Assembly: GCF_014204915.1 (NCBI RefSeq)
Contig: NZ_JACHMH010000001.1
Location: forward strand, 3,993,501 to 4,057,500
Direction of reading: 5' to 3'
DNA from: Crossiella cryophila
GTDB taxonomy: Bacteria; Actinomycetota; Actinomycetes; Mycobacteriales; Pseudonocardiaceae
DNA length: 64,000 nt
In this document: in pieces, positions 1 to 64,000 of the stretch
How positions within the stretch are numbered: the first letter of the stretch is position 1
How the letters are laid out: each line of letters starts with the position of its first letter
The notes under the pieces: generated by a model
What the model was told of the DNA's origin: nothing
The model's database searches: none
What the model saw: only the letters and a program-made list of their open reading frames with translations
Position numbers and translations under genes: made by a program

Positions 1-883
1 CGCCTGGTTCCAGCAAGTTCTCCCCGCGCAGCCGGTGCGCAACCGACAACGCGATGCGGCTGGTCGTCTCGATCCGGCCGAGGCGACCTCGACCTTCCAT
101 CGCGAGGCAGAGCAGCGGGTCCTCGTCCCGGCGAGGTGCCAGCCAGGCGTTGCGGGTGCCGGCGAGCCATTGGCTCAGGCGGGCCACTGACGGGTCAAGC
201 ACGACGACGGGAGTTCGCACGCCCGGCAGCGTCTTCATCAGCAGGCGAATCCGGAGCGCGGCGTAGCGGAGTTCCCCACCCTGCCGCCACGCACCGGACC
301 ACAAGGCGTCCTGGGCCCACACCAGCAGGTTCCCGTCGGTGTCGGTGCGGAGCGACACCTCACGGCCGTCGATCCGCCACGACGTACCAGCTAGCCGGCG
401 GGCGACCTCCCAGGTGGCGGCGTCGTAGACCCAGTTCGGCGCGTCCGGCTGGTCGCCGACGTGGTGCACCTGGGAGGCGAGCGACACCTGCTCAACCGTG
501 CTGTCCGCGAACAGCTCAGCCAACTCGCTCGGGTAGCCGAAGGTGATCTCCTCATCGGGCACGCCGAGCACGGCCTGTTCCCACAGGACCACTGCGTCGT
601 GGACGTCGCGTCGGTCGAGGGGTTTGCTGGAGACCAGGCGCTGCGGCGCGTGCTGCTTGCTCGTGGGGAACAGATTCACGCAGGCACCGCTGTAGGCGTG
701 CAGTGCGGTGGCCAGACCCGAGTACGGGAGGTTCACGTTGTGGTGGACCCGTTCCCGATAGCGGCTCCGCAGTCGCTCCCACACCTCCGCGACGTTCTCG
801 GGCAACCGGTGGACGTGAGCCGTTCCGTGCAGCACCTCGGTCAGGGGGTACGCCAGCAGGGACAGTTCTTTCTCGCCAGTCAT
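1..883 (-). CDS. PIWI-RE (Argonaute-like) protein, N-terminal part, cut by window edge
   Basis: The minus-strand frame is open from ATG at 883 to base 1 (294 residues, no stop), so the C-terminal part lies outside the window. The start MTGEKELSLLAY overlaps the helicase stop by one base (TGATG). No RNase H/PIWI motif can be seen in this part. Identity rests on position: it is the third gene of an operon whose first two products look like the REase and the DinG-like helicase of the known pPIWI-RE three-gene island, whose third member is the PIWI-RE protein. In such proteins the N-terminal region precedes MID-like and RNase H-fold domains that bind guide and target nucleic acid. The N-terminal sequence itself I could not recognise with certainty. 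Confidence 0.72.
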   Translation of the reverse strand, partial: MTGEKELSLLAYPLTEVLHGTAHVHRLPENVAEVWERLRSRYRERVHHNVNLPYSGLATALHAYSGACVNLFPTSKQHAPQRLVSSKPLDRRDVHDAVVLWEQAVLGVPDEEITFGYPSELAELFADSTVEQVSLASQVHHVGDQPDAPNWVYDAATWEVARRLAGTSWRIDGREVSLRTDTDGNLLVWAQDALWSGAWRQGGELRYAALRIRLLMKTLPGVRTPVVVLDPSVARLSQWLAGTRNAWLAPRRDEDPLLCLAMEGRGRLGRIETTSRIALSVAHRLRGENLLEPG

Positions 884-3800
884 CACTGGTTCTCCTCATG
901 ACCGATGCCCGCGAAGTCCAGCCAGGACCCAAGCGTCGAGCCGTAGGTGCGGCGCAGTTCGCGCCGTTCGACAGGGGTGAGGTTCGCGTAGTAGTACCGG
1001 AGCAGGCCGGGCATGTCGGTGCCGTACTTCGGGTCGTGGAACGCGCCATCCACCAGGAACAGCTGTACCGGTGTGCCGCCGCGCCGAGCCCGGCCCGCTA
1101 GTTGGATCATGTCGACGAGCATCCCGGCGACTGACTCGGACTTGAGTGCCCTGCTGAGCCTGCTGAACCGAGGGTCGCTGGTGAGGATATGGAACAGCCG
1201 GGCGAAGGCCCGCTTGCGCTGCTCGGCCCACACCGCCACCGGGTCGGAACTCGAGGTGTCCCTGCAGAGTGCGTGCGCGTTGACGCTGGCGAACATCTCC
1301 GCCGAGTCGGTGACTTGGGTGGGCGGTCGCACGCACACCCACACCGAGGCCAACGCTGAGCGCTGGTGACCGGGTACCAGGATGTTGAGCCCTCGGGCCA
1401 CCACGCTCAGCGGCGCGATGCACACCTTGACCTGTGGGTGACGAGCCGGCAACGACTCCAGATCGTCAACTGTCACCAGCACGACCTCAGCGGGCAGCAC
1501 GACTGGAGGCGGATGACCGTGCCGGGGGACGACGACCGCCACCCAGCCTGGATCTGGGACCTGGCCTGCGATCCCGGCCCCGAGCAGCGCGGCGTGCCGG
1601 TAGGAGTTGCCGACCAGCATGCACCGCTCGCGGTCCCGTTCGGTGTCCGGTAGCCCTCGCAGGTGCAGGTCGAGTTGCTCCCACAACGACTTACCGAGCG
1701 CGAGGATCGCTGCCGCCTTCCCGGACTCGGCGCGGCCCCCGATCCTGATGGTCTGGAATTGCGCGTCCAAGGCGTGGCCCGGCAGGGTGGTGAAGGCCCC
1801 GGGGGTCGCGTCGGTCATCGCATAGGTGATGCCTGCCCGGATGTGCTCGCGTGCGGCACCGGGGAAGTACGCCGTGGCGGACAGGCCCAGCACCACGCGT
1901 TGCACACCGGCGGCAGCCAGCGCGACGGTGCCGCCCAGTTGGGCGATGGTGGTGTGCGGATCGCCCCCGACGGCCTGTACAGACAGGTTCCCGCCAGGTC
2001 GGGGGTCTTCGACCCGGTCGACCCGGAACCCGAACAGCAGATAGCCCAGAGGGCCGTACGGGATCGCCTGGTGCTGAGCCACGGTTCCCAGTTGCTCGGC
2101 GAGGGCGCGGGCCGCGGGCATCTCCGTCCCCGGCGCGGCGACGGCGAAGGTGAGGCGGGTCAGCGCCTGGTGCAGTGCTCCCAGCCAGGTGCGCACCAGC
2201 AGGGCGTTGGCCACCTCCCGGCGATCCTCCTCCACCGGGACGTGCCTGGCGAGCACTCCGTGTAGGCGGTGCCGGACCTCCTTGATCTGGTCCTGGCCGT
2301 TGTCGTTGCTGACCGCCGATGCCAGCAGGTTTGCGACCGCGCGCAGCCACCGCGGCAGCTCGGCGCCACCGGTCCCGCCAACGTCTGGGAACAGCGTGTT
2401 GAACTGGTGGTAGACCTCGGCCGGCACGGCCTCGTCGGGGCCGTCCTCGGGGCTGTCGTCAACCTTGAACAGGTGCTTCAGCAGCATCCGGTCCCGGGAA
2501 CCCGGCAGGTGCCAGCCTGAATCCACACCGACGGCGGCCGACTTGCGTGGACCGGGAGCAGTCGGGTTCGAGTCCCCCAGCCACAGGTCGCCTTCCAAAA
2601 CGTAGTTCAGGAACTGGTCGGCCAGGAACCTGGTGCGGGTCAGCGGTGGCACGACCGCGCGGTCTTCGGCAGGGAGCAGCATGGCCCGCTCACCGTCCAA
2701 CCGGACCAGGGGCAGATCGACAGGGGCGCCGCTGGCCGCGAGCCGGAGCTGCCGGGCACCGGCGTCGAACATGTTGCTCTGCAACAGGTCCACCTCGTCC
2801 ACCAGCAGCACCGCACACCGGCGCAGCAGGAACTCCTGCACCGGCAGCCGGTTCAGCTCGACGCCGTCGACCCGCACCGGGACCGGGACGGTGCCGTGGA
2901 CGAAGTTGTGGTGGTTGGTGGTGATGATGTCGGCACCAGCCGCCAACCGCAGGCCGTGATGGCGGCCGCAGACCGCCAAGTGCGGGCAGGCATGGCGGGG
3001 GGTGGGCTGCTGTTTGCGCCCTCGCCCAGGCTGCTCAACCGCTGCCCGCAGCCCGGTGCACGGTTCGTCCGGGGCCACGGGTTTCGGCCCGTCGACCACC
3101 AAAGGTGCGAGCGCGCAGCCGTAGGCCAACGCGTCGAACCTGTCCCACTGCCCGCGTTCGGCCGCCTGCTCCGCCTTCTCAGCAAGACGCCGGGGCGAGA
3201 CCAAAGCGGTGCAGCGCAGGGACGAACCGAGCGCCAGCAGATCCGCTGTGATCTTGTCTGCGAGTTCCACTGCTTCGCTGACGGTGCCGACCACGATCGT
3301 GACCGGGAGACCGCTCCGGGCCAAGTGCAGTGCGAGGAGTCCGATGAGGACGGACTTGCCGACCCCGGTCGGGGCGTTGAGCAGACGGATCCCGCCTGCG
3401 CGCAGCAGGAGTTCGTGCACCACGACCTCCTGGTCGTCGCGCAGTCCGGCGAGGAGCTGTCGGAGCACATCATCCCGCCACGGCTCGTGACCGCGGCGCT
3501 GTGCGATGTCGCGGGCCAGCAACCGCAAGTCTTCCGGTTTGACGAGCACCTCCGCCGCGGCCGGGGTCGTGTCCAGGACGATCGGGTCCACGACGGCACC
3601 CCGCACGGTCGAGGGGAGGTCCACGATGGACTCGCCGCGCCACCCGAACTTCCACCGCCCTGGGCCCGCGACGGGCAGCGGGCTCCTGCTCTGGGCGTAC
3701 TTGACCTCGGCTTCGTCAAGCAGGCGCGCGACCAGGTCGAGTGGCTGTTGGCCGTGCCGGGCCAGTACCGCCACGACTTCGTCGTCGGGGACGTCCTCGG

Positions 3801-4095
3801 GAGCCTCGTACGGGCAGTCGGAGTCCTTGCACAGCGCGCGCGCGGCCTCGGTGAATCGGCGAGGCGCCCCGACCTCGTTGGGGCGAACCCGGAGGAACCG
3901 CCCCACCAGATGCCGGATCGCCTCGGGCTGAGCGGCCCAGCCCTGCCACAGGTCGAGCCTGCCCGCGGCGACCAGTGCCGTCGCGTCGAGTGGCACGGCC
4001 GTGCGACCGTCGGGGGTGGGGAACCCGAAGAAGTGCTCGGCGAGGGCGCAGGCGATCTGGATCGCGATTCCGCTGGGTGTCGTCTGGCTGGTCAT
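883..4095 (-). CDS. DinG/XPD-like superfamily 2 helicase of the pPIWI-RE island
   Basis: A 1070-aa protein. An ATP-dependent helicase core starts near residue 230: Walker A APTGVGKS at 241-248, Walker B LVDEVD at 431-436, and a C-terminal motif VI-like IQLAGRARRGG. Cysteines at about 327, 346, 370 and 376 (the last two in HACPHLAVC) lie between motifs I and II, as in the FeS domain of DinG/XPD helicases. The first 230 residues form a separate domain that fits domain Z of the pPIWI-RE island. I chose ATG 4095 because it overlaps the upstream stop as ATGA; 72 further in-frame residues upstream are low-complexity shadow of the REase gene. It probably unwinds or remodels target DNA for the PIWI-RE partner. 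Confidence 0.82.
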   Translation of the reverse strand: MTSQTTPSGIAIQIACALAEHFFGFPTPDGRTAVPLDATALVAAGRLDLWQGWAAQPEAIRHLVGRFLRVRPNEVGAPRRFTEAARALCKDSDCPYEAPEDVPDDEVVAVLARHGQQPLDLVARLLDEAEVKYAQSRSPLPVAGPGRWKFGWRGESIVDLPSTVRGAVVDPIVLDTTPAAAEVLVKPEDLRLLARDIAQRRGHEPWRDDVLRQLLAGLRDDQEVVVHELLLRAGGIRLLNAPTGVGKSVLIGLLALHLARSGLPVTIVVGTVSEAVELADKITADLLALGSSLRCTALVSPRRLAEKAEQAAERGQWDRFDALAYGCALAPLVVDGPKPVAPDEPCTGLRAAVEQPGRGRKQQPTPRHACPHLAVCGRHHGLRLAAGADIITTNHHNFVHGTVPVPVRVDGVELNRLPVQEFLLRRCAVLLVDEVDLLQSNMFDAGARQLRLAASGAPVDLPLVRLDGERAMLLPAEDRAVVPPLTRTRFLADQFLNYVLEGDLWLGDSNPTAPGPRKSAAVGVDSGWHLPGSRDRMLLKHLFKVDDSPEDGPDEAVPAEVYHQFNTLFPDVGGTGGAELPRWLRAVANLLASAVSNDNGQDQIKEVRHRLHGVLARHVPVEEDRREVANALLVRTWLGALHQALTRLTFAVAAPGTEMPAARALAEQLGTVAQHQAIPYGPLGYLLFGFRVDRVEDPRPGGNLSVQAVGGDPHTTIAQLGGTVALAAAGVQRVVLGLSATAYFPGAAREHIRAGITYAMTDATPGAFTTLPGHALDAQFQTIRIGGRAESGKAAAILALGKSLWEQLDLHLRGLPDTERDRERCMLVGNSYRHAALLGAGIAGQVPDPGWVAVVVPRHGHPPPVVLPAEVVLVTVDDLESLPARHPQVKVCIAPLSVVARGLNILVPGHQRSALASVWVCVRPPTQVTDSAEMFASVNAHALCRDTSSSDPVAVWAEQRKRAFARLFHILTSDPRFSRLSRALKSESVAGMLVDMIQLAGRARRGGTPVQLFLVDGAFHDPKYGTDMPGLLRYYYANLTPVERRELRRTYGSTLGSWLDFAGIGHEENQ

Positions 4096-5249
4096 GCCGT
4101 CACCGCCGCGGCCTCGGCCAGCTCGCTGGTGAACTCCTTCGCCGTCATGACCCGGTACCCGGAGTCCCCGACCACGTGCCGCAGCAGGTCCAGGCTCGGA
4201 CGTTGGTGATTCGGGACGACGATGACCAGACCCGGTGCGACGGGTGGGGTGCCGCGCAACGCCTCGCCCAGCGCGACCGGGGACGCCCATGCCTTGGCGT
4301 CCACCCGCCACACCTGCCGGCCCAGCGTGATCGCGAGGTCATATCGGTCTCGGTGCGGCCACATCACCACGTCCGCCCCCAACTTGAGCGCGTGATCGCG
4401 CAGCGCGCACTCAAGCAGGCCGGGCAAGGTCACGTACCGCCAGACCACACGCGACACCGCCAGCGACTCCTTGGTGGCTGGTTTCGCGGCCACCGGCTCG
4501 GCGCGCTTGCCTGCGGGCCGCAGGACGGGTGCGCCGTCGGAACGGGCGTTGACCTCACAGGTGTAGCTCACGCCGTGGCGGGCGTGAGCCTCGCACCGGA
4601 CGTCCACGATCCGCCCGCCACCGATCACTCGCATCGGCCACCCGCAGGCTGGGCACTCGAAGAACCAACCGTGTACCTGCCGCCACGGCCACTCCGCGAC
4701 CGGCTCGTAGAACTGCGGTAGCAGCGCGTCCCAGACGCGCCGCAAGGTCCGGAGGTCGCCGACGGGCTGTTCAACCAGATGGGCGCGCAACCGGGTGTAC
4801 TCCTCCTCCGGGAGTCTGCGCAGCACCTCGTAGATCCGCCGCTCCTCCTGCTCGGCGGCAACTCGGTCCCACGGCCAGTGTTCCTCCAGGGCCGCGGATG
4901 GCACCAGGAACTCCCGGCACAGGTCCTCTGCCTCGTCGGCGAACTGGCCTCGTACGTCGAGCAGCCTCAGCTCGGCGATCCCGTGGGTATCCACGTCGGC
5001 GGGCAGCAGGTCCCCCAGGGGGCCGCGAAGCCCCGAGCGGAAGTGGGACATGGAAGGTGCTCGACCAACGGGATGCGTGGCGGCGAGCACGCCGAGGCAG
5101 CTCATCAGCACGCGGCCCTGGCGGTCCCCGCGCAGGTCGGGGTCGCCGAGCACGGCTGCTGCGAGACAGCAGGCAGTGATCGCCTGGTCGCGGCGCTGGT
5201 TGACCGGGGACCGGTTCAGCGGAACGGTTCCGTCCAGGAATTCCGCCAC
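4092..5249 (-). CDS. pPIWI-RE-associated PD-(D/E)xK nuclease with N-terminal island domain
   Basis: A 385-aa first gene of the minus-strand operon. The C-terminal third has a restriction-endonuclease-fold signature: RYDLAITLG (Asp304) followed by WRVDAKAW (Asp317, Lys319). A possible zinc pair (CPAC) lies at 199-202, with more Cys/His just after it. The N-terminal half is helical and matches no nuclease motif; by position it should be domain Y of the pPIWI-RE island. I chose GTG 5249 because AGGAGAGG sits 6-8 bases upstream; the frame is open for 46 more residues to 5387, but that segment is less GC-rich and has no ribosome site. Its stop overlaps the helicase start. The likely role is nuclease partner of the PIWI-RE complex. 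Confidence 0.78.
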   Translation of the reverse strand: MAEFLDGTVPLNRSPVNQRRDQAITACCLAAAVLGDPDLRGDRQGRVLMSCLGVLAATHPVGRAPSMSHFRSGLRGPLGDLLPADVDTHGIAELRLLDVRGQFADEAEDLCREFLVPSAALEEHWPWDRVAAEQEERRIYEVLRRLPEEEYTRLRAHLVEQPVGDLRTLRRVWDALLPQFYEPVAEWPWRQVHGWFFECPACGWPMRVIGGGRIVDVRCEAHARHGVSYTCEVNARSDGAPVLRPAGKRAEPVAAKPATKESLAVSRVVWRYVTLPGLLECALRDHALKLGADVVMWPHRDRYDLAITLGRQVWRVDAKAWASPVALGEALRGTPPVAPGLVIVVPNHQRPSLDLLRHVVGDSGYRVMTAKEFTSELAEAAAVTA

Positions 5250-5514
5250 GAATACAACCTCTCCTGGATGTCGTCCATGAACGATGTCGGCGAGTGAAGA
5301 AAATGAATTCCAGTGATCGGCGGAGTGGGGAGCTGGCCGCTTGGAATCTGCGACTGGAAGCAAACCACAGGTTGGATTCTCTTGCAAAACTTCCCGAAGT
5401 CCGGTCGCTGGACAATTTCAGGACATTTTGTGGACATTGCGATTCATGTGCCGAACCCTGCGAATCGTGTGCCTAATCTGTCGCCGACATCGAACTGATC
5501 GGGAAGGAGCGGGT
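5250..5514. promoter_or_regulatory. Divergent intergenic region between the pPIWI-RE operon and the SEFIR/caspase-helicase operon
   Basis: This 265-bp spacer is clearly less GC-rich than its flanks and must hold both promoters. It contains a 15-bp direct repeat, TGCGATTCATGTGCC at 5438-5452 and TGCGAATCGTGTGCC at 5459-5473, with 13/15 identity and a 21-bp period (two helical turns). Two GGACATT copies lie just upstream at 5421 and 5432. The repeats end about 40 bp before the SEFIR start, where a regulator could bind. A short frame at 5294-5476 ends in a cysteine-rich tail but lacks a ribosome site, and its Cys codons come from the repeats. Confidence 0.5.
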
Positions 5515-6684
5515 ATGCAGCCGGAAGGTGACATCGGCGTCCCGTTGACGCTTGTGGACAACAGTGGGCGCCGGATTGACGCTGGCCCGGAGGAGGTGGC
5601 GTTCGGCGCCGTGCACCTCGGTCGCTGGCAGGTGCACCCAGTGGCCGGGGCAGGCGCGGACTTCGTCGATCGTGCCGCCTACCTGGTAAAGATCAACTAC
5701 GATCTGCGCGTCGACCCTGGGGCTCCGGTCGTGCGCTGGTTCGAGGTCGGCTTCGCGTTGGTGGACAGCGACTCCACGATCGTCGCCGCGGTGCCGCGCG
5801 GTGCCGCCGAGCGTCAGCCGGCCGCCTCTTACGCACTCAGTCACAAGCTTGAGTTCATCCCGGTCGAGCACAGCGCCGCCCTGGTCCACATCCCGCCAAC
5901 CGAGGGCGCGGTGCACGCCTACGGCGCCTCCGGCGACTCGATCCGGTGGCTGCACGTCATGCCGGACGAGGCCGGAGTCCGACCTGGTACCTACTCGTCG
6001 TGGGTCGTGCTGCTTGCGCCCGCTGGGGCTACTGAGCAGAAATTCCGGCTGACCGCGCGCTTCGACCCGGAACTCGCCGACGGGGATGACTTCCGCCAGC
6101 TCCCGAAGTCAACGGAGTTCGCCGTATCGCTCACGAGAATCGCCCGGGCATCCGTGGTCGAGGCCGAGGAGCCGGCTGGCCCGGGAGTCGGGCGTCCCGA
6201 CGTGTCGCCGCGAGTCTTCATCTGTTACGCGCACGAGGACGAGGTGCACAAGAGGAAGGTCCGGGACTTCGCCGACCTGCTGCGCAAGAGCGGTGTGGAA
6301 CCGGTAATCGACAGGTATCAGGAGGGGGCCCGCATAGATTGGGGGCATTGGGCCCTCCACGAGATCCGGTCAGCGGATTTCGTTGCCGTCATAGCGTCGC
6401 CGACGTGCCGGGCTGTCGGCGAGGGAACCTACCGGGGCGCAGGTCGCGCCGGTATCCGCAGCGAACTCGGTGTGATCAGGAACTTGCTGCAGAAGGACGC
6501 GAAGTGGGCGAGCCACGTCCTTCCCGTCGTTCTGCCGGGTTGCTCGGTCGACGACATCCCGATGTTCCTGAGTCCAGTCACCATGGACCATTACCTGGTC
6601 GAGGCGCTCATCGAGGACGAGGTCGAGTACCTACTCAAGGCGATCCGCTCGACTCCGCCGTGGCGGGGGTGGCACCAGCGGTGA
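5515..6684 (+). CDS. SEFIR (TIR-like) domain protein with unknown N-terminal sensor-like domain
   Basis: A 389-aa protein; ATG 5515 follows GAAGGAG at a good distance, and the frame upstream is non-coding. Residues from about 235 to 360 match a SEFIR/TIR fold: strand A PRVFICYAHEDE, then a helix with HKRKVRDFADLLR, strand B GVEPVID, and IRSADFVAVIAS. In bacteria such domains act as signalling or NAD-consuming effectors in anti-phage systems. Residues 1-220 look beta-rich and I do not recognise them; they could sense or bind a partner. No membrane segment is evident. The stop overlaps the start of the caspase-helicase gene (GTGA), implying coupled translation and a joint function. Confidence 0.82.
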   Translation: MQPEGDIGVPLTLVDNSGRRIDAGPEEVAFGAVHLGRWQVHPVAGAGADFVDRAAYLVKINYDLRVDPGAPVVRWFEVGFALVDSDSTIVAAVPRGAAERQPAASYALSHKLEFIPVEHSAALVHIPPTEGAVHAYGASGDSIRWLHVMPDEAGVRPGTYSSWVVLLAPAGATEQKFRLTARFDPELADGDDFRQLPKSTEFAVSLTRIARASVVEAEEPAGPGVGRPDVSPRVFICYAHEDEVHKRKVRDFADLLRKSGVEPVIDRYQEGARIDWGHWALHEIRSADFVAVIASPTCRAVGEGTYRGAGRAGIRSELGVIRNLLQKDAKWASHVLPVVLPGCSVDDIPMFLSPVTMDHYLVEALIEDEVEYLLKAIRSTPPWRGWHQR

Positions 6685-9600
6685 GCAGTGCCTTCCACGG
6701 GCTCTTCATCGGGATCGACAACTACCGCGACCCCGCCTTCCGCCGCCTGAAGTTCGCCGGACGCGACGCCCGGGTGCTGCATGCGTTGTTCTCCGACAAT
6801 ACCGGCGGTGACTGCGTCCTCCTCCCGGACGAGGAGGCCACCAGAACCGGGGTGACCGCCGAACTGACCCGCCTCGCCGAGGTCAGCGGTGACGGCGACA
6901 TCGTCGTCGTCACCTTCTCCGGGCACGGGACGCGATCACGGGAGCTGGCGACGTACGACGCGACCCCTGGGCGGTTCGCCGAGACGGCGCTGCCGCTGAC
7001 TGAATTCGTCGACCGGGTCCGCGAGATCCGGGCTCGGTTGTTGGTCGTCGTGCTCGACAGCTGTTTCTCCGGCGGCATGCTGGCCCGGGCGTTCTTCGAG
7101 CCCGATGACGGTGCCGCGGCCAGGTCCGACGAGGTGGGTGCGTGGGACGTGCTGCGCTCGATCAGCGGCGACGGCCGGATCTTCCTCGGCGCGGCCTCAT
7201 CGGACGAGGAGGCATTCGAATCGACCCGCTACCAGCACGGCGTGCTGACCCACCACCTCCTCCAGGGGTTGATGGGAGCTGGTGGCGTCCTCGACGGCCG
7301 GGGCATGGTGCGCCTGTCGTCGTTGGTGGCGCAGCTGCTGGACCGGGTCAGCGCCGAGGAGACCGGGTCCAGACGCCGCAGACAGCGCCCCACCTTCGAG
7401 GGGACGATGCGGCTGACCCGCTTCCCGCCGCTGGTGCCAGGCAAGCGGTACACGGCGATCGGTGGCCACACCCAGCCGCCGCTCGCCAACAAGGACCTGA
7501 AGTCCCTCGTGCCCCACGGCATCCCGTCGTCAGTGGTGGAGCTATGGCGAGAGCGGTTCGGGAAGCTCAACGACGTGCAGGTCGCCGCCATCAACCACGG
7601 CGGTCTCCTGCGTGGAGAGAACGTCTTGGTCAGCGCGCCGACCGCGAGCGGGAAGACCCTCGTCGGTGAGATCGCCGCGCTGCACGCGGTGGCGCACAAC
7701 CGCAAGGCAGTCTTCCTGTTGCCGAGCCGCACCTTGGTCAACGAGCAGTACGAGCGGTTCCAGGACACGTACGGCCCGCTCGGAGTCCAGGTCCTGCGGG
7801 CGACCGGCGGGGTGCGCGATCAGGTGAGCGACCTGATTACCGGCGCCTACCAGGTCGCGGTGGTGACGTACGAGACCTTCATCGGTCTCCTCGCTGGACA
7901 CGCCCGTCTGCTGGACGGGATAGGTGTGATGGTCGTCGACGAGATCCAGTCCCTGTTGTTGCCGGACCGGGGGCCCCGGCTGGAGCTGTTGTTCACCCGG
8001 CTGCGCCGTGCCGTCAAGCGGCACCTGCCCACGCCACAGCTCGTCGGGCTCTCAGCCGTGCTCGGCGATCCAGAGGAGTTGGCCGCCTGGTTCAGCGCGG
8101 CACTGGTGCAGTTCCCCGACCGCGCTGTCCCGCTGTGCGAAGGTGTTCTCGGCCCGGACGGGACCTACCGGTACCGACGCCACGGAGGTGGGCTCGCGCC
8201 GGTGGCGAAGGCCGAACAGCAGATACTCACCACCTCTGGGCTGGTTGCCGGGGACGACCTCGCGGAACGGCTGGTCGGTGAACTCGTGGCGCAGGGGAAC
8301 CGGGTCCTGGTGTTCCGCGCCAACCGTGCCGGTGCCCGAGCCTTCGCCCGGCGGCTCGCCGACCGCTTGGGTCTGCCCGCCGCCAGTTCCGTGCTCAGCA
8401 CCCTGCCCCGGGGTGATGTCTCCCGGGTGGCAGAAGTGCTGCGCGACTGCCTCGGCAGCGGTGTGGCCTTCCACAACACCGATCTCCGCGAATCCGAGCA
8501 GCAGGCAGTGGTGCGGGGTTTTCGCGAGCCCGCAGGTGAAATCCGGGTGGTTGTGGCCACCACTACCCTCGCCCAGGGGGTGAACCTCTCAGCGGATTCG
8601 GTCGTGATCTGCGAACTGGAACACCCAGGACGACCGGGGAGGTCCTACACCTCCTCGGAGTACAAGAACATGGCGGGCCGGGCTGGGCGGAACCTCGGCC
8701 AGGACGTGCCGGGGCGGACGATCGTCGTGACCAACGGCGGCCTCGAGACCCAGCGGATCTGGCGCGACTACGTGAATGCCGAGCCTGAGCAGGCTCGCTC
8801 CGCGCTGTTGTCACCCGGTCTCGACCTGGCTAACCTCGCCCTCAACGTGCTGAAGTGCCTCGCCGACGAGCCTGGTGGAGCCGACGCGGCCGGGGTCGCC
8901 GACTTCCTGGCATGGACCTTCGCCTCCTTCCAGAGCAGCACCGCCCGTGCCGACGACCCCTTTCCACCCGACGAGGTGCGGGCAGTGGTCGGCTCGCTCC
9001 ATGAGGGCGGTTTCCTGGCCATTTCGGAGCACGGCTACCAGCTCACCACGCTCGGCGAGGTCGTGGTCCGCAGCGGCCTGCGCATCGAGTCGGCTCGCGT
9101 ACTCGTGGCCACGCTGGGGGCGGTGACGGACGTCGAGTTGACCAGGATGACCCTGATCGGCGCGGCACAACTGGTCACCGAGGTCGATGAAGTCCGCTTC
9201 ACGAAGCCATCCGCGAAGTGGCAACGCGAGTACGACGATTTCGCCCGGCAACTGCCTCGGCAAGGGGCCGCGCCCGCTGTGGCGGCTGCCCTGCTGGGAC
9301 CCCGCAGCCGGGACAGGGCCGGGAACGGGCGGGCACGCCGTGCCCTGGCCTGCCAGATGTGGTCTGCAGGCCAGCCCATCTCCAAGATCGAGACCGCGCT
9401 GACCCTCCACCTGCAATCGCAGGCAGGCGTCCGCGATCCGGGGCCCATCGCGCAGGCGGCGCAACGGACCGCCGACGTCATCCGGGCGGTCGTCGACATC
9501 GCTCGCCACCTGCACCCGGAAACCGATCTCGGTGACCTCGCCGAGACCCTTCCGTGTCGGCTCTCGGAGGGGATCGGCAAAGGGCTGGCGCACATCGCCA

Positions 9601-9821
9601 GGCACGTGGGCCGCCGTGTCGAACGCGAGGTCTACCTGAGCCTGGCCCAAGCAGGGCTCAGCGTTCCCGAGGCCATTGCCACGGCTGGCACTGAGCAGCT
9701 GCTCGACTGCGCGGATGGCGACGAGGACCTGGCCACCGCCCTGCGTGCAGCGGCTGAAGCGGCCGTGGCGGAGGCGAACCAACCCACCCTCGACGATCTG
9801 GTGGACCTACCCGAAGACTGA
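6681..9821 (+). CDS. Caspase-like protease fused to Ski2/Hel308-type helicase
   Basis: A 1046-aa protein. Residues 1-245 are a clan CD caspase-like peptidase: VVTFSGHG with His82 and VVVLDSCFSGG with Cys128 form the dyad. Residues 280-690 are a superfamily 2 helicase: Q-like FGKLNDVQ, motif I APTASGKT (319-326), Ia PSRTLVNEQ, II DEIQ (420-423; Gln replaces the usual His), III GLSAV, V VATTTLAQGVNL and VI KNMAGRAGR. The last 350 residues look helical, as in Ski2-like winged-helix/ratchet regions. I chose GTG 6681, which overlaps the SEFIR stop as GTGA; the frame stays open to 6339 only because it shadows the SEFIR gene. The inferred role is nucleic-acid sensing by the helicase that triggers proteolysis. 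Confidence 0.85.
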   Translation: MSSAFHGLFIGIDNYRDPAFRRLKFAGRDARVLHALFSDNTGGDCVLLPDEEATRTGVTAELTRLAEVSGDGDIVVVTFSGHGTRSRELATYDATPGRFAETALPLTEFVDRVREIRARLLVVVLDSCFSGGMLARAFFEPDDGAAARSDEVGAWDVLRSISGDGRIFLGAASSDEEAFESTRYQHGVLTHHLLQGLMGAGGVLDGRGMVRLSSLVAQLLDRVSAEETGSRRRRQRPTFEGTMRLTRFPPLVPGKRYTAIGGHTQPPLANKDLKSLVPHGIPSSVVELWRERFGKLNDVQVAAINHGGLLRGENVLVSAPTASGKTLVGEIAALHAVAHNRKAVFLLPSRTLVNEQYERFQDTYGPLGVQVLRATGGVRDQVSDLITGAYQVAVVTYETFIGLLAGHARLLDGIGVMVVDEIQSLLLPDRGPRLELLFTRLRRAVKRHLPTPQLVGLSAVLGDPEELAAWFSAALVQFPDRAVPLCEGVLGPDGTYRYRRHGGGLAPVAKAEQQILTTSGLVAGDDLAERLVGELVAQGNRVLVFRANRAGARAFARRLADRLGLPAASSVLSTLPRGDVSRVAEVLRDCLGSGVAFHNTDLRESEQQAVVRGFREPAGEIRVVVATTTLAQGVNLSADSVVICELEHPGRPGRSYTSSEYKNMAGRAGRNLGQDVPGRTIVVTNGGLETQRIWRDYVNAEPEQARSALLSPGLDLANLALNVLKCLADEPGGADAAGVADFLAWTFASFQSSTARADDPFPPDEVRAVVGSLHEGGFLAISEHGYQLTTLGEVVVRSGLRIESARVLVATLGAVTDVELTRMTLIGAAQLVTEVDEVRFTKPSAKWQREYDDFARQLPRQGAAPAVAAALLGPRSRDRAGNGRARRALACQMWSAGQPISKIETALTLHLQSQAGVRDPGPIAQAAQRTADVIRAVVDIARHLHPETDLGDLAETLPCRLSEGIGKGLAHIARHVGRRVEREVYLSLAQAGLSVPEAIATAGTEQLLDCADGDEDLATALRAAAEAAVAEANQPTLDDLVDLPED

Positions 9822-9854
9822 CACTCAACTTGCAAGGGCACCCAGCACACGGGC

Positions 9855-9887
9855 GGCACCAACAGCCGGAACCGGGTTGCTGGTGCC
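9855..9887. terminator. Stem-loop between convergent genes
   Basis: GGCACCA at 9855-9861 pairs with TGGTGCC at 9881-9887, and the loop can extend the stem (CCGGAACCGG core). It lies 34 bp after the caspase-helicase stop and before the end of the opposing gene, where a bidirectional terminator would be expected. There is no U-tract. Confidence 0.5.
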
Positions 9888-9948
9888 TGAATGCCCCTGC
9901 TGGCTCGGGATGCTGGCCGCTTGGCCGTCCGCCGGGCGCCCGTACTTC

Positions 9949-10959
9949 TCACGGTGCCCGCCGGGCGCCCGGGGTGGCTTCGCTCTCGGCGAGGAACTCC
10001 TCTCCCCACACAACGCCGAACGACCGGTTGGGCGTCAGGTCGGTGAACGTGAAGTGGACCTCGCCGCAGGGGTCGGCCTTGACGAGTTCGCGCGGCGCGA
10101 ACTCGTCTTCTACTTCGGATGGAGGAAGATCGGTGATCCGCCAGATCCGGTCGGGCACGCGCTCGGGATCGAACTTGACGTGCAGCTCGAACAGCTCGCA
10201 CGGAAAGGTCGGCGTGCACACGTAGAACGGCCGCATCAAGCGCTGTTCAGTGAAGTGGAATTGCAGGAAGAATTCGTGCTCCGCGTGACGGGGCAGCTTG
10301 TGTGGCAACCGCAACACGTAACCCAGCCTCGCGCTGGACCGCCGCTGCCGCACCTGGAGTGTGCCACCGTGGAGGACCTCGATGCCGGTGCTGTCGGGTG
10401 GGATTCCTCCGGCCCAACCTGGCGGCAGGGGCACGGACACCTCGAGTTCGACTTCGTCGACCTCCTCGGCTGAGACGACGAAGCGCCGCCTCTCATACAC
10501 CTGGGGAAGTCCCTGGTCGAGCACTACGGAGGTGTGTAGCGACGTCGTGCGCCAGGGCGCTCCGGGCCGCCGCCGTTCGCGGCGCGCCACGAGCATCAGC
10601 TTCGCCAACGCCTCCAGCGCCTTGTCGATGTGCCTCTTCGCGGTTTTCGGATCTCGGTCGATCAGGTTGGCGACGAGTTCCAACCTTTGGGTGAAGTTGG
10701 CCGTGGCCGCACTCTCGTCAGTGAGCCCGTAGGCCATCAACACCGCTTGACGTTGCTCATCGGGCAGGTGCCTGGCCACGTCCGTGAGTTCGTGCCGCAG
10801 AGCTTCCCTTAGCTGGAGCGGTTTGCCGTCGACGGCCAACCCCAGGGTTCTCCGCAGCAGCGGGCCGGTGACATCCGCCAGGTTCGATGAGTCCAACGCG
10901 CGCCGTCGTCTCAGAAGTTTGAGTTCATCGACGAGCTGGCTCGCCTCGTTCTCGACCAT
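9949..10959 (-). CDS. Unknown 336-aa protein
   Basis: I do not recognise the family. ATG 10959 is preceded by a strong AGGAGGAG site. The N-terminal 125 residues are helical and basic, with RDPKTAKRHIDKALEALA resembling a recognition-helix segment of HTH or sigma region 4-like proteins. The remainder (about 140-336) is beta-rich, with several Trp, Phe and His residues and no catalytic motif. Third-position GC bias supports real coding. It is convergent with the caspase-helicase gene and divergent from the HTH/NB-ARC/TPR gene, so a regulatory or accessory role in this island is possible but only an inference. Confidence 0.75.
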   Translation of the reverse strand: MVENEASQLVDELKLLRRRRALDSSNLADVTGPLLRRTLGLAVDGKPLQLREALRHELTDVARHLPDEQRQAVLMAYGLTDESAATANFTQRLELVANLIDRDPKTAKRHIDKALEALAKLMLVARRERRRPGAPWRTTSLHTSVVLDQGLPQVYERRRFVVSAEEVDEVELEVSVPLPPGWAGGIPPDSTGIEVLHGGTLQVRQRRSSARLGYVLRLPHKLPRHAEHEFFLQFHFTEQRLMRPFYVCTPTFPCELFELHVKFDPERVPDRIWRITDLPPSEVEDEFAPRELVKADPCGEVHFTFTDLTPNRSFGVVWGEEFLAESEATPGARRAP

Positions 10960-11371
10960 GCAGTAGCTCCTCCTGTGGATGCGATTCTAGCCGCAGTTCG
11001 CTTGGCATCCACGACCGTTTCCTGTCGAGCGAGGAAACGGAAACCCGTTGCCGCCGTGCTGGGAATCGCGAGATCGTGTTCTTGCGGAAGACAGAGGGAA
11101 TGTGAAGGAAAACCACCTGGTGTGGTGTCTGGAAGAAAATGGGAGACGAACGCTCGTGTGGGGTGCTCCCGACTTCTTCCCGAGCTGCGGGGTGGTGTCC
11201 TGAGGGGAGGAGGTGGACGGAGATGCACACCCACGTCGTGTTCGTCATCGCGCAGTACCTGTTCGTCATGGTCGGCTGAGCTGGTGCCAGGTTCGGCGGG
11301 TGGCGCCCCTGTCGGCCTCGTGAGTCGTGGGTCTGAGCCCGTGGCCGTCCCGGAACGGGCATGATCCGGGC
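10960..11371. other. Divergent intergenic region
   Basis: These 412 bp separate two outward-facing genes and should contain their promoters. An inverted repeat GTTTCC (11027-11032) / GGAAAC (11033-11042 area) lies in the first half. The middle (11085-11150) is relatively A-rich. One short plus-strand reading frame is listed separately. I see no other gene. Confidence 0.4.
11139..11279 (+). CDS. Possible small ORF (46 aa, or 18 aa from an internal ATG)
   Basis: An ATG at 11139 opens 46 codons. An in-frame internal ATG at 11223 follows a purine-rich GGGGAGGAGGTGGACGGAG stretch, the best ribosome-binding sequence in the area, and would give the hydrophobic 18-residue peptide MHTHVVFVIAQYLFVMVG. 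It lies 92 bp upstream of the HTH/NB-ARC/TPR gene on the same strand. It could be a leader or signal peptide for that regulator, or chance. Confidence 0.25.
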   Translation: MGDERSCGVLPTSSRAAGWCPEGRRWTEMHTHVVFVIAQYLFVMVG

Positions 11372-13582
11372 ATGGACTCGCACAAGCATGAGTTCGGTGG
11401 CGAACTGCGCAGGCGACGTGAACGCGCAGGGTTTTCCCTGGGGGCCTTCGCCAAACTGATCCACTACAGCAAGAGCCACCTCAGCAAGGTGGAAACCGGC
11501 TGTGCTGCAGGCAACCGGGAATTCGCCCAGAAGTGCGACATCGCCTTGGAAGCGAACGGGGCGCTGCTGGCCCTCATGCGCGACAGACCGCACCGGCGAG
11601 CCGGTACCCGCACAGCAGCCGTGACCGGCCTGCCGCCGGTGACCCGGCACTTCACCGGTCGCGAACGGGAACGGAAAGCCATCGTCGCGGTTCTCCGTGA
11701 CATGAGCACGGAGGGCGTGTGCGTGTTGAGCGGCATGGCTGGCGTGGGGAAGACCGCGCTGGCGTTGCGCAGCGCCTGGGACGTGGCTGACCTCTTCCCT
11801 GACGGCTGCCTCTTCCTCGACTTGGATGGCCAGGCGCTGGCCGGCGCGCAAGCCACCGCACACGACATCCTCGACCTGCTGCTCCGATTGCTCGGCGTGC
11901 CCGGCGAGCAGATCCCGCCGCAGTTTGACGCCCGGGCGAACCTCTACCGCAGCCGACTGCGCGGCAAGAGGCTCCTGGTGGTGCTGGACAACGCGGCAGG
12001 TACCGCTCAAGTTGCCCCACTCATACCTGCGGAACCGAGGTGCAGTCTGATGATCACCAGTCGCAACAAGCTCAATGCGCTCGATGACGCGGTTCGCGTC
12101 AACGTCGACGTGCTGCCCCATGCCGAAGCCGTGACGCTGTTCCGTGCGATCGCTGGGGATCGCGTCAGCGCCGCACCTGATGAGTTGGTCGCCCGAGTTG
12201 TGCAGCTGTGCGGCCGGCTGCCCCTCGCGATCCGCATCGCGGGGTCTCGGTTGCGTACGGGCGCCAACGCGTCGTTGCAGGACTTCGAGCGGCGCCTGGC
12301 GGAGGAGACCTCCAGACTGGGCGTCCTCGACGACGGGGAGCGCAGTGTCGCGGCCGCGTTCGCCCTGTCATACCGGGAACTCCCGCTGGACCAGGCCCGG
12401 GTCTTCAGACTGCTGGCCCTGCATCCGGGACGCGTCATCGAGACCGACGACATCGCGGCGCTCGCCGATGTCGACCTCGAACAGGCCACCGTTCTGGCCG
12501 ACCGCATTGGCGACACGCACCTCGTGACCCACACGGCGGATGGTCACGTGATCCTGCACGACCTCATCCGCGACTTCGCGCGCGCCCTCCCTGAGGTCGA
12601 GGAGCAGGGCGCGGCGGTTCGCCGGCTGCTCGACCACAACCTGCAGCTCACCAGGACGAGTGACGAATTCCTTGCGCCGCACCGCTACCGGGTGCAGCTC
12701 GACCTTCCGGATCTGCCGGTGTCCTCCACGGCGTTGCCGGACCGTGAGAGCGCTCTGGCCTGGTTCGACCGGCGCTGGCCCACCCTGGTCGGCCTGTGCG
12801 GGTTGGCCGCCACCCAACGGCTCCACCGCCACTGCTGGCAGCTCGCTTTTCTGCTGCGCGACTACTTCTTCCAGTCGAAGCTGTGGGACCAGTGGATCGG
12901 AACTCACCGCACGGCTGCTGCGGCAGCCCGTGTGGCAGGTGACAACCGTGCCTTGGCTCTGACGTTGAACAACCTGGGCATCGCGTACGCCGACCGCGGT
13001 GAGTTGGAGCAGGCGACCGGCCACTACGAGGAGGCGTCGGACCTCTTCCGCGAGGCCGGGGACGAGCACGGTCTGATCAACGCCGCCTCAAACATGGCCT
13101 GGGCAGCGTTGTATCTGGGCGACCACGAGCGCGCGTGGCATGAGCTGTGGACCGCCGGGGCCGCGTACCGGCGCCTTGGGAACAAACGCAACGCGGCGAT
13201 CGCGTTGCGCGGGGTCTCCCTGGCGGAGGTGGAACTCGGCCGGCACGACGACGCCGTCGCACACGCGGACGAATCGTACGACCGGTTCCGGGAGCTGGAC
13301 CTCCCCCTGGACATGACCATGTCGCTCAACAGCTCAGCGTGGGCACACTTCAGAGCGGATCAGCACGAACTCGCCGCCGAGCGGTACCGGCTGGCCGCGG
13401 CGTCGGCCAGCGACTGCGGCAGCCCATACGAACACGCCCGCGCGCTCATCGGGCTTGGCAACGTCCACGCCGCCGCGGGGCGTTCCGCCGAGGCACAGGC
13501 GGAGTGGACGCGAGCCGACGAATTGCACCCGCCCCTGGATCAGAGAATGGTCGGGGAAGCACGTGTACGGGCTGGCGACTGA
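11372..13582 (+). CDS. XRE-HTH / NB-ARC / TPR regulator (STAND ATPase)
   Basis: A 736-aa protein with three parts. Residues 6-60 form an XRE-type helix-turn-helix (LRRRRERAGFSLGAFAKLI, then HLSKVETG). Residues 90-400 form an NB-ARC-like ATPase with GMAGVGKT at 121-128, LLVVLDNA as Walker B and a GLPLA-type element (CGRLPLAIRIAG). Residues 500-730 are TPR-like helical repeats (ALTLNNLGIAYADRGELEQA). Such STAND proteins couple ligand sensing to ATP-driven oligomerisation, here probably coupled to DNA binding. The upstream in-frame extension to 11327 lacks support. It is convergent with a similar protein 10 bp downstream. Confidence 0.88.
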   Translation: MDSHKHEFGGELRRRRERAGFSLGAFAKLIHYSKSHLSKVETGCAAGNREFAQKCDIALEANGALLALMRDRPHRRAGTRTAAVTGLPPVTRHFTGRERERKAIVAVLRDMSTEGVCVLSGMAGVGKTALALRSAWDVADLFPDGCLFLDLDGQALAGAQATAHDILDLLLRLLGVPGEQIPPQFDARANLYRSRLRGKRLLVVLDNAAGTAQVAPLIPAEPRCSLMITSRNKLNALDDAVRVNVDVLPHAEAVTLFRAIAGDRVSAAPDELVARVVQLCGRLPLAIRIAGSRLRTGANASLQDFERRLAEETSRLGVLDDGERSVAAAFALSYRELPLDQARVFRLLALHPGRVIETDDIAALADVDLEQATVLADRIGDTHLVTHTADGHVILHDLIRDFARALPEVEEQGAAVRRLLDHNLQLTRTSDEFLAPHRYRVQLDLPDLPVSSTALPDRESALAWFDRRWPTLVGLCGLAATQRLHRHCWQLAFLLRDYFFQSKLWDQWIGTHRTAAAAARVAGDNRALALTLNNLGIAYADRGELEQATGHYEEASDLFREAGDEHGLINAASNMAWAALYLGDHERAWHELWTAGAAYRRLGNKRNAAIALRGVSLAEVELGRHDDAVAHADESYDRFRELDLPLDMTMSLNSSAWAHFRADQHELAAERYRLAAASASDCGSPYEHARALIGLGNVHAAAGRSAEAQAEWTRADELHPPLDQRMVGEARVRAGD

Positions 13583-13592
13583 CCGGAATCCG

Positions 13593-15677
13593 TCAGGGGC
13601 GCAGCCTGGTCAGTTCCGCCGCCACTTCCTCCCCCTCGAACGCGGACAACCGGGTGAACAGCTCCAACGCGGCCTCGAACTCGGTCACGGCCTGTTCGTG
13701 GTCGCCGAACAGCACGGCGACCCGCGCCCGGCCGTGATGGGCGCGGGCCTCCTCGAACGCGCTGCCCTGCGCGCGCGCCAGGGTGATCGCCTCCTCGTGC
13801 GCCTGGTCGGCCGCTCGCAGGTCGCCGGACTGGTGGTGTGTCTCGCCCAGGCAGTTGAGCGCCATCGCCATGTTTAGCAACGACGAGCGCTCCTCAAATA
13901 TCGCCATCGCCTCGTGGATGTGACGGATCGCGATCTCGTACCTGCCCAATGCCGTCTCGAAGATCGCTATGCTGCGCAAGGTGATCCCGGCGTTCGTGCG
14001 TGCGCCACAGCGGTGGTAGTTCCCCAGCGCCCGGGTCACCTGCTCCAGCGCACCTTCGTGGTCCCCTCTCCTGTGCAGGACCCACGCGCAGTTACCCAGG
14101 GCGTTGCCTGCGCCGCGCAGGTCGCCCAAGTCGTCGAAGATTTGCAGTGCGGCCCAGCAGTGGCGTTCAGCAGCCTCCACCGATCCCCGTTCCAGCAACG
14201 CCATGCTGAGGTTGTTACGCGTTGATGCCTCGGCCTTCCGGTCCTTCAGGCGCACAGTTGCGGTGAGGGCGAGTTCGTGCGTGCGGATCCAGGCATCCCA
14301 GTCCTTGGTGAGGAAGAAGTAGCCGCGCATCGTGTACGCCAGCTGCCAGCTCCGAACGTCCAAGCGGTAGTCCTCGAGTTGGAGCAACCCGGTGAGGACC
14401 TCCTGCTCAGCAACCATCCAAGCCAGCGCCGCGTCCTGGTCGGGGAAGGACGGTACTTCGCGGGGCAGTCCCTCCAGGGGGATGCGGAACCGGTTGGGCG
14501 TCAACAACCGGTCGGCCTGGTCCGTACCATGCAGATAGTGGTCGAACAAGCGTGTGGTGGCCTCGAACCGCTCGTCCCCGTCGTCTCGCTCCACGAGTTC
14601 CGACGCGTATAGGCGGAGGAGGTCGTGCATGCCTATCCGGTGGTTCGCGGTCGCTGTCACCAGTTGTGCCTCGGCGAGCGCCTCCAACAGGCGATCGGCC
14701 ACCGCCAGGGAGACACCGGCCAACGCGGCGAGCGCCTGCTTCGGCGCGGTCGCCCCGGGAACCCGGCCCAGCAGGCGGAACATCCTCGCCTGGTGCGCTG
14801 GAAGCCGGTGATAGGACCACGAGAACACCGTGCGTACTGCTGTGCGTGGATCACCGACATCCAGCGAGTCGAGTCGCCGGTGCTCGTCGATCAGCGTCGC
14901 CGCCACCTCGGCGAGTGGTCGTGCCGGGACGGACCGCACGAGGCCAGCGACGACGCGCAGGGCCAGTGGCAGATGCGTGCAGTGCCGCGCCAACGTGGCG
15001 ACGGTGTGAGGCTCCTCCTCGCCCTGTGGACCCAGGAGGGTGCGTAGCAGAGCGAGTGCCTCCTCGGTGCCGAGTACGTCTACGGGTACAGGTGTGGCCC
15101 CCTGTGTCACCACCAGGCCGGTCAATGGGCTGCGGCTCGTCACGATGACGCTTGACCCCGGGCCCGGCAGCAGGGGACGAACCTGCTCGGCGTCCCGCGC
15201 GTTGTCGAGCAGGACGAGCACCTGCCGCCCGGCCACCAGTGATCGAAAGGTGGATGCGCGCTGCCCCGTGTCTGTTGGCATCCATTCCGGGGCCATACCA
15301 AGCGCCCTCAGGAAACCACCCAGCACCTCACCTGGTGGCAACGGCTCGTCTGGTCCATACCCCCGCAGGTCCACGTACAACTGGCCGCCGGGAAAGCGCT
15401 CAGCGGCCGCTGACGCCCATGAGACCGCGAGGGCGGTCTTCCCCACTCCGCCCATGCCCGACAACACCACTACCGGCACGGTATCGGGCGGGGTATTGCC
15501 CATCGCCTCGTCGATGGTGGCGAGCAGCGGCTCGCGCCCGGTGAACCCACGCGCCAGCGCAGGTAACTGTCGGGGCACGGATCTCGCCTCGTCAGTGGCG
15601 TGGATGTGGACACCTCCCACGATCGTCGCCGCCTGCACGACATTGCCAGTCACACCCGACATCGCGTTGTTGTCCAT
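13593..15677 (-). CDS. NB-ARC / TPR STAND protein without DNA-binding domain
   Basis: A 694-aa protein. ATG 15677 follows GGAGGGCGTG; the start MDNNAMSGVTGNVVQA with GGVHIH is the usual N-terminus of actinobacterial NB-ARC/TPR proteins, so the longer open frame to 15881 is rejected. P-loop GMGGVGKT is at 74-81, with VLVLLDNARDAEQ (Walker B) and HLPLALRVVAGL following. Residues 440-690 are TPR repeats (STRNNLSMALLERGSVEAAE). No HTH or effector domain is evident, so it may signal through partners. It resembles the NB-ARC/TPR part of the convergent neighbour closely enough to suggest a shared origin. Confidence 0.85.
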   Translation of the reverse strand: MDNNAMSGVTGNVVQAATIVGGVHIHATDEARSVPRQLPALARGFTGREPLLATIDEAMGNTPPDTVPVVVLSGMGGVGKTALAVSWASAAAERFPGGQLYVDLRGYGPDEPLPPGEVLGGFLRALGMAPEWMPTDTGQRASTFRSLVAGRQVLVLLDNARDAEQVRPLLPGPGSSVIVTSRSPLTGLVVTQGATPVPVDVLGTEEALALLRTLLGPQGEEEPHTVATLARHCTHLPLALRVVAGLVRSVPARPLAEVAATLIDEHRRLDSLDVGDPRTAVRTVFSWSYHRLPAHQARMFRLLGRVPGATAPKQALAALAGVSLAVADRLLEALAEAQLVTATANHRIGMHDLLRLYASELVERDDGDERFEATTRLFDHYLHGTDQADRLLTPNRFRIPLEGLPREVPSFPDQDAALAWMVAEQEVLTGLLQLEDYRLDVRSWQLAYTMRGYFFLTKDWDAWIRTHELALTATVRLKDRKAEASTRNNLSMALLERGSVEAAERHCWAALQIFDDLGDLRGAGNALGNCAWVLHRRGDHEGALEQVTRALGNYHRCGARTNAGITLRSIAIFETALGRYEIAIRHIHEAMAIFEERSSLLNMAMALNCLGETHHQSGDLRAADQAHEEAITLARAQGSAFEEARAHHGRARVAVLFGDHEQAVTEFEAALELFTRLSAFEGEEVAAELTRLRP

Positions 15678-15849
15678 CACGCCCTCCATAGGGTTGGGAA
15701 TGTTCAGGGCGGCGGGGTGCGGCTGATCACGACTCGTCGTTGGGCGGTCCGCGAAGGAGCGGCCACCCCGCCGTCTGGAACGCCGGCTTGGTGGTTGAGA
15801 TCTGTGCGCATCACGACTGACCATGGCGGTGCCTGCGGGCGCTCGCCGC

Positions 15850-16290
15850 CCGCAGTAGGGACCCGGCAACGAACTGGGCAAGTGAGGTCAACCAACTCCG
15901 TGAACTGCTTGACTCGATCACTGCTGTGATGGAGTGGGCCCTCGTCTGCTCCACCCACTTCCCGCTCATCCTGCTGTTCAGCGTCCAGGCGTTGGTGGCA
16001 TCCGCCGGGCCAGACAAGACGAGGTGGTCGAGCACCTGCGTGAGCGTGATGCCTGACCCGAAGGCGGCATCTCACCGCGGCAGCCAAGACCTCTGCGGCC
16101 GCACGCGAGTCGACCCTCGTCCTGCCCGGGCAAGCGTTCACCGCTCCGCTGCTCGCCCACCTGATCCGCAAGTTGCGCCCCGAGCGACGCCACCACGGGC
16201 TGCGCAGTGCCTCCTCTGTACAGCTGCTCTGTCGGCCATCAAAGTCACCAACAGACCTTTCCTGCGCTGCTACTTCGGGAAACGCGAGAA
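15850..16290 (+). pseudogene. Possible decayed gene, fragments in shifting frames
   Basis: Protein-like segments occur in different plus-strand frames. One near 15867-15990 reads PATNWASEVNQLRELL and continues to a hydrophobic segment with PLILLFSVQALV. Another near 16080-16215 contains LVLPGQAFTAPLLAHLIRK. No single frame joins them. I recognise neither fragment. It could be the residue of a frameshifted gene or chance coding-like composition. Confidence 0.25.
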
Positions 16291-16380
16291 GGGATAACGC
16301 CATGCCCAAATCCACATTACCCTTACGTGTCGCCTGATCGCTGCCATGTGGCAGTGTTGAGCGACGGTCGAGATTTCCGC

Positions 16381-16428
16381 GCCTCGCCGACGATCATGGC
16401 TGCTGCGGATTGACATGATCGTCGAGGC
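16381..16428. repeat. Inverted repeat of unknown role
   Basis: CGACGATCATG at 16388-16398 is a perfect inverted match of CATGATCGTCG at 16414-16424. With flanks the arms extend to GCCTCG-C-CGACGATCATG and CATGATCGTCGAGGC, about 15 bp with one extra base. It sits in a non-coding stretch and could be a terminator hairpin or the end of a lost mobile element. No second copy is visible in the window. Confidence 0.5.
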
Positions 16429-17028
16429 TTCTCAGCAAGAAAGTTCCACGGGCCCTGATCTAGGAAACCTCACTCCGGGGCGGGCCACGCCCGCCGAGTG
16501 GCCTACGAGCTGTGCCGGAGGGCGGAAATTCCATGCCGAGAGGAGTTCCTGAACGCCGAGAGAAGGCGATCGGACCTCTATCAGAACGCATTCGTTGCGA
16601 TGATGGGGTCAGATTTGTCTGGTCATCACGACTGAACCTGCTGAACCGCGGATGCCTTCGCCAGGCTGGCTACGTTGGAATCTGTCCTGGAGAACGGGTC
16701 GGAGAATGCTGATCAGTCACCGTGGCCGGTGGCAAGAGGCCGTAGATTCTAATTCTGTCGTCCTGTTGGTCCTCGTGGAGCCGCTGCCGAGGTAGATCCA
16801 TGAAGATTAACTCCGCAGCGAACGTAGCCTAGCCCCGGCGAACAGAGCGCTCAGTCTTCCTCAGACAGTCCCCCGCGAGGTCGGTCAGCCCTCCCCGGAC
16901 ACCGCTCAACACGTCCGACCCACCAGCCGCACCCCGCAGACCGCGCCCCCAGGTACCCAGCGCTCAGACCCAGCGTCGAGCGCCCAGTGTTCAGATCTCG
17001 CACCCGGCACCTAGCGCCCGGCCAGCGG
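16429..17028. other. Stretch without convincing gene
   Basis: About 600 bp with lower and irregular GC. A 66-codon plus-strand frame at 16512-16712 has mixed codon use and no recognisable motif. The final 180 bp before the Rsm22 gene are C-rich (many CCCAGCG/GCACCC words). I see nothing else. Confidence 0.4.
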
Positions 17029-18126
17029 TCAGTCGCGATCCGGCATGCTCGGCGCCCACTCCTCCCCCCACTCGACATCCCGCGCCGCCCGGTAATCCAC
17101 CCCATGCCGCTTCGTCACGGTCACCTCAGCCAACCCATCCGCCCCCGTGCACAACCGCAACGCCACCAACCCCTTCCGCTTCACCGGATGCCGCAACACC
17201 CGATTAGCCGCCCGCCCCACCACAACCCCAGCCCCACCAGCCCCCGCGCCCCCACTCACAACCCCGCCCGCGGCTTCCCGCCCCCCAGCCCCCACGCCCC
17301 CGGCCTCGCCCCCGCCAACCCCAGCCACCCCCGCCCCAACCACCGCCACATACGAGAACTTCTCATCCTCGAAGTTGAGCGACCCCTCCTTGATCACCCG
17401 ATGCGCCCCAACCCGCGGCAACCGAGCCGAAAAATGGCACCAATCCTCCCCAGCCGGAATCGGACAAGCCCGCTGATGCGGACAAGGCGCCACCACATCC
17501 CGCCCCGCCCCGATCAACTCATCCCGCGCCCGCAAAATCCGCTCATACCCCGCGGGCGTCCCCGGCTCGATCAACACCAGCAACCCCGCCGACTGACCCA
17601 GCCACCGCACCGTCGCCGCCCGCACAGCTTCCGGCAACTCGCCCAGCACATAGGACAGCGTCACCACATCCGCCCGCGGTGCCTCCGCCGCCGGGTCGAT
17701 CCGCCCCCGCTGCCACGCCGTCCCCCGCAGCCGCGGCGACTCCGCCATCAACCGCCGCCCCAGCGCGACGACCTCCGGCGCCTGCTCCACCACCGTCAAC
17801 TCCGCCAGTGACGGCCAGGTCTCCGTCGCCGCCCACACCGCCGTGCCGGTTCCGCCGCCGACGTCGATCAGGCTGCGGGGGGCGAAGTCCGGGAGTTGGC
17901 GGGCGATCTCGGTCAGGGCGGAGCGGACGGCGGCGTAGGTGCCGGGCATCCGGTAGCCGGCGTAGGCGGCGGCGTCGACCGGGGTGACCAGGATGGGGGT
18001 GGTGGCGGCCTCGCCCTGGCGGTAGCGGGTGATCAGGCGGGTGACCGCGCGGGCCAGTTCCTGTTGCGGGAAGCGGCGCAGGGCAGTGTCCAATGCGGAC
18101 TGGAGCTGCTCGGGCAGGGCGGTCAT
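17029..18126 (-). CDS. Rsm22-family small-subunit ribosome assembly methyltransferase-like protein
   Basis: A 365-aa protein. The SAM-dependent methyltransferase core has motif I SLIDVGGGTGTAVWAA near 85, then VEQAPEVVALG and the motif-IV-like DVVTLSYVLGELPEA. CPHQRACP with WCHF downstream are the cysteines of the Rsm22 metal/FeS-binding signature; ARLPRVGAHRVIKEGSL and EKFSYVAV are also typical. Family members support small ribosomal subunit assembly, and bacterial function is less clear. The odd feature is a Gly/Ala-rich insert of about 45 residues between FSYVAVVG and NRVLRHP, where relatives usually have a short Arg-rich link. Confidence 0.85.
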   Translation of the reverse strand: MTALPEQLQSALDTALRRFPQQELARAVTRLITRYRQGEAATTPILVTPVDAAAYAGYRMPGTYAAVRSALTEIARQLPDFAPRSLIDVGGGTGTAVWAATETWPSLAELTVVEQAPEVVALGRRLMAESPRLRGTAWQRGRIDPAAEAPRADVVTLSYVLGELPEAVRAATVRWLGQSAGLLVLIEPGTPAGYERILRARDELIGAGRDVVAPCPHQRACPIPAGEDWCHFSARLPRVGAHRVIKEGSLNFEDEKFSYVAVVGAGVAGVGGGEAGGVGAGGREAAGGVVSGGAGAGGAGVVVGRAANRVLRHPVKRKGLVALRLCTGADGLAEVTVTKRHGVDYRAARDVEWGEEWAPSMPDRD

Positions 18127-18248
18127 GGCCGGAATTCTGCCTGGTCACCGCCGGGGCCTGGTGCGGGGATCGGTGGCACCGCATCGGGGTGTTCGGCGCT
18201 GGACACCCCGATGACCGGCCTCGCCCCGACCCGCGGCCCATCGCCGGG

Positions 18249-18902
18249 TCAGGCGGCGACGATCCCGGCCAGTTCCGGGGCGACCTTCCCGGCCAGCGTG
18301 TGCGCCTGTTCCCGGGACTGCGCGGCCAGTTCGCGCAGCTCGGCCATTGCGGGATTGACGTCGGCCAGGGTCAGTTCGGCGTCGACCACACGCACGTCCA
18401 TCGCCAAGACGTCGTTGAGGATCCGGTGCAGCCACGGCGTGCCGTGGTCCCAGCCCTCGCGCGGGGTGCCCGGCCCGTAGCCACCGCCGCGGGTCACGAT
18501 CAGCGCCGCCGGCCTGCCCTTGAGCGGCTGCTGACCCTTCGCGGGGGACAGCCGCGGTTCGGTCAGCAGCAGGTCGATCCACGCCTTGGCCTGGGTCGGC
18601 ACGCCGAAGTTGTACAGCGGGGCGGTCAGCAGCAGGCCGTCCGCGCCGAGCAGCTCATCGGCCAGTTCGGTGGCCAGCCCCGCCGCCGCGCGCTGCTCCT
18701 CGGTCCACTCCTCGGCCGGGGTCCAGACCGTGGACACCGACCGCGGCCAGACGTCGGCGGGCAGCGGGTGTCGGCCCACGTCCCGGCGGCGGACCGGGGT
18801 GCCGGGACGGGCGGTCAGCCAGCTCTGCTCGAAGGTGTCGCCCAGTGCCCGGCTGACCGAGCCCTCGGTCCTGATGCTCGTGTCCACGCGCAGCAGAGTC
18901 AT
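18249..18902 (-). CDS. azoR: FMN-dependent NADH azoreductase / NAD(P)H oxidoreductase
   Basis: A 217-aa flavodoxin-fold protein. The start MTLLRVDTSIR follows GGAGGGAAGACG. The FMN-phosphate loop DTSIRTEGSVSR and the segment LLTAPLYNFGVPTQAKAWID are characteristic of AzoR-type two-electron reductases, which reduce azo compounds and quinones in the cytoplasm. TRGGGYGPG and GWDHGTPWL match the C-terminal active-site region. It is divergent from a MarR regulator with an operator-like inverted repeat between them, as expected for an inducible quinone/azo detoxification gene. Confidence 0.9.
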   Translation of the reverse strand: MTLLRVDTSIRTEGSVSRALGDTFEQSWLTARPGTPVRRRDVGRHPLPADVWPRSVSTVWTPAEEWTEEQRAAAGLATELADELLGADGLLLTAPLYNFGVPTQAKAWIDLLLTEPRLSPAKGQQPLKGRPAALIVTRGGGYGPGTPREGWDHGTPWLHRILNDVLAMDVRVVDAELTLADVNPAMAELRELAAQSREQAHTLAGKVAPELAGIVAA

Positions 18903-18940
18903 CGTCTTCCCTCCACAAGAAGCGCTGCTCTCCAGAACAG

Positions 18941-18983
18941 CTGTCGACAAGATGTTCTGCTCAACAGACTATCTTGTCAACAG
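18941..18983. promoter_or_regulatory. Operator-like inverted repeat in the azoR/marR divergent promoter
   Basis: CTGTCGACAAGAT (18941-18953) and ATCTTGTCAACAG (18971-18983) are inverted with 12/13 matches. Nested CAGAACA (18933-18939) / TGTTCTG (18953-18959) arms overlap it. A minus-strand TTGACA (-35 type, 18976-18981) lies inside the right arm, so a bound MarR dimer would block azoR transcription. Confidence 0.6.
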
Positions 18984-19022
18984 AACGTATTTCGGGCCAC
19001 AGCGGCGGACTATGCTGAGTAG

Positions 19023-19532
19023 GTGGACCAGCACCAGCGACGACCTGCGCAGTTCGACTTCGGGCTGGCGCTGGGCGCGGTCGTGCGGGGGTACTTCAAG
19101 GCAGCCGATCGCGCCGTGGACGACCTGCCCGGCGGCCCGCGCGGCTACCAGGTGCTCTCCGCCGCCGCCCGCGGCGAGGCGCCCAGCCAGATCGCGCTGG
19201 CCCAGCAGCTCGGCGTGGACCGCACCGTGATGACCTACCTGCTCGACGACCTGGAACGCGCCGGCTTCGTCGAGCGCCGCCCCGATCCGGCCGACCGCCG
19301 CTCCCGGCAGATCGTGATCACCGAGACCGGCCAGGCCGAGCTGTGCAGGCTGGAACGCAGGCTCAGCGCGGTCGAGGACACCGTGCTCACCCCCCTCGAT
19401 GAGTCCGAGCGCGAGGTGCTGCGCGGGATGCTGGCCCGCCTGGCCGCCTACGCCGGCGACGTGCCCAACGCCTGCCAGGTCGCCGAACACGCCCTGGCCG
19501 CCGAGAAACTGGGCCCGACCGGCTTGCCGTAG
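19023..19532 (+). CDS. MarR-family transcriptional regulator
   Basis: A 169-aa winged-helix repressor starting at GTG 19023. The HTH is in PSQIALAQQLGVDRTVMTYLLD, followed by the wing LERAGFVERRPDPADRRSRQ with the MarR DxRxxR signature, and a long C-terminal dimerisation helix. Divergent pairing with azoR and the operator in between suggest that it represses azoR and itself until a quinone or phenolic ligand is bound. Confidence 0.92.
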   Translation: MDQHQRRPAQFDFGLALGAVVRGYFKAADRAVDDLPGGPRGYQVLSAAARGEAPSQIALAQQLGVDRTVMTYLLDDLERAGFVERRPDPADRRSRQIVITETGQAELCRLERRLSAVEDTVLTPLDESEREVLRGMLARLAAYAGDVPNACQVAEHALAAEKLGPTGLP

Positions 19533-19545
19533 CCGAAGTCCCTGG

Positions 19546-19860
19546 TCACAGGTGTTCGCGGCCCCACGCGCCGAGCGGGCGCAGCGCCTCGTTGAGCGCC
19601 GCGCCGCGCGCGGTCAGCGAGTACTCCACGTGCGGCACGGGGCCCGGCTGGCTGTCCCGGTGCACGATCTCGTCGGTCATCAGCTCACGCAGCTGGTCGA
19701 TGAGCACCTTCTCGCTGACCCCCGGCAGCAACCGCCGCAGCTCGCCGAACCGGCGCGGCCGCGGACTGAGCGCCCACAGGATGTGCACCTTCCACTTGCC
19801 GGTGACCACCTGCATCGCGGCCTCCACCGCGCAGTGCGTCAACCGCGTCCGCACCTTCAT
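19546..19860 (-). CDS. HxlR-family transcriptional regulator
   Basis: A 104-aa protein. The family pattern is complete: CAVEAAMQVVTGKWKVHILWAL, RFGELRRLLPGVSEKVLIDQLREL, and the wing GPVPHVEYSLTARG. The conserved N-terminal Cys (C10), a redox/aldehyde-sensing position in some relatives, is present. It is divergent from an imine-reductase-like gene starting 98 bp away; the spacer holds GTACTT/AAGTAC-type words that could be the operator. It convergently follows the marR gene. Confidence 0.93.
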   Translation of the reverse strand: MKVRTRLTHCAVEAAMQVVTGKWKVHILWALSPRPRRFGELRRLLPGVSEKVLIDQLRELMTDEIVHRDSQPGPVPHVEYSLTARGAALNEALRPLGAWGREHL

Positions 19861-19957
19861 CCGACCACCCCCAAGTCGAGGCCAGGATAACCGCGGCGAG
19901 GCACTTACCTTGATGTGCGTACTTGAGCGCGATTCCCCGCCGACCTAGGTTGGAAAT

Positions 19958-20839
19958 GTGATTACGGTGCTTGGACTCGGTCGGATGGGCGCGGCGATCG
20001 CCGGAGCCTTCCTTGATTCCGGATATGCGACAACAGTGTGGAACCGATCCGCCGACAAAGCGGATACATTGGTGGAATGCGGCGCACTAAAAGCGGCTGA
20101 CCTGGCCGCCGCGGTCGCCGAAAACGACATCATCCTGGTCTGCGTACTCGATTATCCGGCGCTGTACGAGCTGCTCGAACCAGTACGCGAAACCCTGTCC
20201 GGCAAGGTGCTGGTGAACCTCACCTCCGGCCTGCCCAGCGAGGCCCGCGCGGCCGCGGACTGGGCGCGTGGACTCGGCCTGCGCTACCTCGACGGCGCCG
20301 TATTGGCCGTGCCGCCGGCGGTCGGCCAGCCTCAGACGCAGCTCTTCTACGCTGGTGAGCAGCAGGTCTACCGGGATTGCGCGGAGGTGCTCGGCGCACT
20401 GGGCACCTCGGTGTACTTCGGCGCCGACCCGGGCAGCGCTGCCCAGTACGACCTCGCCCTGCTCGGCATCCTGTGGGCCACCCTGACCAGCGCGTTGCAG
20501 GGATTCGCGCTCACCGGATCGGGGGAGCGGCTGCTGCCTTTCGCTGAATCCTGGCTCACGAATGTCGTGCTGCCCAGTATCCGGGGCGCGGCGAAACAGG
20601 TCGATTCCGGCGACTACGGCGGCGCGGTGTCCACCGTTTCCCTGAACGCGCACGGACTGGCCAAAATGATCCAGGCCGGGCGCGAACAGGGAATAGCGTC
20701 CGACCTGATGACGCCCATCAAGGAATTCCTGGACCGGCGTCTGGCCGACGGATTCGGTCAGGACAGCCTGGCCAGCATTGTCGAGGTCATCCGGAACCCT
20801 GGTGCACCGCGGCCAGCCGGGCCAGTTCGTCATCGGTGA
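19958..20839 (+). CDS. NADPH-binding beta-hydroxyacid dehydrogenase / imine-reductase-like enzyme
   Basis: A 293-aa protein from GTG 19958. The N-terminal Rossmann motif VLGLGRMGAAIAGAFLDSGY is followed by TVWNRSADKA, the NADP-preferring Asn-Arg-Ser turn, and VLVNLTSGLP. The C-terminal half is the all-helical dimerisation domain. Absence of the catalytic Lys region typical of 6-phosphogluconate/hydroxyisobutyrate dehydrogenases and the LDGAVLAVPPAVG stretch fit the imine-reductase branch. HxlR regulators often control such reductases. Its last 53 bp overlap the convergent aldo/keto reductase gene. Confidence 0.85.
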   Translation: MITVLGLGRMGAAIAGAFLDSGYATTVWNRSADKADTLVECGALKAADLAAAVAENDIILVCVLDYPALYELLEPVRETLSGKVLVNLTSGLPSEARAAADWARGLGLRYLDGAVLAVPPAVGQPQTQLFYAGEQQVYRDCAEVLGALGTSVYFGADPGSAAQYDLALLGILWATLTSALQGFALTGSGERLLPFAESWLTNVVLPSIRGAAKQVDSGDYGGAVSTVSLNAHGLAKMIQAGREQGIASDLMTPIKEFLDRRLADGFGQDSLASIVEVIRNPGAPRPAGPVRHR

Positions 20840-21680
20840 GCCGCAGCGACCCGGCCGCGATGTTGGCCGCCAGGTGCTCCGGGTTGCCGGTGCCGGGGAT
20901 CGCCAGCACGTGCGGGCCCAGCTGCAGCGTCCAGGCCAGCCGCACCTGGGCCGTGCTCACCCCGCGCGCGGTGGCGATGGCCACCACCTCGGTGTCCTCC
21001 GCCCCGCCCGCGCCGGACTCCTTGCCCGCGCCGGCGATGGCGAAGAACGGCACGAACGCCACACCCTGCGCGCCGCACAGGCGCAGGAGATCGTCCTGCC
21101 GCGCGGGCGCGCCGAGCCCGTACTGGTTCTGCACACACACCACCGGCGCGATGGCCTGGGCCTCGGCCAGGTGGTGCGCGCGCACGTTGGAGATGCCCAG
21201 GTGCCGGATCAGCCCGGCCGCGCGCAACTCGGCCAGCGCGCCGAAGCGCTCGGCGATCGACTCCGGACCGTGCACCCGCAGGTTCACCACATCCAGGTGA
21301 TCGCGGCCGAGCTGCCGCAGGTTCTCCTCGACCTGGCCGCGCAGCTGCTCGGGCCGGGCCAGCGGCAGCCACTCGCCGGCGAGGTCCTTGCCGGGGCCCA
21401 CCTTGGTGGTGATCACCAGGTCCTCCGGGTAGGGCGCCAGCGCGGTGTTGATCAGCTCGTTGGCCGAGCGCAGCGGGGAGAAGTAGAAGGCGGCGGTGTC
21501 GATGTGGTTCACGCCCAGCTCCATCGCGCGCCGCAGCACCGAGATCGCCCGGTCCCGGTCACTGGGGGAGCCGTCGGCCTGGTGCGTCAGGCGCATCGCG
21601 CCGAAGCCGAGGCGGTGCACGGTCCGGTCGCCCAGCGTCCAACTGCCCGCGTCCGCGGCGGTGATCGTCTCCGAGGTCAT
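20787..21680 (-). CDS. Aldo/keto reductase
   Basis: A 297-aa (beta/alpha)8 NADPH-dependent reductase. The tetrad is visible: Asp and Tyr in HIDTAAFYFSP, Lys in VITTKVGPG, His in LRVHGPES. C-terminal IPGTGNPEHLAAN is the NADP 2'-phosphate-binding loop. ATG 21680 is preferred; a GTG at 21701 is also in frame. Its substrate is unknown. The 3' end overlaps the opposing imine-reductase-like gene, so antisense interference is possible. Confidence 0.92.
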   Translation of the reverse strand: MTSETITAADAGSWTLGDRTVHRLGFGAMRLTHQADGSPSDRDRAISVLRRAMELGVNHIDTAAFYFSPLRSANELINTALAPYPEDLVITTKVGPGKDLAGEWLPLARPEQLRGQVEENLRQLGRDHLDVVNLRVHGPESIAERFGALAELRAAGLIRHLGISNVRAHHLAEAQAIAPVVCVQNQYGLGAPARQDDLLRLCGAQGVAFVPFFAIAGAGKESGAGGAEDTEVVAIATARGVSTAQVRLAWTLQLGPHVLAIPGTGNPEHLAANIAAGSLRLTDDELARLAAVHQGSG

Positions 21681-21744
21681 GGCGGCAGTCTGCCCCGCCA
21701 CCCGGCGACCCGCGCACCAGGGCAGTCACCCGGCAACCCGGCTG

Positions 21745-21786
21745 CCGTGCGTCCGTCTACCGACCGGTCGGTAGACGGACGCACGG
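21745..21786. terminator. 42-bp perfect palindrome, probable terminator
   Basis: The 21-bp arm 21745-21765 (starting CCGTGCGTCC, ending CTACCGACC) is exactly complementary to 21766-21786 with no spacer. It begins 9 bp after the PBP stop codon and lies 64 bp upstream of the aldo/keto reductase start, both minus strand. A long GC-rich hairpin without U-tract is a common actinobacterial terminator form. The core TACCGACCGGTCGGTA also resembles TetR-type operators, so a regulatory role for the downstream gene cannot be excluded. Confidence 0.75.
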
Positions 21787-21795
21787 TCCGGCGGG

Positions 21796-24183
21796 TCAGC
21801 CGATCCCGGTCGGCCTGGGCCGGGTCGGCGGCGGCGGTGTGGTCGGCCGGGTGGTGACCGGCGGTCTGCTCGGCGTCGTGGTCACCGGCCCGCCGCCGGC
21901 GCTGGTGGTCGGCGGCGGCGGCGTGGCGCTCGCCGTCCGCGTCTTCGACGGCTGCGGCCGGCGATCCCCGATGTCGGAGAGATCCACCGGGCGCGGGCGG
22001 TCGCTGTGCAGGTACCGCCGCTCCACCTCCGGCAGCCCGGCTACCCGCATCCCGCTCATGATCCCGCCGCGCCCGTTGTCCCCGTTCATCGCGCGGAACC
22101 AGGTGCGCGCCGAGTACTTCCCGCCGTAGATGTAGCGCCCGGACGAGCAGGGCCGCGGTGGCTGGTTCACCCCCGAGTCGCACAGCGTCTGCGGCGCGGG
22201 TGTGTCGTCGAAGGTGAACACCGCGGCCGACAACTGCGGGGTGAAGCCGAGGAACCCGGCCGACTTGTGCTCCTGGGTGGTGCCGGTCTTGCCGGCCATC
22301 GGCCGGTCCCACTTCACCCCGCGCGCCGCGGCGGTCGCGGTGCCGCCCAGGGTGTCCTTGCTCAGCGCCACGGTCATCGCGTTGGCCAGCCCCGGCTGCA
22401 CCACCTGCTCGCACGCCTGATCGCGCACCGGGACCGGGTTGCCGCGGCGGTCCAGCACGGTCTCGATCGGACTCGGCGGGCACCACTTGCCCTCACTGGC
22501 CAGGGTCGCGCCGACATTGGCCAGTTCCAGGGTGCTGGTCGGCGTCGGACCGAGGGTGAAGGAACCGAAGTTCTGCTCGGCGAAGAACCTGCCGATCGGT
22601 CGTTTCTTTCGATCCTCCGCGGCGATCATGGTGCCCAGCGACCGCAGCCCGAGCCGCTGCGCCATGTCCACCGCGGCCCTGACCCCGACCCGCTCCAACA
22701 GGTGCACGAAGGTGGTGTTCGGCGATTTCGCCAGCGCGTCCTGCAGGCTCATCCGGGCCGGGTACTCACCGGCGTTCTGCACGCAGTACTTGCGCAGCCC
22801 CAGCGCGCCAGGCGGGCAACTGGCCGCGCCGCCGAGGAAGACGGGGGAGACGTAGGAGTCCGGCACCGGCACCGATTCGGTGATCGTGCCGCCCTGTTCG
22901 AGCAACGCGGCGGCGGTGAAGATCTTGTAGATGGAGCCCGCGCCGTGGTTCTGCGGCGCGTAGGGCAGCCCGAGGGTGGTCTCCCTGGCGTCGCGGTTGA
23001 GACCGTAGGTGCGGTTGGCGGTCAGTGCGATCACGCGGTGTTTGTCCTTGCCAGGCTGGACAATCGCCATCGCGTTGGCCACATTCCGGGTCTGCGGCGG
23101 CACTTCGGCGTCCACCGCGGCCTTGGCCTTGGTCAGCGCGTCCCGGTCCAGGGTGGTCTTGATGGTGTAGCCGCCGCGGCGCAGATCGTCGCGCTGGAAG
23201 CCGGAGTTTTCCAGGTATTTCAAGGCGTAGTCGCAGAAGTAGCCCGCGTCGCCGGTGCCGACACAGCCGTTGGCCGGCCGCGCCGGGGTGGGCACGATGT
23301 CCAGGTTGGTCTTCTTCTCCGCCGCGCCGACCTCGGCGGGCAACCGGCCCTGGCGGACCATCTCGTCGAGAACCACGTTGCGCCGCACCAAAGCCCGCTC
23401 CGGATGCCGGTAGGGATTCAACGCACTCGGCTCGTTCACGATCCCCGCCAGCAACGCGGCCTGGGCGACGGTCAACTTGTCCTGGGTGGTGTCGAAGTAT
23501 GCCCGCGCCGCGGCCTGGATGCCGAACGCCCCCTGCCCGAACGGCACGGTGTTGAGGTACCGGGCCAGGATCTCGTCCTTGCTCAGGGTGTGCTCGAGCT
23601 GCAACGCGATCCGCAACTCGCGCACCTTGCGCGCCATCGACTGCTCCTGCGCCCGGGTCCGCTCCACCGCGGTCTCGGCCGAGATGTGCGTGAGGTGGTT
23701 CTTCACGTACTGCTGGGTCAACGTCGACCCACCCTGCGAAATCCGCCCCGACACCGCGTTGGCCAGCGCCGCCCGCCCCAACGCCACCGGATCCACACCC
23801 TGGTGCTCGTAGAAGCGGTGATCCTCGATCGCCACCAGCGCCGACTTCACCAAGCCCGAGATCTCCGCGGCAGGCACCGGCACCCGGTACTGGTCATACA
23901 CATGCGCGAACGGCCGCCCCTCGCTGTCCAGCAACGCGGTCATCTGCGGCGCCTCATCCGCGATCAACGCCGCCGCCGTCCGGTCGACATCGTCACTGGC
24001 CAGCACCGCCACCGTGCCCGCACCCCCGGCCAGCGGAAACAACACCCCCGCCGCCAGCATCCCGCCCAACGCGCACAACCCCACCAACTTCAACACCCCG
24101 ACCACAACCCGCCGCCCCCGAGGAGCCACCGGCTCAGCCTCGTCGAGCAGGGTGTCGAACGGTGTGCCCGTGGATCCCGTCAT
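21796..24183 (-). CDS. Class A penicillin-binding protein (transglycosylase/transpeptidase)
   Basis: A 795-aa bifunctional peptidoglycan synthase. A short cytoplasmic tail is followed by one membrane segment at about 27-60. The GT51 glycosyltransferase domain has AIEDHRFYEHQGVD (Glu120 catalytic) and GGSTLTQQYVKN (151-162). The transpeptidase domain has SxxK as SIYK (Ser417, Lys420), SPNTT and AGKTGTTQ. The C-terminal 75 residues are Pro/Thr-rich (TTPSRPPVTTRP), probably spanning the wall. I chose ATG 24183, giving MTGSTGTPFDT. It transcribes alone and ends at a 42-bp palindrome. Confidence 0.95.
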   Translation of the reverse strand: MTGSTGTPFDTLLDEAEPVAPRGRRVVVGVLKLVGLCALGGMLAAGVLFPLAGGAGTVAVLASDDVDRTAAALIADEAPQMTALLDSEGRPFAHVYDQYRVPVPAAEISGLVKSALVAIEDHRFYEHQGVDPVALGRAALANAVSGRISQGGSTLTQQYVKNHLTHISAETAVERTRAQEQSMARKVRELRIALQLEHTLSKDEILARYLNTVPFGQGAFGIQAAARAYFDTTQDKLTVAQAALLAGIVNEPSALNPYRHPERALVRRNVVLDEMVRQGRLPAEVGAAEKKTNLDIVPTPARPANGCVGTGDAGYFCDYALKYLENSGFQRDDLRRGGYTIKTTLDRDALTKAKAAVDAEVPPQTRNVANAMAIVQPGKDKHRVIALTANRTYGLNRDARETTLGLPYAPQNHGAGSIYKIFTAAALLEQGGTITESVPVPDSYVSPVFLGGAASCPPGALGLRKYCVQNAGEYPARMSLQDALAKSPNTTFVHLLERVGVRAAVDMAQRLGLRSLGTMIAAEDRKKRPIGRFFAEQNFGSFTLGPTPTSTLELANVGATLASEGKWCPPSPIETVLDRRGNPVPVRDQACEQVVQPGLANAMTVALSKDTLGGTATAAARGVKWDRPMAGKTGTTQEHKSAGFLGFTPQLSAAVFTFDDTPAPQTLCDSGVNQPPRPCSSGRYIYGGKYSARTWFRAMNGDNGRGGIMSGMRVAGLPEVERRYLHSDRPRPVDLSDIGDRRPQPSKTRTASATPPPPTTSAGGGPVTTTPSRPPVTTRPTTPPPPTRPRPTGIG

Positions 24184-24239
24184 CGCGACCAGCCCGCCGT
24201 TCGGAGTGCCCAGGTACCTCCCATGGTGGTAGCCCAGGG

Positions 24240-24707
24240 CCTGCCCAGGCAACCAACTCGATCAGGTGGCGTGTCGCCGGCCGCGTGTCGCACCCCGCGT
24301 GTCCCACACGACCTCTGCCCGGCCCGCGCGTGCCTGGCCCGCGCGTACCTCGACCTGTACGGAACGCCCCCGGGCGGCGCCCGGCCCGCGCGCGGGCACC
24401 CGCCACCTGCGCCCGTGCGCTCGCGTACCTGCGCGTCCCGGCCCGCGCACCCGCGCCTCGACCCCGGTTCCCCGCACGGCCCAGCCGCGACGCTTCCCCC
24501 GGAGCCTGGCCTCCCCGACGCCTGACGCCTCGATGTCTGAACTCCGAGCCCGCCGCCCCGGCACCCCTCCGCCACGCCCCGGGCTGCCCCGTGCCGCCAC
24601 GCCCCGTCCCGTCACCGGGCTCGGCACCACGGCCCTCCCCCGGCCCAGACGCCCCGTCCTGCACGACCCACTCCCGGCCCGCGCCCGCACCACTGACCCG
24701 CGCTCGC
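24240..24707. other. C-rich, strand-asymmetric low-complexity block A
   Basis: About 470 bp upstream of the PBP gene composed of short overlapping words such as CCGGCCCGCGCG, GTGCC, GCGTACCTGCG and GCCCCG. All six frames stay open for long stretches, but translations are Pro/Arg/Ala-only on one strand and Gly/Arg-only on the other, with no motif, so I call no gene. It abuts a 72-bp element that recurs at 32879, where a similar block lies next to it. Confidence 0.5.
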
Positions 24708-24779
24708 CCCGCCCCCGCCACCGCTTCCTCTGCGGAACGCTTTTCAAGCCAAAAAGGTTGCTTTCCCGTCTGGATCTTG
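24708..24779. repeat. 72-bp duplicated element, copy A
   Basis: Ungapped alignment with 32879-32950 shows 69/72 identical bases; similarity then fades over a further 20 bp. Key words are CCCGCCCCCGCCACCGC, CTGCGGAACGCTTTTC and AAAAAGGTTGCTTT. Read on the minus strand it contains GCAACC, 16 bases, then CGTT, which resembles an ECF-sigma promoter (GCAACC-N16-CGTC type). The three mismatches do not preserve a hairpin and change residues in all frames, so neither RNA structure nor coding is favoured. Confidence 0.7.
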
Positions 24780-25106
24780 ACCTCGATCAGGTCAATCCGA
24801 CCCGCCCAAGCCACCCTGCCCGCCCCAGCACGCCAACCCGCTCCGAACGTACCAAAGGCCCCGCCACCAGGCAGAGCACTCAGTCCCGACCCACCCAGCT
24901 CACCTCGAACAACCGCCCCACCAATCCCCAACCGCCCCCGACATTCACCCGATCAGGGTGCGATCCGATGCCAGCCAGCGCGCCATCCGAAACCAGCCCG
25001 ACCAAGACGAAACCAGCCCGACCAAGGCCAGCAAGCCAGTCAGCCAAGCTCAGCAAGCCATCCCAAACCAGTTGAACGTCGCCACCATCTGCCAAGTGGC
25101 CCCCAC
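24780..25106. other. C/A-rich repetitive non-coding stretch
   Basis: The plus strand is rich in C and A with short direct repeats (GAAACCAGCCCGACCAAG occurs twice near 24988-25022; CAGCCAAGC / CCAGCAAGCC words follow). No convincing gene. Confidence 0.4.
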
Positions 25107-25425
25107 CTACCGCGGCCCAGTCAGCTCCCACCGGTCCACCGTCCGGTAGCTCCCGGGCTGCAGGCTCCCGTCCCCAGCCGCCTCCGGATCGTCGTCCACC
25201 GGCACATACTCGTTGAGCACCCGCCGGGTCAGCGTCACATCCAGCGACTCATACGCCGACTGGATCTTCAGCTAGTCCCCACCCCAGGGATCCCACGCGC
25301 GCCCCGGATCCGCCAGCTTCAGCTGCACGGTGTTCCCGCTGTTGCGCTCCAGGCCCCTGCCAGGCTCCCTGCCTTGTAGCGGCCGTAGACCATCCACCGG
25401 TCTGCGCCACCCCTCGCGGCCTGAT
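25107..25425 (-). pseudogene. Remnant of an unknown protein gene with an internal stop and a frameshift
   Basis: The minus strand encodes a coherent C-terminal segment, KIQSAYESLDVTLTRRVLNE and on to YRTVDRWELTGPR, ending at TAG 25107-25109. In frame upstream is a TAG at 25272-25274 preceded by GNTVQLKLADPGRAWDPWGG, which clearly continues the same protein. Further upstream the match moves to another frame (ADRWMVYGRYKAG near 25390), implying a frameshift around 25350. No start is visible. The family is not recognised. High third-position GC shows that it was once coding. Confidence 0.6.
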
Positions 25426-25451
25426 AGGCAGAGCCTGATCGCCGGGACCCC

Positions 25452-28259
25452 CTACACGAGCGCCTGTGCCAGGTCGCGACGACCGGCGATGCCGAGTTTG
25501 GTGTAGATCCGGCCGAGGTGGTTCTCCACCGTTTTGGGGGTCACGAACAGTTCCTGGGCGATCTCCCGGTTGGCCCGTCCGGCCGCGGCCAGGCCAGCCA
25601 CTCGGCGTTCGCTGGCGGTCAGCGCCTCCGGCCCGGCGAACATCGGCCGTCGCGGCCGGTCGCCCAGCGCCTCCAGGGCCTCCAGTGCGCGTTGCCGCAG
25701 TGCCGCGGACCCGCAGTCCCCGGCCAGGTCGATGCCCCGGTGCAGCACCTCCCGTGCGTCGCCCCGCCGCCGCGCCACCCGCAGCGCCTCGCCCAGGTCG
25801 ACCAGCGACCGGGCCAGTTCCAGCCGCGCCGGACCGGTTTCCAGCATCGCGATCGACTCGGTCAGCAGGTCCAGCCGCCGGTCCGCATCGGCGTGCGCGA
25901 GCAGCCGCAGCGCCGCCCCCACCTCGGTCGCCGCACCCCAGCGCCGCGCGATGACCAGCTGTTCCGCGGCCAGTTCCAAGGCTTCGCCGAGGTCGCCGAG
26001 CAGCATCGCCGCGCGCACCGCGGGCGCCCGCCACGGAATGGTCGGCGGATCCAGGCCCGCCTCCAGCATCAGGTCCCGCTGCCGCAATGCCTGGGCCCGC
26101 GCCTGCCGCGGATCGCCGTGCCCGAGCGCGATCAGCGCCCGCGGTTCGTGCAGCCAGATGGTGGGCATCAGCCGCGGCCGGTCGGGGTGTTCGGCCTCGA
26201 AGCGGTCCAGCGCGGCGGTCGCGGCGTCCAGGTCGCCGCGTTCCAGGGCGGCGTAGGCGCTGAAGTGGGTGCCGGTGGCGCGCAGGGCGATCACGTGCGG
26301 GGCGGGGTCCTCGCAGGCGATCGCGGCCAGCGCGCCCTCGGACTCGGCCTCCATCGCGGTGACGTCGCCGAGCCGCCAGCTCAGGAACAGTGCCGCGTTG
26401 GCCACCATGGCGAACTCCACCGGCGACCCGTGCGCGCGCACCCGCAGCCGCGCCCGGTCGATCTCCCGGCGGGCCGGCGCGACCCCGTCCGCGGAGATCA
26501 GCGCGAGCAACGCGACCACCCAGGCCACCATGGCCTCGGTGGACCCGGTGGCGTCGTCGAAGTAGGCGCCGTTGGCCAGCGCCCGGCTCGCGGTGGCGGC
26601 GACCTCGGTGGCGGGCGCGACCTCGTAGCGACCCATCTGCGCCAGCAGTCCCAGCAACGTCCGCTCGTCCGGGGTGCCGCCAGGCAGGCCGGCGTACCCG
26701 CGCAGGTGCTCGGAGGACCGGCGCCGCTCCTCCGGCAGGAACGAGCGGATCACCGCCAGCCGCGCCTCCAGGTGCAGCCGCCCCACGTCCCGGTCCCCGG
26801 CCGGCCGGGCCCGGATCGCGGCCTCCAACTCGGCGATGGCCGCACCCGGTCCGTCGACCACCGCGGTCGCCGAGGCCGCCGCCGCGACCAGTTCGGCATC
26901 GGGCAGCCCGACCGCCGCGGCGCGCAGTTCGTCCCTGGCCCGCGCGGCCTCCCCGGTGCGCAGCAACGCCCGCCCCAGCTCGGCCCGCAACGCCGGATCG
27001 TCCGGATCCTCGTCAACGGCCCTGGTCAGGTGCGCGGTCGCGGTCCGCGCGTCCCCGGCGGCCAGCAGCGCCACCGCGGCCTTGCGCAGCACTCCCGCCG
27101 CCTCGGGCAGGGTGCCGCGCGGGGCCTGCGCGAGGTGCGCGGCGACCCGGTCGGCAGGCGCGTTCGCCGCGGCCAGTTCCACCGCGGCCCGCGCGTGCAA
27201 GGCCGTCCGCGCCACCGGTCCCAGATCGGCCAGCACCGCCTCGCGCACCACCGGATGCACGAAAACCAGATGATCCCCGTCGCTGACCAGCACATTCGCC
27301 GCTGCCAGGGCTTCGGCGGCGACGGTCAGCGCGGCCGGGTCGAGCCCGGTGATCGCGCCCGCCTGCCACGGATCGCTGCCCACGCCCAGCACCGCGGCCG
27401 CGCCGGCCAGCCGCACCGCGTCCGCGGGCAACCGCCCCAGCGCGGCCCGGAACACCGTGCTCGGCCCCAGCGTCCCGACCCGCGCCGCGGTGCCGGGGAC
27501 GTCCAGGGGCAGCCCCAGCGCGTCCAGTTCGTCGACCAGCACCCTGGCCAGGAACGGGTTGCCGCCGCTGGCCGCGTGCACCGCGGCCACCACGGCCTGC
27601 GCGGGCGCCGACCGAACGGTCAGTAGGTCGGTCAGCGCGGTCACGCTCAACGGCCGGGGCAGCACCCGTTCGGCCTGCCGGGACACGCTGAGCTGGGCCA
27701 GCGGCCCGGTGTTCTCCGCTGGTGGGCGGGTGGCCACGACCAGCGCGATCGGCAGGTCCGCGATCCGCCGGGACAGGTAGACCAGGAACTGCGCCGAGGA
27801 CAGGTCGGCCCAGTGCGCGTCGTCCACGGTGATCAGCAGCGGCCGGGTCGCGGACAGGTCCACCGCCACCCACCACAGCGAGTGCAGGGTGCGGGCCAGT
27901 TCGGCCTCGCTCGGGTCGGTCGCGGCGGCGTCCAGCGCGCGCAGGGCGTCGCCGGAGGGCCCGGCCAGCAGCGCGGCCCGGATCTCGCCGGTGTAGCGGG
28001 ACACCGACCGCTCGACCATCTGCCGGACGACACCCCAGGCCATGGCGCTTTCCAGGGCGTCGCCGACGGCCTGCAACCGGCCGAAGCCGCGGGCTTTGGC
28101 CAGATCCCTGGTGGCCTGGACAAGGCGGGTCTTGCCGATCCCGGCGCGGCCCTCGATGACCACCACCCGGCCCTCGCCACGGGCGGCCGAGTCCAGCGCG
28201 GCCTGGATCCGGGACAGCTCCGGCTCACGTTCGAGGACTCCGGAGTCAGGCGTGCGCAC
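25452..28259 (-). CDS. Large ATP-binding LuxR-family regulator (LAL type)
   Basis: A 935-aa protein from GTG 28259 (a TTG at 28307 would add 16 residues). The N-terminal AAA/STAND ATPase has VVIEGRAGIGKTRLV as Walker A and LLITVDDAHWAD as Walker B. The central 500 residues are helical, TPR/MalT-like. The C-terminal 60 residues form a LuxR/GerE HTH: LTASERRVAGLAAAGRANRE, then PKTVENHLGRIYTKLG. Such proteins are pathway-specific or global activators responding to an unknown inducer. No biosynthetic cluster adjoins it, so its target is unknown. Confidence 0.93.
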   Translation of the reverse strand: MRTPDSGVLEREPELSRIQAALDSAARGEGRVVVIEGRAGIGKTRLVQATRDLAKARGFGRLQAVGDALESAMAWGVVRQMVERSVSRYTGEIRAALLAGPSGDALRALDAAATDPSEAELARTLHSLWWVAVDLSATRPLLITVDDAHWADLSSAQFLVYLSRRIADLPIALVVATRPPAENTGPLAQLSVSRQAERVLPRPLSVTALTDLLTVRSAPAQAVVAAVHAASGGNPFLARVLVDELDALGLPLDVPGTAARVGTLGPSTVFRAALGRLPADAVRLAGAAAVLGVGSDPWQAGAITGLDPAALTVAAEALAAANVLVSDGDHLVFVHPVVREAVLADLGPVARTALHARAAVELAAANAPADRVAAHLAQAPRGTLPEAAGVLRKAAVALLAAGDARTATAHLTRAVDEDPDDPALRAELGRALLRTGEAARARDELRAAAVGLPDAELVAAAASATAVVDGPGAAIAELEAAIRARPAGDRDVGRLHLEARLAVIRSFLPEERRRSSEHLRGYAGLPGGTPDERTLLGLLAQMGRYEVAPATEVAATASRALANGAYFDDATGSTEAMVAWVVALLALISADGVAPARREIDRARLRVRAHGSPVEFAMVANAALFLSWRLGDVTAMEAESEGALAAIACEDPAPHVIALRATGTHFSAYAALERGDLDAATAALDRFEAEHPDRPRLMPTIWLHEPRALIALGHGDPRQARAQALRQRDLMLEAGLDPPTIPWRAPAVRAAMLLGDLGEALELAAEQLVIARRWGAATEVGAALRLLAHADADRRLDLLTESIAMLETGPARLELARSLVDLGEALRVARRRGDAREVLHRGIDLAGDCGSAALRQRALEALEALGDRPRRPMFAGPEALTASERRVAGLAAAGRANREIAQELFVTPKTVENHLGRIYTKLGIAGRRDLAQALV

Positions 28260-28340
28260 GGCCGGATCGTAACCGCGAAAACCCCCGGTGAAGCCGCTGG
28301 AGATCAACCTGGGCGATCGATCGTGACCCCGTCTGGCGGA

Positions 28341-30320
28341 TCAGGGCGTCGCGGCGCCGTCCAGCACCATCCGCCAGTGCACCAGGTTGTGGCAGGTGAT
28401 CAGGATGTTCGGGTGCCACGGCCCGAGTTCCCGCACCTGGTCGTCGAGCACCCTGGCCAGCTCGGTCACCGCGGCCCCGGCGTCACCCGCGTGACCGCGC
28501 CAGCGCGCGAGGTTGTGCCGGGTGGTCAAGGTGTTCGGGTGCCAGGGTCCCAGCGCGAAGATCTGGTCCCGCAGCAGCTGTTCCAGCTCGGTCACCGCGG
28601 TGGCCGCGTCACCGGTCGCGCCCCGCCATCGGGCCAGGTCATGCCGGGTGGTCAGGGTGTGCGGGTGCCGGGGGCCGAGCACGGCGAGCTGATCTTCGAG
28701 CACCGTGGCCAGCTCGGCGACGATCCGCGCGTGCCGCCCGGCCTGTCCCCGCCAGCGGGCCAGGTTGTGCCGGGTGGTCAGCGTGTGCGGATGCCGTGGT
28801 CCCAGCGCCTGGGCCTGATCGGCGCACACCTGTTCCAGCTCCCGCACCGCGATCGCGACCTGCCCGGCCTCCCCGCACCAGTACGCCCGATCGTGCCGCG
28901 CGGTCAACGTGCCCGGATGCCGCGTCCCTACCGACCGTTCGGTAAGCACGCGTAAATCAGCGAAGTAACGCGCCGCCGCCGCGGCCTGCCCACTCTCGCC
29001 CAGGCTGTTCCCGGCCCGGAACAGCAACGGATGCCCCGCCACCCACCCCTGCCCGCCGAGATGCCGCCGCAACGCCGCCGCGTTCGCCCGCAACGCCCGG
29101 ACCAGCGCCCCGTCCTCCTCCGCCGCCGGCCAGACGTCGTAGAGCGCGTCCGCCGCCACCCGCGCCACCACACCCAGCCGCTCGCCCAGCTCCGCCCGCA
29201 CGACCCGCTGCACCAGCCCGGACACCCGGATCACCCGATCCGACGCCCCCGGATCCTGCTCCAGCAGACTCAGCCGCCGCAGCCCACCCACCGCCGCCCG
29301 CACCTCATCCGCGTCCACCACCCGCCCGGCGACCGCACCGAGCCAGCCCAGCACCACCGAACTGGTGAACACCCGTTCAGGCATACCGCTCGCCTCAAGC
29401 AGACTCGCCAGCTCCAGCAGCGGCCGAGCCATCCCCACCGGCTCCCACCGATCGGCCAACCCGACCGAGAACGCGCAGGCCACACCCACCGCGTCGGCCA
29501 TGTCCGGCAGCCAGCCACGCTCGGGTGACAGCTCCGACTCCCGCCCACCGGCCGACTCCCGCGTCCTCCAGCCCTGCTCCCGCACCAGCCCAGGCGGCTG
29601 GTCCCGCTCCAGCCCAACCGCGCTGGCCAGCGCCAACGCCAACGGCCACCGCCCGAGTCTCTCGGCCAGCTCAGCAGTCCCGGCCGGTAGGCGCGGATCC
29701 GCACCGAACCGCGCCGCCAGGTAGGCCCCGGCCTCCTCGACGCCGAACCTCCCGACCTCCAGCACCCGCGGCCCGCCTGCCGCCGCCGCGTCCCGCTCCC
29801 GCGTGGTCGCCAGCACCGGCCCCGGCGGCCACAACCCGTCGAGGTCGGCGAGCGCGCGCACATCGTCCAGGATGACCAGCCGACGCCGCGGCGCGTTCGC
29901 CAGCCAACCCAGAAACCGTTGCGCCGCAACGTCCGCACCGCCACCGAACCCCGTCAAGTCGGCATAGACAGCCGCGAACGCCGCGACCACCGCCTCCCGC
30001 GAGGTCGCACTGACCCACAGCACCAGGTCCAGATCTCCAGAGACCCGGCGCACGAGGTCCGCGGCCAGCTGCGTCTTGCCCGCCCCACCCGGCCCCGCGA
30101 GCACCACCGACTGCCCGCCCGCGACCAGCTCCGCCAGCCGCGCCCCCTCGCCGCGAGCCTGGAAACAGTCCGCGGTCAACGGCACGTCGCCATACCGCCT
30201 CGGCCACCGCGGCTCGGCCGTCGACCCCGTGGCCTGCAGCCGAAAACCCCCGTCACCCCGGACCTGATCCACCGGCGCCGCCCCACCCCGCGTCCCACCG
30301 GAGAGCGCATTCCAATTCAC
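28341..30320 (-). CDS. NB-ARC ATPase with C-terminal tandem TPR-like repeats
   Basis: A 659-aa protein (GTG 30320). P-loop VLAGPGGAGKTQLA is near 73-86, Walker B RRLVILDDV follows, and GRWPLALALASAVG is the GLPLA-type element. From about 455 to the end four near-identical repeats of about 43 residues carry GPRHPHTLTTRHNLARWRG and LGPWHPNTLTTRHNL, the kinesin-light-chain-like TPR type of Fic/NB-ARC-associated actinobacterial proteins. No HTH or enzymatic effector is visible. TERSVG at the start of the repeats is encoded by the palindrome TACCGACCGTTCGGTA (28929-28944). The function is unknown; it is possibly a STAND sensor. Confidence 0.85.
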   Translation of the reverse strand: MNWNALSGGTRGGAAPVDQVRGDGGFRLQATGSTAEPRWPRRYGDVPLTADCFQARGEGARLAELVAGGQSVVLAGPGGAGKTQLAADLVRRVSGDLDLVLWVSATSREAVVAAFAAVYADLTGFGGGADVAAQRFLGWLANAPRRRLVILDDVRALADLDGLWPPGPVLATTRERDAAAAGGPRVLEVGRFGVEEAGAYLAARFGADPRLPAGTAELAERLGRWPLALALASAVGLERDQPPGLVREQGWRTRESAGGRESELSPERGWLPDMADAVGVACAFSVGLADRWEPVGMARPLLELASLLEASGMPERVFTSSVVLGWLGAVAGRVVDADEVRAAVGGLRRLSLLEQDPGASDRVIRVSGLVQRVVRAELGERLGVVARVAADALYDVWPAAEEDGALVRALRANAAALRRHLGGQGWVAGHPLLFRAGNSLGESGQAAAAARYFADLRVLTERSVGTRHPGTLTARHDRAYWCGEAGQVAIAVRELEQVCADQAQALGPRHPHTLTTRHNLARWRGQAGRHARIVAELATVLEDQLAVLGPRHPHTLTTRHDLARWRGATGDAATAVTELEQLLRDQIFALGPWHPNTLTTRHNLARWRGHAGDAGAAVTELARVLDDQVRELGPWHPNILITCHNLVHWRMVLDGAATP

Positions 30321-31282
30321 GTGTCCCGCCCCCTGCTACCAGGCGATTTACCTGTATAACCACCACTCGCGAACGAGTGATGGCAGTCACGCTAATAGGT
30401 CTGTCAACACGAGTTGATGTGCAACGTGCACACTCACGATCACCTAGGGTGTGTGGCACAAAACCACACAATCCAGACTCTGTGTCACCAACCGCCGCTC
30501 ACCGGCGTCCCGCGCTGCCCACGACGACCCCCACCTGCCCCGTCGCTGCACATCATGTCCACAGTGGACTCGACAGAAGTCTGCTGCGACGCCGCAGGGA
30601 AGGCTCGGAATCCTTCTCGGGCAAGGGATCCTGCCATCGGGCAAGACTCACCGCGAACACGAACCGGGGCTGCTCGCCCGGTCAACAACACCCGGATCGC
30701 CGTTAGGGCTCGCTCTGCCCTCTGGTCCGACCACAAGATCACCGTGATCGGCACCTTGTTTCGCACCCCCGGTGTCCTGCGCCCCGGTCGACCCGGCCCC
30801 GCCCCTTCTTGCCTCACTCCCACTCTCAATCCCCGCCCCCGCCCCCGGCCTCCGTCTCTCTCCTCCTCCCGGGTTCTCGATCTTCTCTGGCTCGGGCGTC
30901 CGCAACCCGTCCCACTGTTCATGGTCCGGCCCCGCCGATGCCTGCCTGGCCGATGTCCCACCCAGGTGTCCGGAGAACGCACAACCCGTTGGTCCGAACG
31001 GGTGCTTCCCGGTGCCGCTATTTCCGCGCGGACGGCGGTCCGTAATTGGCGGTGACGAACGCCTCAACACGATGTCGCGAAGCCGCCAGCGTCTGCGCGC
31101 CAACGGCAACGCCGCTGCTCCGGCGACGGCGAAAGTAGCTGATCATGGCGGGTGTGGCCGCTGAAGGCGGTCCGTGGCAACTCGCCGGAAGTCGAGTGAC
31201 CGAGTCCTATTAGCAGTATTCTTCTCCGATTCGTTACCCTCTCTGTGGGGGTACTTCTCAACTGGCCAGAACGGAGACGTTC
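30321..31282. other. Intergenic stretch without convincing gene
   Basis: About 960 bp between the NB-ARC/TPR gene and a small plus-strand ORF. The first 150 bp are AT-richer and should hold the NB-ARC gene promoter; they contain a small hairpin GTGTGG (30451-30456) / CCACAC (30464-30469). Open frames across 30640-31160 have no consistent codon bias or motif. 31190-31260 is AT-richer again, as for a promoter of the next ORF. Confidence 0.4.
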
Positions 31283-31630
31283 GTGTTCACGCCGCACCCG
31301 GTTCGGCGAAGCCGCATCACCAGTTCGAAGGTCACCTGGCGGGCCGCGATGCCACGCATCGCGCACGGCCCGGCAAGTGCGAACGGGAATCAGGCCACGG
31401 TCACCGAACCGTCCAACACCATCAAAGGGCAGCAGGACCTGTTCGCGCTCGATCGCGAGCCAGCGCAGCCGGTCGATGACCGCGTCGATCTGCCCGTCGA
31501 CGAGTTTCCGCAGGTAGAGCTGACCGGCGAGGACGACATCCTCCCGCCGGAGATCAGCTTCGAGCTGTTCCTTGAGCGTCTGGACGAAGTCCTGCGCGCT
31601 GAGGCCGACGCCAACTCGGTGAGGTCCTGA
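31283..31630 (+). CDS. Small unknown acidic protein (115 aa)
   Basis: GTG 31283 follows CGGAGAC with a 4-base gap. Codon third positions are strongly G/C throughout, unlike the surrounding non-coding DNA. The N-terminal 45 residues are basic and Ser/Thr-rich; the C-terminal 70 are acidic (QDLFALDREPAQPVDDRVDL, ELTGEDDILPPEISFELFLE). An internal ATG (MPRIAHGPA) could be the true start. No known family is recognised. It stands alone, flanked by low-complexity DNA. Confidence 0.55.
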   Translation: MFTPHPVRRSRITSSKVTWRAAMPRIAHGPASANGNQATVTEPSNTIKGQQDLFALDREPAQPVDDRVDLPVDEFPQVELTGEDDILPPEISFELFLERLDEVLRAEADANSVRS

Positions 31631-32878
31631 TCCACCAGCCCTGACCCGTTGGCGGGTCGGGCACTTCCCCCTCGACGGCAGAGCACCGCCGAGGCCGGTA
31701 GCGGTCGCGCCAAGGTCACCAGACCAGCCCCAGACCGCGACCCGGGGGCGCAGAACTGCCCCGATCGGGTCACCAGCACATCAAGCACCTCAGTTCCACC
31801 CGTTCGAGGCCACTTGCCACTTGCCGGTTGCCGGCCTCGACACACACCGTGCGGCGTTGGCTGATGCCGGAACCCCCGGCATCGGCCGAGCCCCGCTTCG
31901 CCCGGGTTTCACTGTCCACAAAGGATAATCGGCCCGGCTGCCGCCGCTGTGGCCCGCGGCGGCCCGCACCGATTCCCGGCCGCGATTCCCGGCCGCCCCG
32001 CTCCCCAGCCCCGACGTTGGCTCGTCCGGCTTCCCGGCTCGCCCAGCTCGCCCCGGCCCTTGCCGGCCAACTCAGGCATCGCGGGCGCAGCGTGGGGGCA
32101 GCCAACTCATGCCTCGCAGGCCGCGTCAGCCGCGCTGGCCGCCTCGGGCCCTCGCAGATCGCAGGTCGCCCGGCCTGGCCCGGCCCGGCCCGGTCACACC
32201 TTGGGCTACGCAGACCACTCCAGCTTGCCCAGGCCATCTGGGCCCGGCTGGGCGGCCTCGGCCCCGCCGACTGGATGCCCCTGGCTCGCGCAGGTCACCC
32301 CGGCCAGACCCACGACGGGTAGCGGGGCCTATCGCCGCCAGCGAGGCCACCTAGCGAGGCCGCGCGTCGGACGCGGCTGGCGGCTCGCATGCGGAGCGTG
32401 CTTGTCGTCGCCCGCCGATCCCGGCCACGATTCCCGGCCGCGCCCAGGCACCCGGCCGCCGCCGGCCGCCACCGGCTGACGCGTCGCGCCTCCGGGCTGC
32501 GTCTCCTCGCAAGTCAGCACGCACGCCGACCCGACCCGACCGACCCGCTGGCCGCACGCCCCGCGTCGCGCACGCCCCGTGCGACGCGCGACGGGTGCGC
32601 GCACGGCTCTCTCTCGGCGCGCTCGCCAACTGCGCACGGCTCCGGCTCCGACGCGCTCGCCGGTTGCGCACGGCTCTGGGTCGGGCGCCACGCGTGGGCC
32701 TGGGCACCGTAGGCCAACGCGACTGGCCGGGCCGGTGGCCGGGCGGCGGTCGCCTGTGCCCGGTAACGACGGTCGCCGGGGCTGGCCGGGGTCGCTGGGT
32801 GCTGCCGGGGTCGCTGGGGCTGGCCGGGGTTGTCTGGCTGGTGGCCGGGTTGGGTGGGGCCGTGTGAGCCGGGTCCGG
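31631..32878. other. C-rich, strand-asymmetric low-complexity block B
   Basis: About 1.25 kb built from recurrent short words (ATTCCCGGCCGC at 31970 and 31985, GCGCACGGCTC three times at 32610-32680, CGACCCGACC near 32530, GGTCGCTGGG near 32790). Open frames are long but their products are Pro/Arg/Ala or Gly/Arg runs without motifs. C enrichment switches to G enrichment on the plus strand near 32700-32870. The block ends at the second copy of the 72-bp element, as block A does. Confidence 0.5.
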
Positions 32879-32950
32879 CCCGCCCCCGCCACCGCTTCCT
32901 CTGCGGAACGCTTTTCGAGGCAAAAAGGTTGCTTTGCCGTCTGGATCTTG
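32879..32950. repeat. 72-bp duplicated element, copy B
   Basis: It matches copy A at 24708-24779 with three mismatches and the same orientation, and it stands in the same relation to a C-rich repetitive block on its left. In this copy GGCAAA and TTTGCC (minus strand) could form a 6-bp stem; in copy A the matching positions do not pair, so the stem is not conserved. Confidence 0.7.
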
Positions 32951-33056
32951 CGCTCGACCGGGTGAATCGAACCCTCCGGGCCGCGTCCGTCCAAGCCTGC
33001 CCCAGCCGGTCGGCGATCTCCGCTCGCACCCCATTCTACGGCCACCGCCCCTACGG

Positions 33057-33815
33057 TCACTCCTCCTCCCCGCCCCCCAGCCGCCGCTCGATCCCCACCG
33101 CAGCCGCCTGCAACCCCGGCGCCTGTTTCGCCAGGTCAGCCCTGACCGTATGCAGCACCATCCCCAGTGCCGCGATCACCGCCCCGTCTCCATCCCGTAC
33201 CGGCACCGCCACCGAGCAGGTGCCCAGCGTCATCTCCTCCGAGGTCAGGGCGAACCCTCGCCTGCGGACCTCCTTCAGCTCCCGGGACAGTCGGCCGGGC
33301 TCCACGATCGTGTACTGGGTGCAGCGGGTGGGGGTTGCGGCGCAGAAGCGGCGGATGAACTCGGTGTCCTGGTGGGCCAGGAGGACCTTTCCCACTCCGG
33401 TGGCGTGCAGGGGGAGGCGGCTGCCTGCTCTGGAGATGATGGGGACTGATCTGTGGCCGCTGAGGCGGTCTACGTAGAGGGCTTCGTGGCCTACTCGGAC
33501 TGCCAGGTGGATGTTCTCTCGGGTGGATTCGTACAGGTCTTGCATGAAGGGGAGGGCTACTTCTCGTAGGCGGCTGGCGGCGGGGGTGAGCATGCCGAGT
33601 TCCCACAGGCGGAGGCCTATTCGGTAGGCGCCGTCGGGGTCTCGGGTCACGGCGCCCCAGGTGGTGAGGTCGCCCAGGAGTCTGTGGACGGTGGCCAGGG
33701 GGAGGGTGGAGCGGCGGGAGAGTTCGGAGAGGGTTTGGCGGGGGTGGGTGGGGGTGAAGGTGGACAGGAGGGTTAGGGCTCGGAGGGTGACTGAGCGGGG
33801 CGGGGGAGTGTCCAT
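33057..33815 (-). CDS. IclR-family transcriptional regulator
   Basis: A 252-aa protein. AGGAG precedes ATG 33815. The N-terminal winged HTH (TLSELSRRSTLPLATVHRLL) is followed by the IclR effector-binding domain with REVALPFMQDLYESTRENIHL, PLHATGVGKVLLAH and RRRGFALTSEEMTLGTCSVA. IclR proteins usually regulate adjacent catabolic or transport genes in response to a small acid or sugar. The divergent MFS transporter starting 141 bp away belongs to the aromatic-acid type, so it is the likely target. Confidence 0.93.
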   Translation of the reverse strand: MDTPPPRSVTLRALTLLSTFTPTHPRQTLSELSRRSTLPLATVHRLLGDLTTWGAVTRDPDGAYRIGLRLWELGMLTPAASRLREVALPFMQDLYESTRENIHLAVRVGHEALYVDRLSGHRSVPIISRAGSRLPLHATGVGKVLLAHQDTEFIRRFCAATPTRCTQYTIVEPGRLSRELKEVRRRGFALTSEEMTLGTCSVAVPVRDGDGAVIAALGMVLHTVRADLAKQAPGLQAAAVGIERRLGGGEEE

Positions 33816-33955
33816 TTAGGACTCCTGGGGGTGTGCTAGAGAAAATGGGGTGGGGGTGGGCTGGGGTTTTCCGCTCAGTGGAAGGGTAGCGTGGTAGTGG
33901 TTCCGGTCACGTTCCTAGGCTTGCCGGACCTTGGACGGCCGGCGAAGGAGCCCGC

Positions 33956-35275
33956 GTGATGCAGACCAGAAACCCGCGCCGCAGTTGGGTGCAGCCACTC
34001 TGCTGGACCGCGGTCCTGCTGGACGGATTCGACCTCGTGGTCCTGGGTGTGGTGTTACCCGTGCTGCTCGCCGACGGGGTGTGGGGGCTGACCGCGGGCA
34101 CCGGCGCGGCCGTGTCGACCGTTGGGTTGGTCGGGATGATGATCGGTGGGCTGACCATCGGGACCGTCACCGATGTCATTGGGCGCCGGAAGACGTTGAT
34201 CTTGTCGGTGACGATTTTCTCGGTGTGCACGTTGTTGTGCGCGTTCGCACCTTCGGCGTTGGTCTTCGGCGCGTTGCGGTTCCTGGCCGGACTGGGACTG
34301 GGTGGGTGTCTGCCTACGGCGATCAGCATGGTGTCGGAGGCGAGTGCGGAGCGGGGGCGGGCCAGCAGCGCGGCCACGCTGGTGATGACCGGCTATCACG
34401 CGGGTGCGGTGCTGACCTCGTTGCTGGGACTGCTGTTGATCCCGCAGCTGGGGTGGCGGGCCATGTTCGTCGCGGGGGCGTTGCCCGCGTTGGTGCTGGT
34501 GCCGTTGATGATCAGGTACCTGCCGGAGTCCGCGGCCTTCGAGCGGGCTCGGGCCGAGGTGGCCGCCGGGTCGGGCACGGCAGCGGCCGCGGCGGGGACC
34601 GTGGTGCGCACGTTGTTCCAGGGCCGGTTGCTGCGGGCCACTATCGCGTTCTGGGTCAGCACCTTCCTCGGCCTCGTGCTGGTCTACGGGCTCAACACCT
34701 GGCTGCCGCAGATCATGCGCCAGGCCGGATATCCGCTGGGTGACGCGCTCGGGTTGCTGCTGACCCTCAACGTCGGCGCGGTGGTCGGGCTGCTCGTCGC
34801 CGGGCGGGTCGCCGACCGGGTGGGTGTGCGCAAGTCGGTGATCGGCTGGTTCCTCGGCGCCGCGGTCTTCCTGGCCCTGTTCAGCCTGCGGCTGCCCACC
34901 CTCGGGCTCTACGTGATGGTCTTCCTGGCCGGGTGCTTCGTCTTCAGCGCGCAGGTGCTGATCTACGCCTACACCCAGCACGTCTACCCGCCGCACGCCC
35001 GCGCCACCGGGCTGGGCTGGACCACCGGCATGGGCCGGATCGGCGGCATCACCGGGCCGCTGCTCGGCGGCTGGCTGGTCGCGGCCGGGATCGCCTATCC
35101 GTGGGGTTTCTACCTGTTCGCGGTGATCGGGTTGCTCGCCGCGGTGGCGGTGGCCGCGGTGGCCGGGCGCGGGGCCGCACCGGTCCCGACCGAACGGTCG
35201 GAAGCCGCGCGGCCGGAGGCCGGGCGTGAGGGGGCGGCCCAGGCGGGAGCGGGGCCGGAGGCCGTGCAGGCGTAG
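33956..35275 (+). CDS. MFS transporter, aromatic acid:H+ symporter (AAHS) type
   Basis: A 439-aa membrane protein with 12 predicted segments. Family marks are LLDGFDLVVLGVVLPVL in TM1, the motif-A loop GTVTDVIGRRKTL between TM2 and TM3, RFLAGLGLGGCLPTAI, and RYLPESAAF before the central loop. AAHS carriers import benzoate, 4-hydroxybenzoate and related acids. GAAGGAG lies 6 bases before GTG 33956, and an ATG follows immediately. The last 35 residues are an Ala/Glu-rich cytoplasmic tail containing the palindrome CCGACC-GAAC-GGTCGG (35186-35201). No aromatic-degradation enzyme is adjacent. Confidence 0.9.
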   Translation: MMQTRNPRRSWVQPLCWTAVLLDGFDLVVLGVVLPVLLADGVWGLTAGTGAAVSTVGLVGMMIGGLTIGTVTDVIGRRKTLILSVTIFSVCTLLCAFAPSALVFGALRFLAGLGLGGCLPTAISMVSEASAERGRASSAATLVMTGYHAGAVLTSLLGLLLIPQLGWRAMFVAGALPALVLVPLMIRYLPESAAFERARAEVAAGSGTAAAAAGTVVRTLFQGRLLRATIAFWVSTFLGLVLVYGLNTWLPQIMRQAGYPLGDALGLLLTLNVGAVVGLLVAGRVADRVGVRKSVIGWFLGAAVFLALFSLRLPTLGLYVMVFLAGCFVFSAQVLIYAYTQHVYPPHARATGLGWTTGMGRIGGITGPLLGGWLVAAGIAYPWGFYLFAVIGLLAAVAVAAVAGRGAAPVPTERSEAARPEAGREGAAQAGAGPEAVQA

Positions 35276-35311
35276 GCGGGGCGGGCCATGGCCACTGGCA
35301 TGCTGGGGGCC

Positions 35312-36013
35312 ATGGTGCGCGCGAACCTCGACAAGCAGACCAGCCAGGTGTCGGCCATGTTCGACCAGGTCGCCGACGGCTACGACCGCACCCGCGCCCG
35401 CCTGTGGTGGGGCCGGATGGACGCCTGGGGCCGAGAGATGGCCGCCGCGGCCGGCGCCGGACCCGGCAAGCGCGTGCTGGACGTGGCCGCGGGCACCGGG
35501 ACCTCCACCGCGGCCCTGGCCGCCACCGGCGCGCGGGCGGTGGCCAGCGACTTCTCCCTCGGCATGCTCGGGGTGGCCGGCCGCCGCCACCCCGGCATGC
35601 CGCGGATCGCCGCCGACGCACTGGCCCTGCCCTTCGCCAGGGGCGCCTTCGACGCGGTGACCATCTCCTTCGGGCTGCGCAACATCGCCGACCCGACCGC
35701 CGCGCTGCGCGAGATGCGCGCGGTCACCCGGCCCGGTGGACGCCTGGTCGTCTGCGAGTTCAGCATCCCGCCCAAGCCGCTCAACGGGGCGCTGTTCACC
35801 GCCTACCTGCGGCACGTCATCCCGCTGATCGCCCGCCGGGTCAGCACCAACCCCGAGGCGTACCAGTACCTCGCCGAGTCCATCCAGGCCTGGCACACCC
35901 CGCCCCGGCTCGGCGAACAACTCACCGCCGCCGGCTGGACCCGGGTGGCCTGGCGGCCGCTGTCCGGGGGAGTGGTGCACCTGCACGTGGGCACCGCCCC
36001 GGCCGCGGAATAG
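35312..36013 (+). CDS. UbiE/MenG-type SAM-dependent methyltransferase
   Basis: A 233-aa protein. The start MVRANLDKQTSQVSAMFDQV matches the N-terminus of actinobacterial demethylmenaquinone methyltransferases, hence ATG 35312 rather than 35288. Motif I is VLDVAAGTGTSTAALA; DALALPFARGAFDAVTISFGLRN includes the family-typical FGLRN; LREMRAVTRPGGRL and CEFSIP follow. MenG methylates demethylmenaquinone in the last step of menaquinone synthesis. No other men genes are nearby and the gene follows the transporter by 36 bp, so a methyltransferase of other small molecules is an alternative. Confidence 0.82.
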   Translation: MVRANLDKQTSQVSAMFDQVADGYDRTRARLWWGRMDAWGREMAAAAGAGPGKRVLDVAAGTGTSTAALAATGARAVASDFSLGMLGVAGRRHPGMPRIAADALALPFARGAFDAVTISFGLRNIADPTAALREMRAVTRPGGRLVVCEFSIPPKPLNGALFTAYLRHVIPLIARRVSTNPEAYQYLAESIQAWHTPPRLGEQLTAAGWTRVAWRPLSGGVVHLHVGTAPAAE

Positions 36014-36108
36014 CCCTGGGGGACACCGAATCCCGCCCGGCCGGGCACACCCCCGGGCAGGGTGGCGGGTCCCGGGAATAACCGGCGGCGGCCCGGCTTT
36101 CCGTCCAC

Positions 36109-36534
36109 ATGCGACTGTCGATCCGGGCCATCGTGGCCGCCCTGGTACTGCTTGGCTCGGTGCTGCTCGCCCCGGCCGCCTCCGCCACCCCCTCCCGAGG
36201 GGTCACCGCGAAACTCCTCGCCCAGCACACCGTCGGCGACACCGACTACGTGCTGCGCGAGATCACCATCGCCCCCGGCGGCACCACCGGCTGGCACCGC
36301 CACCTCGGCACCCTCTACGGCGTGGTCCGCGGCGGCGTGCTCAGCCACTTCGACGCCGACTGCGCCAGCGACGGCGTGTACAAACGCGGCCAGGCCATCG
36401 TGGAACGGCCCGACTACGTGCATGTCGGCCGCAACCTGGGCACCGAACCGCTGATCCTGGAAGTCCTCTACGTGCTCCCGCACGGCGCGCCGCTGGCCGT
36501 CGACGAGGCCAACCCGGGATGTGAGTTCGAGTGA
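36109..36534 (+). CDS. Secreted cupin-domain protein
   Basis: A 141-aa protein. Residues 1-26 are a clear Sec signal peptide (RAIVAALVLLGSVLLAPAASA). The cupin core shows GGTTGWHRHLGTLYGVVRGG, with His-x-His and Glu-less metal-site features, and a second motif around RPDYVHVGRN. Two cysteines in the mature protein could form a disulfide. The role is unknown; related small cupins bind metals or small ligands outside the cell. The stop overlaps the start of the next methyltransferase by four bases (GTGA). Confidence 0.85.
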   Translation: MRLSIRAIVAALVLLGSVLLAPAASATPSRGVTAKLLAQHTVGDTDYVLREITIAPGGTTGWHRHLGTLYGVVRGGVLSHFDADCASDGVYKRGQAIVERPDYVHVGRNLGTEPLILEVLYVLPHGAPLAVDEANPGCEFE

Positions 36535-37412
36535 GCACCCAGATCCGGCTGCCCGTCGCCGTCGGCTTCACCGGCCTGATGACCGCCTACAACCGCGCGG
36601 TCGAATCCGCCCGCCCGGACGCGCTGTTCACCGACCCCCTGGCGGCCCGCTTCGTCGAGGTCGCCGGGGACACCACCCTGGCCGGACTGCCCCGGCTGGG
36701 CCCGGCCGCCGAGGACGGCTCCTCCGAACTGTGGACCGGCATGAACGGCTACCTGGCCGGCCGCACCGTCTTCTACGACCGGGCCATCCAGGCCGCCACC
36801 GCCAGGGAACACGGGCCGCGGCAGGTAGTGCTGCTCGGCGCCGGACTGGACACCAGGGCGTTCCGGCTCGCGCTGCCCGCCGGGACCGTGCTCTACGAGG
36901 TCGACACCGCCGAGGTGCACGAGTTCAAATCCGCCGTGCTCGCCGGACACCTGCCCAGCACCCCGCGCATCCCGGTGCCGGTGGACCTGCGCGAGGACTG
37001 GCCGCGGGCACTGCGCCGGGCCGGGTTCAACCCCGCCTGGCCGACCGTGTGGGTGGCCGAGGGACTGCTCATGTACTTCCCGGAAGCCGCCGCCGACACC
37101 CTCCTGGACACCGTCACCGAGCAGACCACGCCCGGCAGCACCCTGCTCACCGAGTACATGTCCCGCCGCCCCCGGATGACCGACGCGGTGCTCGCCGACC
37201 CGCAGGACCACGCGCTGTGCGAACTCCTGGTCGGCAACACCGTCGGCGGACCCGACCCGGACCCGGCGACCTGGCTGGCCGAACACGGCTGGACCGGCGG
37301 GCACCTCGACCTGCTCGACCAGCTCACCGAACTCGGCCGCCCGCACCCCACCCTGTTCGACCGGAGCATCCCCGAACCACTGCGGGTGCACCTGATCTCC
37401 GGGCGGCACTGA
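36531..37412 (+). CDS. Leucine-carboxyl-methyltransferase-family (LCMT/PPM1) SAM methyltransferase
   Basis: A 293-aa protein. LFTDPLAARFVEVAG, the SAM motif VVLLGAGLDTRAFRL with the following LYEVDTAEVHEFK, and the downstream WVAEGLLMYFPEAA are the full signature of the actinobacterial TIGR00027-type methyltransferases, a large O-methyltransferase family often linked to secondary or lipid metabolism. It starts with GTG 36531 overlapping the cupin stop. Confidence 0.92.
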   Translation: MSTQIRLPVAVGFTGLMTAYNRAVESARPDALFTDPLAARFVEVAGDTTLAGLPRLGPAAEDGSSELWTGMNGYLAGRTVFYDRAIQAATAREHGPRQVVLLGAGLDTRAFRLALPAGTVLYEVDTAEVHEFKSAVLAGHLPSTPRIPVPVDLREDWPRALRRAGFNPAWPTVWVAEGLLMYFPEAAADTLLDTVTEQTTPGSTLLTEYMSRRPRMTDAVLADPQDHALCELLVGNTVGGPDPDPATWLAEHGWTGGHLDLLDQLTELGRPHPTLFDRSIPEPLRVHLISGRH

Positions 37413-37485
37413 ACCTGGACCACACTGAAATCCGGCCAACTGAACAGTCCACAGCCGAGCTGTACTCCTGATTAGGATTCCGAGC

Positions 37486-37914
37486 ATGACGGACAGCGGG
37501 GAGCTGGCGGAGGAGCTGCGCACCGCGATCGGCGCCCTGGTGCGCACCGCGCGCAACGGACAGCTCATGCCGCCCGGCGAACTGGCCCTGCTCGGTCACC
37601 TGGACCGGGAAGGGCCGCTCACCACCGCGGAACTGGCCGGACGCCGCCAGATCCGGCACCAGTCCGCGGCCAAGGCGGTCAAGGAACTCCTGGCCGCCGG
37701 CCTGGTCGAACCGGGCAGGCACGCCACCGACGGCCGCAAGGTGCCACTGCACCTGACCGCGGCCGGACGGGAACTACTGGACACCGAACGCCGCCGCCGC
37801 GCGGACCGGCTGGCCGCCGCGATCGAGGAACTGTCGCCCGGCGAACGCGCCGAGGTGGCCAGGCTGACCGCGTTGCTGACCCGCCTCACCACGCACATCC
37901 GCGGCGAACGGTAA
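37486..37914 (+). CDS. MarR-family transcriptional regulator
   Basis: A 142-aa winged-helix protein: LLGHLDREGPLTTAELAGRR, recognition helix RHQSAAKAVKELLAAGLV, wing EPGRHATDGRKVPLHLTAAG. It lies 73 bp downstream of the LCMT-like gene on the same strand and may regulate that small operon. It is convergent with the GH3 gene, with a 15-bp-arm hairpin between them. Confidence 0.9.
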   Translation: MTDSGELAEELRTAIGALVRTARNGQLMPPGELALLGHLDREGPLTTAELAGRRQIRHQSAAKAVKELLAAGLVEPGRHATDGRKVPLHLTAAGRELLDTERRRRADRLAAAIEELSPGERAEVARLTALLTRLTTHIRGER

Positions 37915-37935
37915 TAAATACCCCTTCGAAACGGA

Positions 37936-37969
37936 CTGCGCGCCTACCGAACGGTCGGTAGGCGCGCAG
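37936..37969. terminator. Bidirectional terminator hairpin
   Basis: CTGCGCGCCTACCGA (37936-37950) and TCGGTAGGCGCGCAG (37955-37969) are perfectly complementary 15-bp arms around an ACGG loop. It sits between the convergent marR and GH3 genes. Its inner CTACCGA/TCGGTAG is shared with the palindrome at 21745-21786. Confidence 0.75.
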
Positions 37970-37991
37970 GATCCGGTCAACCCGACCGTGG

Positions 37992-40649
<2,658 letters not shown>

Positions 40650-40722
40650 GAACGATCCGTTCCCTTGAGGCGGAAGTTGCGGAGTGTTACGGCGCGGGCC
40701 TGGGAAAGCCGCGCCGATCCTG

Positions 40723-40768
40723 ACCGCCCGGTTACATCCGTGTCAAGAGTTTGGTGGAAGCGCTCTCG
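40723..40768 (-). promoter_or_regulatory. GH3 promoter with LacI/CebR-like operator
   Basis: TGGAAGCGCTCTCG at 40755-40768 is close to the palindromic CebR-type box TGGGAGCGCTCCCA. Immediately downstream on the minus strand is TTGACA (40741-40746), then about 18 bases later CAGGAT as a possible -10. The operator abuts the -35, where a repressor would exclude RNA polymerase. No LacI gene is in the window. Confidence 0.6.
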
Positions 40769-40863
40769 CACGCTCCCGCCTGCGCATTCGGACTAGCGCT
40801 TGATCACTTACCTGAACTCGCAGCGTGGCAGGCGTGTCCGAATAGCGAAACTTCCCGAATCGA

Positions 40864-41430
40864 TCAGGTGCGCACGATCTGGCGGACCGCCTCGGTGACG
40901 GTCTCCCGCCGGGCCTTCTTGGTGGTGACGAACTTGGTCGAGGCCGCGTCGGGATTACCCGGCGTCCACATCGTGGCCAGCACCAGCACCAGGCTCAGCA
41001 GGCCGGCCGCTGGGATGTGCCCCGGCAGCCGCCCGTCGGCCTGCGCGGCCTCGATCGCGGCGATCTTGTCCCGGTGCGCCTGCGCCACCCGCTCGTGCAG
41101 CGGCCCGTCCGCACCGCGCTCCAGGCGGTGCCAGGCGGAGAGCCGGACCACCTCGGGGGACTGCCAGAACCGGTCGAAGAGCCGTCCCGCGTAGCCGGGC
41201 AGGTCGTCGGCGTCGATGGGCACCTCGTTCACGGTGCCGTTGACCAGCAGATCGAACGCGGCGTCGAAGAGCTGCTCCTTGTTGCCGAAGTAGGAGTAGA
41301 TCATCGCCTTGTTGGCCTTGGCCTGCTCCGCGATCCGGTCCACCCTGGCGCCTGCGATGCCGTAGGCGGCGAACTCGGCGATGGCCGCGTCCAGCAGCCG
41401 ACGTTTGGTTTGTTCCGCGTCACGAGCCAT
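40864..41430 (-). CDS. TetR-family transcriptional regulator
   Basis: A 188-aa protein. The HTH is intact: KRRLLDAAIAEFAAYGIAGA, VDRIAEQAKANKAMIYSYFG, NKEQLFDAAF. The C-terminal ligand domain is the TetR_C type common in actinobacteria. The start MARDAEQTKRR (ATG 41430) is preferred over the open frame to 41616. It is divergent from a luciferase-like oxidoreductase starting 109 bp away, its probable target. Confidence 0.92.
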   Translation of the reverse strand: MARDAEQTKRRLLDAAIAEFAAYGIAGARVDRIAEQAKANKAMIYSYFGNKEQLFDAAFDLLVNGTVNEVPIDADDLPGYAGRLFDRFWQSPEVVRLSAWHRLERGADGPLHERVAQAHRDKIAAIEAAQADGRLPGHIPAAGLLSLVLVLATMWTPGNPDAASTKFVTTKKARRETVTEAVRQIVRT

Positions 41431-41539
41431 TCCGGCAGGGAAACAGCGGGTAGCGGGTTTGTCAACAGAATGGTTGGTTGGCTGACAGTCCATTGTGGAC
41501 TTGACCTGGAGTGTGCTCCAAGGTCTAGCGTCGAGTGGT

Positions 41540-42424
41540 ATGCGACTCGGCATCCACCTCAGCACCTTCAACCACCCCGCTGACCCGGCCGGACTGGCCG
41601 CCGAGCTGGCCGCCACCGGGCGTGCCGTCGAGGCGGCAGGCGCGGAGACGCTCTCGGTGATGGACCACTACTTCCAGATGGAGCAGAACGGGCTGGCCGA
41701 ACACCCGATGCTGGAGGGCTACACCACCCTCGGCTTCCTGGCCGCGCACACCACCGCGGCCCGGCTGGGCCTGCTGGTCACCGGCGTCACCTACCGCCAC
41801 CCCGGCCTGCTGGCCAAGATCGTCACCACCCTGGACGTGCTCTCCGGCGGCCGGGCCTTCCTGGGTATCGGCGCCGCCTGGTACGACCGGGAGCACCTCG
41901 GCCTCGGCGTGCCGTACCCGGCCACCGCCGAGCGGTTCGAGCGCCTGGAGGAGACGCTCGAGATCTGCGGCCAGATGTGGGATCCGGCGAACAACGGCGC
42001 CTACGAGGGCAAGCACTACCGGCTCACCGAGACCCTCAACTCGCCGAGGGCGGTCAGCTCGCCGCGGCCGCGCATCCTGATCGGCGGCGGTGGCGAGCGC
42101 AAGACGCTGCGCCTGGTCGCCCAGTACGCCGACGCCTGCAACCTGTTCCCCATCGGTGTGGAGGGGGTCAAGCACAAGCTGGCCGTGCTGGACGCGCACT
42201 GCGCCGACCTGGGCCGCGACCCTGGCGAGATCCAGCGCACCATGGTCTACCGCAGCCCCGCCCTGGACAACGGCGACCTGGACCAGACCGCCCGCGAACT
42301 GGCCGCCTACGCCGAACTGGGCATCAGCACGGCGATCCTGGTGCCGCCGGGCGAGGGCAGTCCGGCGGAGTGGATCGAGCGGCGCTGCGTGCCGCTGGCG
42401 CCCAAGCTCGCCGAACTCGGCTGA
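41540..42424 (+). CDS. LLM-class (luciferase-like) F420-dependent oxidoreductase
   Basis: A 294-aa TIM-barrel flavin/F420 enzyme starting MRLGIHLSTFNHP. Family elements are LSVMDHYFQ, LGLLVTGVTYRHPGLLAKIV, LDVLSGGRAFLGIGAAWYDREH, RFERLEETLEICGQMW and ILIGGGGERKTLRLVAQYAD. The substrate is unknown. It is divergent from tetR and convergent with a MarR gene 9 bp away. Confidence 0.92.
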   Translation: MRLGIHLSTFNHPADPAGLAAELAATGRAVEAAGAETLSVMDHYFQMEQNGLAEHPMLEGYTTLGFLAAHTTAARLGLLVTGVTYRHPGLLAKIVTTLDVLSGGRAFLGIGAAWYDREHLGLGVPYPATAERFERLEETLEICGQMWDPANNGAYEGKHYRLTETLNSPRAVSSPRPRILIGGGGERKTLRLVAQYADACNLFPIGVEGVKHKLAVLDAHCADLGRDPGEIQRTMVYRSPALDNGDLDQTARELAAYAELGISTAILVPPGEGSPAEWIERRCVPLAPKLAELG

Positions 42425-42433
42425 GTCGCCGGG

Positions 42434-42907
42434 TCAGGACTGCGGTGGTTCGGCCGTGGCCAAGTGGCTGAGCACGGTGCCGGTGATCTCGGTCAGCGCG
42501 GCCAGCTGGGCCGGGGTCAGCACGTCGGCGAAGTACCGGCGGACCTGCTCGGCGTGCAGGGGCGCGGCCGCCTCGATGGTGGCCCGCCCCTGGTCGGTCA
42601 GGGTGGCGAAGGCGCCGCGGCCGTCGGTCGGGCACTCCTCGCGCTGCACCAGGCCGCGCTCCTGCATGCGGGTGATCTGCTTGGACAGCCTGCTCTTCTG
42701 CCACTGGAGTTCGGCGCCGAGTTCGTTCAGCCGCAGCCTGCCGTCCTCGGACTCGGACAGGCCGACCAGCACCGCGTAGTCGGCGTCGGAGAGGCCGCTC
42801 TGCCGTTGCAGTTCGCGGGCCAGGTGGGAGAGCAGCCGGGACTGCATGCCCATGAAGCCCCGCCACGCCTGGTGCTGCCGCTCGTCCAGCCATCGCTCGC
42901 CCGCCAT
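42434..42907 (-). CDS. MarR-family transcriptional regulator
   Basis: A 157-aa protein (ATG 42907). It has the winged HTH LRLNELGAELQWQKSRLSKQ with the wing REECPTDGRGAFATLTDQG; the N-terminal helices begin LDERQHQAWRGF. This LQWQKSRLSKQ subtype occurs widely in actinobacteria next to small oxidoreductase genes. It is divergent from the acetyltransferase-pirin pair, with TATAGCGATGTGG and TTGACATGGA in the 79-bp spacer. Confidence 0.9.
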   Translation of the reverse strand: MAGERWLDERQHQAWRGFMGMQSRLLSHLARELQRQSGLSDADYAVLVGLSESEDGRLRLNELGAELQWQKSRLSKQITRMQERGLVQREECPTDGRGAFATLTDQGRATIEAAAPLHAEQVRRYFADVLTPAQLAALTEITGTVLSHLATAEPPQS

Positions 42908-42986
42908 GTCACCCACTATAGCGATGTGGTTGACATGGAAACCAGAGCTGATTAGCGTCGGGGGCGACCCGGCGATCGGAGCGGTC

Positions 42987-43289
42987 ATGGCTGAGCAGGA
43001 CGTCCAGGTGACGCGGAACGAGCAGGCGAACCGGTATGAGGTGACCGTCGGCGGGGTGCTCGCCGGGTTCGCCGAGTACGAGTTGCGGGACGGGCGCGCC
43101 TACTTCACCCACACCGAGGTGTTCGAGCAGTTCGGCGGTCGCGGACTCGGCGGCGTGCTGGCCGCGGAGGCGCTGTCCGACACGGCCGGGCGGGATCTGG
43201 AGATCGTGCCGCTGTGCCCGTTCATCGCCCGCTACCTGACCCGCCACCCCGACTTCGCCGGCCGGGTGGCCTGGCCTGAGCAGGCGTGA
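42987..43289 (+). CDS. Small GNAT-like N-acetyltransferase (YjdJ/Gtn10 type)
   Basis: A 100-aa protein. RYEVTVGGVLAGFAEYEL, YFTHTEVFEQFGGRGLGGVLA (the acetyl-CoA-binding Q/RxxGxG/A element) and IVPLCPFIARYLTRHP are diagnostic of the minimal single-domain GNAT family. Its substrate is unknown. The stop overlaps the pirin start (TGATG), so the two are translationally coupled. Confidence 0.9.
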   Translation: MAEQDVQVTRNEQANRYEVTVGGVLAGFAEYELRDGRAYFTHTEVFEQFGGRGLGGVLAAEALSDTAGRDLEIVPLCPFIARYLTRHPDFAGRVAWPEQA

Positions 43290-44236
43290 TGAGCAACCTC
43301 GACACCACCCCCGCCCTCACCCCCTGCCATGCCGGTCCGGGCGCGGTCACCGAACTCCTGCAACCACGCGAGGTCCCGCTGGGCGGGCTGCGTGCGATGC
43401 GGGTGCGACGCCTGCTGCCGCAACGGGCCCGGCCCACCGTGGGCGCCTGGTGCTTCCTGGACCAGTTCGGGCCGCAACGCCTGGACATGTCCGTGCTGCC
43501 GCATCCGCACATCGGGCTGCAGACCGTCACCTGGCCGCTGGCCGGGGAGATCCGGCACCGGGACACCGTCGGCTCGGACGCGGTGCTGCGGCCGGGACAG
43601 CTCAACCTGATGACCGCCGGACACGGGATCGCGCACTCGGAGTTCTCGGTGGGCGCCGACTCGGTGCTGCACGCGTTGCAGCTGTGGGTGGCGCTGCCCG
43701 CGGCCAGTGCCGGGGTGGCGCCGCACTTCGAGCAGCACGTGGAACTGCCGCGGCACACCGGTGACGGGGTGTCCGCGGTGGTGTTCATGGGCACGCTGGG
43801 CGAGGTCGTCTCGCCCGCGACCACCTACACGCCGCTGGTCGGCGCGGAGGTGACCGTCGAACCGGGTGGCGGTGCGCTGCCGCTGCGGCCGGACTTCGAG
43901 TACGCGGTGCTGGTGATCGAGGGCTCGGTGACCGTCGACGGGGTGGACCTGGACGCCGGACCGTTGCTCTACCTCGGCCTGGACCGCACCCGGCTCGACA
44001 TCGGCAGTGCGGACGGGGCGCGTCTCGTGCTGCTGGGCGGCGAGCCGTTCCCGGACGACCTGGTGATGTGGTGGAACTTCGTCGGCCGCACGCACGAGGA
44101 CATCGCCGCGGCCCGGGAGGACTGGGAGGCGGCGGATCCGGTGCGGTTCGGGGTGATCCCCGCGCACAACGGGGAGCGGATCCCGGCGCCGGTGCTGCCG
44201 ACCGTCCGGCTCACTCCCCGCCGCCCGCGTCGTTAG
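43289..44236 (+). CDS. Pirin-family bicupin protein
   Basis: A 315-aa protein. The N-terminal pirin motif is LDQFGPQR, then LPHPHIGLQTVTWPLAGEI with metal-binding His residues, HRDTVGSDAVLRPGQLNLMTAGHGIAHSE and a second cupin in the C-terminal half. Pirins include quercetin dioxygenases and redox-sensitive regulators. It is coupled to the acetyltransferase and controlled, perhaps, by the divergent MarR. Confidence 0.93.
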   Translation: MSNLDTTPALTPCHAGPGAVTELLQPREVPLGGLRAMRVRRLLPQRARPTVGAWCFLDQFGPQRLDMSVLPHPHIGLQTVTWPLAGEIRHRDTVGSDAVLRPGQLNLMTAGHGIAHSEFSVGADSVLHALQLWVALPAASAGVAPHFEQHVELPRHTGDGVSAVVFMGTLGEVVSPATTYTPLVGAEVTVEPGGGALPLRPDFEYAVLVIEGSVTVDGVDLDAGPLLYLGLDRTRLDIGSADGARLVLLGGEPFPDDLVMWWNFVGRTHEDIAAAREDWEAADPVRFGVIPAHNGERIPAPVLPTVRLTPRRPRR

Positions 44237-44508
44237 CCGGTGTAACTGCCCTGCTTGACCAGCTGGGCGGATTTGCCGAAGACGAACCAGCCAAGGCTGC
44301 CCAGGAACGGGTAGGCCAGCGCGACCACGATCCACAGGAACTTGCCGCCGCCGGTGAGCCGCTGGCTGCGCAGGATCGAGATCACCGCGAACAGGAACAG
44401 CAGCAGGTACAGGATCCCGATGATCCCGCCGGTCACCCCGAAGATGAACCCGGCGATCCGGTCCACCACGTCCTCGGGACGGTCTTGCGCGAGCACAGTG
44501 AGCGACAT
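44233..44508 (-). CDS. Small membrane protein with PLDc_N domain
   Basis: A 91-aa protein with two hydrophobic segments (GIIGILYLLLFLFAVISIL and FLWIVVALAYPFLGSLGWFVFG). The second with PFLGSLGWFVFG matches the N-terminal membrane domain of cardiolipin synthases (PLDc_N), here stand-alone as is common in actinobacteria. The function is unknown. Its 3' end overlaps the pirin gene by 4 bp on the opposite strand. Confidence 0.85.
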   Translation of the reverse strand: MSLTVLAQDRPEDVVDRIAGFIFGVTGGIIGILYLLLFLFAVISILRSQRLTGGGKFLWIVVALAYPFLGSLGWFVFGKSAQLVKQGSYTG

Positions 44509-44564
44509 GCCCGCAAGGTAAGGCCGGAACCGGAATCCGGCGCGTCCAGAACCAGATGATCAAT

Positions 44565-44754
44565 CGATCGGGTGGTAGGGCCGTGTCCCGTGGATCTCAC
44601 ACGCGATCGCCGGGCCCAGCCCGCCCCTGACGGCACAGTCGGAACGACCACGTACGCACCAGTACGCGGCCGCCCCGACTGCACCACCAGGAACGACCTG
44701 GACTCCGGCGCTCACGCGCGGGATCCACGGGACACGGCCCAAACCCGACGATCG
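44565..44754. repeat. 190-bp imperfect palindrome (MITE-like or hairpin RNA)
   Basis: The outer arms contain the perfect 19-bp inverted pair 44578-44596 (GGGCCGTGTCCCGTGGATC) and 44722-44740. CGATCG flanks both ends (44565-44570 and 44749-44754). The interior continues as a roughly 70-75% inverted repeat to a centre near CGTACGCACCAGTACG. Most interior mismatches would be G-U pairs if the minus strand were transcribed. It fills the gap before the sugar operon. It could be a miniature mobile element or a long RNA hairpin. No target duplication is obvious. Confidence 0.65.
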
Positions 44755-44851
44755 GCGCTGTCGACGCCCGCACCTGCCGCGCTAGCTTCTGGACACCGCG
44801 ACAAACGAACCATTTGCGAACCTGGTGCGGAACACCGGCGGCGAGGTGGTC

Positions 44852-46168
44852 ATGGAAACGGTGCTGGGACTGGTTTTCCACGCCCAGGGGCTGGCGACCT
44901 TCCAGGAGGCCGCGCGCACGCTGGCCGGGGTGCGCCTGGAGTGGGTGACCTACGAACGCGAGGAACAGATCCGGCCCGCGGTGGCCGAACTCCTTGCGCG
45001 GCAACACCTCGACGGGTTGCTGCTCGGCCTGATGCCCTACGCGCAGTGCCGGGACCTGTTGCCGCCGGACCTCCAGGTCACCGTGACCAGGCCGGTCGCG
45101 CTGGACCTGTCGCTGATGTTCTGCCGTGCGCTGGCCAGGGGCTGGGCCGCGCAGCCGGTCAGCATCGACACCTTCGAGACCGGGATCGTGGACGAGGTCG
45201 CCATGGCGCTCGGCGCGGATCGGGACCGGATCGCGGTGCTGCCCTACGCCCCGGAGCAGACCCCGGCGGAGATCGTGGCCTTCCACCGGGAGTTCCTGGC
45301 CCGCGAGCCCGGCGGGTGCGTGCTGACCATGCGCACCGCGGTGGCCAGGGAACTCGGCGACCTCCGGCTGGTCACCACCGAGCAGGTGGTCTCCACCATG
45401 CGCGCCCAGCTGCACGAGCTGGTGCTGCGGATCGAATCCCAGCGGGCCAGCGCGCAACGCTTCGCCGCCGGGGTGTTCCTGCTGTCCACTTCGGACGGTG
45501 CGGTGGACCTGGACCGGACCCGGGTGCGGCTGCTCAACCTGCTGGTGCAGACCAGTGAGTTCGCCGACGCGTGGATCGAGAACCGGGACCGGCGCGGGGT
45601 GGTGGTCTTCGCCCAGCACGCCCTGTTCGAGCGGATCACCGACCACTGGGTGTCGGTGCCGGTACTGGGGCACGCCGAGGCCGCGCTGGGTTCGCGGGTG
45701 GTCGCCGGGTTCGGGGTGGGCGCCTCGGCGCGCAACTGCGTGCTGCTGGCCGAACGCGCCGCCGCCCGCGCCGAGGCCGAGGGCGTCTCCTGCGGCTACC
45801 TGATCGAGGACAGCGGGGTGATCATCGGTCCGATGGGCCGGGCGCAGCCCGCGCTGACCTTCGCCTACCGCGCGCACACCGCCGAACTGGAGACCCTGGC
45901 CAGGGGCGCCGGACTGAGCACGGTGACCCTGTCCCGGCTGGCCGCGCTGGAGAAGACCTTGCACGGCAAGGCGATCGCACCCAGCGACCTGGCCGACTCG
46001 CTCGGCATCACCGATCCCAGTGGGCGCAGGCTGATCCGCAAGCTGATCGCCTGCGGCCTTGTGCGAGCCGACGGCACCGCGCAGAACCACCGCAAGGGCC
46101 GGCCGACCCGGCTGTACCGGCTGGCGATCGGCGACGCGGTGCAGTCGGTCACCGGCGGGGAGTCGTGA
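44852..46168 (+). CDS. Predicted transcriptional regulator of the sugar operon
   Basis: A 438-aa protein. GAGG lies 7 bases before ATG 44852. The N-terminal 180 residues look like an alpha/beta sensor domain (VLGLVFHAQGLATFQEAA, HLDGLLLGLMPYAQCRDLL) resembling a PrpR_N-like arrangement. The middle (about 195-350) may be a GGDEF-like or GTP-cyclohydrolase-III-like fold. The C-terminal 80 residues form a winged HTH (LADSLGITDPSGRRLIRKLI, then HRKGRPTRLYRL). This domain order fits regulators found upstream of sugar ABC operons. Its stop overlaps the binding-protein start. The exact family is uncertain. Confidence 0.7.
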   Translation: METVLGLVFHAQGLATFQEAARTLAGVRLEWVTYEREEQIRPAVAELLARQHLDGLLLGLMPYAQCRDLLPPDLQVTVTRPVALDLSLMFCRALARGWAAQPVSIDTFETGIVDEVAMALGADRDRIAVLPYAPEQTPAEIVAFHREFLAREPGGCVLTMRTAVARELGDLRLVTTEQVVSTMRAQLHELVLRIESQRASAQRFAAGVFLLSTSDGAVDLDRTRVRLLNLLVQTSEFADAWIENRDRRGVVVFAQHALFERITDHWVSVPVLGHAEAALGSRVVAGFGVGASARNCVLLAERAAARAEAEGVSCGYLIEDSGVIIGPMGRAQPALTFAYRAHTAELETLARGAGLSTVTLSRLAALEKTLHGKAIAPSDLADSLGITDPSGRRLIRKLIACGLVRADGTAQNHRKGRPTRLYRLAIGDAVQSVTGGES

Positions 46169-47466
46169 TGGGCCTGTCCCGCCGCACCCTGCTCACCGCG
46201 GCCGCCGCACTGCCCGTGCTCGCCGCCTGCGGCCGCGGTGGCGGCCGCACCGGCGCGGTCCGGTTCGAGGGCTGGGACTACGAGGCCACCCTGGTGCAAC
46301 AGAACCTGGACAGCTTCGGCCAGGCCAACCCGGACCTGCGGATCGAGTACACCCCGATCACCAGCGCCCAGTACGTGCGCAAGGTGGTCGCGGAGTTCAC
46401 CGGCGACAACGGGCCGGACGCGCTGTACTGCTACGACGACTCCCTGGCCAGCTGGGCTCAGGCCGGGTACCTGCAACCCATCGACGGCCTGCCCGGCGTC
46501 GACGAGGTCTACAAAGGACTGTACGAGTCCAACGCGAAAGCCATGACGTACCAGGGAAAGCGGTACGGGCTGCCGTACTACACCGACTGCCACGGGCTGC
46601 TCTACAACGCCGAACTGCTCGGCAGGGCCGGGATCAGCACCCCACCGTCCAGTCTGGACGAACTGGAGGCGCAGGCGCTGCGGATCAAACAGGCCGGGAT
46701 CCTGCGCTATCCCATCGGGTTCCCGGCTCAGCTCTCCGACACCTGGTCCGGCTGGATCTGGACACTGCTCTACGGCAGCGGCGGCGCGCTGTTCACCGAC
46801 GACCTGCGCCCCAACGCCGCCAATGACACCGCGGTCCGGGACGTCCTGGCCTGGGTGCGGCGGGCGGCCACCGTCACCAAGGTGATCGACCCGGCCTCGC
46901 TGCAACAAACCCCGGTGCCCCTGGACAACGCGTTCATGGCCGGGCAGTACGCCTTCACCATCGGCGCCCGCTACGCCGCCCGCGCCTTCAACGACCCGGC
47001 CCGATCCAAGGTCGCCGGGCGAGTGAAACTCGGCTACGTGCCCAGCCTGGACGGGCGGCGACTGGGCACCGCGGGCAACACCCGGATGTACTGCCTGGCC
47101 GCGCACACCCAGGTCAAGGAGCAGGCGTTCCGGCTGCTGCGTTACCTCGGCGGCTACGACGAGCGCGGCAGTCCGCTCACCGCCCGGTTCTGGTTCCTCA
47201 AACGCGGCCTGGGCTTCGCCTTCCCCGCCCTGGAAAGGGATCCGGAGATCACCACCGCGCTGGCCAAGTTCACCGACCCGGTCGTCTACTCCGAACTGGC
47301 CGGGATGGCCAAGGCCCGCAACGTCCTGGCCGTGCCCTGGTACGCCGAGTACGAGCACGGCCTGCAGAAGACCGTGCAGCGCCTGCTCACCGACCAGACC
47401 GACGCCGCCGAGGCCGCCACCGCCCTGGACAGCGGCGCCGAGCTGCTCGCCAGGAGGTACTCGTGA
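46168..47466 (+). CDS. ABC-transporter extracellular sugar-binding lipoprotein
   Basis: A 432-aa protein. The N-terminus SRRTLLTAAAALPVLAAC is a lipoprotein signal with the lipobox LAAC and a twin-arginine-like pair. The mature part is a type-1 substrate-binding fold: ANPDLRIEYTPI, GDNGPDALYCYDD, QPIDGLPGVDEVYKGLYES, GKRYGLPYYTDCHGLLYN. The ligand is probably an oligosaccharide or modified sugar imported by the two permeases downstream. The start is ATG 46168 (TGATG overlap) or GTG 46165. Confidence 0.93.
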   Translation: MGLSRRTLLTAAAALPVLAACGRGGGRTGAVRFEGWDYEATLVQQNLDSFGQANPDLRIEYTPITSAQYVRKVVAEFTGDNGPDALYCYDDSLASWAQAGYLQPIDGLPGVDEVYKGLYESNAKAMTYQGKRYGLPYYTDCHGLLYNAELLGRAGISTPPSSLDELEAQALRIKQAGILRYPIGFPAQLSDTWSGWIWTLLYGSGGALFTDDLRPNAANDTAVRDVLAWVRRAATVTKVIDPASLQQTPVPLDNAFMAGQYAFTIGARYAARAFNDPARSKVAGRVKLGYVPSLDGRRLGTAGNTRMYCLAAHTQVKEQAFRLLRYLGGYDERGSPLTARFWFLKRGLGFAFPALERDPEITTALAKFTDPVVYSELAGMAKARNVLAVPWYAEYEHGLQKTVQRLLTDQTDAAEAATALDSGAELLARRYS

Positions 47467-48371
47467 CCGCCCCGGCCAAGACCCGCAAGCCGTGGAGCGA
47501 CACCGCCCGCGGCTACGCGATGAACGCGCCGGCGCTGCTCGCCTTGCTGCTGCTGGTGGCCTACCCGATCGGCTACTCGTTCTGGGTGAGCCTGCACCGG
47601 GACAACCTGGCCCAGCCCGCGGTGCGCAAGTTCATCGGCCTGGACAACTACCTGTCCCTTGTGGACGATCCCGTCTTCCTGTGCTCACTCGGCGTGTCCG
47701 CGTTGTTCGTGCTCACCGTGGTCGGCGCCACCGTGCTGCTCGGCCTGGCCATGGCCCTGGTGCTCAACGAGACCTTCTTCGGCCGCGGGGTGCTGCGCAG
47801 CCTGGTGCTGCTGCCCTGGGCGATGCCCGGCGTGGTCAACGGACTCATGTGGCGCACCGTGTTCGACGCGAAAACCGGCGCCCTCAACGGATTGCTCACC
47901 GACCTCGGCTGGATCGACGAATACCAGGCCTGGCTGTCCTCGGCCACCGGCGCGTTCCTGCTCACCGCCTTCGCCCAGGTCTGGAACACCCTGCCGTTCG
48001 CGGTGATCATCCTGCTGGCCGGGCTGTCCACCATTCCCGGCGAGCTGTACGACGCGGCCACCGTGGACCGGGCCGGGCCCTGGCAACGCTTCCGCGAGGT
48101 CACCCTGCCCTGGCTGCTGCACCCACTGCTGATCGTGCTCATCCTGGAGACGATGAACGCCTTCCGGGCCTTCGACACCATCTACGTACTCACCGGCGGC
48201 GGCCCCGGCGACGCCACCGCCACGGTCGCTTTGCTGACCGTGCAACGGGTTTTGAGCTACACCGACGTCGGACTAGGCAGCGCCTACGCGTGGGTGATCA
48301 CGCTGATCACCATGGTCGTCTCGGTCGGCTATGTCGGGCTGCTCTACCGGCGAGGGAGCTTCGAGGTATGA
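47463..48371 (+). CDS. ABC sugar permease, MalF/UgpA type
   Basis: A 302-aa protein with six membrane segments. The EAA loop is IPGELYDAATVDRAGPWQRF; VLLPWAMPGVVNGLMWRTVF and FDTIYVLTGGGPG are typical of the carbohydrate uptake (CUT1) subfamily. GTG 47463 overlaps the binding-protein stop, and its own stop overlaps the next permease (ATGA). Confidence 0.95.
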   Translation: MTAPAKTRKPWSDTARGYAMNAPALLALLLLVAYPIGYSFWVSLHRDNLAQPAVRKFIGLDNYLSLVDDPVFLCSLGVSALFVLTVVGATVLLGLAMALVLNETFFGRGVLRSLVLLPWAMPGVVNGLMWRTVFDAKTGALNGLLTDLGWIDEYQAWLSSATGAFLLTAFAQVWNTLPFAVIILLAGLSTIPGELYDAATVDRAGPWQRFREVTLPWLLHPLLIVLILETMNAFRAFDTIYVLTGGGPGDATATVALLTVQRVLSYTDVGLGSAYAWVITLITMVVSVGYVGLLYRRGSFEV

Positions 48372-49252
48372 CCGCGATCCCGCTGCGCTACCGGGTGCCA
48401 TGGAAGAAGATCCTGGTCTCGGTGCTGGCCCTGGTCTTCGCCGCCTACCTGGTGCTGCCGTTCTACTGGATCGTCGCGATGAGCTTCATGACCGAGGCCG
48501 ACGCGAACTCGCTGCCACCGCAATGGATACCGGATCAGCCGACCCTGGAGAACTACCGCGCCTTCGTCGACCCCACCGCCGCCCAGGCCCTGGTCGGCGG
48601 GCGGGCGGTGAAGGAAACCCCGTTCGCACTGGGCAACAGCCTGCTGGTGGCCACGCTGACCGCGCTGCTCAACCTGCTGCTCGCGGTGTTCGCCGCCTAC
48701 TCCTTCTCCCGGTTGAACTTCCGCGGCAGCCGGGTGCTGCTCATCCTCTACCTGGTCACCAGGATGGTGCCGGGGGTGGCCATCATCGTGCCGTTCTACC
48801 TGCTGATGCGGCAGCTCGACCTGCTCGACACCTACTGGGCTCTGATCCTGTCCTACACCACCTTCGCGCTGCCGGTGACCATCTGGGTGCTCAAGGACTT
48901 CTTCCGCGCGGTGCCCCGGGAACTGGAGGACGCGGCCAGGGTGGACCGGTGCGGCTGGTTCCGCACCATGTGGTCGGTGGTGCTGCCCATCTCCGCGCCC
49001 GGACTGGTCGCCGCCGCCGTGTTCTCCTTCATGACCGCCTGGAACGAGTTCATGTTCGCGTTGTTCCTCACCAGCACCACCGCGGCCAAGACCATGCCGG
49101 TGATCGCGGCCAACTTCGCCACCGACATCAACACCCAGTTCACCGTGATGGCCGCCTCCGGAGTGCTCGCCGTGCTGCCGCCACTGGTGCTGGTGCTCAT
49201 CTTCCAGCGGCTCATCGTGACCGGGATGGCCGCCGGTTCGGTCAAGGGATAG
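48368..49252 (+). CDS. ABC sugar permease, MalG/UgpE type
   Basis: A 294-aa protein with six membrane segments; partner of the MalF-type permease. The EAA loop is VPRELEDAARVDRCGWFRTM; ILVSVLALVFAAYLVLPFYWI forms TM1 and AFAVFAAYSFSRL-like sequence the conserved second region. ATG 48368 overlaps the preceding stop. The longer open frame back to 47492 only shadows the MalF gene. Confidence 0.95.
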   Translation: MTAIPLRYRVPWKKILVSVLALVFAAYLVLPFYWIVAMSFMTEADANSLPPQWIPDQPTLENYRAFVDPTAAQALVGGRAVKETPFALGNSLLVATLTALLNLLLAVFAAYSFSRLNFRGSRVLLILYLVTRMVPGVAIIVPFYLLMRQLDLLDTYWALILSYTTFALPVTIWVLKDFFRAVPRELEDAARVDRCGWFRTMWSVVLPISAPGLVAAAVFSFMTAWNEFMFALFLTSTTAAKTMPVIAANFATDINTQFTVMAASGVLAVLPPLVLVLIFQRLIVTGMAAGSVKG

Positions 49253-49261
49253 GGAGGGCCG

Positions 49262-50340
<1,079 letters not shown>

Positions 50341-50344
<4 letters not shown>

Positions 50345-51282
50345 CCGTGACCGCCACCCGCGACCCCGCCACCGCGGTGATCACCGTGCCCCGCCCGCCG
50401 GACTTCGACGAGTTCTGGGCGCGGACCCTGGACGGCCTGCCCGAACCCGACGCCGCCCTGGCCTACCTGCCCACGCTGTCCACCGACGCGGTGGCCGTGT
50501 TCGACCTGCGCTACACCAGCTACCAGGACGTGGAGATCGCCGCCTGGTACGCCGTGCCGCGCGGCGACGGCCGCGCCTTCCCCGGCCTGGTCACGATTCC
50601 CGGCTACATCAGCGAACCGAGCGTGCCCCGGTACTGGGCCGAACTGGGCTACGCCACCCTCTCGGTGGCCCCACGCGGGAAACTCCGCTCCAACGCGGTG
50701 TTCAACCCCGGCTACCCCGGCCTGCTCACGCACAACATCGTCGACCACCACACCTACGGCTACCGCGGCTTCTACGCCGACGTGATCCGCGCCCTGGACG
50801 TGCTCGCCGCCCGTCCCGAGGTCGACGCGCAACGGATCGGCGTGCAGGGCTCCAGCCAGGGCGGCGGACTCGGCATCGTCAGCGCCGCCCTGCGCCCCGA
50901 CCTGGTCCGCTGCTTCGCCGCGGGCGCGCCCTACCTGTGCGGCATCTGGGCGTCCACCCGGCTCACCCATTCCTATCCGTACGAGGAGATCACCGAGTAC
51001 CTCCGGGTGCACCCGGAGCAGGCCGAGGAGATCCAACGGTCGCTGGCCTACTACGACGGGATGAACTTCGCACCACTGGTACGGGCACCGTCCTATGTGT
51101 ACATCGGCCTCGAAGACGACGTGTGTCCGCCGGAGACCGGGTTCGCCGTGTTCGGTGAACTCGGCGGGGACAAGGTCCTGGACACCTACGCCGGCTGCGC
51201 GCACCACGCCGGCCTGCCCTGGGTGCAACCCAAGATCGAGGCGTTCCTGGCCGGACACCTGACCCCGGAGGCCGTGCGATGA
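50341..51282 (+). CDS. AXE1-family carbohydrate esterase (acetyl xylan esterase/cephalosporin-C deacetylase type)
   Basis: A 313-aa alpha/beta-hydrolase; ATG 50341 overlaps the ATPase stop. Family hallmarks are RYTSYQDVEIAAWYAVPRG, GYISEP, the nucleophile elbow VQGSSQGGGLGIVSAAL, acid YIGLEDDVCPPE and the His region YAGCAHHAG. No signal peptide is present, so it acts in the cytoplasm on an imported acetylated sugar. Removing O-acetyl groups would precede further catabolism. Confidence 0.9.
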
Positions 51283-52052
51283 GCGAGTTCGACCGGTACT
51301 GGCGGGCCGTGGACGAGGAACTGGCCGCGGTCCCGGCCGGACCGGTGCTCACCCAGGTCCCTGCCCGATCCACAGTGGACTTCACCGCCTACGACGTGCA
51401 CCTCACCAGCATCGGCCCCTACCGCATCTTCGGCTTCCTCAGCATCCCCACCGGCGACGGGCCGTTCCCCGCGGTGCTGGAGACCCCGCGCTACGGCAGC
51501 GTCAACCAGCCCCCGCACTACCGGGACCGGCTGCGCTACCTCACCTTCACCGTCATGCATCGCGGCCAGCGCCTCGCCGACGTGCCCTTCCAGGCCGGAT
51601 ATCCCGGACTGGCCACCCTCGGCATCGAGGACCCACTGTCCTATGTGTACCGAGGAATAGTCGCCGATTGCCTGCGCGGCGCGGAGTTCCTGCGCTCCCG
51701 CCAGGAGATCGACCCGGCCAGGACCGCGGTCACCGGCGACGACCTGGCCCTGCTCACCGCCGCCCGCAGGCCCGGCTTCGCCGCGATGCGCAGTTCCGGG
51801 CCGCCGGAGGTCGAGGAGGAGATCGCCGATCGCCTGCGCGCCTACCCGGAGCACACCGACCGCATCCAGCACACCAGATCCCTGTTCGACCCGGACCGGC
51901 ACGCCGAGTCGATCACCGCCGCCACCCTGCGCGTGGGGCGGGACCTGGAGCTGACCCACCGGGACGCCGAGGACGACGCGGTCCTGGACACCTGGCTGGC
52001 CGGGCAGCTCGGCGTGGCCCCGATGAGCAAGTTCGGCCTGGTGCCGCGATGA
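51279..52052 (+). CDS. AXE1-like paralogue lacking the catalytic serine
   Basis: A 257-aa protein coupled to the esterase upstream (ATGA) and clearly related: TAYDVHLTSIGPYRIFGFLS, then GYPGLATLGIEDPLSYVYRGIVADCLRGAEFL parallel the esterase's PGLLTHN...YRGFYADVIRALDVL. Where the esterase has GSSQGGG this protein has TGDDLALL, and the later Asp and His positions are missing because the C-terminus is short and divergent. It is probably inactive as a serine esterase; a structural partner or altered function is likely. The coding bias is intact, so it is not a decaying gene. Confidence 0.75.
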   Translation: MSEFDRYWRAVDEELAAVPAGPVLTQVPARSTVDFTAYDVHLTSIGPYRIFGFLSIPTGDGPFPAVLETPRYGSVNQPPHYRDRLRYLTFTVMHRGQRLADVPFQAGYPGLATLGIEDPLSYVYRGIVADCLRGAEFLRSRQEIDPARTAVTGDDLALLTAARRPGFAAMRSSGPPEVEEEIADRLRAYPEHTDRIQHTRSLFDPDRHAESITAATLRVGRDLELTHRDAEDDAVLDTWLAGQLGVAPMSKFGLVPR

Positions 52053-53104
52053 CCTACCGCGACCTGGGCATCCGGCCGGTGATCAACGCGGACTCCACCC
52101 TGACCAGGCTCGGCGGCTCGGTGCTCGCACCCCCGGTGGCCGCGGCGATGGTCGCGGCCGGGCGCGAGTTCGTGGACCTGGCCGAACTGCACCGCGCGGT
52201 CGGTGACCGGCTGGCCGAGCTGACCGGCAACGAGGCCGGGTACGTGACCTGCGGCGCCTGGGCGGGCACCGTGCACGCGGTGGCCGCCTGCCTGGTCGGC
52301 GCCGACCCGGAGCTGGCGGCGCGGCTGCCGGACACCCGGGGCCTGCCCAGGGACGAGGTGGTGGTCTTCGCCGCGCAGCGCAAGGGATATGAGGAAGCGG
52401 CGCGGCTCACCGGGGCGCGGCTGAGCGCCCGGATCGGGCCGCGCACCGCGGCGGTGCTGTGGTACGCGGGCCCCCGATTCGCCGAGGGCGCGCCGGAGCT
52501 GGCCGAGGTGGTGGCGACCGGGGTGCCGGTGATCGTGGACGCGGCCGCGCAGATCCCGCCGATCGCCACCCTGTGGCGGCACACGGTGGAACTCGGTGCG
52601 GCGGCCGTGGTCGTCAGCGGTGGCAAGGGATTGCGCGGACCGCAGGCATCGGGGCTGGTGCTGGGCAGGCGATCGGTGATCGAGGGCTGCCGGGTCAACG
52701 GGTCGCCCAACCACGGGGTCGGGCGTGGCATGAAGGTGGGCAAGGAGGAACTGCTCGGCCTGCTCGCCGCGGTGGAGTGGAACCTGGCCCAGGACGAGAC
52801 CGCGGTGCTGGCCGGGTACGAGTCGGTGGTGGACCGGTGGCTGGCCGGACTGGCCGCGGTGCCAGGGATGCGGCTGGAACGCGGCTATCCCAGCGAGGCC
52901 GGGCAGCCGCACTCCCGGGCGATCGTCCACATCGGACCGGACCGGGATCGGGTGGTGGCCGCCTTGCTGGCCGGGGAACCCCGGGTCGCGGTGGGCGTGC
53001 TCGGTGCGGCGGCCATCGCGTTGAACCCGCAGACCGTGGCCGCCGAGGAGGTCGAACCGGTGCTGACCGCGGTGCTGCGGGCCTTGCTGGCTAGCCGAGC
53101 TTGA
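52049..53104 (+). CDS. SelA-like PLP-dependent enzyme (DgaE/selenocysteine-synthase fold)
   Basis: A 351-aa protein; ATG 52049 overlaps the preceding stop. The start RPVINADSTLTRLGGSVLAP, EAGYVTCGAWAGTVHAVAA, VIVDAAAQIPP and the PLP-lysine motif VVSGGKGLRGPQASGLVLG are characteristic of the SelA-like group that includes D-glucosaminate-6-phosphate ammonia-lyase. With no selenium genes nearby and a sugar ABC operon around it, elimination of ammonia from an amino- or 2-keto sugar derivative is the better guess. It ends in a 14-bp overlap with the opposing gene. Confidence 0.85.
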   Translation: MTYRDLGIRPVINADSTLTRLGGSVLAPPVAAAMVAAGREFVDLAELHRAVGDRLAELTGNEAGYVTCGAWAGTVHAVAACLVGADPELAARLPDTRGLPRDEVVVFAAQRKGYEEAARLTGARLSARIGPRTAAVLWYAGPRFAEGAPELAEVVATGVPVIVDAAAQIPPIATLWRHTVELGAAAVVVSGGKGLRGPQASGLVLGRRSVIEGCRVNGSPNHGVGRGMKVGKEELLGLLAAVEWNLAQDETAVLAGYESVVDRWLAGLAAVPGMRLERGYPSEAGQPHSRAIVHIGPDRDRVVAALLAGEPRVAVGVLGAAAIALNPQTVAAEEVEPVLTAVLRALLASRA

Positions 53105-53924
53105 CGAAGTTCTCCATCTCCAGCGCGATCTCATCCGGGCCGGTGTCGTAGGTGGGGAACAGCACCAGCTCGTCCACGCCGAGTTCGCGGTAGGTGTCCG
53201 CGTCGGCCCGGGTCGGCGGGGTGGGGGCCTGCACCAGGTGGATGCGCAGGCGGCCCAGGTGTTCCGGGCGGTCCACCTGGTCGGCGGCCTTGCGCAGCCC
53301 GGCCAGACTGCGGCGCAGGTCCTCGGCGTTGGCGGCGATCCCGTACCAGCCGTGGCCGCGGGAGACCGCGCGCCGGTAGGCCGCCTGGCTGTGGCCGCCG
53401 ACCACGATCCGCTGGTCGGCCGGTTTCGGGTGCGCGTCCACGTTGGCGAACCGGGTGAATTTCCCGTCGAAGGACGGCGCTTCCTGCCGCCACAACGCGT
53501 TCATCGCGTCCAGGTACTCATCGGTGCGGGCGCCGCGTTCGGCCATCGGCACACCCACCGCGGTCAGCTCCGGCTCCAGGTAGCCCGCGCCGACGCCCAG
53601 GGTGAACCGGCCGCGGCTGAGGTGGTCCAGACTGGCCACCTGCTTGGCCAGCACCAGGGGATTGCGTTGCGGCAGAATGATGATCGCGGTGCCCAGCTCC
53701 AGGCGCTCGGTGACCGCGGCGACGAAACTCAGGTGCACCAACGGGTCCAGGATCGGTTCCAGGGGGTTCATCGGGGTGTCCGCGGGCGCCGGGCTGGGCA
53801 GCACCACGTGCTCGCTGGCCCACCAGCCACGCATGCCCAGGTCCTCGGCCAGCCGGGCCAGCCGGGTGGTCTGCCCGGGGTCCACCGTGTGTCGCAGGTT
53901 CAGCCCCTGCACGCTCAGCTCCAT
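53091..53924 (-). CDS. LLM-class F420-dependent oxidoreductase
   Basis: A 277-aa TIM-barrel enzyme starting MELSVQGLNLRH. Elements are MRGWWASEHVVLP, RLELGTAIIILPQRNPLVLAKQ, LDHLSRGRFTLGVGAGYLEPE and RIVVGGHSQAAYRRA. F420 or FMN use is inferred from the family. It is divergent from a LysR regulator with a 60-bp gap that contains a LysR-type box. The substrate is unknown. Confidence 0.92.
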   Translation of the reverse strand: MELSVQGLNLRHTVDPGQTTRLARLAEDLGMRGWWASEHVVLPSPAPADTPMNPLEPILDPLVHLSFVAAVTERLELGTAIIILPQRNPLVLAKQVASLDHLSRGRFTLGVGAGYLEPELTAVGVPMAERGARTDEYLDAMNALWRQEAPSFDGKFTRFANVDAHPKPADQRIVVGGHSQAAYRRAVSRGHGWYGIAANAEDLRRSLAGLRKAADQVDRPEHLGRLRIHLVQAPTPPTRADADTYRELGVDELVLFPTYDTGPDEIALEMENFVKLG

Positions 53925-53971
53925 GCCGCCATCGTCTGCTCGATTCGCCCCCGCGTCCAAGACCTGTTGTT

Positions 53972-53986
53972 ATAGCCTGTTGCTAT
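53972..53986. promoter_or_regulatory. LysR-type box over the lysR start
   Basis: ATAGC-CTGTT-GCTAT is a perfect 5+5 inverted repeat of the T-N11-A kind and overlaps the first bases of the lysR start codon (53985). It is placed for autorepression and for control of the divergent oxidoreductase. Confidence 0.6.
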
Positions 53987-54884
53987 GGAGCCTCACCTGC
54001 GGGATCTGCGCTACTTCGTGGCGGTGGCCGAGGAGCTGAGCTTCACCAGGGCGGCCAGTGAACGGCTGTTCATCGCCCAGCCCACGCTGAGCCGCCAGAT
54101 CCGGCAGCTGGAGACGCAGCTGCGGACCGAGCTGTTCGACCGGGACCGGCGCACGGTGGCGCTCACCCCCGCGGGGGCCGCGCTGCTGCCGCTGGCCAGG
54201 GAGTTGCTGGAGCGCTGGGAGCAGGCGCGGCGACTGGTCGGCGAGGCGGCGTCCTGCTGTGCCACGGTGCTCACCGTGGGGTTCCAGACCCGGATCGGGC
54301 GTGGGTTGATCCCCGCGGTCACCGCCCGGCTGGGGGCGGTGCTGCCGCAGTGGCGGCTGAGTTTCCGGCAGGTGAGCTGGACCGACCCGGCCGCCGGGCT
54401 GCTCGACGGGCAGACGGACGTGGCCATCAGCTGGTTGCCGGTGCCGGAGCACGCCGGGCTGTCCTGGAAGGTGGTGAGCACGGAACCGCTGTGGGCCGCG
54501 TTGCCGGTGGGGCATCGACTGTCTACTTCGGACACCGTGTCGTTCGCGGAGCTGGCCGGGGAGCCGTTTGTCGCGCTGCCCGTGAATGCCGGGTTGCAGC
54601 GGGATTTCTGGCTGGCCAACGAGTACCGGGATACGCCGGCGCGGATCGGGGTGGAGGCGGCGACCGCGGAGGAGAGTTTCGAGGCGGTGGCGGCTGGGCT
54701 TGGGGTGAGCCTGCTCGCGGCGGGGAATGTCGAGCTGTACCAACGGCCTGATGTGGTGTGCCGCCCGGTCACCGGGTTGCCGCCCGCCGAGTTGGCGGTG
54801 ATCTGGCGGAGCGAGGACGAGCGGGAGGCGATCCGGGTGTTCGCCGAGTCGTGTGTGCGGTGTTTGTGCGACCGCGCTGCCTGA
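53985..54884 (+). CDS. LysR-family transcriptional regulator
   Basis: A 299-aa protein. The N-terminal HTH LRDLRYFVAVAEELSFTRAA, then IAQPTLSRQIRQLE, is followed by the type-2 periplasmic-binding-like effector domain (LTVGFQTRIGRGLIPAV, LLDGQTDVAISWLPV, VAAGLGVSLLAAGNVE). The divergent luciferase-like gene is the likely target, with the inducer unknown. Confidence 0.95.
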   Translation: MEPHLRDLRYFVAVAEELSFTRAASERLFIAQPTLSRQIRQLETQLRTELFDRDRRTVALTPAGAALLPLARELLERWEQARRLVGEAASCCATVLTVGFQTRIGRGLIPAVTARLGAVLPQWRLSFRQVSWTDPAAGLLDGQTDVAISWLPVPEHAGLSWKVVSTEPLWAALPVGHRLSTSDTVSFAELAGEPFVALPVNAGLQRDFWLANEYRDTPARIGVEAATAEESFEAVAAGLGVSLLAAGNVELYQRPDVVCRPVTGLPPAELAVIWRSEDEREAIRVFAESCVRCLCDRAA

Positions 54885-54912
54885 GCGGGCACCCGGATCG
54901 GGTCCGGTTCGC

Positions 54913-55656
54913 TCAGGCGCCGTAGCCGCCGTCGATGTCCAGGCTGGTGCCGGTGATGAAGCTGGACTCCGGGCCCGCCAGGTAGGCGACGAAGCTCGCC
55001 ACTTCTTCGACGGAACCGTAGCGCGGCAACGCCATGAACCCGCGCATCGTGTCCGCGATCGGGCCGTCGGCCGGGTTGAGTTCGGTGTCCACCGGGCCGG
55101 GCTGCACGTTGGTCACGGTGATTCCGCGCGGGCCGAGATCGCGGGCCAGTCCCTTGGTGAGACCGTCGAGGGCGGCCTTGGTCGCGGCGTAGATCGCGCC
55201 GCCGGGCACCGGGATGCGGTCGCCGTTGATGCTGCCGATGGTGATGATCCTCCCGCCCTCGCGCAGGTGCGGCTCGGCTGCCTTGACCGCGACGAAGACC
55301 GCGCGCACGTTGACCGCGAAGGTCTGGTCGAAGTCGGCCAGACTGGCCTGGTCGATGGTGGCCCAGCGGCCGCCGCCGGCGTTGTTGACCAGGATGTCCA
55401 GGCCACCGAACTCGGTCACGGTCTGCGCTACCGAGGCGATCACCTCGGCTTCCGAGGCGGAGTCGGCCTTGATGGCCACCGCCCGGCCGCCTGCCTCGGT
55501 GATGGTTCGGACCACCTCGGCGGCGCGGTCCGGTGAGTTGGCGTAGGTCAGGGCGACCGCGGCACCCTCTCTGGCCAGCCGGATCGCCACCCCGGCGCCG
55601 ATTCCGCGTGATCCACCCGTCACCAGTGCGACCCGACCGGCGAGCTGCTGTGCCAT
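54913..55656 (-). CDS. Short-chain dehydrogenase/reductase, FabG-like
   Basis: A 247-aa protein. GGAGGAG precedes ATG 55656. The cofactor motif is VTGGSRGIGAGVA, with NNAGGG, the catalytic Ser in TIGSINGDRI and Tyr-x-x-x-Lys in YAATKAALDGL; the C-terminal GTSLDIDGGYGA is typical. Its substrate is unknown. A TTGACA-N18-TAAATC promoter lies in the spacer shared with the divergent TetR gene, its probable regulator. Confidence 0.95.
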   Translation of the reverse strand: MAQQLAGRVALVTGGSRGIGAGVAIRLAREGAAVALTYANSPDRAAEVVRTITEAGGRAVAIKADSASEAEVIASVAQTVTEFGGLDILVNNAGGGRWATIDQASLADFDQTFAVNVRAVFVAVKAAEPHLREGGRIITIGSINGDRIPVPGGAIYAATKAALDGLTKGLARDLGPRGITVTNVQPGPVDTELNPADGPIADTMRGFMALPRYGSVEEVASFVAYLAGPESSFITGTSLDIDGGYGA

Positions 55657-55692
55657 GATCTGCTCCTCCACGATTTTTTATCGGTCAGTACA

Positions 55693-55722
55693 GATTTACG
55701 GCTGGCGGGAGCCGGTTGTCAA
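55693..55722 (-). promoter_or_regulatory. SDR promoter in the tetR/SDR spacer
   Basis: On the minus strand TTGACA (55717-55722) and TAAATC (55693-55698) are 18 bases apart. Half-sites GGTCAGTACA (55683-55692) and TGTACCGAGT (55731-55740) face each other across it and could be the TetR operator. Confidence 0.5.
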
Positions 55723-55769
55723 GGCTATTTTGTACCGAGTGGTATCCGTTATGGTGGCGGAGGTGTGGG

Positions 55770-56369
55770 ATGCCTGCTGGTCGGCCGCGGGAGTTCGACG
55801 TGGAGGCGGGGCTGGACGCGGCGCTGCGGGTGTTCTGGCGGCAGGGGTACGCGGGCGCCGCGCTGACCGACCTGACCGAGGCGGTCGGGATCAACCGGCC
55901 CAGCCTGTACGCGGCCTATGGCAACAAGGCTGAGTTGTTCCGGCGGGCGCTGGAGCACTACTCCGTGCACTACGCCACGCACATGAGCGAGGCTTTGGCG
56001 CAGTCCACCGCGCGGGAAGTGGTGGAGGTGTTCCTGCGGGGGGCGGTGCGGGTGACCACGGCCAAGGGGTGTCCGCGCGGATGCCTTGGGGTGCAAGGGG
56101 CTTTGGTGGCCGGGCCGGAGAATGAGGAGATCCGGGAGGCGCTGGCCGGGTGGCGGCGGGATGGGGAAGTCGCGTTGCGGGAACGGTTCCGGCGGGCGCG
56201 GCGGGCAGGGGAGTTGCCGTCCACTGTGGAGCCGGGGGATCTGGCCCGGTACGTGGGGGCGGTGGCGTTCGGGGTGTCGGTGCAGGCGGCGGGTGGGGCG
56301 TCCCGGGCGCAGCTGGAGCGGGTGGTGGAGCTGACGCTGCGCGCCTGGGACGGCATGGTCAGCGGCTAG
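55770..56369 (+). CDS. TetR-family transcriptional regulator
   Basis: A 199-aa protein; GGAGG precedes ATG 55770. MPAGRPREFDVEAGLDAALRVFWRQGYAG, LTDLTEAVGINRPSLYAAYG and NKAELFRRALEHY are the AcrR/YxaF-type HTH. CPRGCLGVQGAL in the ligand domain, with two cysteines, is typical of this subgroup. It is divergent from the SDR gene, which it probably represses. The end overlaps the convergent DUF2000 gene by 4 bp. Confidence 0.94.
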   Translation: MPAGRPREFDVEAGLDAALRVFWRQGYAGAALTDLTEAVGINRPSLYAAYGNKAELFRRALEHYSVHYATHMSEALAQSTAREVVEVFLRGAVRVTTAKGCPRGCLGVQGALVAGPENEEIREALAGWRRDGEVALRERFRRARRAGELPSTVEPGDLARYVGAVAFGVSVQAAGGASRAQLERVVELTLRAWDGMVSG

Positions 56370-56842
56370 CGGAGCAGGGAGAGTCCGCCGACGAGCTTGT
56401 CGACGCGGTTGCGGGGACCGACGATGGCGAGCGCGCGGTAGCGGATGTCCTCGGCGTCGGTGGTGGCGAGGGTGTCCTGGTACTCGTCGTAGACGCGGCC
56501 GTTCTGGGCGAGTTCGGACATGTCGGCGATGAGGATGTCCGGGCGGTCCAGGGCCTTGGCGCGGATGCGGGCCAGCGCGGTGGCGTCCGCGGCCAGAATC
56601 GGGCAGCCCAGCCAGGGCAGACCGGGGTGGATGGTGCCGGAACCGTCCTTGGCGTCGGGGCCGAGCACGTTGGGCAGGGCCCGGCCGATCACGGCGCCCA
56701 GGCAGGCGGTGGCGTTGGCGATCAGGCCGGCGGGCAGCTCGGCGTCGACGACCATGACCCACTTGATCCGGGTCTGGCGGGTGGACTGGTCGGTGCGCAG
56801 TTCTTCGGCGACCAGCTCAACTGGCGTGGTAAATGCGGACAT
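56366..56842 (-). CDS. DUF2000 family protein
   Basis: A 158-aa protein. KWVMVVDAELPAGLIANATACLGAVIGR and HPGLPWLGCPILAADATAL are the family pattern; the fold is peptidyl-tRNA-hydrolase-II-like, but no activity is established. It is divergent from an Lrp/AsnC regulator 71 bp away, a pairing common in actinobacteria and proteobacteria, which suggests that Lrp-type control of it is conserved. Confidence 0.88.
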   Translation of the reverse strand: MSAFTTPVELVAEELRTDQSTRQTRIKWVMVVDAELPAGLIANATACLGAVIGRALPNVLGPDAKDGSGTIHPGLPWLGCPILAADATALARIRAKALDRPDILIADMSELAQNGRVYDEYQDTLATTDAEDIRYRALAIVGPRNRVDKLVGGLSLLR

Positions 56843-56913
56843 GGCTCCGGATGCTAGGCGGTTCGGCGGTATGATCGCGATACAATCGAACTTAATTCGG
56901 AGAGACCTCGAAA

Positions 56914-57375
56914 ATGGACAAGCTTGACGAACTTGATCAGGCGTTGCTGCGGGAACTGCAGCGGGATGGTCGGCGCACGAACCGGGAGCTGGCCGCGGCC
57001 ACCGGGGTCTCGCCGTCCACCTCGCTGGAGCGGGTGCGGGGGTTGCGGGAGCGGGGGGTGATCAGCGGGTTCCGGGCCGAGGTGGATCTGGATCGGATCG
57101 GGCGGCCGGTGCAGGCGTTGATCGCGGTACGGCTGCGGCCGCCGTCCCGGCCTCGGATCGAGGCGTTCCGGGAGTGGGTCACGGGGTTGCCGGAGACGGT
57201 GGGGGTGTTTGTGGTGACCGGCGGGGAGGACTTTCTGATTCATGTTGCTGTGCCGGACAACCACAGTTTGTACGCGTTTGTGATTGACCGGCTGACCGAG
57301 CGGGCTGAGGTGGCGGATGTGCGGACGAGCGTGGTGTACGAGCACATTCGCAGCGCGGTAGTGGAGCCCGGCTAG
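56914..57375 (+). CDS. Lrp/AsnC-family transcriptional regulator
   Basis: A 153-aa protein. The N-terminal HTH LDELDQALLRELQRDGRRTN, then RELAAATGVSPSTSLERVRG, is followed by the RAM effector domain (VQALIAVRLRPPSRP, GVFVVTGGEDFLIHVAVPD). GGAGAGACC precedes ATG 56914. It probably binds an amino acid and controls the divergent DUF2000 gene. A hairpin terminator follows at 57441-57470. Confidence 0.94.
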   Translation: MDKLDELDQALLRELQRDGRRTNRELAAATGVSPSTSLERVRGLRERGVISGFRAEVDLDRIGRPVQALIAVRLRPPSRPRIEAFREWVTGLPETVGVFVVTGGEDFLIHVAVPDNHSLYAFVIDRLTERAEVADVRTSVVYEHIRSAVVEPG

Positions 57376-57440
57376 CTTCAAGACCAAGTGCTACCGGCGC
57401 CCTCGCCGAACGGGCAGAAATCAAAGAATCAGGAACCGCC

Positions 57441-57470
57441 CGGCTGGGGTTTGAAAAGCCACCCCAGCCG
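57441..57470. terminator. Hairpin after the Lrp gene
   Basis: CGGCTGGGGT (57441-57450) and ACCCCAGCCG (57461-57470) are perfectly complementary with a 10-base A-rich loop. The first member of a GGCCAACAC repeat cluster begins 16 bp later, and another CGGGCTGGGGT copy (57540-57550) lies at the cluster's centre. Confidence 0.6.
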
Positions 57471-57485
57471 CCCGTGTTCGGACTC

Positions 57486-57655
57486 CGCCAACACCCCGTC
57501 CCAAAACGGCCAACACCCCGTACCAGAACGGCCAACACGCGGGCTGGGGTTCCAACCTCCCGGCGTGTTGGCCGTTGTCGTACGGTGTGTTGGCCGAACT
57601 GGACGGTGTGTTGGCCGTTGTTGTACGGCACGTTGGCTGTTGTTGTACGCGGCCC
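57486..57655. repeat. GGCCAACAC repeat cluster 1 (two converging arrays)
   Basis: Three units in plus orientation (CGCCAACACCCCGTC..., GGCCAACACCCCGTACCAGAAC, GGCCAACACG) are followed by a centre of about 22 bp (GGCTGGGGTTCCAACC) and then four units in minus orientation (GTGTTGGCCGTTGTCGTACG, GTGTTGGCCGAACTGGACG, GTGTTGGCCGTTGTTGTACG, CGTTGGCTGTTGTTGTACG). The period is 21-22 bp. The whole lies between the Lrp and glyoxalase genes and could fold as a long hairpin. Confidence 0.8.
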
Positions 57656-57664
57656 GGCCGGTGG

Positions 57665-58108
57665 TCAGTTGATGTCGAACTCGTTGCCTTCGGGGTCCTG
57701 CATGGCGACCGCGTAGTGGTCGATTCCGTCCTGGTGCAGCACGTTGGTGATGGTGGCGCCCAGGTCGACCAGGCGGTTGGCTTCGGTGTTCACGCGGGTC
57801 TTGCGGGTCTCGATGGGGTCTGTTCGGGGGCCGCTGGCGTGGATGTCGATGTGTAGGCGGTTCTTGACGGACTTCGGGTCCTGGACGAGTTGGAACCAGA
57901 TGGCTGGGCCGTGGCCCTGGGGGTCGCTGATTCGGTCCGCGGCGCCGGTCAGTGCTTCTTCGGGCAGGCCCAGGTCGCGGTAGTAGTCGTCCCAGGTGGT
58001 GAAGCCCGCTGGGGGTGGCGCTGGTTCGTAGCCCAGGGCGGCGGCCCAGAAGTGGGCCTGGCGGTTGGGGTCGGCGCAGTCGATCACCAACTGGTAGCGG
58101 ACGGACAT
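57665..58108 (-). CDS. VOC-superfamily (glyoxalase-like) protein
   Basis: A 147-aa protein. GGGAAGGGA precedes ATG 58108. YQLVIDCADPNRQAHFWAAALGY and the C-terminal AVAMQDPEGNEFDIN are the typical repeat ends of the actinobacterial glyoxalase_6 type; RLHIDIHASG carries the second-half metal-site region. The function is unknown; relatives include antibiotic-resistance and isomerase proteins. It is flanked on both sides by GGCCAACAC repeat clusters. Confidence 0.92.
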   Translation of the reverse strand: MSVRYQLVIDCADPNRQAHFWAAALGYEPAPPPAGFTTWDDYYRDLGLPEEALTGAADRISDPQGHGPAIWFQLVQDPKSVKNRLHIDIHASGPRTDPIETRKTRVNTEANRLVDLGATITNVLHQDGIDHYAVAMQDPEGNEFDIN

Positions 58109-58130
58109 CAAGATCCCTTCCCAGCACCCT

Positions 58131-58180
58131 GGACGGTGTGTTGGCCGTTGTTGTACAGCATGTTGGCCGTTGTGGGACGG
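58131..58180. repeat. GGCCAACAC repeat cluster 2
   Basis: Two minus-orientation units, GGTGTGTTGGCCGTTGTTGTA and CATGTTGGCCGTTGTGGGACG, with 22-bp spacing, fill the gap between the glyoxalase start and the glycosidase stop. Confidence 0.75.
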
Positions 58181-58182
58181 GG

Positions 58183-60264
58183 CTAGGGGGTTCGCCAGGA
58201 TTGGAAGGCGGTCAGGCCGAAGGTGGTGCCTGGTTTGGGTTTGGCGAGGACGCGTAGGGCTGTGGTTTCCAGGGTGGGGAAGGTTATCCGGGTCAGGTCG
58301 TTGCCTTTGGGGGTGGGGTGGGATTGGGGTTGGCCGGGGACTTCGGTCCAGGTGCCGTTGGGGAGTTTGTGTTGCAGGGAGAAGGTTTGTGGGGGTTGGA
58401 CGCCGCCCTTGTCGTCGTAGAAGTAGAGGCGGATGTCGTTGACAGGGGTTGGGCGGCCGAAGTCGATGGCCAGCCAGTCCTCGTGGTTGGGCGAGCGGTA
58501 GGTGGTCCAGCGGGTGTTGGGGATGTCCAGGAAGTGGTTTTGGCCGTCGGTGGCCTTGCTGGGGGCGTCGCCGGGGTTGGCGTAGGAGGCGGTGGCTTGG
58601 GGGAAGCCCTGGGCTGAGGGGTTGGCCGCGTCGTCGATCTGGTGGGGGAGGGGGCGGTGGGGGGCGTCCGGGACTGGGACGCGCAGGGGGCCTGGGGTGG
58701 GGCGGGTGGCTACCTGTTTGCCGTCCAGGTAGACGCGGAAGCCTTTGCCCTGGTTGTACTTTGTGCCGTCCTGGTCCCAGAGAACGGTGAGGTTGCGGCC
58801 GTGGTAGGGGAGGTTCTCCAGGGCGAAGTGGGTCCAGGTGGTGGGGGTCAGGGGGTGGATCAGGACTGTGGCGTCTGGTTGGGGGCGGATGCCCAGCAGG
58901 CCGGAGAGGACCAGGTCTGTGTAGGTGGAGTGGTTGTAGTCCTGGCTGTGGCCTGGGGTGTCGTACATCCATTGTGGACGGTCTGGGTGGTGGGCCTCGG
59001 CCACGTGGGGGCGGCCGTTCTTGTACTGGGTCTGGGCGTAGCGGCGGAGTGCGGTGTAGTAGGTGTTCTTGTCCACATAGGACTGGGGTGGGTAGTCGAT
59101 GAGTTGGTTGGCCAGGGCCGTCAGGGTTTGGCTGGTGGCGTAGGGCCAGCTGGGGCCGTCCCAGCGGCAGCAGCCCTTTTCCGCTTCGTGCATGAACCAG
59201 GGGCTGCGGCGTTCCACCGTGGGTGGGCCGTAGGGGGCGTCGAAGCCTTGCGGGTCGGTGAGTTGGGACCAGGCCGCGGCGTTGGTGGCGGGGGCGGTGT
59301 GGAAGGCCCAGGGGACGAAGCCGATTTGCTCGCGGTCGACGATTTTGGCGTGGGTGGGGTTGTTGTCGCGCATCACGTGTTTGTAGAAGGTGGATTGGGG
59401 GTCCCAGAGCCACTTCTGTTGGGCTTCGGAGAGGTCTTTTGCCCGTTGGGTGAAGTAGGCGGCTGCGGTGTGGTCGCCGGTGCGGCGGGACAGGGTGGCG
59501 ATGGCTCGTGCGTCGGCGATCTGGTAGGTGTTCAGGGTGGGGCGGTAGCCATCGCCGCCGTGGTACGGGTCGGGGCTTTGGTAGGAGCTGGCGGTGTACT
59601 CCATGGCGTCCCACACCGGGGTTTGCCAGTACAGGCCGGTGGTGGTGTCGAGTTGGGGAGACCAACGGTCCCAGTGCCTGCGCAACTCGGGGAGCAGGTT
59701 GGTGGCGAAGCGCCAGTCGCCGGTGATCTTGGCTCTGGCCACGGTCGCGTCGGCCAGCCAACTGGAGTACTGGTGCGCCCAGTCGGTGGTGTTCTTGTTC
59801 AGGAACTCGGTGGCGGGCTTGGGGCCCGCGCCGTTGCCGCGCAACCAGTAGCGCAGGTAGTCGTCCAGGTAGCGGGTGTCGCGCAGCCAGCGGCCCTCGT
59901 ACACGTGGTGGCCCGCGGCGGCCACGATGCCGCCGCTGGGGGCGGAATAGCCGACCGGGCCGAGGAACTCGCTGACGATCCACCCCTCGCGCGGGCCGGT
60001 GTACTTCAGCGCCTCCTGGTAGACCTTCCAGCGGTAGTAGTAGATCTCCTGCACCTGGGCATCCGGCAGGTCCACGAACGGGATGTTCGCCTTGAACCAG
60101 CCCGGTTCCGGCAGGTCGCCGAGCAGGCGGTCCTGGTCCAGGAAACGCGTGCCCGCCCCGACCGCCGGGTAGGGACCGGCGTTCGGGGCGGCGTGGCCGG
60201 GCAGTGGGGTGAGGCCGAGGGCGGTGCACAGCGTCAGGAACAGCGCGGCTATCCGGCGTGGCAT
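58183..60264 (-). CDS. Secreted (alpha/alpha)6-barrel glycosidase with C-terminal discoidin-like domain
   Basis: A 693-aa protein starting MPRRIAALFLTLCTALG; a signal peptide covers about 1-25. Residues 30-480 look like an (alpha/alpha)6 toroid of the GH63/MGH1-like type (IYYYRWKVYQEALKYTG, DDYLRYWLRGNG, WQTPVWDAMEYTASS, RWDGPSWPYATSQTL, HSQDYNHSTYTDLVL). The last 150 residues form an F5/8 (discoidin) carbohydrate-binding domain (WTTYRSPNHEDWLAIDFG). The substrate is unknown. It follows an MFS gene by 11 bp on the same strand and is probably co-transcribed with it. Confidence 0.82.
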   Translation of the reverse strand: MPRRIAALFLTLCTALGLTPLPGHAAPNAGPYPAVGAGTRFLDQDRLLGDLPEPGWFKANIPFVDLPDAQVQEIYYYRWKVYQEALKYTGPREGWIVSEFLGPVGYSAPSGGIVAAAGHHVYEGRWLRDTRYLDDYLRYWLRGNGAGPKPATEFLNKNTTDWAHQYSSWLADATVARAKITGDWRFATNLLPELRRHWDRWSPQLDTTTGLYWQTPVWDAMEYTASSYQSPDPYHGGDGYRPTLNTYQIADARAIATLSRRTGDHTAAAYFTQRAKDLSEAQQKWLWDPQSTFYKHVMRDNNPTHAKIVDREQIGFVPWAFHTAPATNAAAWSQLTDPQGFDAPYGPPTVERRSPWFMHEAEKGCCRWDGPSWPYATSQTLTALANQLIDYPPQSYVDKNTYYTALRRYAQTQYKNGRPHVAEAHHPDRPQWMYDTPGHSQDYNHSTYTDLVLSGLLGIRPQPDATVLIHPLTPTTWTHFALENLPYHGRNLTVLWDQDGTKYNQGKGFRVYLDGKQVATRPTPGPLRVPVPDAPHRPLPHQIDDAANPSAQGFPQATASYANPGDAPSKATDGQNHFLDIPNTRWTTYRSPNHEDWLAIDFGRPTPVNDIRLYFYDDKGGVQPPQTFSLQHKLPNGTWTEVPGQPQSHPTPKGNDLTRITFPTLETTALRVLAKPKPGTTFGLTAFQSWRTP

Positions 60265-60275
60265 GGCATCGAGTG

Positions 60276-61451
60276 TTACCGGGAACCGGTGCGGGCTGGG
60301 TCGTTGTGGCCGACAACGGTCAGCTCCGGCTCGGGCAGCCGCCGCCCCAGCAGCCAGGCCGCGGCGGGCAGGATCGCCAGGCAGGCCAGGGTGAGTTGCA
60401 GCGAGGTGGCGTCGGCGAGCAGGCCCAGCAGTGGCGCGAACACGCCGCCCGCGCTGACCGCCAGGCCCAGGGTGACGCCGCTGGCGGTGCCGATCCGGTT
60501 CGGCAGGTAGTCCTGGCCCAGCGTGACGTGCAGGGAGAACGGCACCGAGAAGGCGATGGCGGTGGCCGCGATGAACAGGTACAGCGCCGGACCCGGCACC
60601 AGCGCCAGGCCGAGCAGGGCGGGAACCGCTGCCGCGTAGGAGATCCACAGCACCCGGACCCGGCCCCAGCGGCGGGCCAGCCTGCCGCCGAGCATGGTGC
60701 CCACCGCGCCCGCGGCGTAGAGCACGAACAACGCGGCCGCACTCGCCGTGGCACTGGCGTGCACCCGCTGCTGGACGAACAGGCCGAGGAAGGTGCTCAG
60801 GCCGATGTAGCCGATCGAGCGGACCACGATCACCGCGGACAGGGTGCGGAAGGCAGGCCAGTTGTCCTTGCCGGGCTTGGACTTGCGTGCGCCGGGGGCA
60901 GGGGAGTGCTTGCCCAGCAGGGGGAGGGTGGCGAACAGGCCGATTGTGGTGAGGATCAGGAGGAGCGGGGCCGCTTGCAGGCCGCCGAGGGCGAGTACCG
61001 GCGCGGCGAGTACGGGGGCCAGGGCGAAGCCGATGTTGCCGCCGACGGAGAAGGTGCTCATGCCGACCGGGTCGCCGCCGGTGACCGCGCGGGCCAGCCG
61101 GGCCGCTTCCGGGTGGTAGGCGGCCACGCCAAGGCCGCTGAGCGCGACCGCGGCGAAGGTCAGCGGGTAGCTCTCCACCAGGCCGGCCAGTGCGATGCCC
61201 AGCCCGGCCAGTACCAGGCCGATCGGGGCCAGCCAGGGCAGCGGGCGGCGGTCGGTCCACAGGCCGAACAGCGGTTGCGCCACCGAGGACAGCAGGCTGG
61301 CGGCCAGTGCCAGGCCGGACACCGCGACGTAGCCGTAACCGCGCTCGGCCACCAGGAACGGCACCAGCACCGGCACCGCGCCCTGGAACAGGTCGACACT
61401 GCCGTGCCCGACCGCCAGCAGCAGCGTGGGCACTCGTCGTGAGGTCTGCAT
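60276..61451 (-). CDS. MFS transporter, fosmidomycin-resistance (Fsr) type
   Basis: A 391-aa membrane protein with 12 segments. TLLLAVGHGSVDLFQGAVPVLVPF and GLGVAAYHPEAARLA are the Fsr-group signatures; the family exports drugs or sugars. ATG 61451 starts MQTSRRVPT. It is divergent from an AraC regulator 54 bp away, its likely controller, and lies upstream of the secreted glycosidase in one transcription unit. Transport of a product of that enzyme is a possible alternative to drug export. Confidence 0.9.
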   Translation of the reverse strand: MQTSRRVPTLLLAVGHGSVDLFQGAVPVLVPFLVAERGYGYVAVSGLALAASLLSSVAQPLFGLWTDRRPLPWLAPIGLVLAGLGIALAGLVESYPLTFAAVALSGLGVAAYHPEAARLARAVTGGDPVGMSTFSVGGNIGFALAPVLAAPVLALGGLQAAPLLLILTTIGLFATLPLLGKHSPAPGARKSKPGKDNWPAFRTLSAVIVVRSIGYIGLSTFLGLFVQQRVHASATASAAALFVLYAAGAVGTMLGGRLARRWGRVRVLWISYAAAVPALLGLALVPGPALYLFIAATAIAFSVPFSLHVTLGQDYLPNRIGTASGVTLGLAVSAGGVFAPLLGLLADATSLQLTLACLAILPAAAWLLGRRLPEPELTVVGHNDPARTGSR

Positions 61452-61505
61452 GGGTTCCAGGCTGCTCCTGGGCTGGACGGCGTGCTTCCGGTAAACTGCC
61501 AGACA

Positions 61506-62240
61506 ATGTCGAAATCCCGCCACATGCCGGTGGCGCCCACCACACACAAGGAACTGGCCGCTGGGTCGGGCATCGACGCGCACCGGCACGACGACAACCA
61601 GATCCTCTACGCCGCCACCGGGGTGCTCGCGGTGCGCACGGACGCGGGCCGCTGGCTGGCCCCGGCGACCAAGGCGCTGTGGGTGCCCGCCGGGGTGACC
61701 CACGAGCACCGGGCCTACGGGCGGATCGAACTGCACCTGATCGGCCTGCCGCTCACCCAGAACCCGCTCGGTCTGGACCACCCGGCGGTGCTCGCGGTCG
61801 GGCCGCTGCTGCGTGAGCTGATCATCGGCTACACCGCCTACGGCGACCGGGACACCCCGGAGCGGCGGCGGCTGCTGACCGTGCTGCTGGACCAGTTGCG
61901 GCAGTCCCCACAGGAGCCGATCCGGCTGCCCGCGGCCCGGGATCCGCGGCTGGCCGCGGTGTGCGCGCGGCTGGACGCGGATCCGGCGGACGGGCGCACG
62001 CTGGGCGAGTTCGGGGTGGAGTTCGGCGCGAGCGAACGCACGCTGTCCCGGCTGTGCCGGGCCGAGCTGGGCATGTCGTTCCCGCAGTGGCGGACCCAGC
62101 TGCGGTTGCAGCACGCGTTGATCCTGCTGGCCGAGGACCTGCCGGTGACCACGGTGGCGCACCGCTGCGGCTGGGCCACGCCGAGTGCGTTCATCGACGT
62201 CTTCCGCCGCGCCTTCGGCCGCACCCCGGGCCGGGTCTAG
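61506..62240 (+). CDS. AraC-family transcriptional regulator with cupin sensor domain
   Basis: A 244-aa protein. The N-terminal cupin has HRHDDNQILYAATGVL and LWVPAGVTHEHRAYG. The C-terminal AraC HTH pair reads LGEFGVEFGASERTLSRLCR, then FPQWRTQLRLQHALILLAED and VAHRCGWATPSAFIDVFRRAFG. It is divergent from the Fsr-type MFS gene. Repeat cluster 3 follows the stop. Confidence 0.94.
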   Translation: MSKSRHMPVAPTTHKELAAGSGIDAHRHDDNQILYAATGVLAVRTDAGRWLAPATKALWVPAGVTHEHRAYGRIELHLIGLPLTQNPLGLDHPAVLAVGPLLRELIIGYTAYGDRDTPERRRLLTVLLDQLRQSPQEPIRLPAARDPRLAAVCARLDADPADGRTLGEFGVEFGASERTLSRLCRAELGMSFPQWRTQLRLQHALILLAEDLPVTTVAHRCGWATPSAFIDVFRRAFGRTPGRV

Positions 62241-62275
62241 GCATGTGGCCAGCGGCCCGGTCCGTATCCCGCCCG

Positions 62276-62400
62276 CGTGTTGGCCGTTGTCGTACACAGT
62301 CTTGGCCGAACTGGTACACCCATCCGGCCAACACACCGTCCATAACGGCCAACACACCGTCCAGTTCGGCCAACACACCGTACGAGAACGGCCAACACGG
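62276..62400. repeat. GGCCAACAC repeat cluster 3 (two arrays in opposite orientation)
   Basis: GTGTTGGCCGTTGTCGTACA and GTCTTGGCCGAACTGGTACA (minus orientation) precede a short centre (CCCATCC). Four plus-orientation units follow: GGCCAACACACCGTCCATAAC, GGCCAACACACCGTCCAGTTC, GGCCAACACACCGTACGAGAA(C) and GGCCAACACGG. The period is 21-22 bp. It lies between the convergent AraC and ipdC genes. Confidence 0.8.
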
Positions 62401-62428
62401 TGGCGGGTGGGTGCTTCTGGCCGCTTGG

Positions 62429-63478
62429 TCAGCCGGGGTTGTTGCGACGTAACACCTCTTCGGCTTCGGCGACCAGGCGTTCGATGAGTTGTGCGCAGGT
62501 GGGCAGGTCGTCGAGCAGGCCGACCACCTGGCCGGAGGCGAGCACCCCGGCGGCGGGGTCGCCCTGGACGAGACCGGCGCGTAGGAGCATGGGGGTGTTG
62601 GCGGCCATGATGGTCTGTGCCCAGCTCAGTTTCTTGTTGTGGCGCAGGGCGAAACCCTCGCGGATCAGGGTGGTCCATGGCTGGCCGGTCAGGCGGCGGA
62701 AGCGGCGGGCGTTGGCCAGGGCGCGGAGCAGACCGCGCAGGTTTCCGTTGTGCTCCAGGCGGTCCACCAATTCGGTGCGCAGCACGCGGTGCGGCAGGCC
62801 GTCTACCTTGTGCGTCACCACCGTGCCGTTGAGGTCGTGCGCCAGGTAGCGCTGCTTGACCGCGTCCGGGACCGGGCTTTCCCGGGTGAGCAGGAAGCGG
62901 GTGCCCATGGCGATCCCGGCCGCGCCGTAGCAGAGCGCGGCGGCCAGGCCGCGGCCGTCGAAGAAGCCGCCCGCGGCGATCACCGGCAGGTCCACCGCGT
63001 CCACCACCGCGGGCAGCAGCAGGGTGGTGGCGATGCCGCCGGTGTGCCCGCCGCCCTCGTTGCCCTGCACCAGCACCGCGTCCGCGCCCCAGTCCGCGAC
63101 CTTGCGGGCGTGCCGGGCCGCGCCCACCGACGGGATCACCACGATCCCGGCCGCCTTGAGCCTGGTGATCAGTTCGGGTTTGGGGGCCAGGGCGAAGGAA
63201 GCGACCCGGACCTGTTCGCGGATCAGCAGATCCACCCGCTCGGCCGCGTCGTGCGCGTCGGCGCGCAGGTTGACACCGAACGGGTTTGTGGTGCGGGAGC
63301 GGGTTTCCCGGATCGCGTGCTCAAGCTCGGCGAAGGTCATGGTGGCCGAGGCGAGGATGCCCAGGCCGCCCGCGTTGGCGGTGGCCGAGACCAGCCGCGG
63401 ACCGGCCACCCAGCCCATCCCGGTCTGCACCACCGGATGTCGCACGCCGACCAGGCGGGTGAGCGCGGTGTCCATCAC
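62429..63478 (-). CDS. ipdC: IpdC-like flavin-dependent oxidoreductase (nitronate-monooxygenase fold)
   Basis: A 349-aa TIM-barrel flavoprotein. HPVVQTGMGWVAGPRLVSATANAGGLGIL, VLVQGNEGGGHTGG (FMN phosphate) and VIAAGGFFDGRGLAAALCYGAAGIAMGTRFL match the 2-nitropropane-dioxygenase family. It overlaps ipdB (GTGA at 63475-63478). In mycobacteria and rhodococci the gene following ipdB is IpdC, which acts on CoA-linked steroid C/D-ring intermediates. That assignment rests on synteny; taken alone it would be called nitronate monooxygenase. Confidence 0.83.
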   Translation of the reverse strand: MMDTALTRLVGVRHPVVQTGMGWVAGPRLVSATANAGGLGILASATMTFAELEHAIRETRSRTTNPFGVNLRADAHDAAERVDLLIREQVRVASFALAPKPELITRLKAAGIVVIPSVGAARHARKVADWGADAVLVQGNEGGGHTGGIATTLLLPAVVDAVDLPVIAAGGFFDGRGLAAALCYGAAGIAMGTRFLLTRESPVPDAVKQRYLAHDLNGTVVTHKVDGLPHRVLRTELVDRLEHNGNLRGLLRALANARRFRRLTGQPWTTLIREGFALRHNKKLSWAQTIMAANTPMLLRAGLVQGDPAAGVLASGQVVGLLDDLPTCAQLIERLVAEAEEVLRRNNPG

Positions 63479-64000
63479 GGCACCTCGCGGTCACGCCGGG
63501 CCTGCGGATCCAGTTGCCGGATCAGCGCCAGCTCCCGCTCACCCGGTTGCCGGGTCTCGGTGTGACCGTTGGTGTGCAACGGGAATCCGGTCTGAGCCAG
63601 GACCTCCTCGACGGTGACGCCGGGGTGCACCGAGCGCAGTCGCAGGGTGCCGTCCGGGCCGGTGAGGTCGAGCACCGCCAGGTTGGTGACCACCCGGTGC
63701 AGGTCGTGGAAGCGGCCGGGATCGCGGTCGGTGCCCACCCCGGAGACCAGGTCCACGGCCGGGACGAACACGCGTTTGCTGTGCCGCGGCACCCAGTAGC
63801 TGGTGCGGTGGTTGACCGTGTTGCCGGGGGCGCCGCGCACGCCGAGCAGCTGGCGGACGGGTTGCTCGTGCGGGCCGATGCAGGAGATGTTCTGGTTGCC
63901 GTGCCGGTCGATCTGGTTCGCGCCCATGATCACGTGCCGGCGGCCGTGCGCGACCACGTCGAAGACCTGGCGGTAGGGCAGCCAGCCCTCGGCGGGCGCG
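63475..64000 (-). CDS. ipdB: IpdB, CoA-transferase-like beta subunit of steroid ring hydrolase (5' end outside window)
   Basis: The frame is open through the right edge; 175 C-terminal residues are visible. GWLPYRQVFDVVAHGRRHVI, MGANQIDRHGNQNISCIG and QLLGVRGAPGNTVNHRTSYWVPRHSKRVF are closely characteristic of IpdB. IpdAB is a CoA-transferase-fold hydrolase that opens the last steroid ring (COCHEA-CoA) in cholesterol catabolism. ipdA and other steroid genes are expected just beyond base 64000. The stop overlaps the ipdC start. Confidence 0.9.
   Translation of the reverse strand, partial: APAEGWLPYRQVFDVVAHGRRHVIMGANQIDRHGNQNISCIGPHEQPVRQLLGVRGAPGNTVNHRTSYWVPRHSKRVFVPAVDLVSGVGTDRDPGRFHDLHRVVTNLAVLDLTGPDGTLRLRSVHPGVTVEEVLAQTGFPLHTNGHTETRQPGERELALIRQLDPQARRDREVP

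Follow-up and report, generated by a model that had tools for sequence, protein, structure and literature searches.

A SEFIR protein and a caspase-helicase fusion encoded beside a pPIWI-RE island

The window, a 64,000-nucleotide stretch of the Crossiella cryophila genome, contains a pair of overlapping genes and, divergent from them, a complete pPIWI-RE three-gene island, most of whose pPIWI gene lies outside the window (Table 1). The first gene of the pair encodes an N-terminal domain (NTD) joined to a SEFIR/TIR-like domain, and the second, which we call CH, encodes a caspase-like protease fused to a Hel308-type helicase. An earlier note made from this DNA had described a SEFIR protein coupled through GTGA to a 1046-residue caspase-helicase fusion. 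Both the coupling and the assignment of the three parts, including His82 and Cys128 of the caspase-like domain, were confirmed.

Table 1. Coordinates of the genes, domains and related modules discussed in the text. Positions are those of the window unless a locus or residue number is given.
Feature	Position	Strand	Remarks
pPIWI-RE gene, 5' part	1..886	-	868 aa; L046:8283-10886 plus stop; rest left of window
DinG-type helicase gene	883..4311	-	longest ORF 1142 aa; start near 4095 likelier
pPIWI-RE-associated REase gene	4092..5387	-	longest ORF 431 aa; start near 5249 likelier
NTD-SEFIR gene	5515..6684	+	389 aa; SEFIR/TIR-like match
NTD-SEFIR domains	residues ~1-210; 219-229; ~231-383		N-terminal beta-sandwich; poorly modelled linker; SEFIR/TIR-like
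GTGA start/stop overlap, SEFIR/CH	6681..6684	+
CH (caspase-Hel308 fusion) gene	6681..9821	+	1046 aa
CH domains	residues 8-244; 131-151; ~266-1035		caspase-like (His82, Cys128); poorly modelled loop; Hel308-type helicase
c18 gene	9949..10959	-	336 aa, without Pfam family (weak hits only)
c7 gene	11327..13582	+	HTH-NB-ARC-TPR STAND protein
Second NB-ARC-TPR STAND gene	13593..15881	-	adjoins c7, which has the HTH
CBASS-type gene set	L046:3475-8103	+	TIR-SAVED, SMODS nucleotidyltransferase, ThiF/E1-like, JAB
TPR-CHAT and NTD-cyclase-like module	L201:8021-12371; L202:6108-10413
Divergent CHAT/NTD-SEFIR pairs	L208:8190-10696; L205:9576-12094		CHAT 64% identical between both

The NTD-SEFIR protein was assigned to the SEFIR family by both sequence and fold, and SEFIR and TIR_2 were the only Pfam families that it matched (E up to 1). 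The structural neighbours of the SEFIR domain include the TIR domains of SPARTA and SARM1. Glu317 is kept in all 11 aligned SEFIRs; a profile alignment pairs it with a Glu in the bacterial protein 5y8f and with a Lys in human Act1/TRAF3IP2. This residue is the likely NADase position, and its conservation and its alignment with the 5y8f Glu make an NADase role plausible. By eye, no conserved cleavage site was seen in the alignment of the linker between the two domains.

The Hel308 fold is present along the length of the helicase part of CH, which we class as Hel308-like because its score against the NCBIfam Hel308 equivalog (181 bits) is below the cut-off of 1200. By the same kind of measure the caspase-like domain is a relative, not a member, of the EACC1-associated type (85 bits against NF047832, curated cut-off 140). 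Among the matches listed from PADLOC-DB 2023, HamB-type helicase and caspase models cover CH part by part, the best HamB matches being to helicase segments. These searches gave helicase and caspase parts only, with no ligand-binding module. His82, Cys128 and Lys325 are kept across the CH alignment, and His82 and Cys128 are nearly invariant across at least 63 long fusions. A single row of 63 (L097:9998-13021) has Ser in place of the catalytic Cys128.

The three genes of the island, REase, DinG and pPIWI (hereafter the triad), follow one another in that order on the same strand, their ends overlapping or close together, and 127 bases separate the REase from the SEFIR start when the longest ORFs are used. 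The REase matches pPIWI_RE_REase (2e-19) and, under its cut-off, pPIWI_RE_Y (8.6e-4); its D...DxK motif is kept in the window protein and the D..DxK motif in 12 of 12 proteins compared. DinG matches PADLOC PprDinG at 4.1e-105. All three Pfam domains of pPIWI score over their cut-offs (RNaseH_pPIWI_RE 2.5e-36, pPIWI_RE_X 1e-26, MID 3.3e-8).

A comparison of residue columns in 37 pPIWI rows identified candidate conserved Arg and Glu columns, invariant in all 14 CH-linked rows, which we infer to be the residues of Burroughs et al. (2013). The inferred position of the first RNase H Asp is non-acidic in the same 14 rows, a state that may be consistent with sensing more than with slicing. Since all 23 other pPIWI proteins compared are also non-acidic there, loss of the acidic residue is not tied to CH.

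Recurrence and gene order

Named genomes were scanned for CH with two peptide patterns, and the best 80 of 135 loci encoding a relative were kept. Of these, 63 contain an ORF of 800-1130 aa with a match of at least 700 residues and were aligned with the window to give 64 long CH loci; the remaining 17 are short, split or partial. CH spans more than ten phyla, mostly without the triad (at least 63 long fusions): Actinomycetota, Planctomycetota, Myxococcota, Cyanobacteriota, Pseudomonadota, Chloroflexota, Acidobacteriota, Gemmatimonadota, Verrucomicrobiota, Bacteroidota, Nitrospirota, Bacillota and candidate phyla. Genes in the relatives were called by a simple script that can miss or misplace genes (e.g. 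L209), and the clustering of neighbour genes left out eleven loci (L109, L119-L127, L045).

The triad adjoins CH in 12 of the 64 long loci (the window's own, L048-L055, L059, L084 and L072), and an NTD-SEFIR gene lies within up to 10 kb of CH in 11 (own, L048-L055, L059 and L065); both are present in 10. No triad was found within up to 10 kb on each side of CH in 52 of the 64, and no SEFIR gene in 53. Because 16 of the 63 loci span less than 10 kb upstream, the counts of triads and SEFIR genes near CH are lower bounds. Genome searches added three triad-CH loci (G064, G110 and G830, the last two with NTD-SEFIR), bringing the total to 15 in four actinobacterial families, 12 of them with a SEFIR gene.

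Two gene orders were found. SEFIR lies directly upstream of CH in the window, L048-L051 (L048 being from Lentzea aerocolonigenes and L051 from Kibdelosporangium persicum) and G830; in L052-L055, L059 and G110 it is found at the triad's far end. In the second order a PDDEXK nuclease gene usually separates the REase from CH. This gene (cluster c10) is found in L038 (the same locus as G064), L052-L055 and L084, none was called in L059, and G110 has a gene of similar size. Throughout the 12 triad loci found by clustering, pPIWI, DinG and REase occupy positions -4, -3 and -2 relative to CH. SEFIR is absent from the genomes of two triad-CH loci (G051/L084 and G126/L072) and from the vicinity of CH in a third (G064). 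A triad with a PDDEXK gene and neither CH nor SEFIR was observed at L158:9525-18281 (G074), near what appears by eye to be a recombinase gene.

The direct SEFIR-CH pair recurs in seven loci, and in all seven the genes overlap by ATGA, GTGA or TTGA. The interpretation in the earlier note was supported in part: the pair recurs, but a unit made of these two genes alone is not supported and is too narrow, since in this clade the conserved unit includes the triad, which accompanies CH in the 15 loci above. The earlier note had named rare adjacency of the homologues as a refuting result, and across the CH family the two genes are rarely neighbours (SEFIR within up to 10 kb on each side in 11 of 64 loci, directly upstream in 6).

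Trees and genome-wide rates

In a CH tree made by a quick method, to which G064, G110 and G210 were added and from which G830 was left out, the 14 triad-linked rows fall on one side of a branch (support 99) from the other labelled groups, with the unlabelled L065 inside; L072, L065 and L084 have long branches. The triad-linked side covers Pseudonocardiaceae, Streptomycetaceae, Thermomonosporaceae and Streptosporangiaceae. The pPIWI tree, which omits three duplicate loci and includes PF13032 rows only where locus DNA was included, places CH-linked pPIWI in two groups with L072 elsewhere and unlinked pPIWI between them, requiring 3 changes.

Of 200 family genomes, 12 encode CH, either whole or broken, 36 have a pPIWI RNaseH match and 52 a SEFIR; 16 other matched genomes had a helicase or short stretch only. 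For eight of the 12 CH genes, a pPIWI RNaseH match is no more than 12 kb away, against a chance expectation of ~7e-4 per CH gene (46 pPIWI rows, assumed 7.8-Mb genomes; kinship ignored). Since 28 of the 36 genomes with pPIWI lack CH next to it, and given the pPIWI tree, CH is an arm that some pPIWI-RE islands have acquired and not a fixed part of them. A phylum-wide sample of 396 genomes held one whole CH fusion besides that of the window.

The N-terminal domain recurs beside CHAT proteases

A profile of the NTD gave 13 matches, 12 of them near full length, in 11 of the 200 family genomes. Five lie directly upstream of CH and one in the same island as CH (G110). Four are next to a CHAT protease gene (a second copy in G110, G085, G140 and G189). 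Two have neither CH nor CHAT nearby: the neighbours in G078 are TPR genes, and those in G114 are an HTH-NB-ARC-TPR gene and a relative of c18. In G085 and the second G110 copy, a TPR-CHAT gene is followed by the NTD joined to a C-terminal half without a SEFIR match. By eye this half looks cyclase-like, and the one example scanned (L201) had no Pfam match. The TPR-CHAT and NTD-cyclase-like pair is a possible sister module. The arrangement in G140 and G189 is of another kind: NTD-SEFIR and a shorter CHAT gene point away from each other, with no CH.

The four genomes with NTD-CHAT neighbours have 42 CHAT genes in total. Of the six NTD places that lack CH, four are next to CHAT, compared with ~0.7% expected (within 3 kb), a binomial probability of 3e-8 that ignores kinship and comes from a test chosen after the data were seen. 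Only two of 394 genomes sampled across the class have the NTD, the window's own and G045, and an order-wide sample of 397 genomes gave seven matches to almost the full length of the two-domain profile. The recurrence of the NTD beside CHAT, twice with another C-terminal domain, suggests that it is a protease-controlled carrier. The same recurrence may also lend indirect support to the idea that NTD-SEFIR is a protease substrate.

Comparison with known systems

Burroughs et al. (2013; PMC3702460) predicted that pPIWI-RE islands, which in the parts of that paper used here occur as a lone gene or a three-gene operon, are RNA-dependent restriction systems, and proposed DNA-RNA hybrids as their target. 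The window triad has every part in the described order (REase, DinG, pPIWI), and for the PDDEXK gene found in the second gene order, the one c10 member tested matches PADLOC PprPDDEXK (3.1e-88). SEFIR and CH are additional here: those parts of the paper describe neither SEFIR nor a caspase-helicase as pPIWI-RE components, the word caspase is absent from its main text, and the PADLOC matches listed include no Ppr model for SEFIR or CH.

The EACC1-caspase system, as far as the part of Kaur et al. (2020; PMC7159879) consulted describes it, likewise has two genes, the second encoding a caspase domain with a variable C-terminal domain; up to 50 fused domains are mentioned. However, its first gene encodes a one-helix membrane protein instead of NTD-SEFIR, and helicases are not named there. 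Neither EACC1 (Pfam, E up to 1) nor a single membrane helix (highest 19-residue hydropathy 1.37) was found in the 5' gene of our pair. Hachiman systems (HamAB and HamMAB) also combine a related helicase with an effector, and in HamMAB, according to the portion of PMC12799240 considered, a protease controlled by a DNA-sensing helicase complex switches on a further enzyme. That protease is trypsin-like and fused to HamA, with a nuclease as output, whereas the caspase-like domain here is fused to the helicase itself. The PADLOC matches listed for seven window proteins (for CH, the best 25 of 45 families) contain no HamA model. Canu caspase-nuclease loci share a caspase-family protease that controls a co-encoded effector, but in the same portion of PMC12799240 they have no helicase fusion, SEFIR or pPIWI-RE.

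SEFIR and Argonaute systems offer further comparisons. bSEFIR is a single-gene system. Its PADLOC model matches NTD-SEFIR (E=8.1e-16, the best stretch covering 67 of 412 model positions), and the two share a bacterial SEFIR domain; here, however, the SEFIR gene overlaps CH. SPARTA consists of a short prokaryotic Argonaute with TIR-APAZ. Our locus differs in having no APAZ match (Pfam gave SEFIR and TIR_2 only), in having a PIWI protein of another family, pPIWI-RE, and in its added protease-helicase.

The earlier note knew of no described system with exactly this pair, and no model of the fusion or of the pair is present among the PADLOC-DB 2023 matches listed. Nor was a description of CH, the pair or the combination with the triad found in open-access papers (preprints excluded), which is weak evidence of novelty: searches for a caspase with Hel308 in defence, or for pPIWI with a caspase, returned nothing, a search for SEFIR, caspase and helicase in an antiphage setting returned one general review, and pPIWI-RE by name returned only Burroughs et al. 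(2013). The combination of triad, SEFIR and CH may be one larger, so far undescribed anti-virus system.

Proposed mechanism and alternatives

The triad, CH and SEFIR are linked in the loci described above. Our leading interpretation, held tentatively and at somewhat less than even confidence, is that SEFIR-CH serves an extended pPIWI-RE immune system as its output arm: the triad would sense and cut, CH would be a DNA-gated protease and NTD-SEFIR would provide the TIR-like output. It builds on the observed gene content, the intact catalytic residues, the tight junction and the presence of the NTD beside a second kind of caspase-superfamily protease. pPIWI-RE, DinG and REase would recognise invading nucleic acid, probably DNA-RNA hybrids, and open or cut it. 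The Hel308-type motor of CH would engage the resulting single-stranded or forked DNA, and this engagement or the ATP cycle could switch on the fused caspase-like protease. The protease might then cut the flexible linker between NTD and SEFIR, or dock on the NTD, and the TIR-like SEFIR domain would assemble, consume NAD+ and stop the infected cell. In favour of this reading are the recurrence and fixed order of the triad beside CH, the closeness of CH to pPIWI in the family genomes, the grouping of the triad-linked CH rows and the conserved residues. Against it weigh the many CH loci with no triad within up to 10 kb, SEFIR-CH without a nearby triad at L065, the triad with PDDEXK but no CH in G074, the three triad-CH genomes with no SEFIR near CH, the separate places of CH-linked pPIWI in the pPIWI tree and the lack of a conserved cleavage site visible by eye in the linker. 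HamMAB is, by analogy and as far as the portion of PMC12799240 used here describes it, the closest tested precedent for such a DNA-gated protease cascade. A more specific version, possible though rather doubtful, is that the pPIWI-RE surveillance complex drives a motor caspase that releases the TIR-like NADase from a carrier, the carrier being a general plug for caspase and CHAT proteases; that SEFIR or cyclase-like outputs are mounted on one plug domain is a proposal we hold with the same reserve.

A self-sufficient two-gene system, in which the helicase senses abnormal DNA in the manner of Hachiman and switches on both caspase and SEFIR, is a serious but unlikely alternative, as is its corollary that the triad simply often shares a defence island with the pair. 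At L065, SEFIR-CH occurs with no triad within up to 10 kb on each side, and the sole pPIWI match of that genome (G045) lies on a different contig, where blastp found neither a DinG nor a REase relative around it. CH is found in many other contexts, and a Hachiman DNA-sensing helicase complex can gate a protease, as the portion of PMC12799240 considered here reports. A CBASS-type gene set belongs to the window's island as well, which marks that island as a general defence island. Against this, the place and order of the triad beside CH are constant in 12 of 12 clustered loci from four families, and SEFIR lies at the far triad end in six loci; together these disfavour the view of a loose island.

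We consider it quite improbable that the locus works like a type IV Thoeris system, with SEFIR detecting infection and making a nucleotide signal that turns on the caspase domain of CH, and hold equally low the accompanying idea that the helicase acts as an additional sensor or guides the protease to targets bound to DNA. A Thoeris system that pairs a TIR signal with a caspase-like effector has reportedly been published and would be a precedent. A TIR or SEFIR gene recurs near CH (G064, G110, a Bosea plasmid), and SEFIR keeps its likely catalytic Glu. However, a ligand-binding module is missing from CH, in which only helicase and caspase parts were found, and where another domain stands in for SEFIR the NTD still accompanies a caspase-superfamily protease, as would be expected of a protease partner more than of a signal maker. 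More improbable still is an executioner caspase with many cell proteins as its targets, set off when the motor encounters invading DNA, with SEFIR as a parallel killing arm that is not its substrate. The 53 of 64 long CH loci without a SEFIR gene within up to 10 kb agree with it, and there the protease probably has other targets or partners; yet the tight SEFIR-CH junction and the presence of the NTD beside two kinds of caspase-superfamily protease both point to direct partnership.

With the pPIWI-RE output-arm interpretation, a conserved protease and TIR-like output arm makes pPIWI-RE function testable as an abortive-infection pathway, and the carrier domain suggests how bacteria match caspase-superfamily proteases to targets. 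If the more specific version is true, recognition directed by a guide or a hybrid would be joined with a DNA-gated caspase and a death enzyme of the TIR type in one bacterial pathway. Judged by its sequence relatives in more than ten phyla and its several kinds of partner, CH looks like a reusable DNA-gated protease missed by current annotation; 12 plasmid records annotate it only as a DEAD/DEAH or superfamily II helicase.

Other neighbours of CH

Relatives of c18, for which neither PADLOC nor NCBIfam gave a match, lie near CH in three further triad loci (L048, L052, L059), twice near NTD-SEFIR in L209 and twice near a CH remnant in L164; c18 is possibly an accessory of the locus. c7 is a possible accessory or regulator. 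Its relatives lie near eight further triad or SEFIR-CH loci, set against a chance expectation of ~12% per locus, since the window's own genome has 62 such matches. The CBASS-type set lies directly beyond the pPIWI gene, left of the window, and relatives of three of its genes (59-65% identity) are near CH in G110 (L039). A TIR gene is convergent with CH in G064 and G110, and two TIR genes are near CH on the Bosea plasmid.

Elsewhere, an Mrr-like nuclease gene (cluster c11; 1.4e-14 and 4.5e-11 against Mrr_cat for the two members tested) adjoins CH in six loci, e.g. L058:9400-9966, pairing a nuclease with the protease-helicase, and a 405-aa protein without an assigned family (c20) is encoded upstream of CH in three. 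The CH remnant of G022 (L164:4016-5101; 362 aa, 64% identical over the match) has c18 and NB-ARC genes close by and, ~10 kb away, a broken SEFIR match, and the locus reads as a decayed island. Upstream of CH in nine loci, c5 and c6 encode a winged-helix protein (AbiEi at 0.003, below cut-off, for the one member tested) and a 298-aa protein without an assigned family. The row of winged-helix/AbiEi-like protein, 298-aa protein and CH, seen at L086:7999-13018 and eight similar loci in Pseudomonadota and Verrucomicrobiota, is a different CH system.
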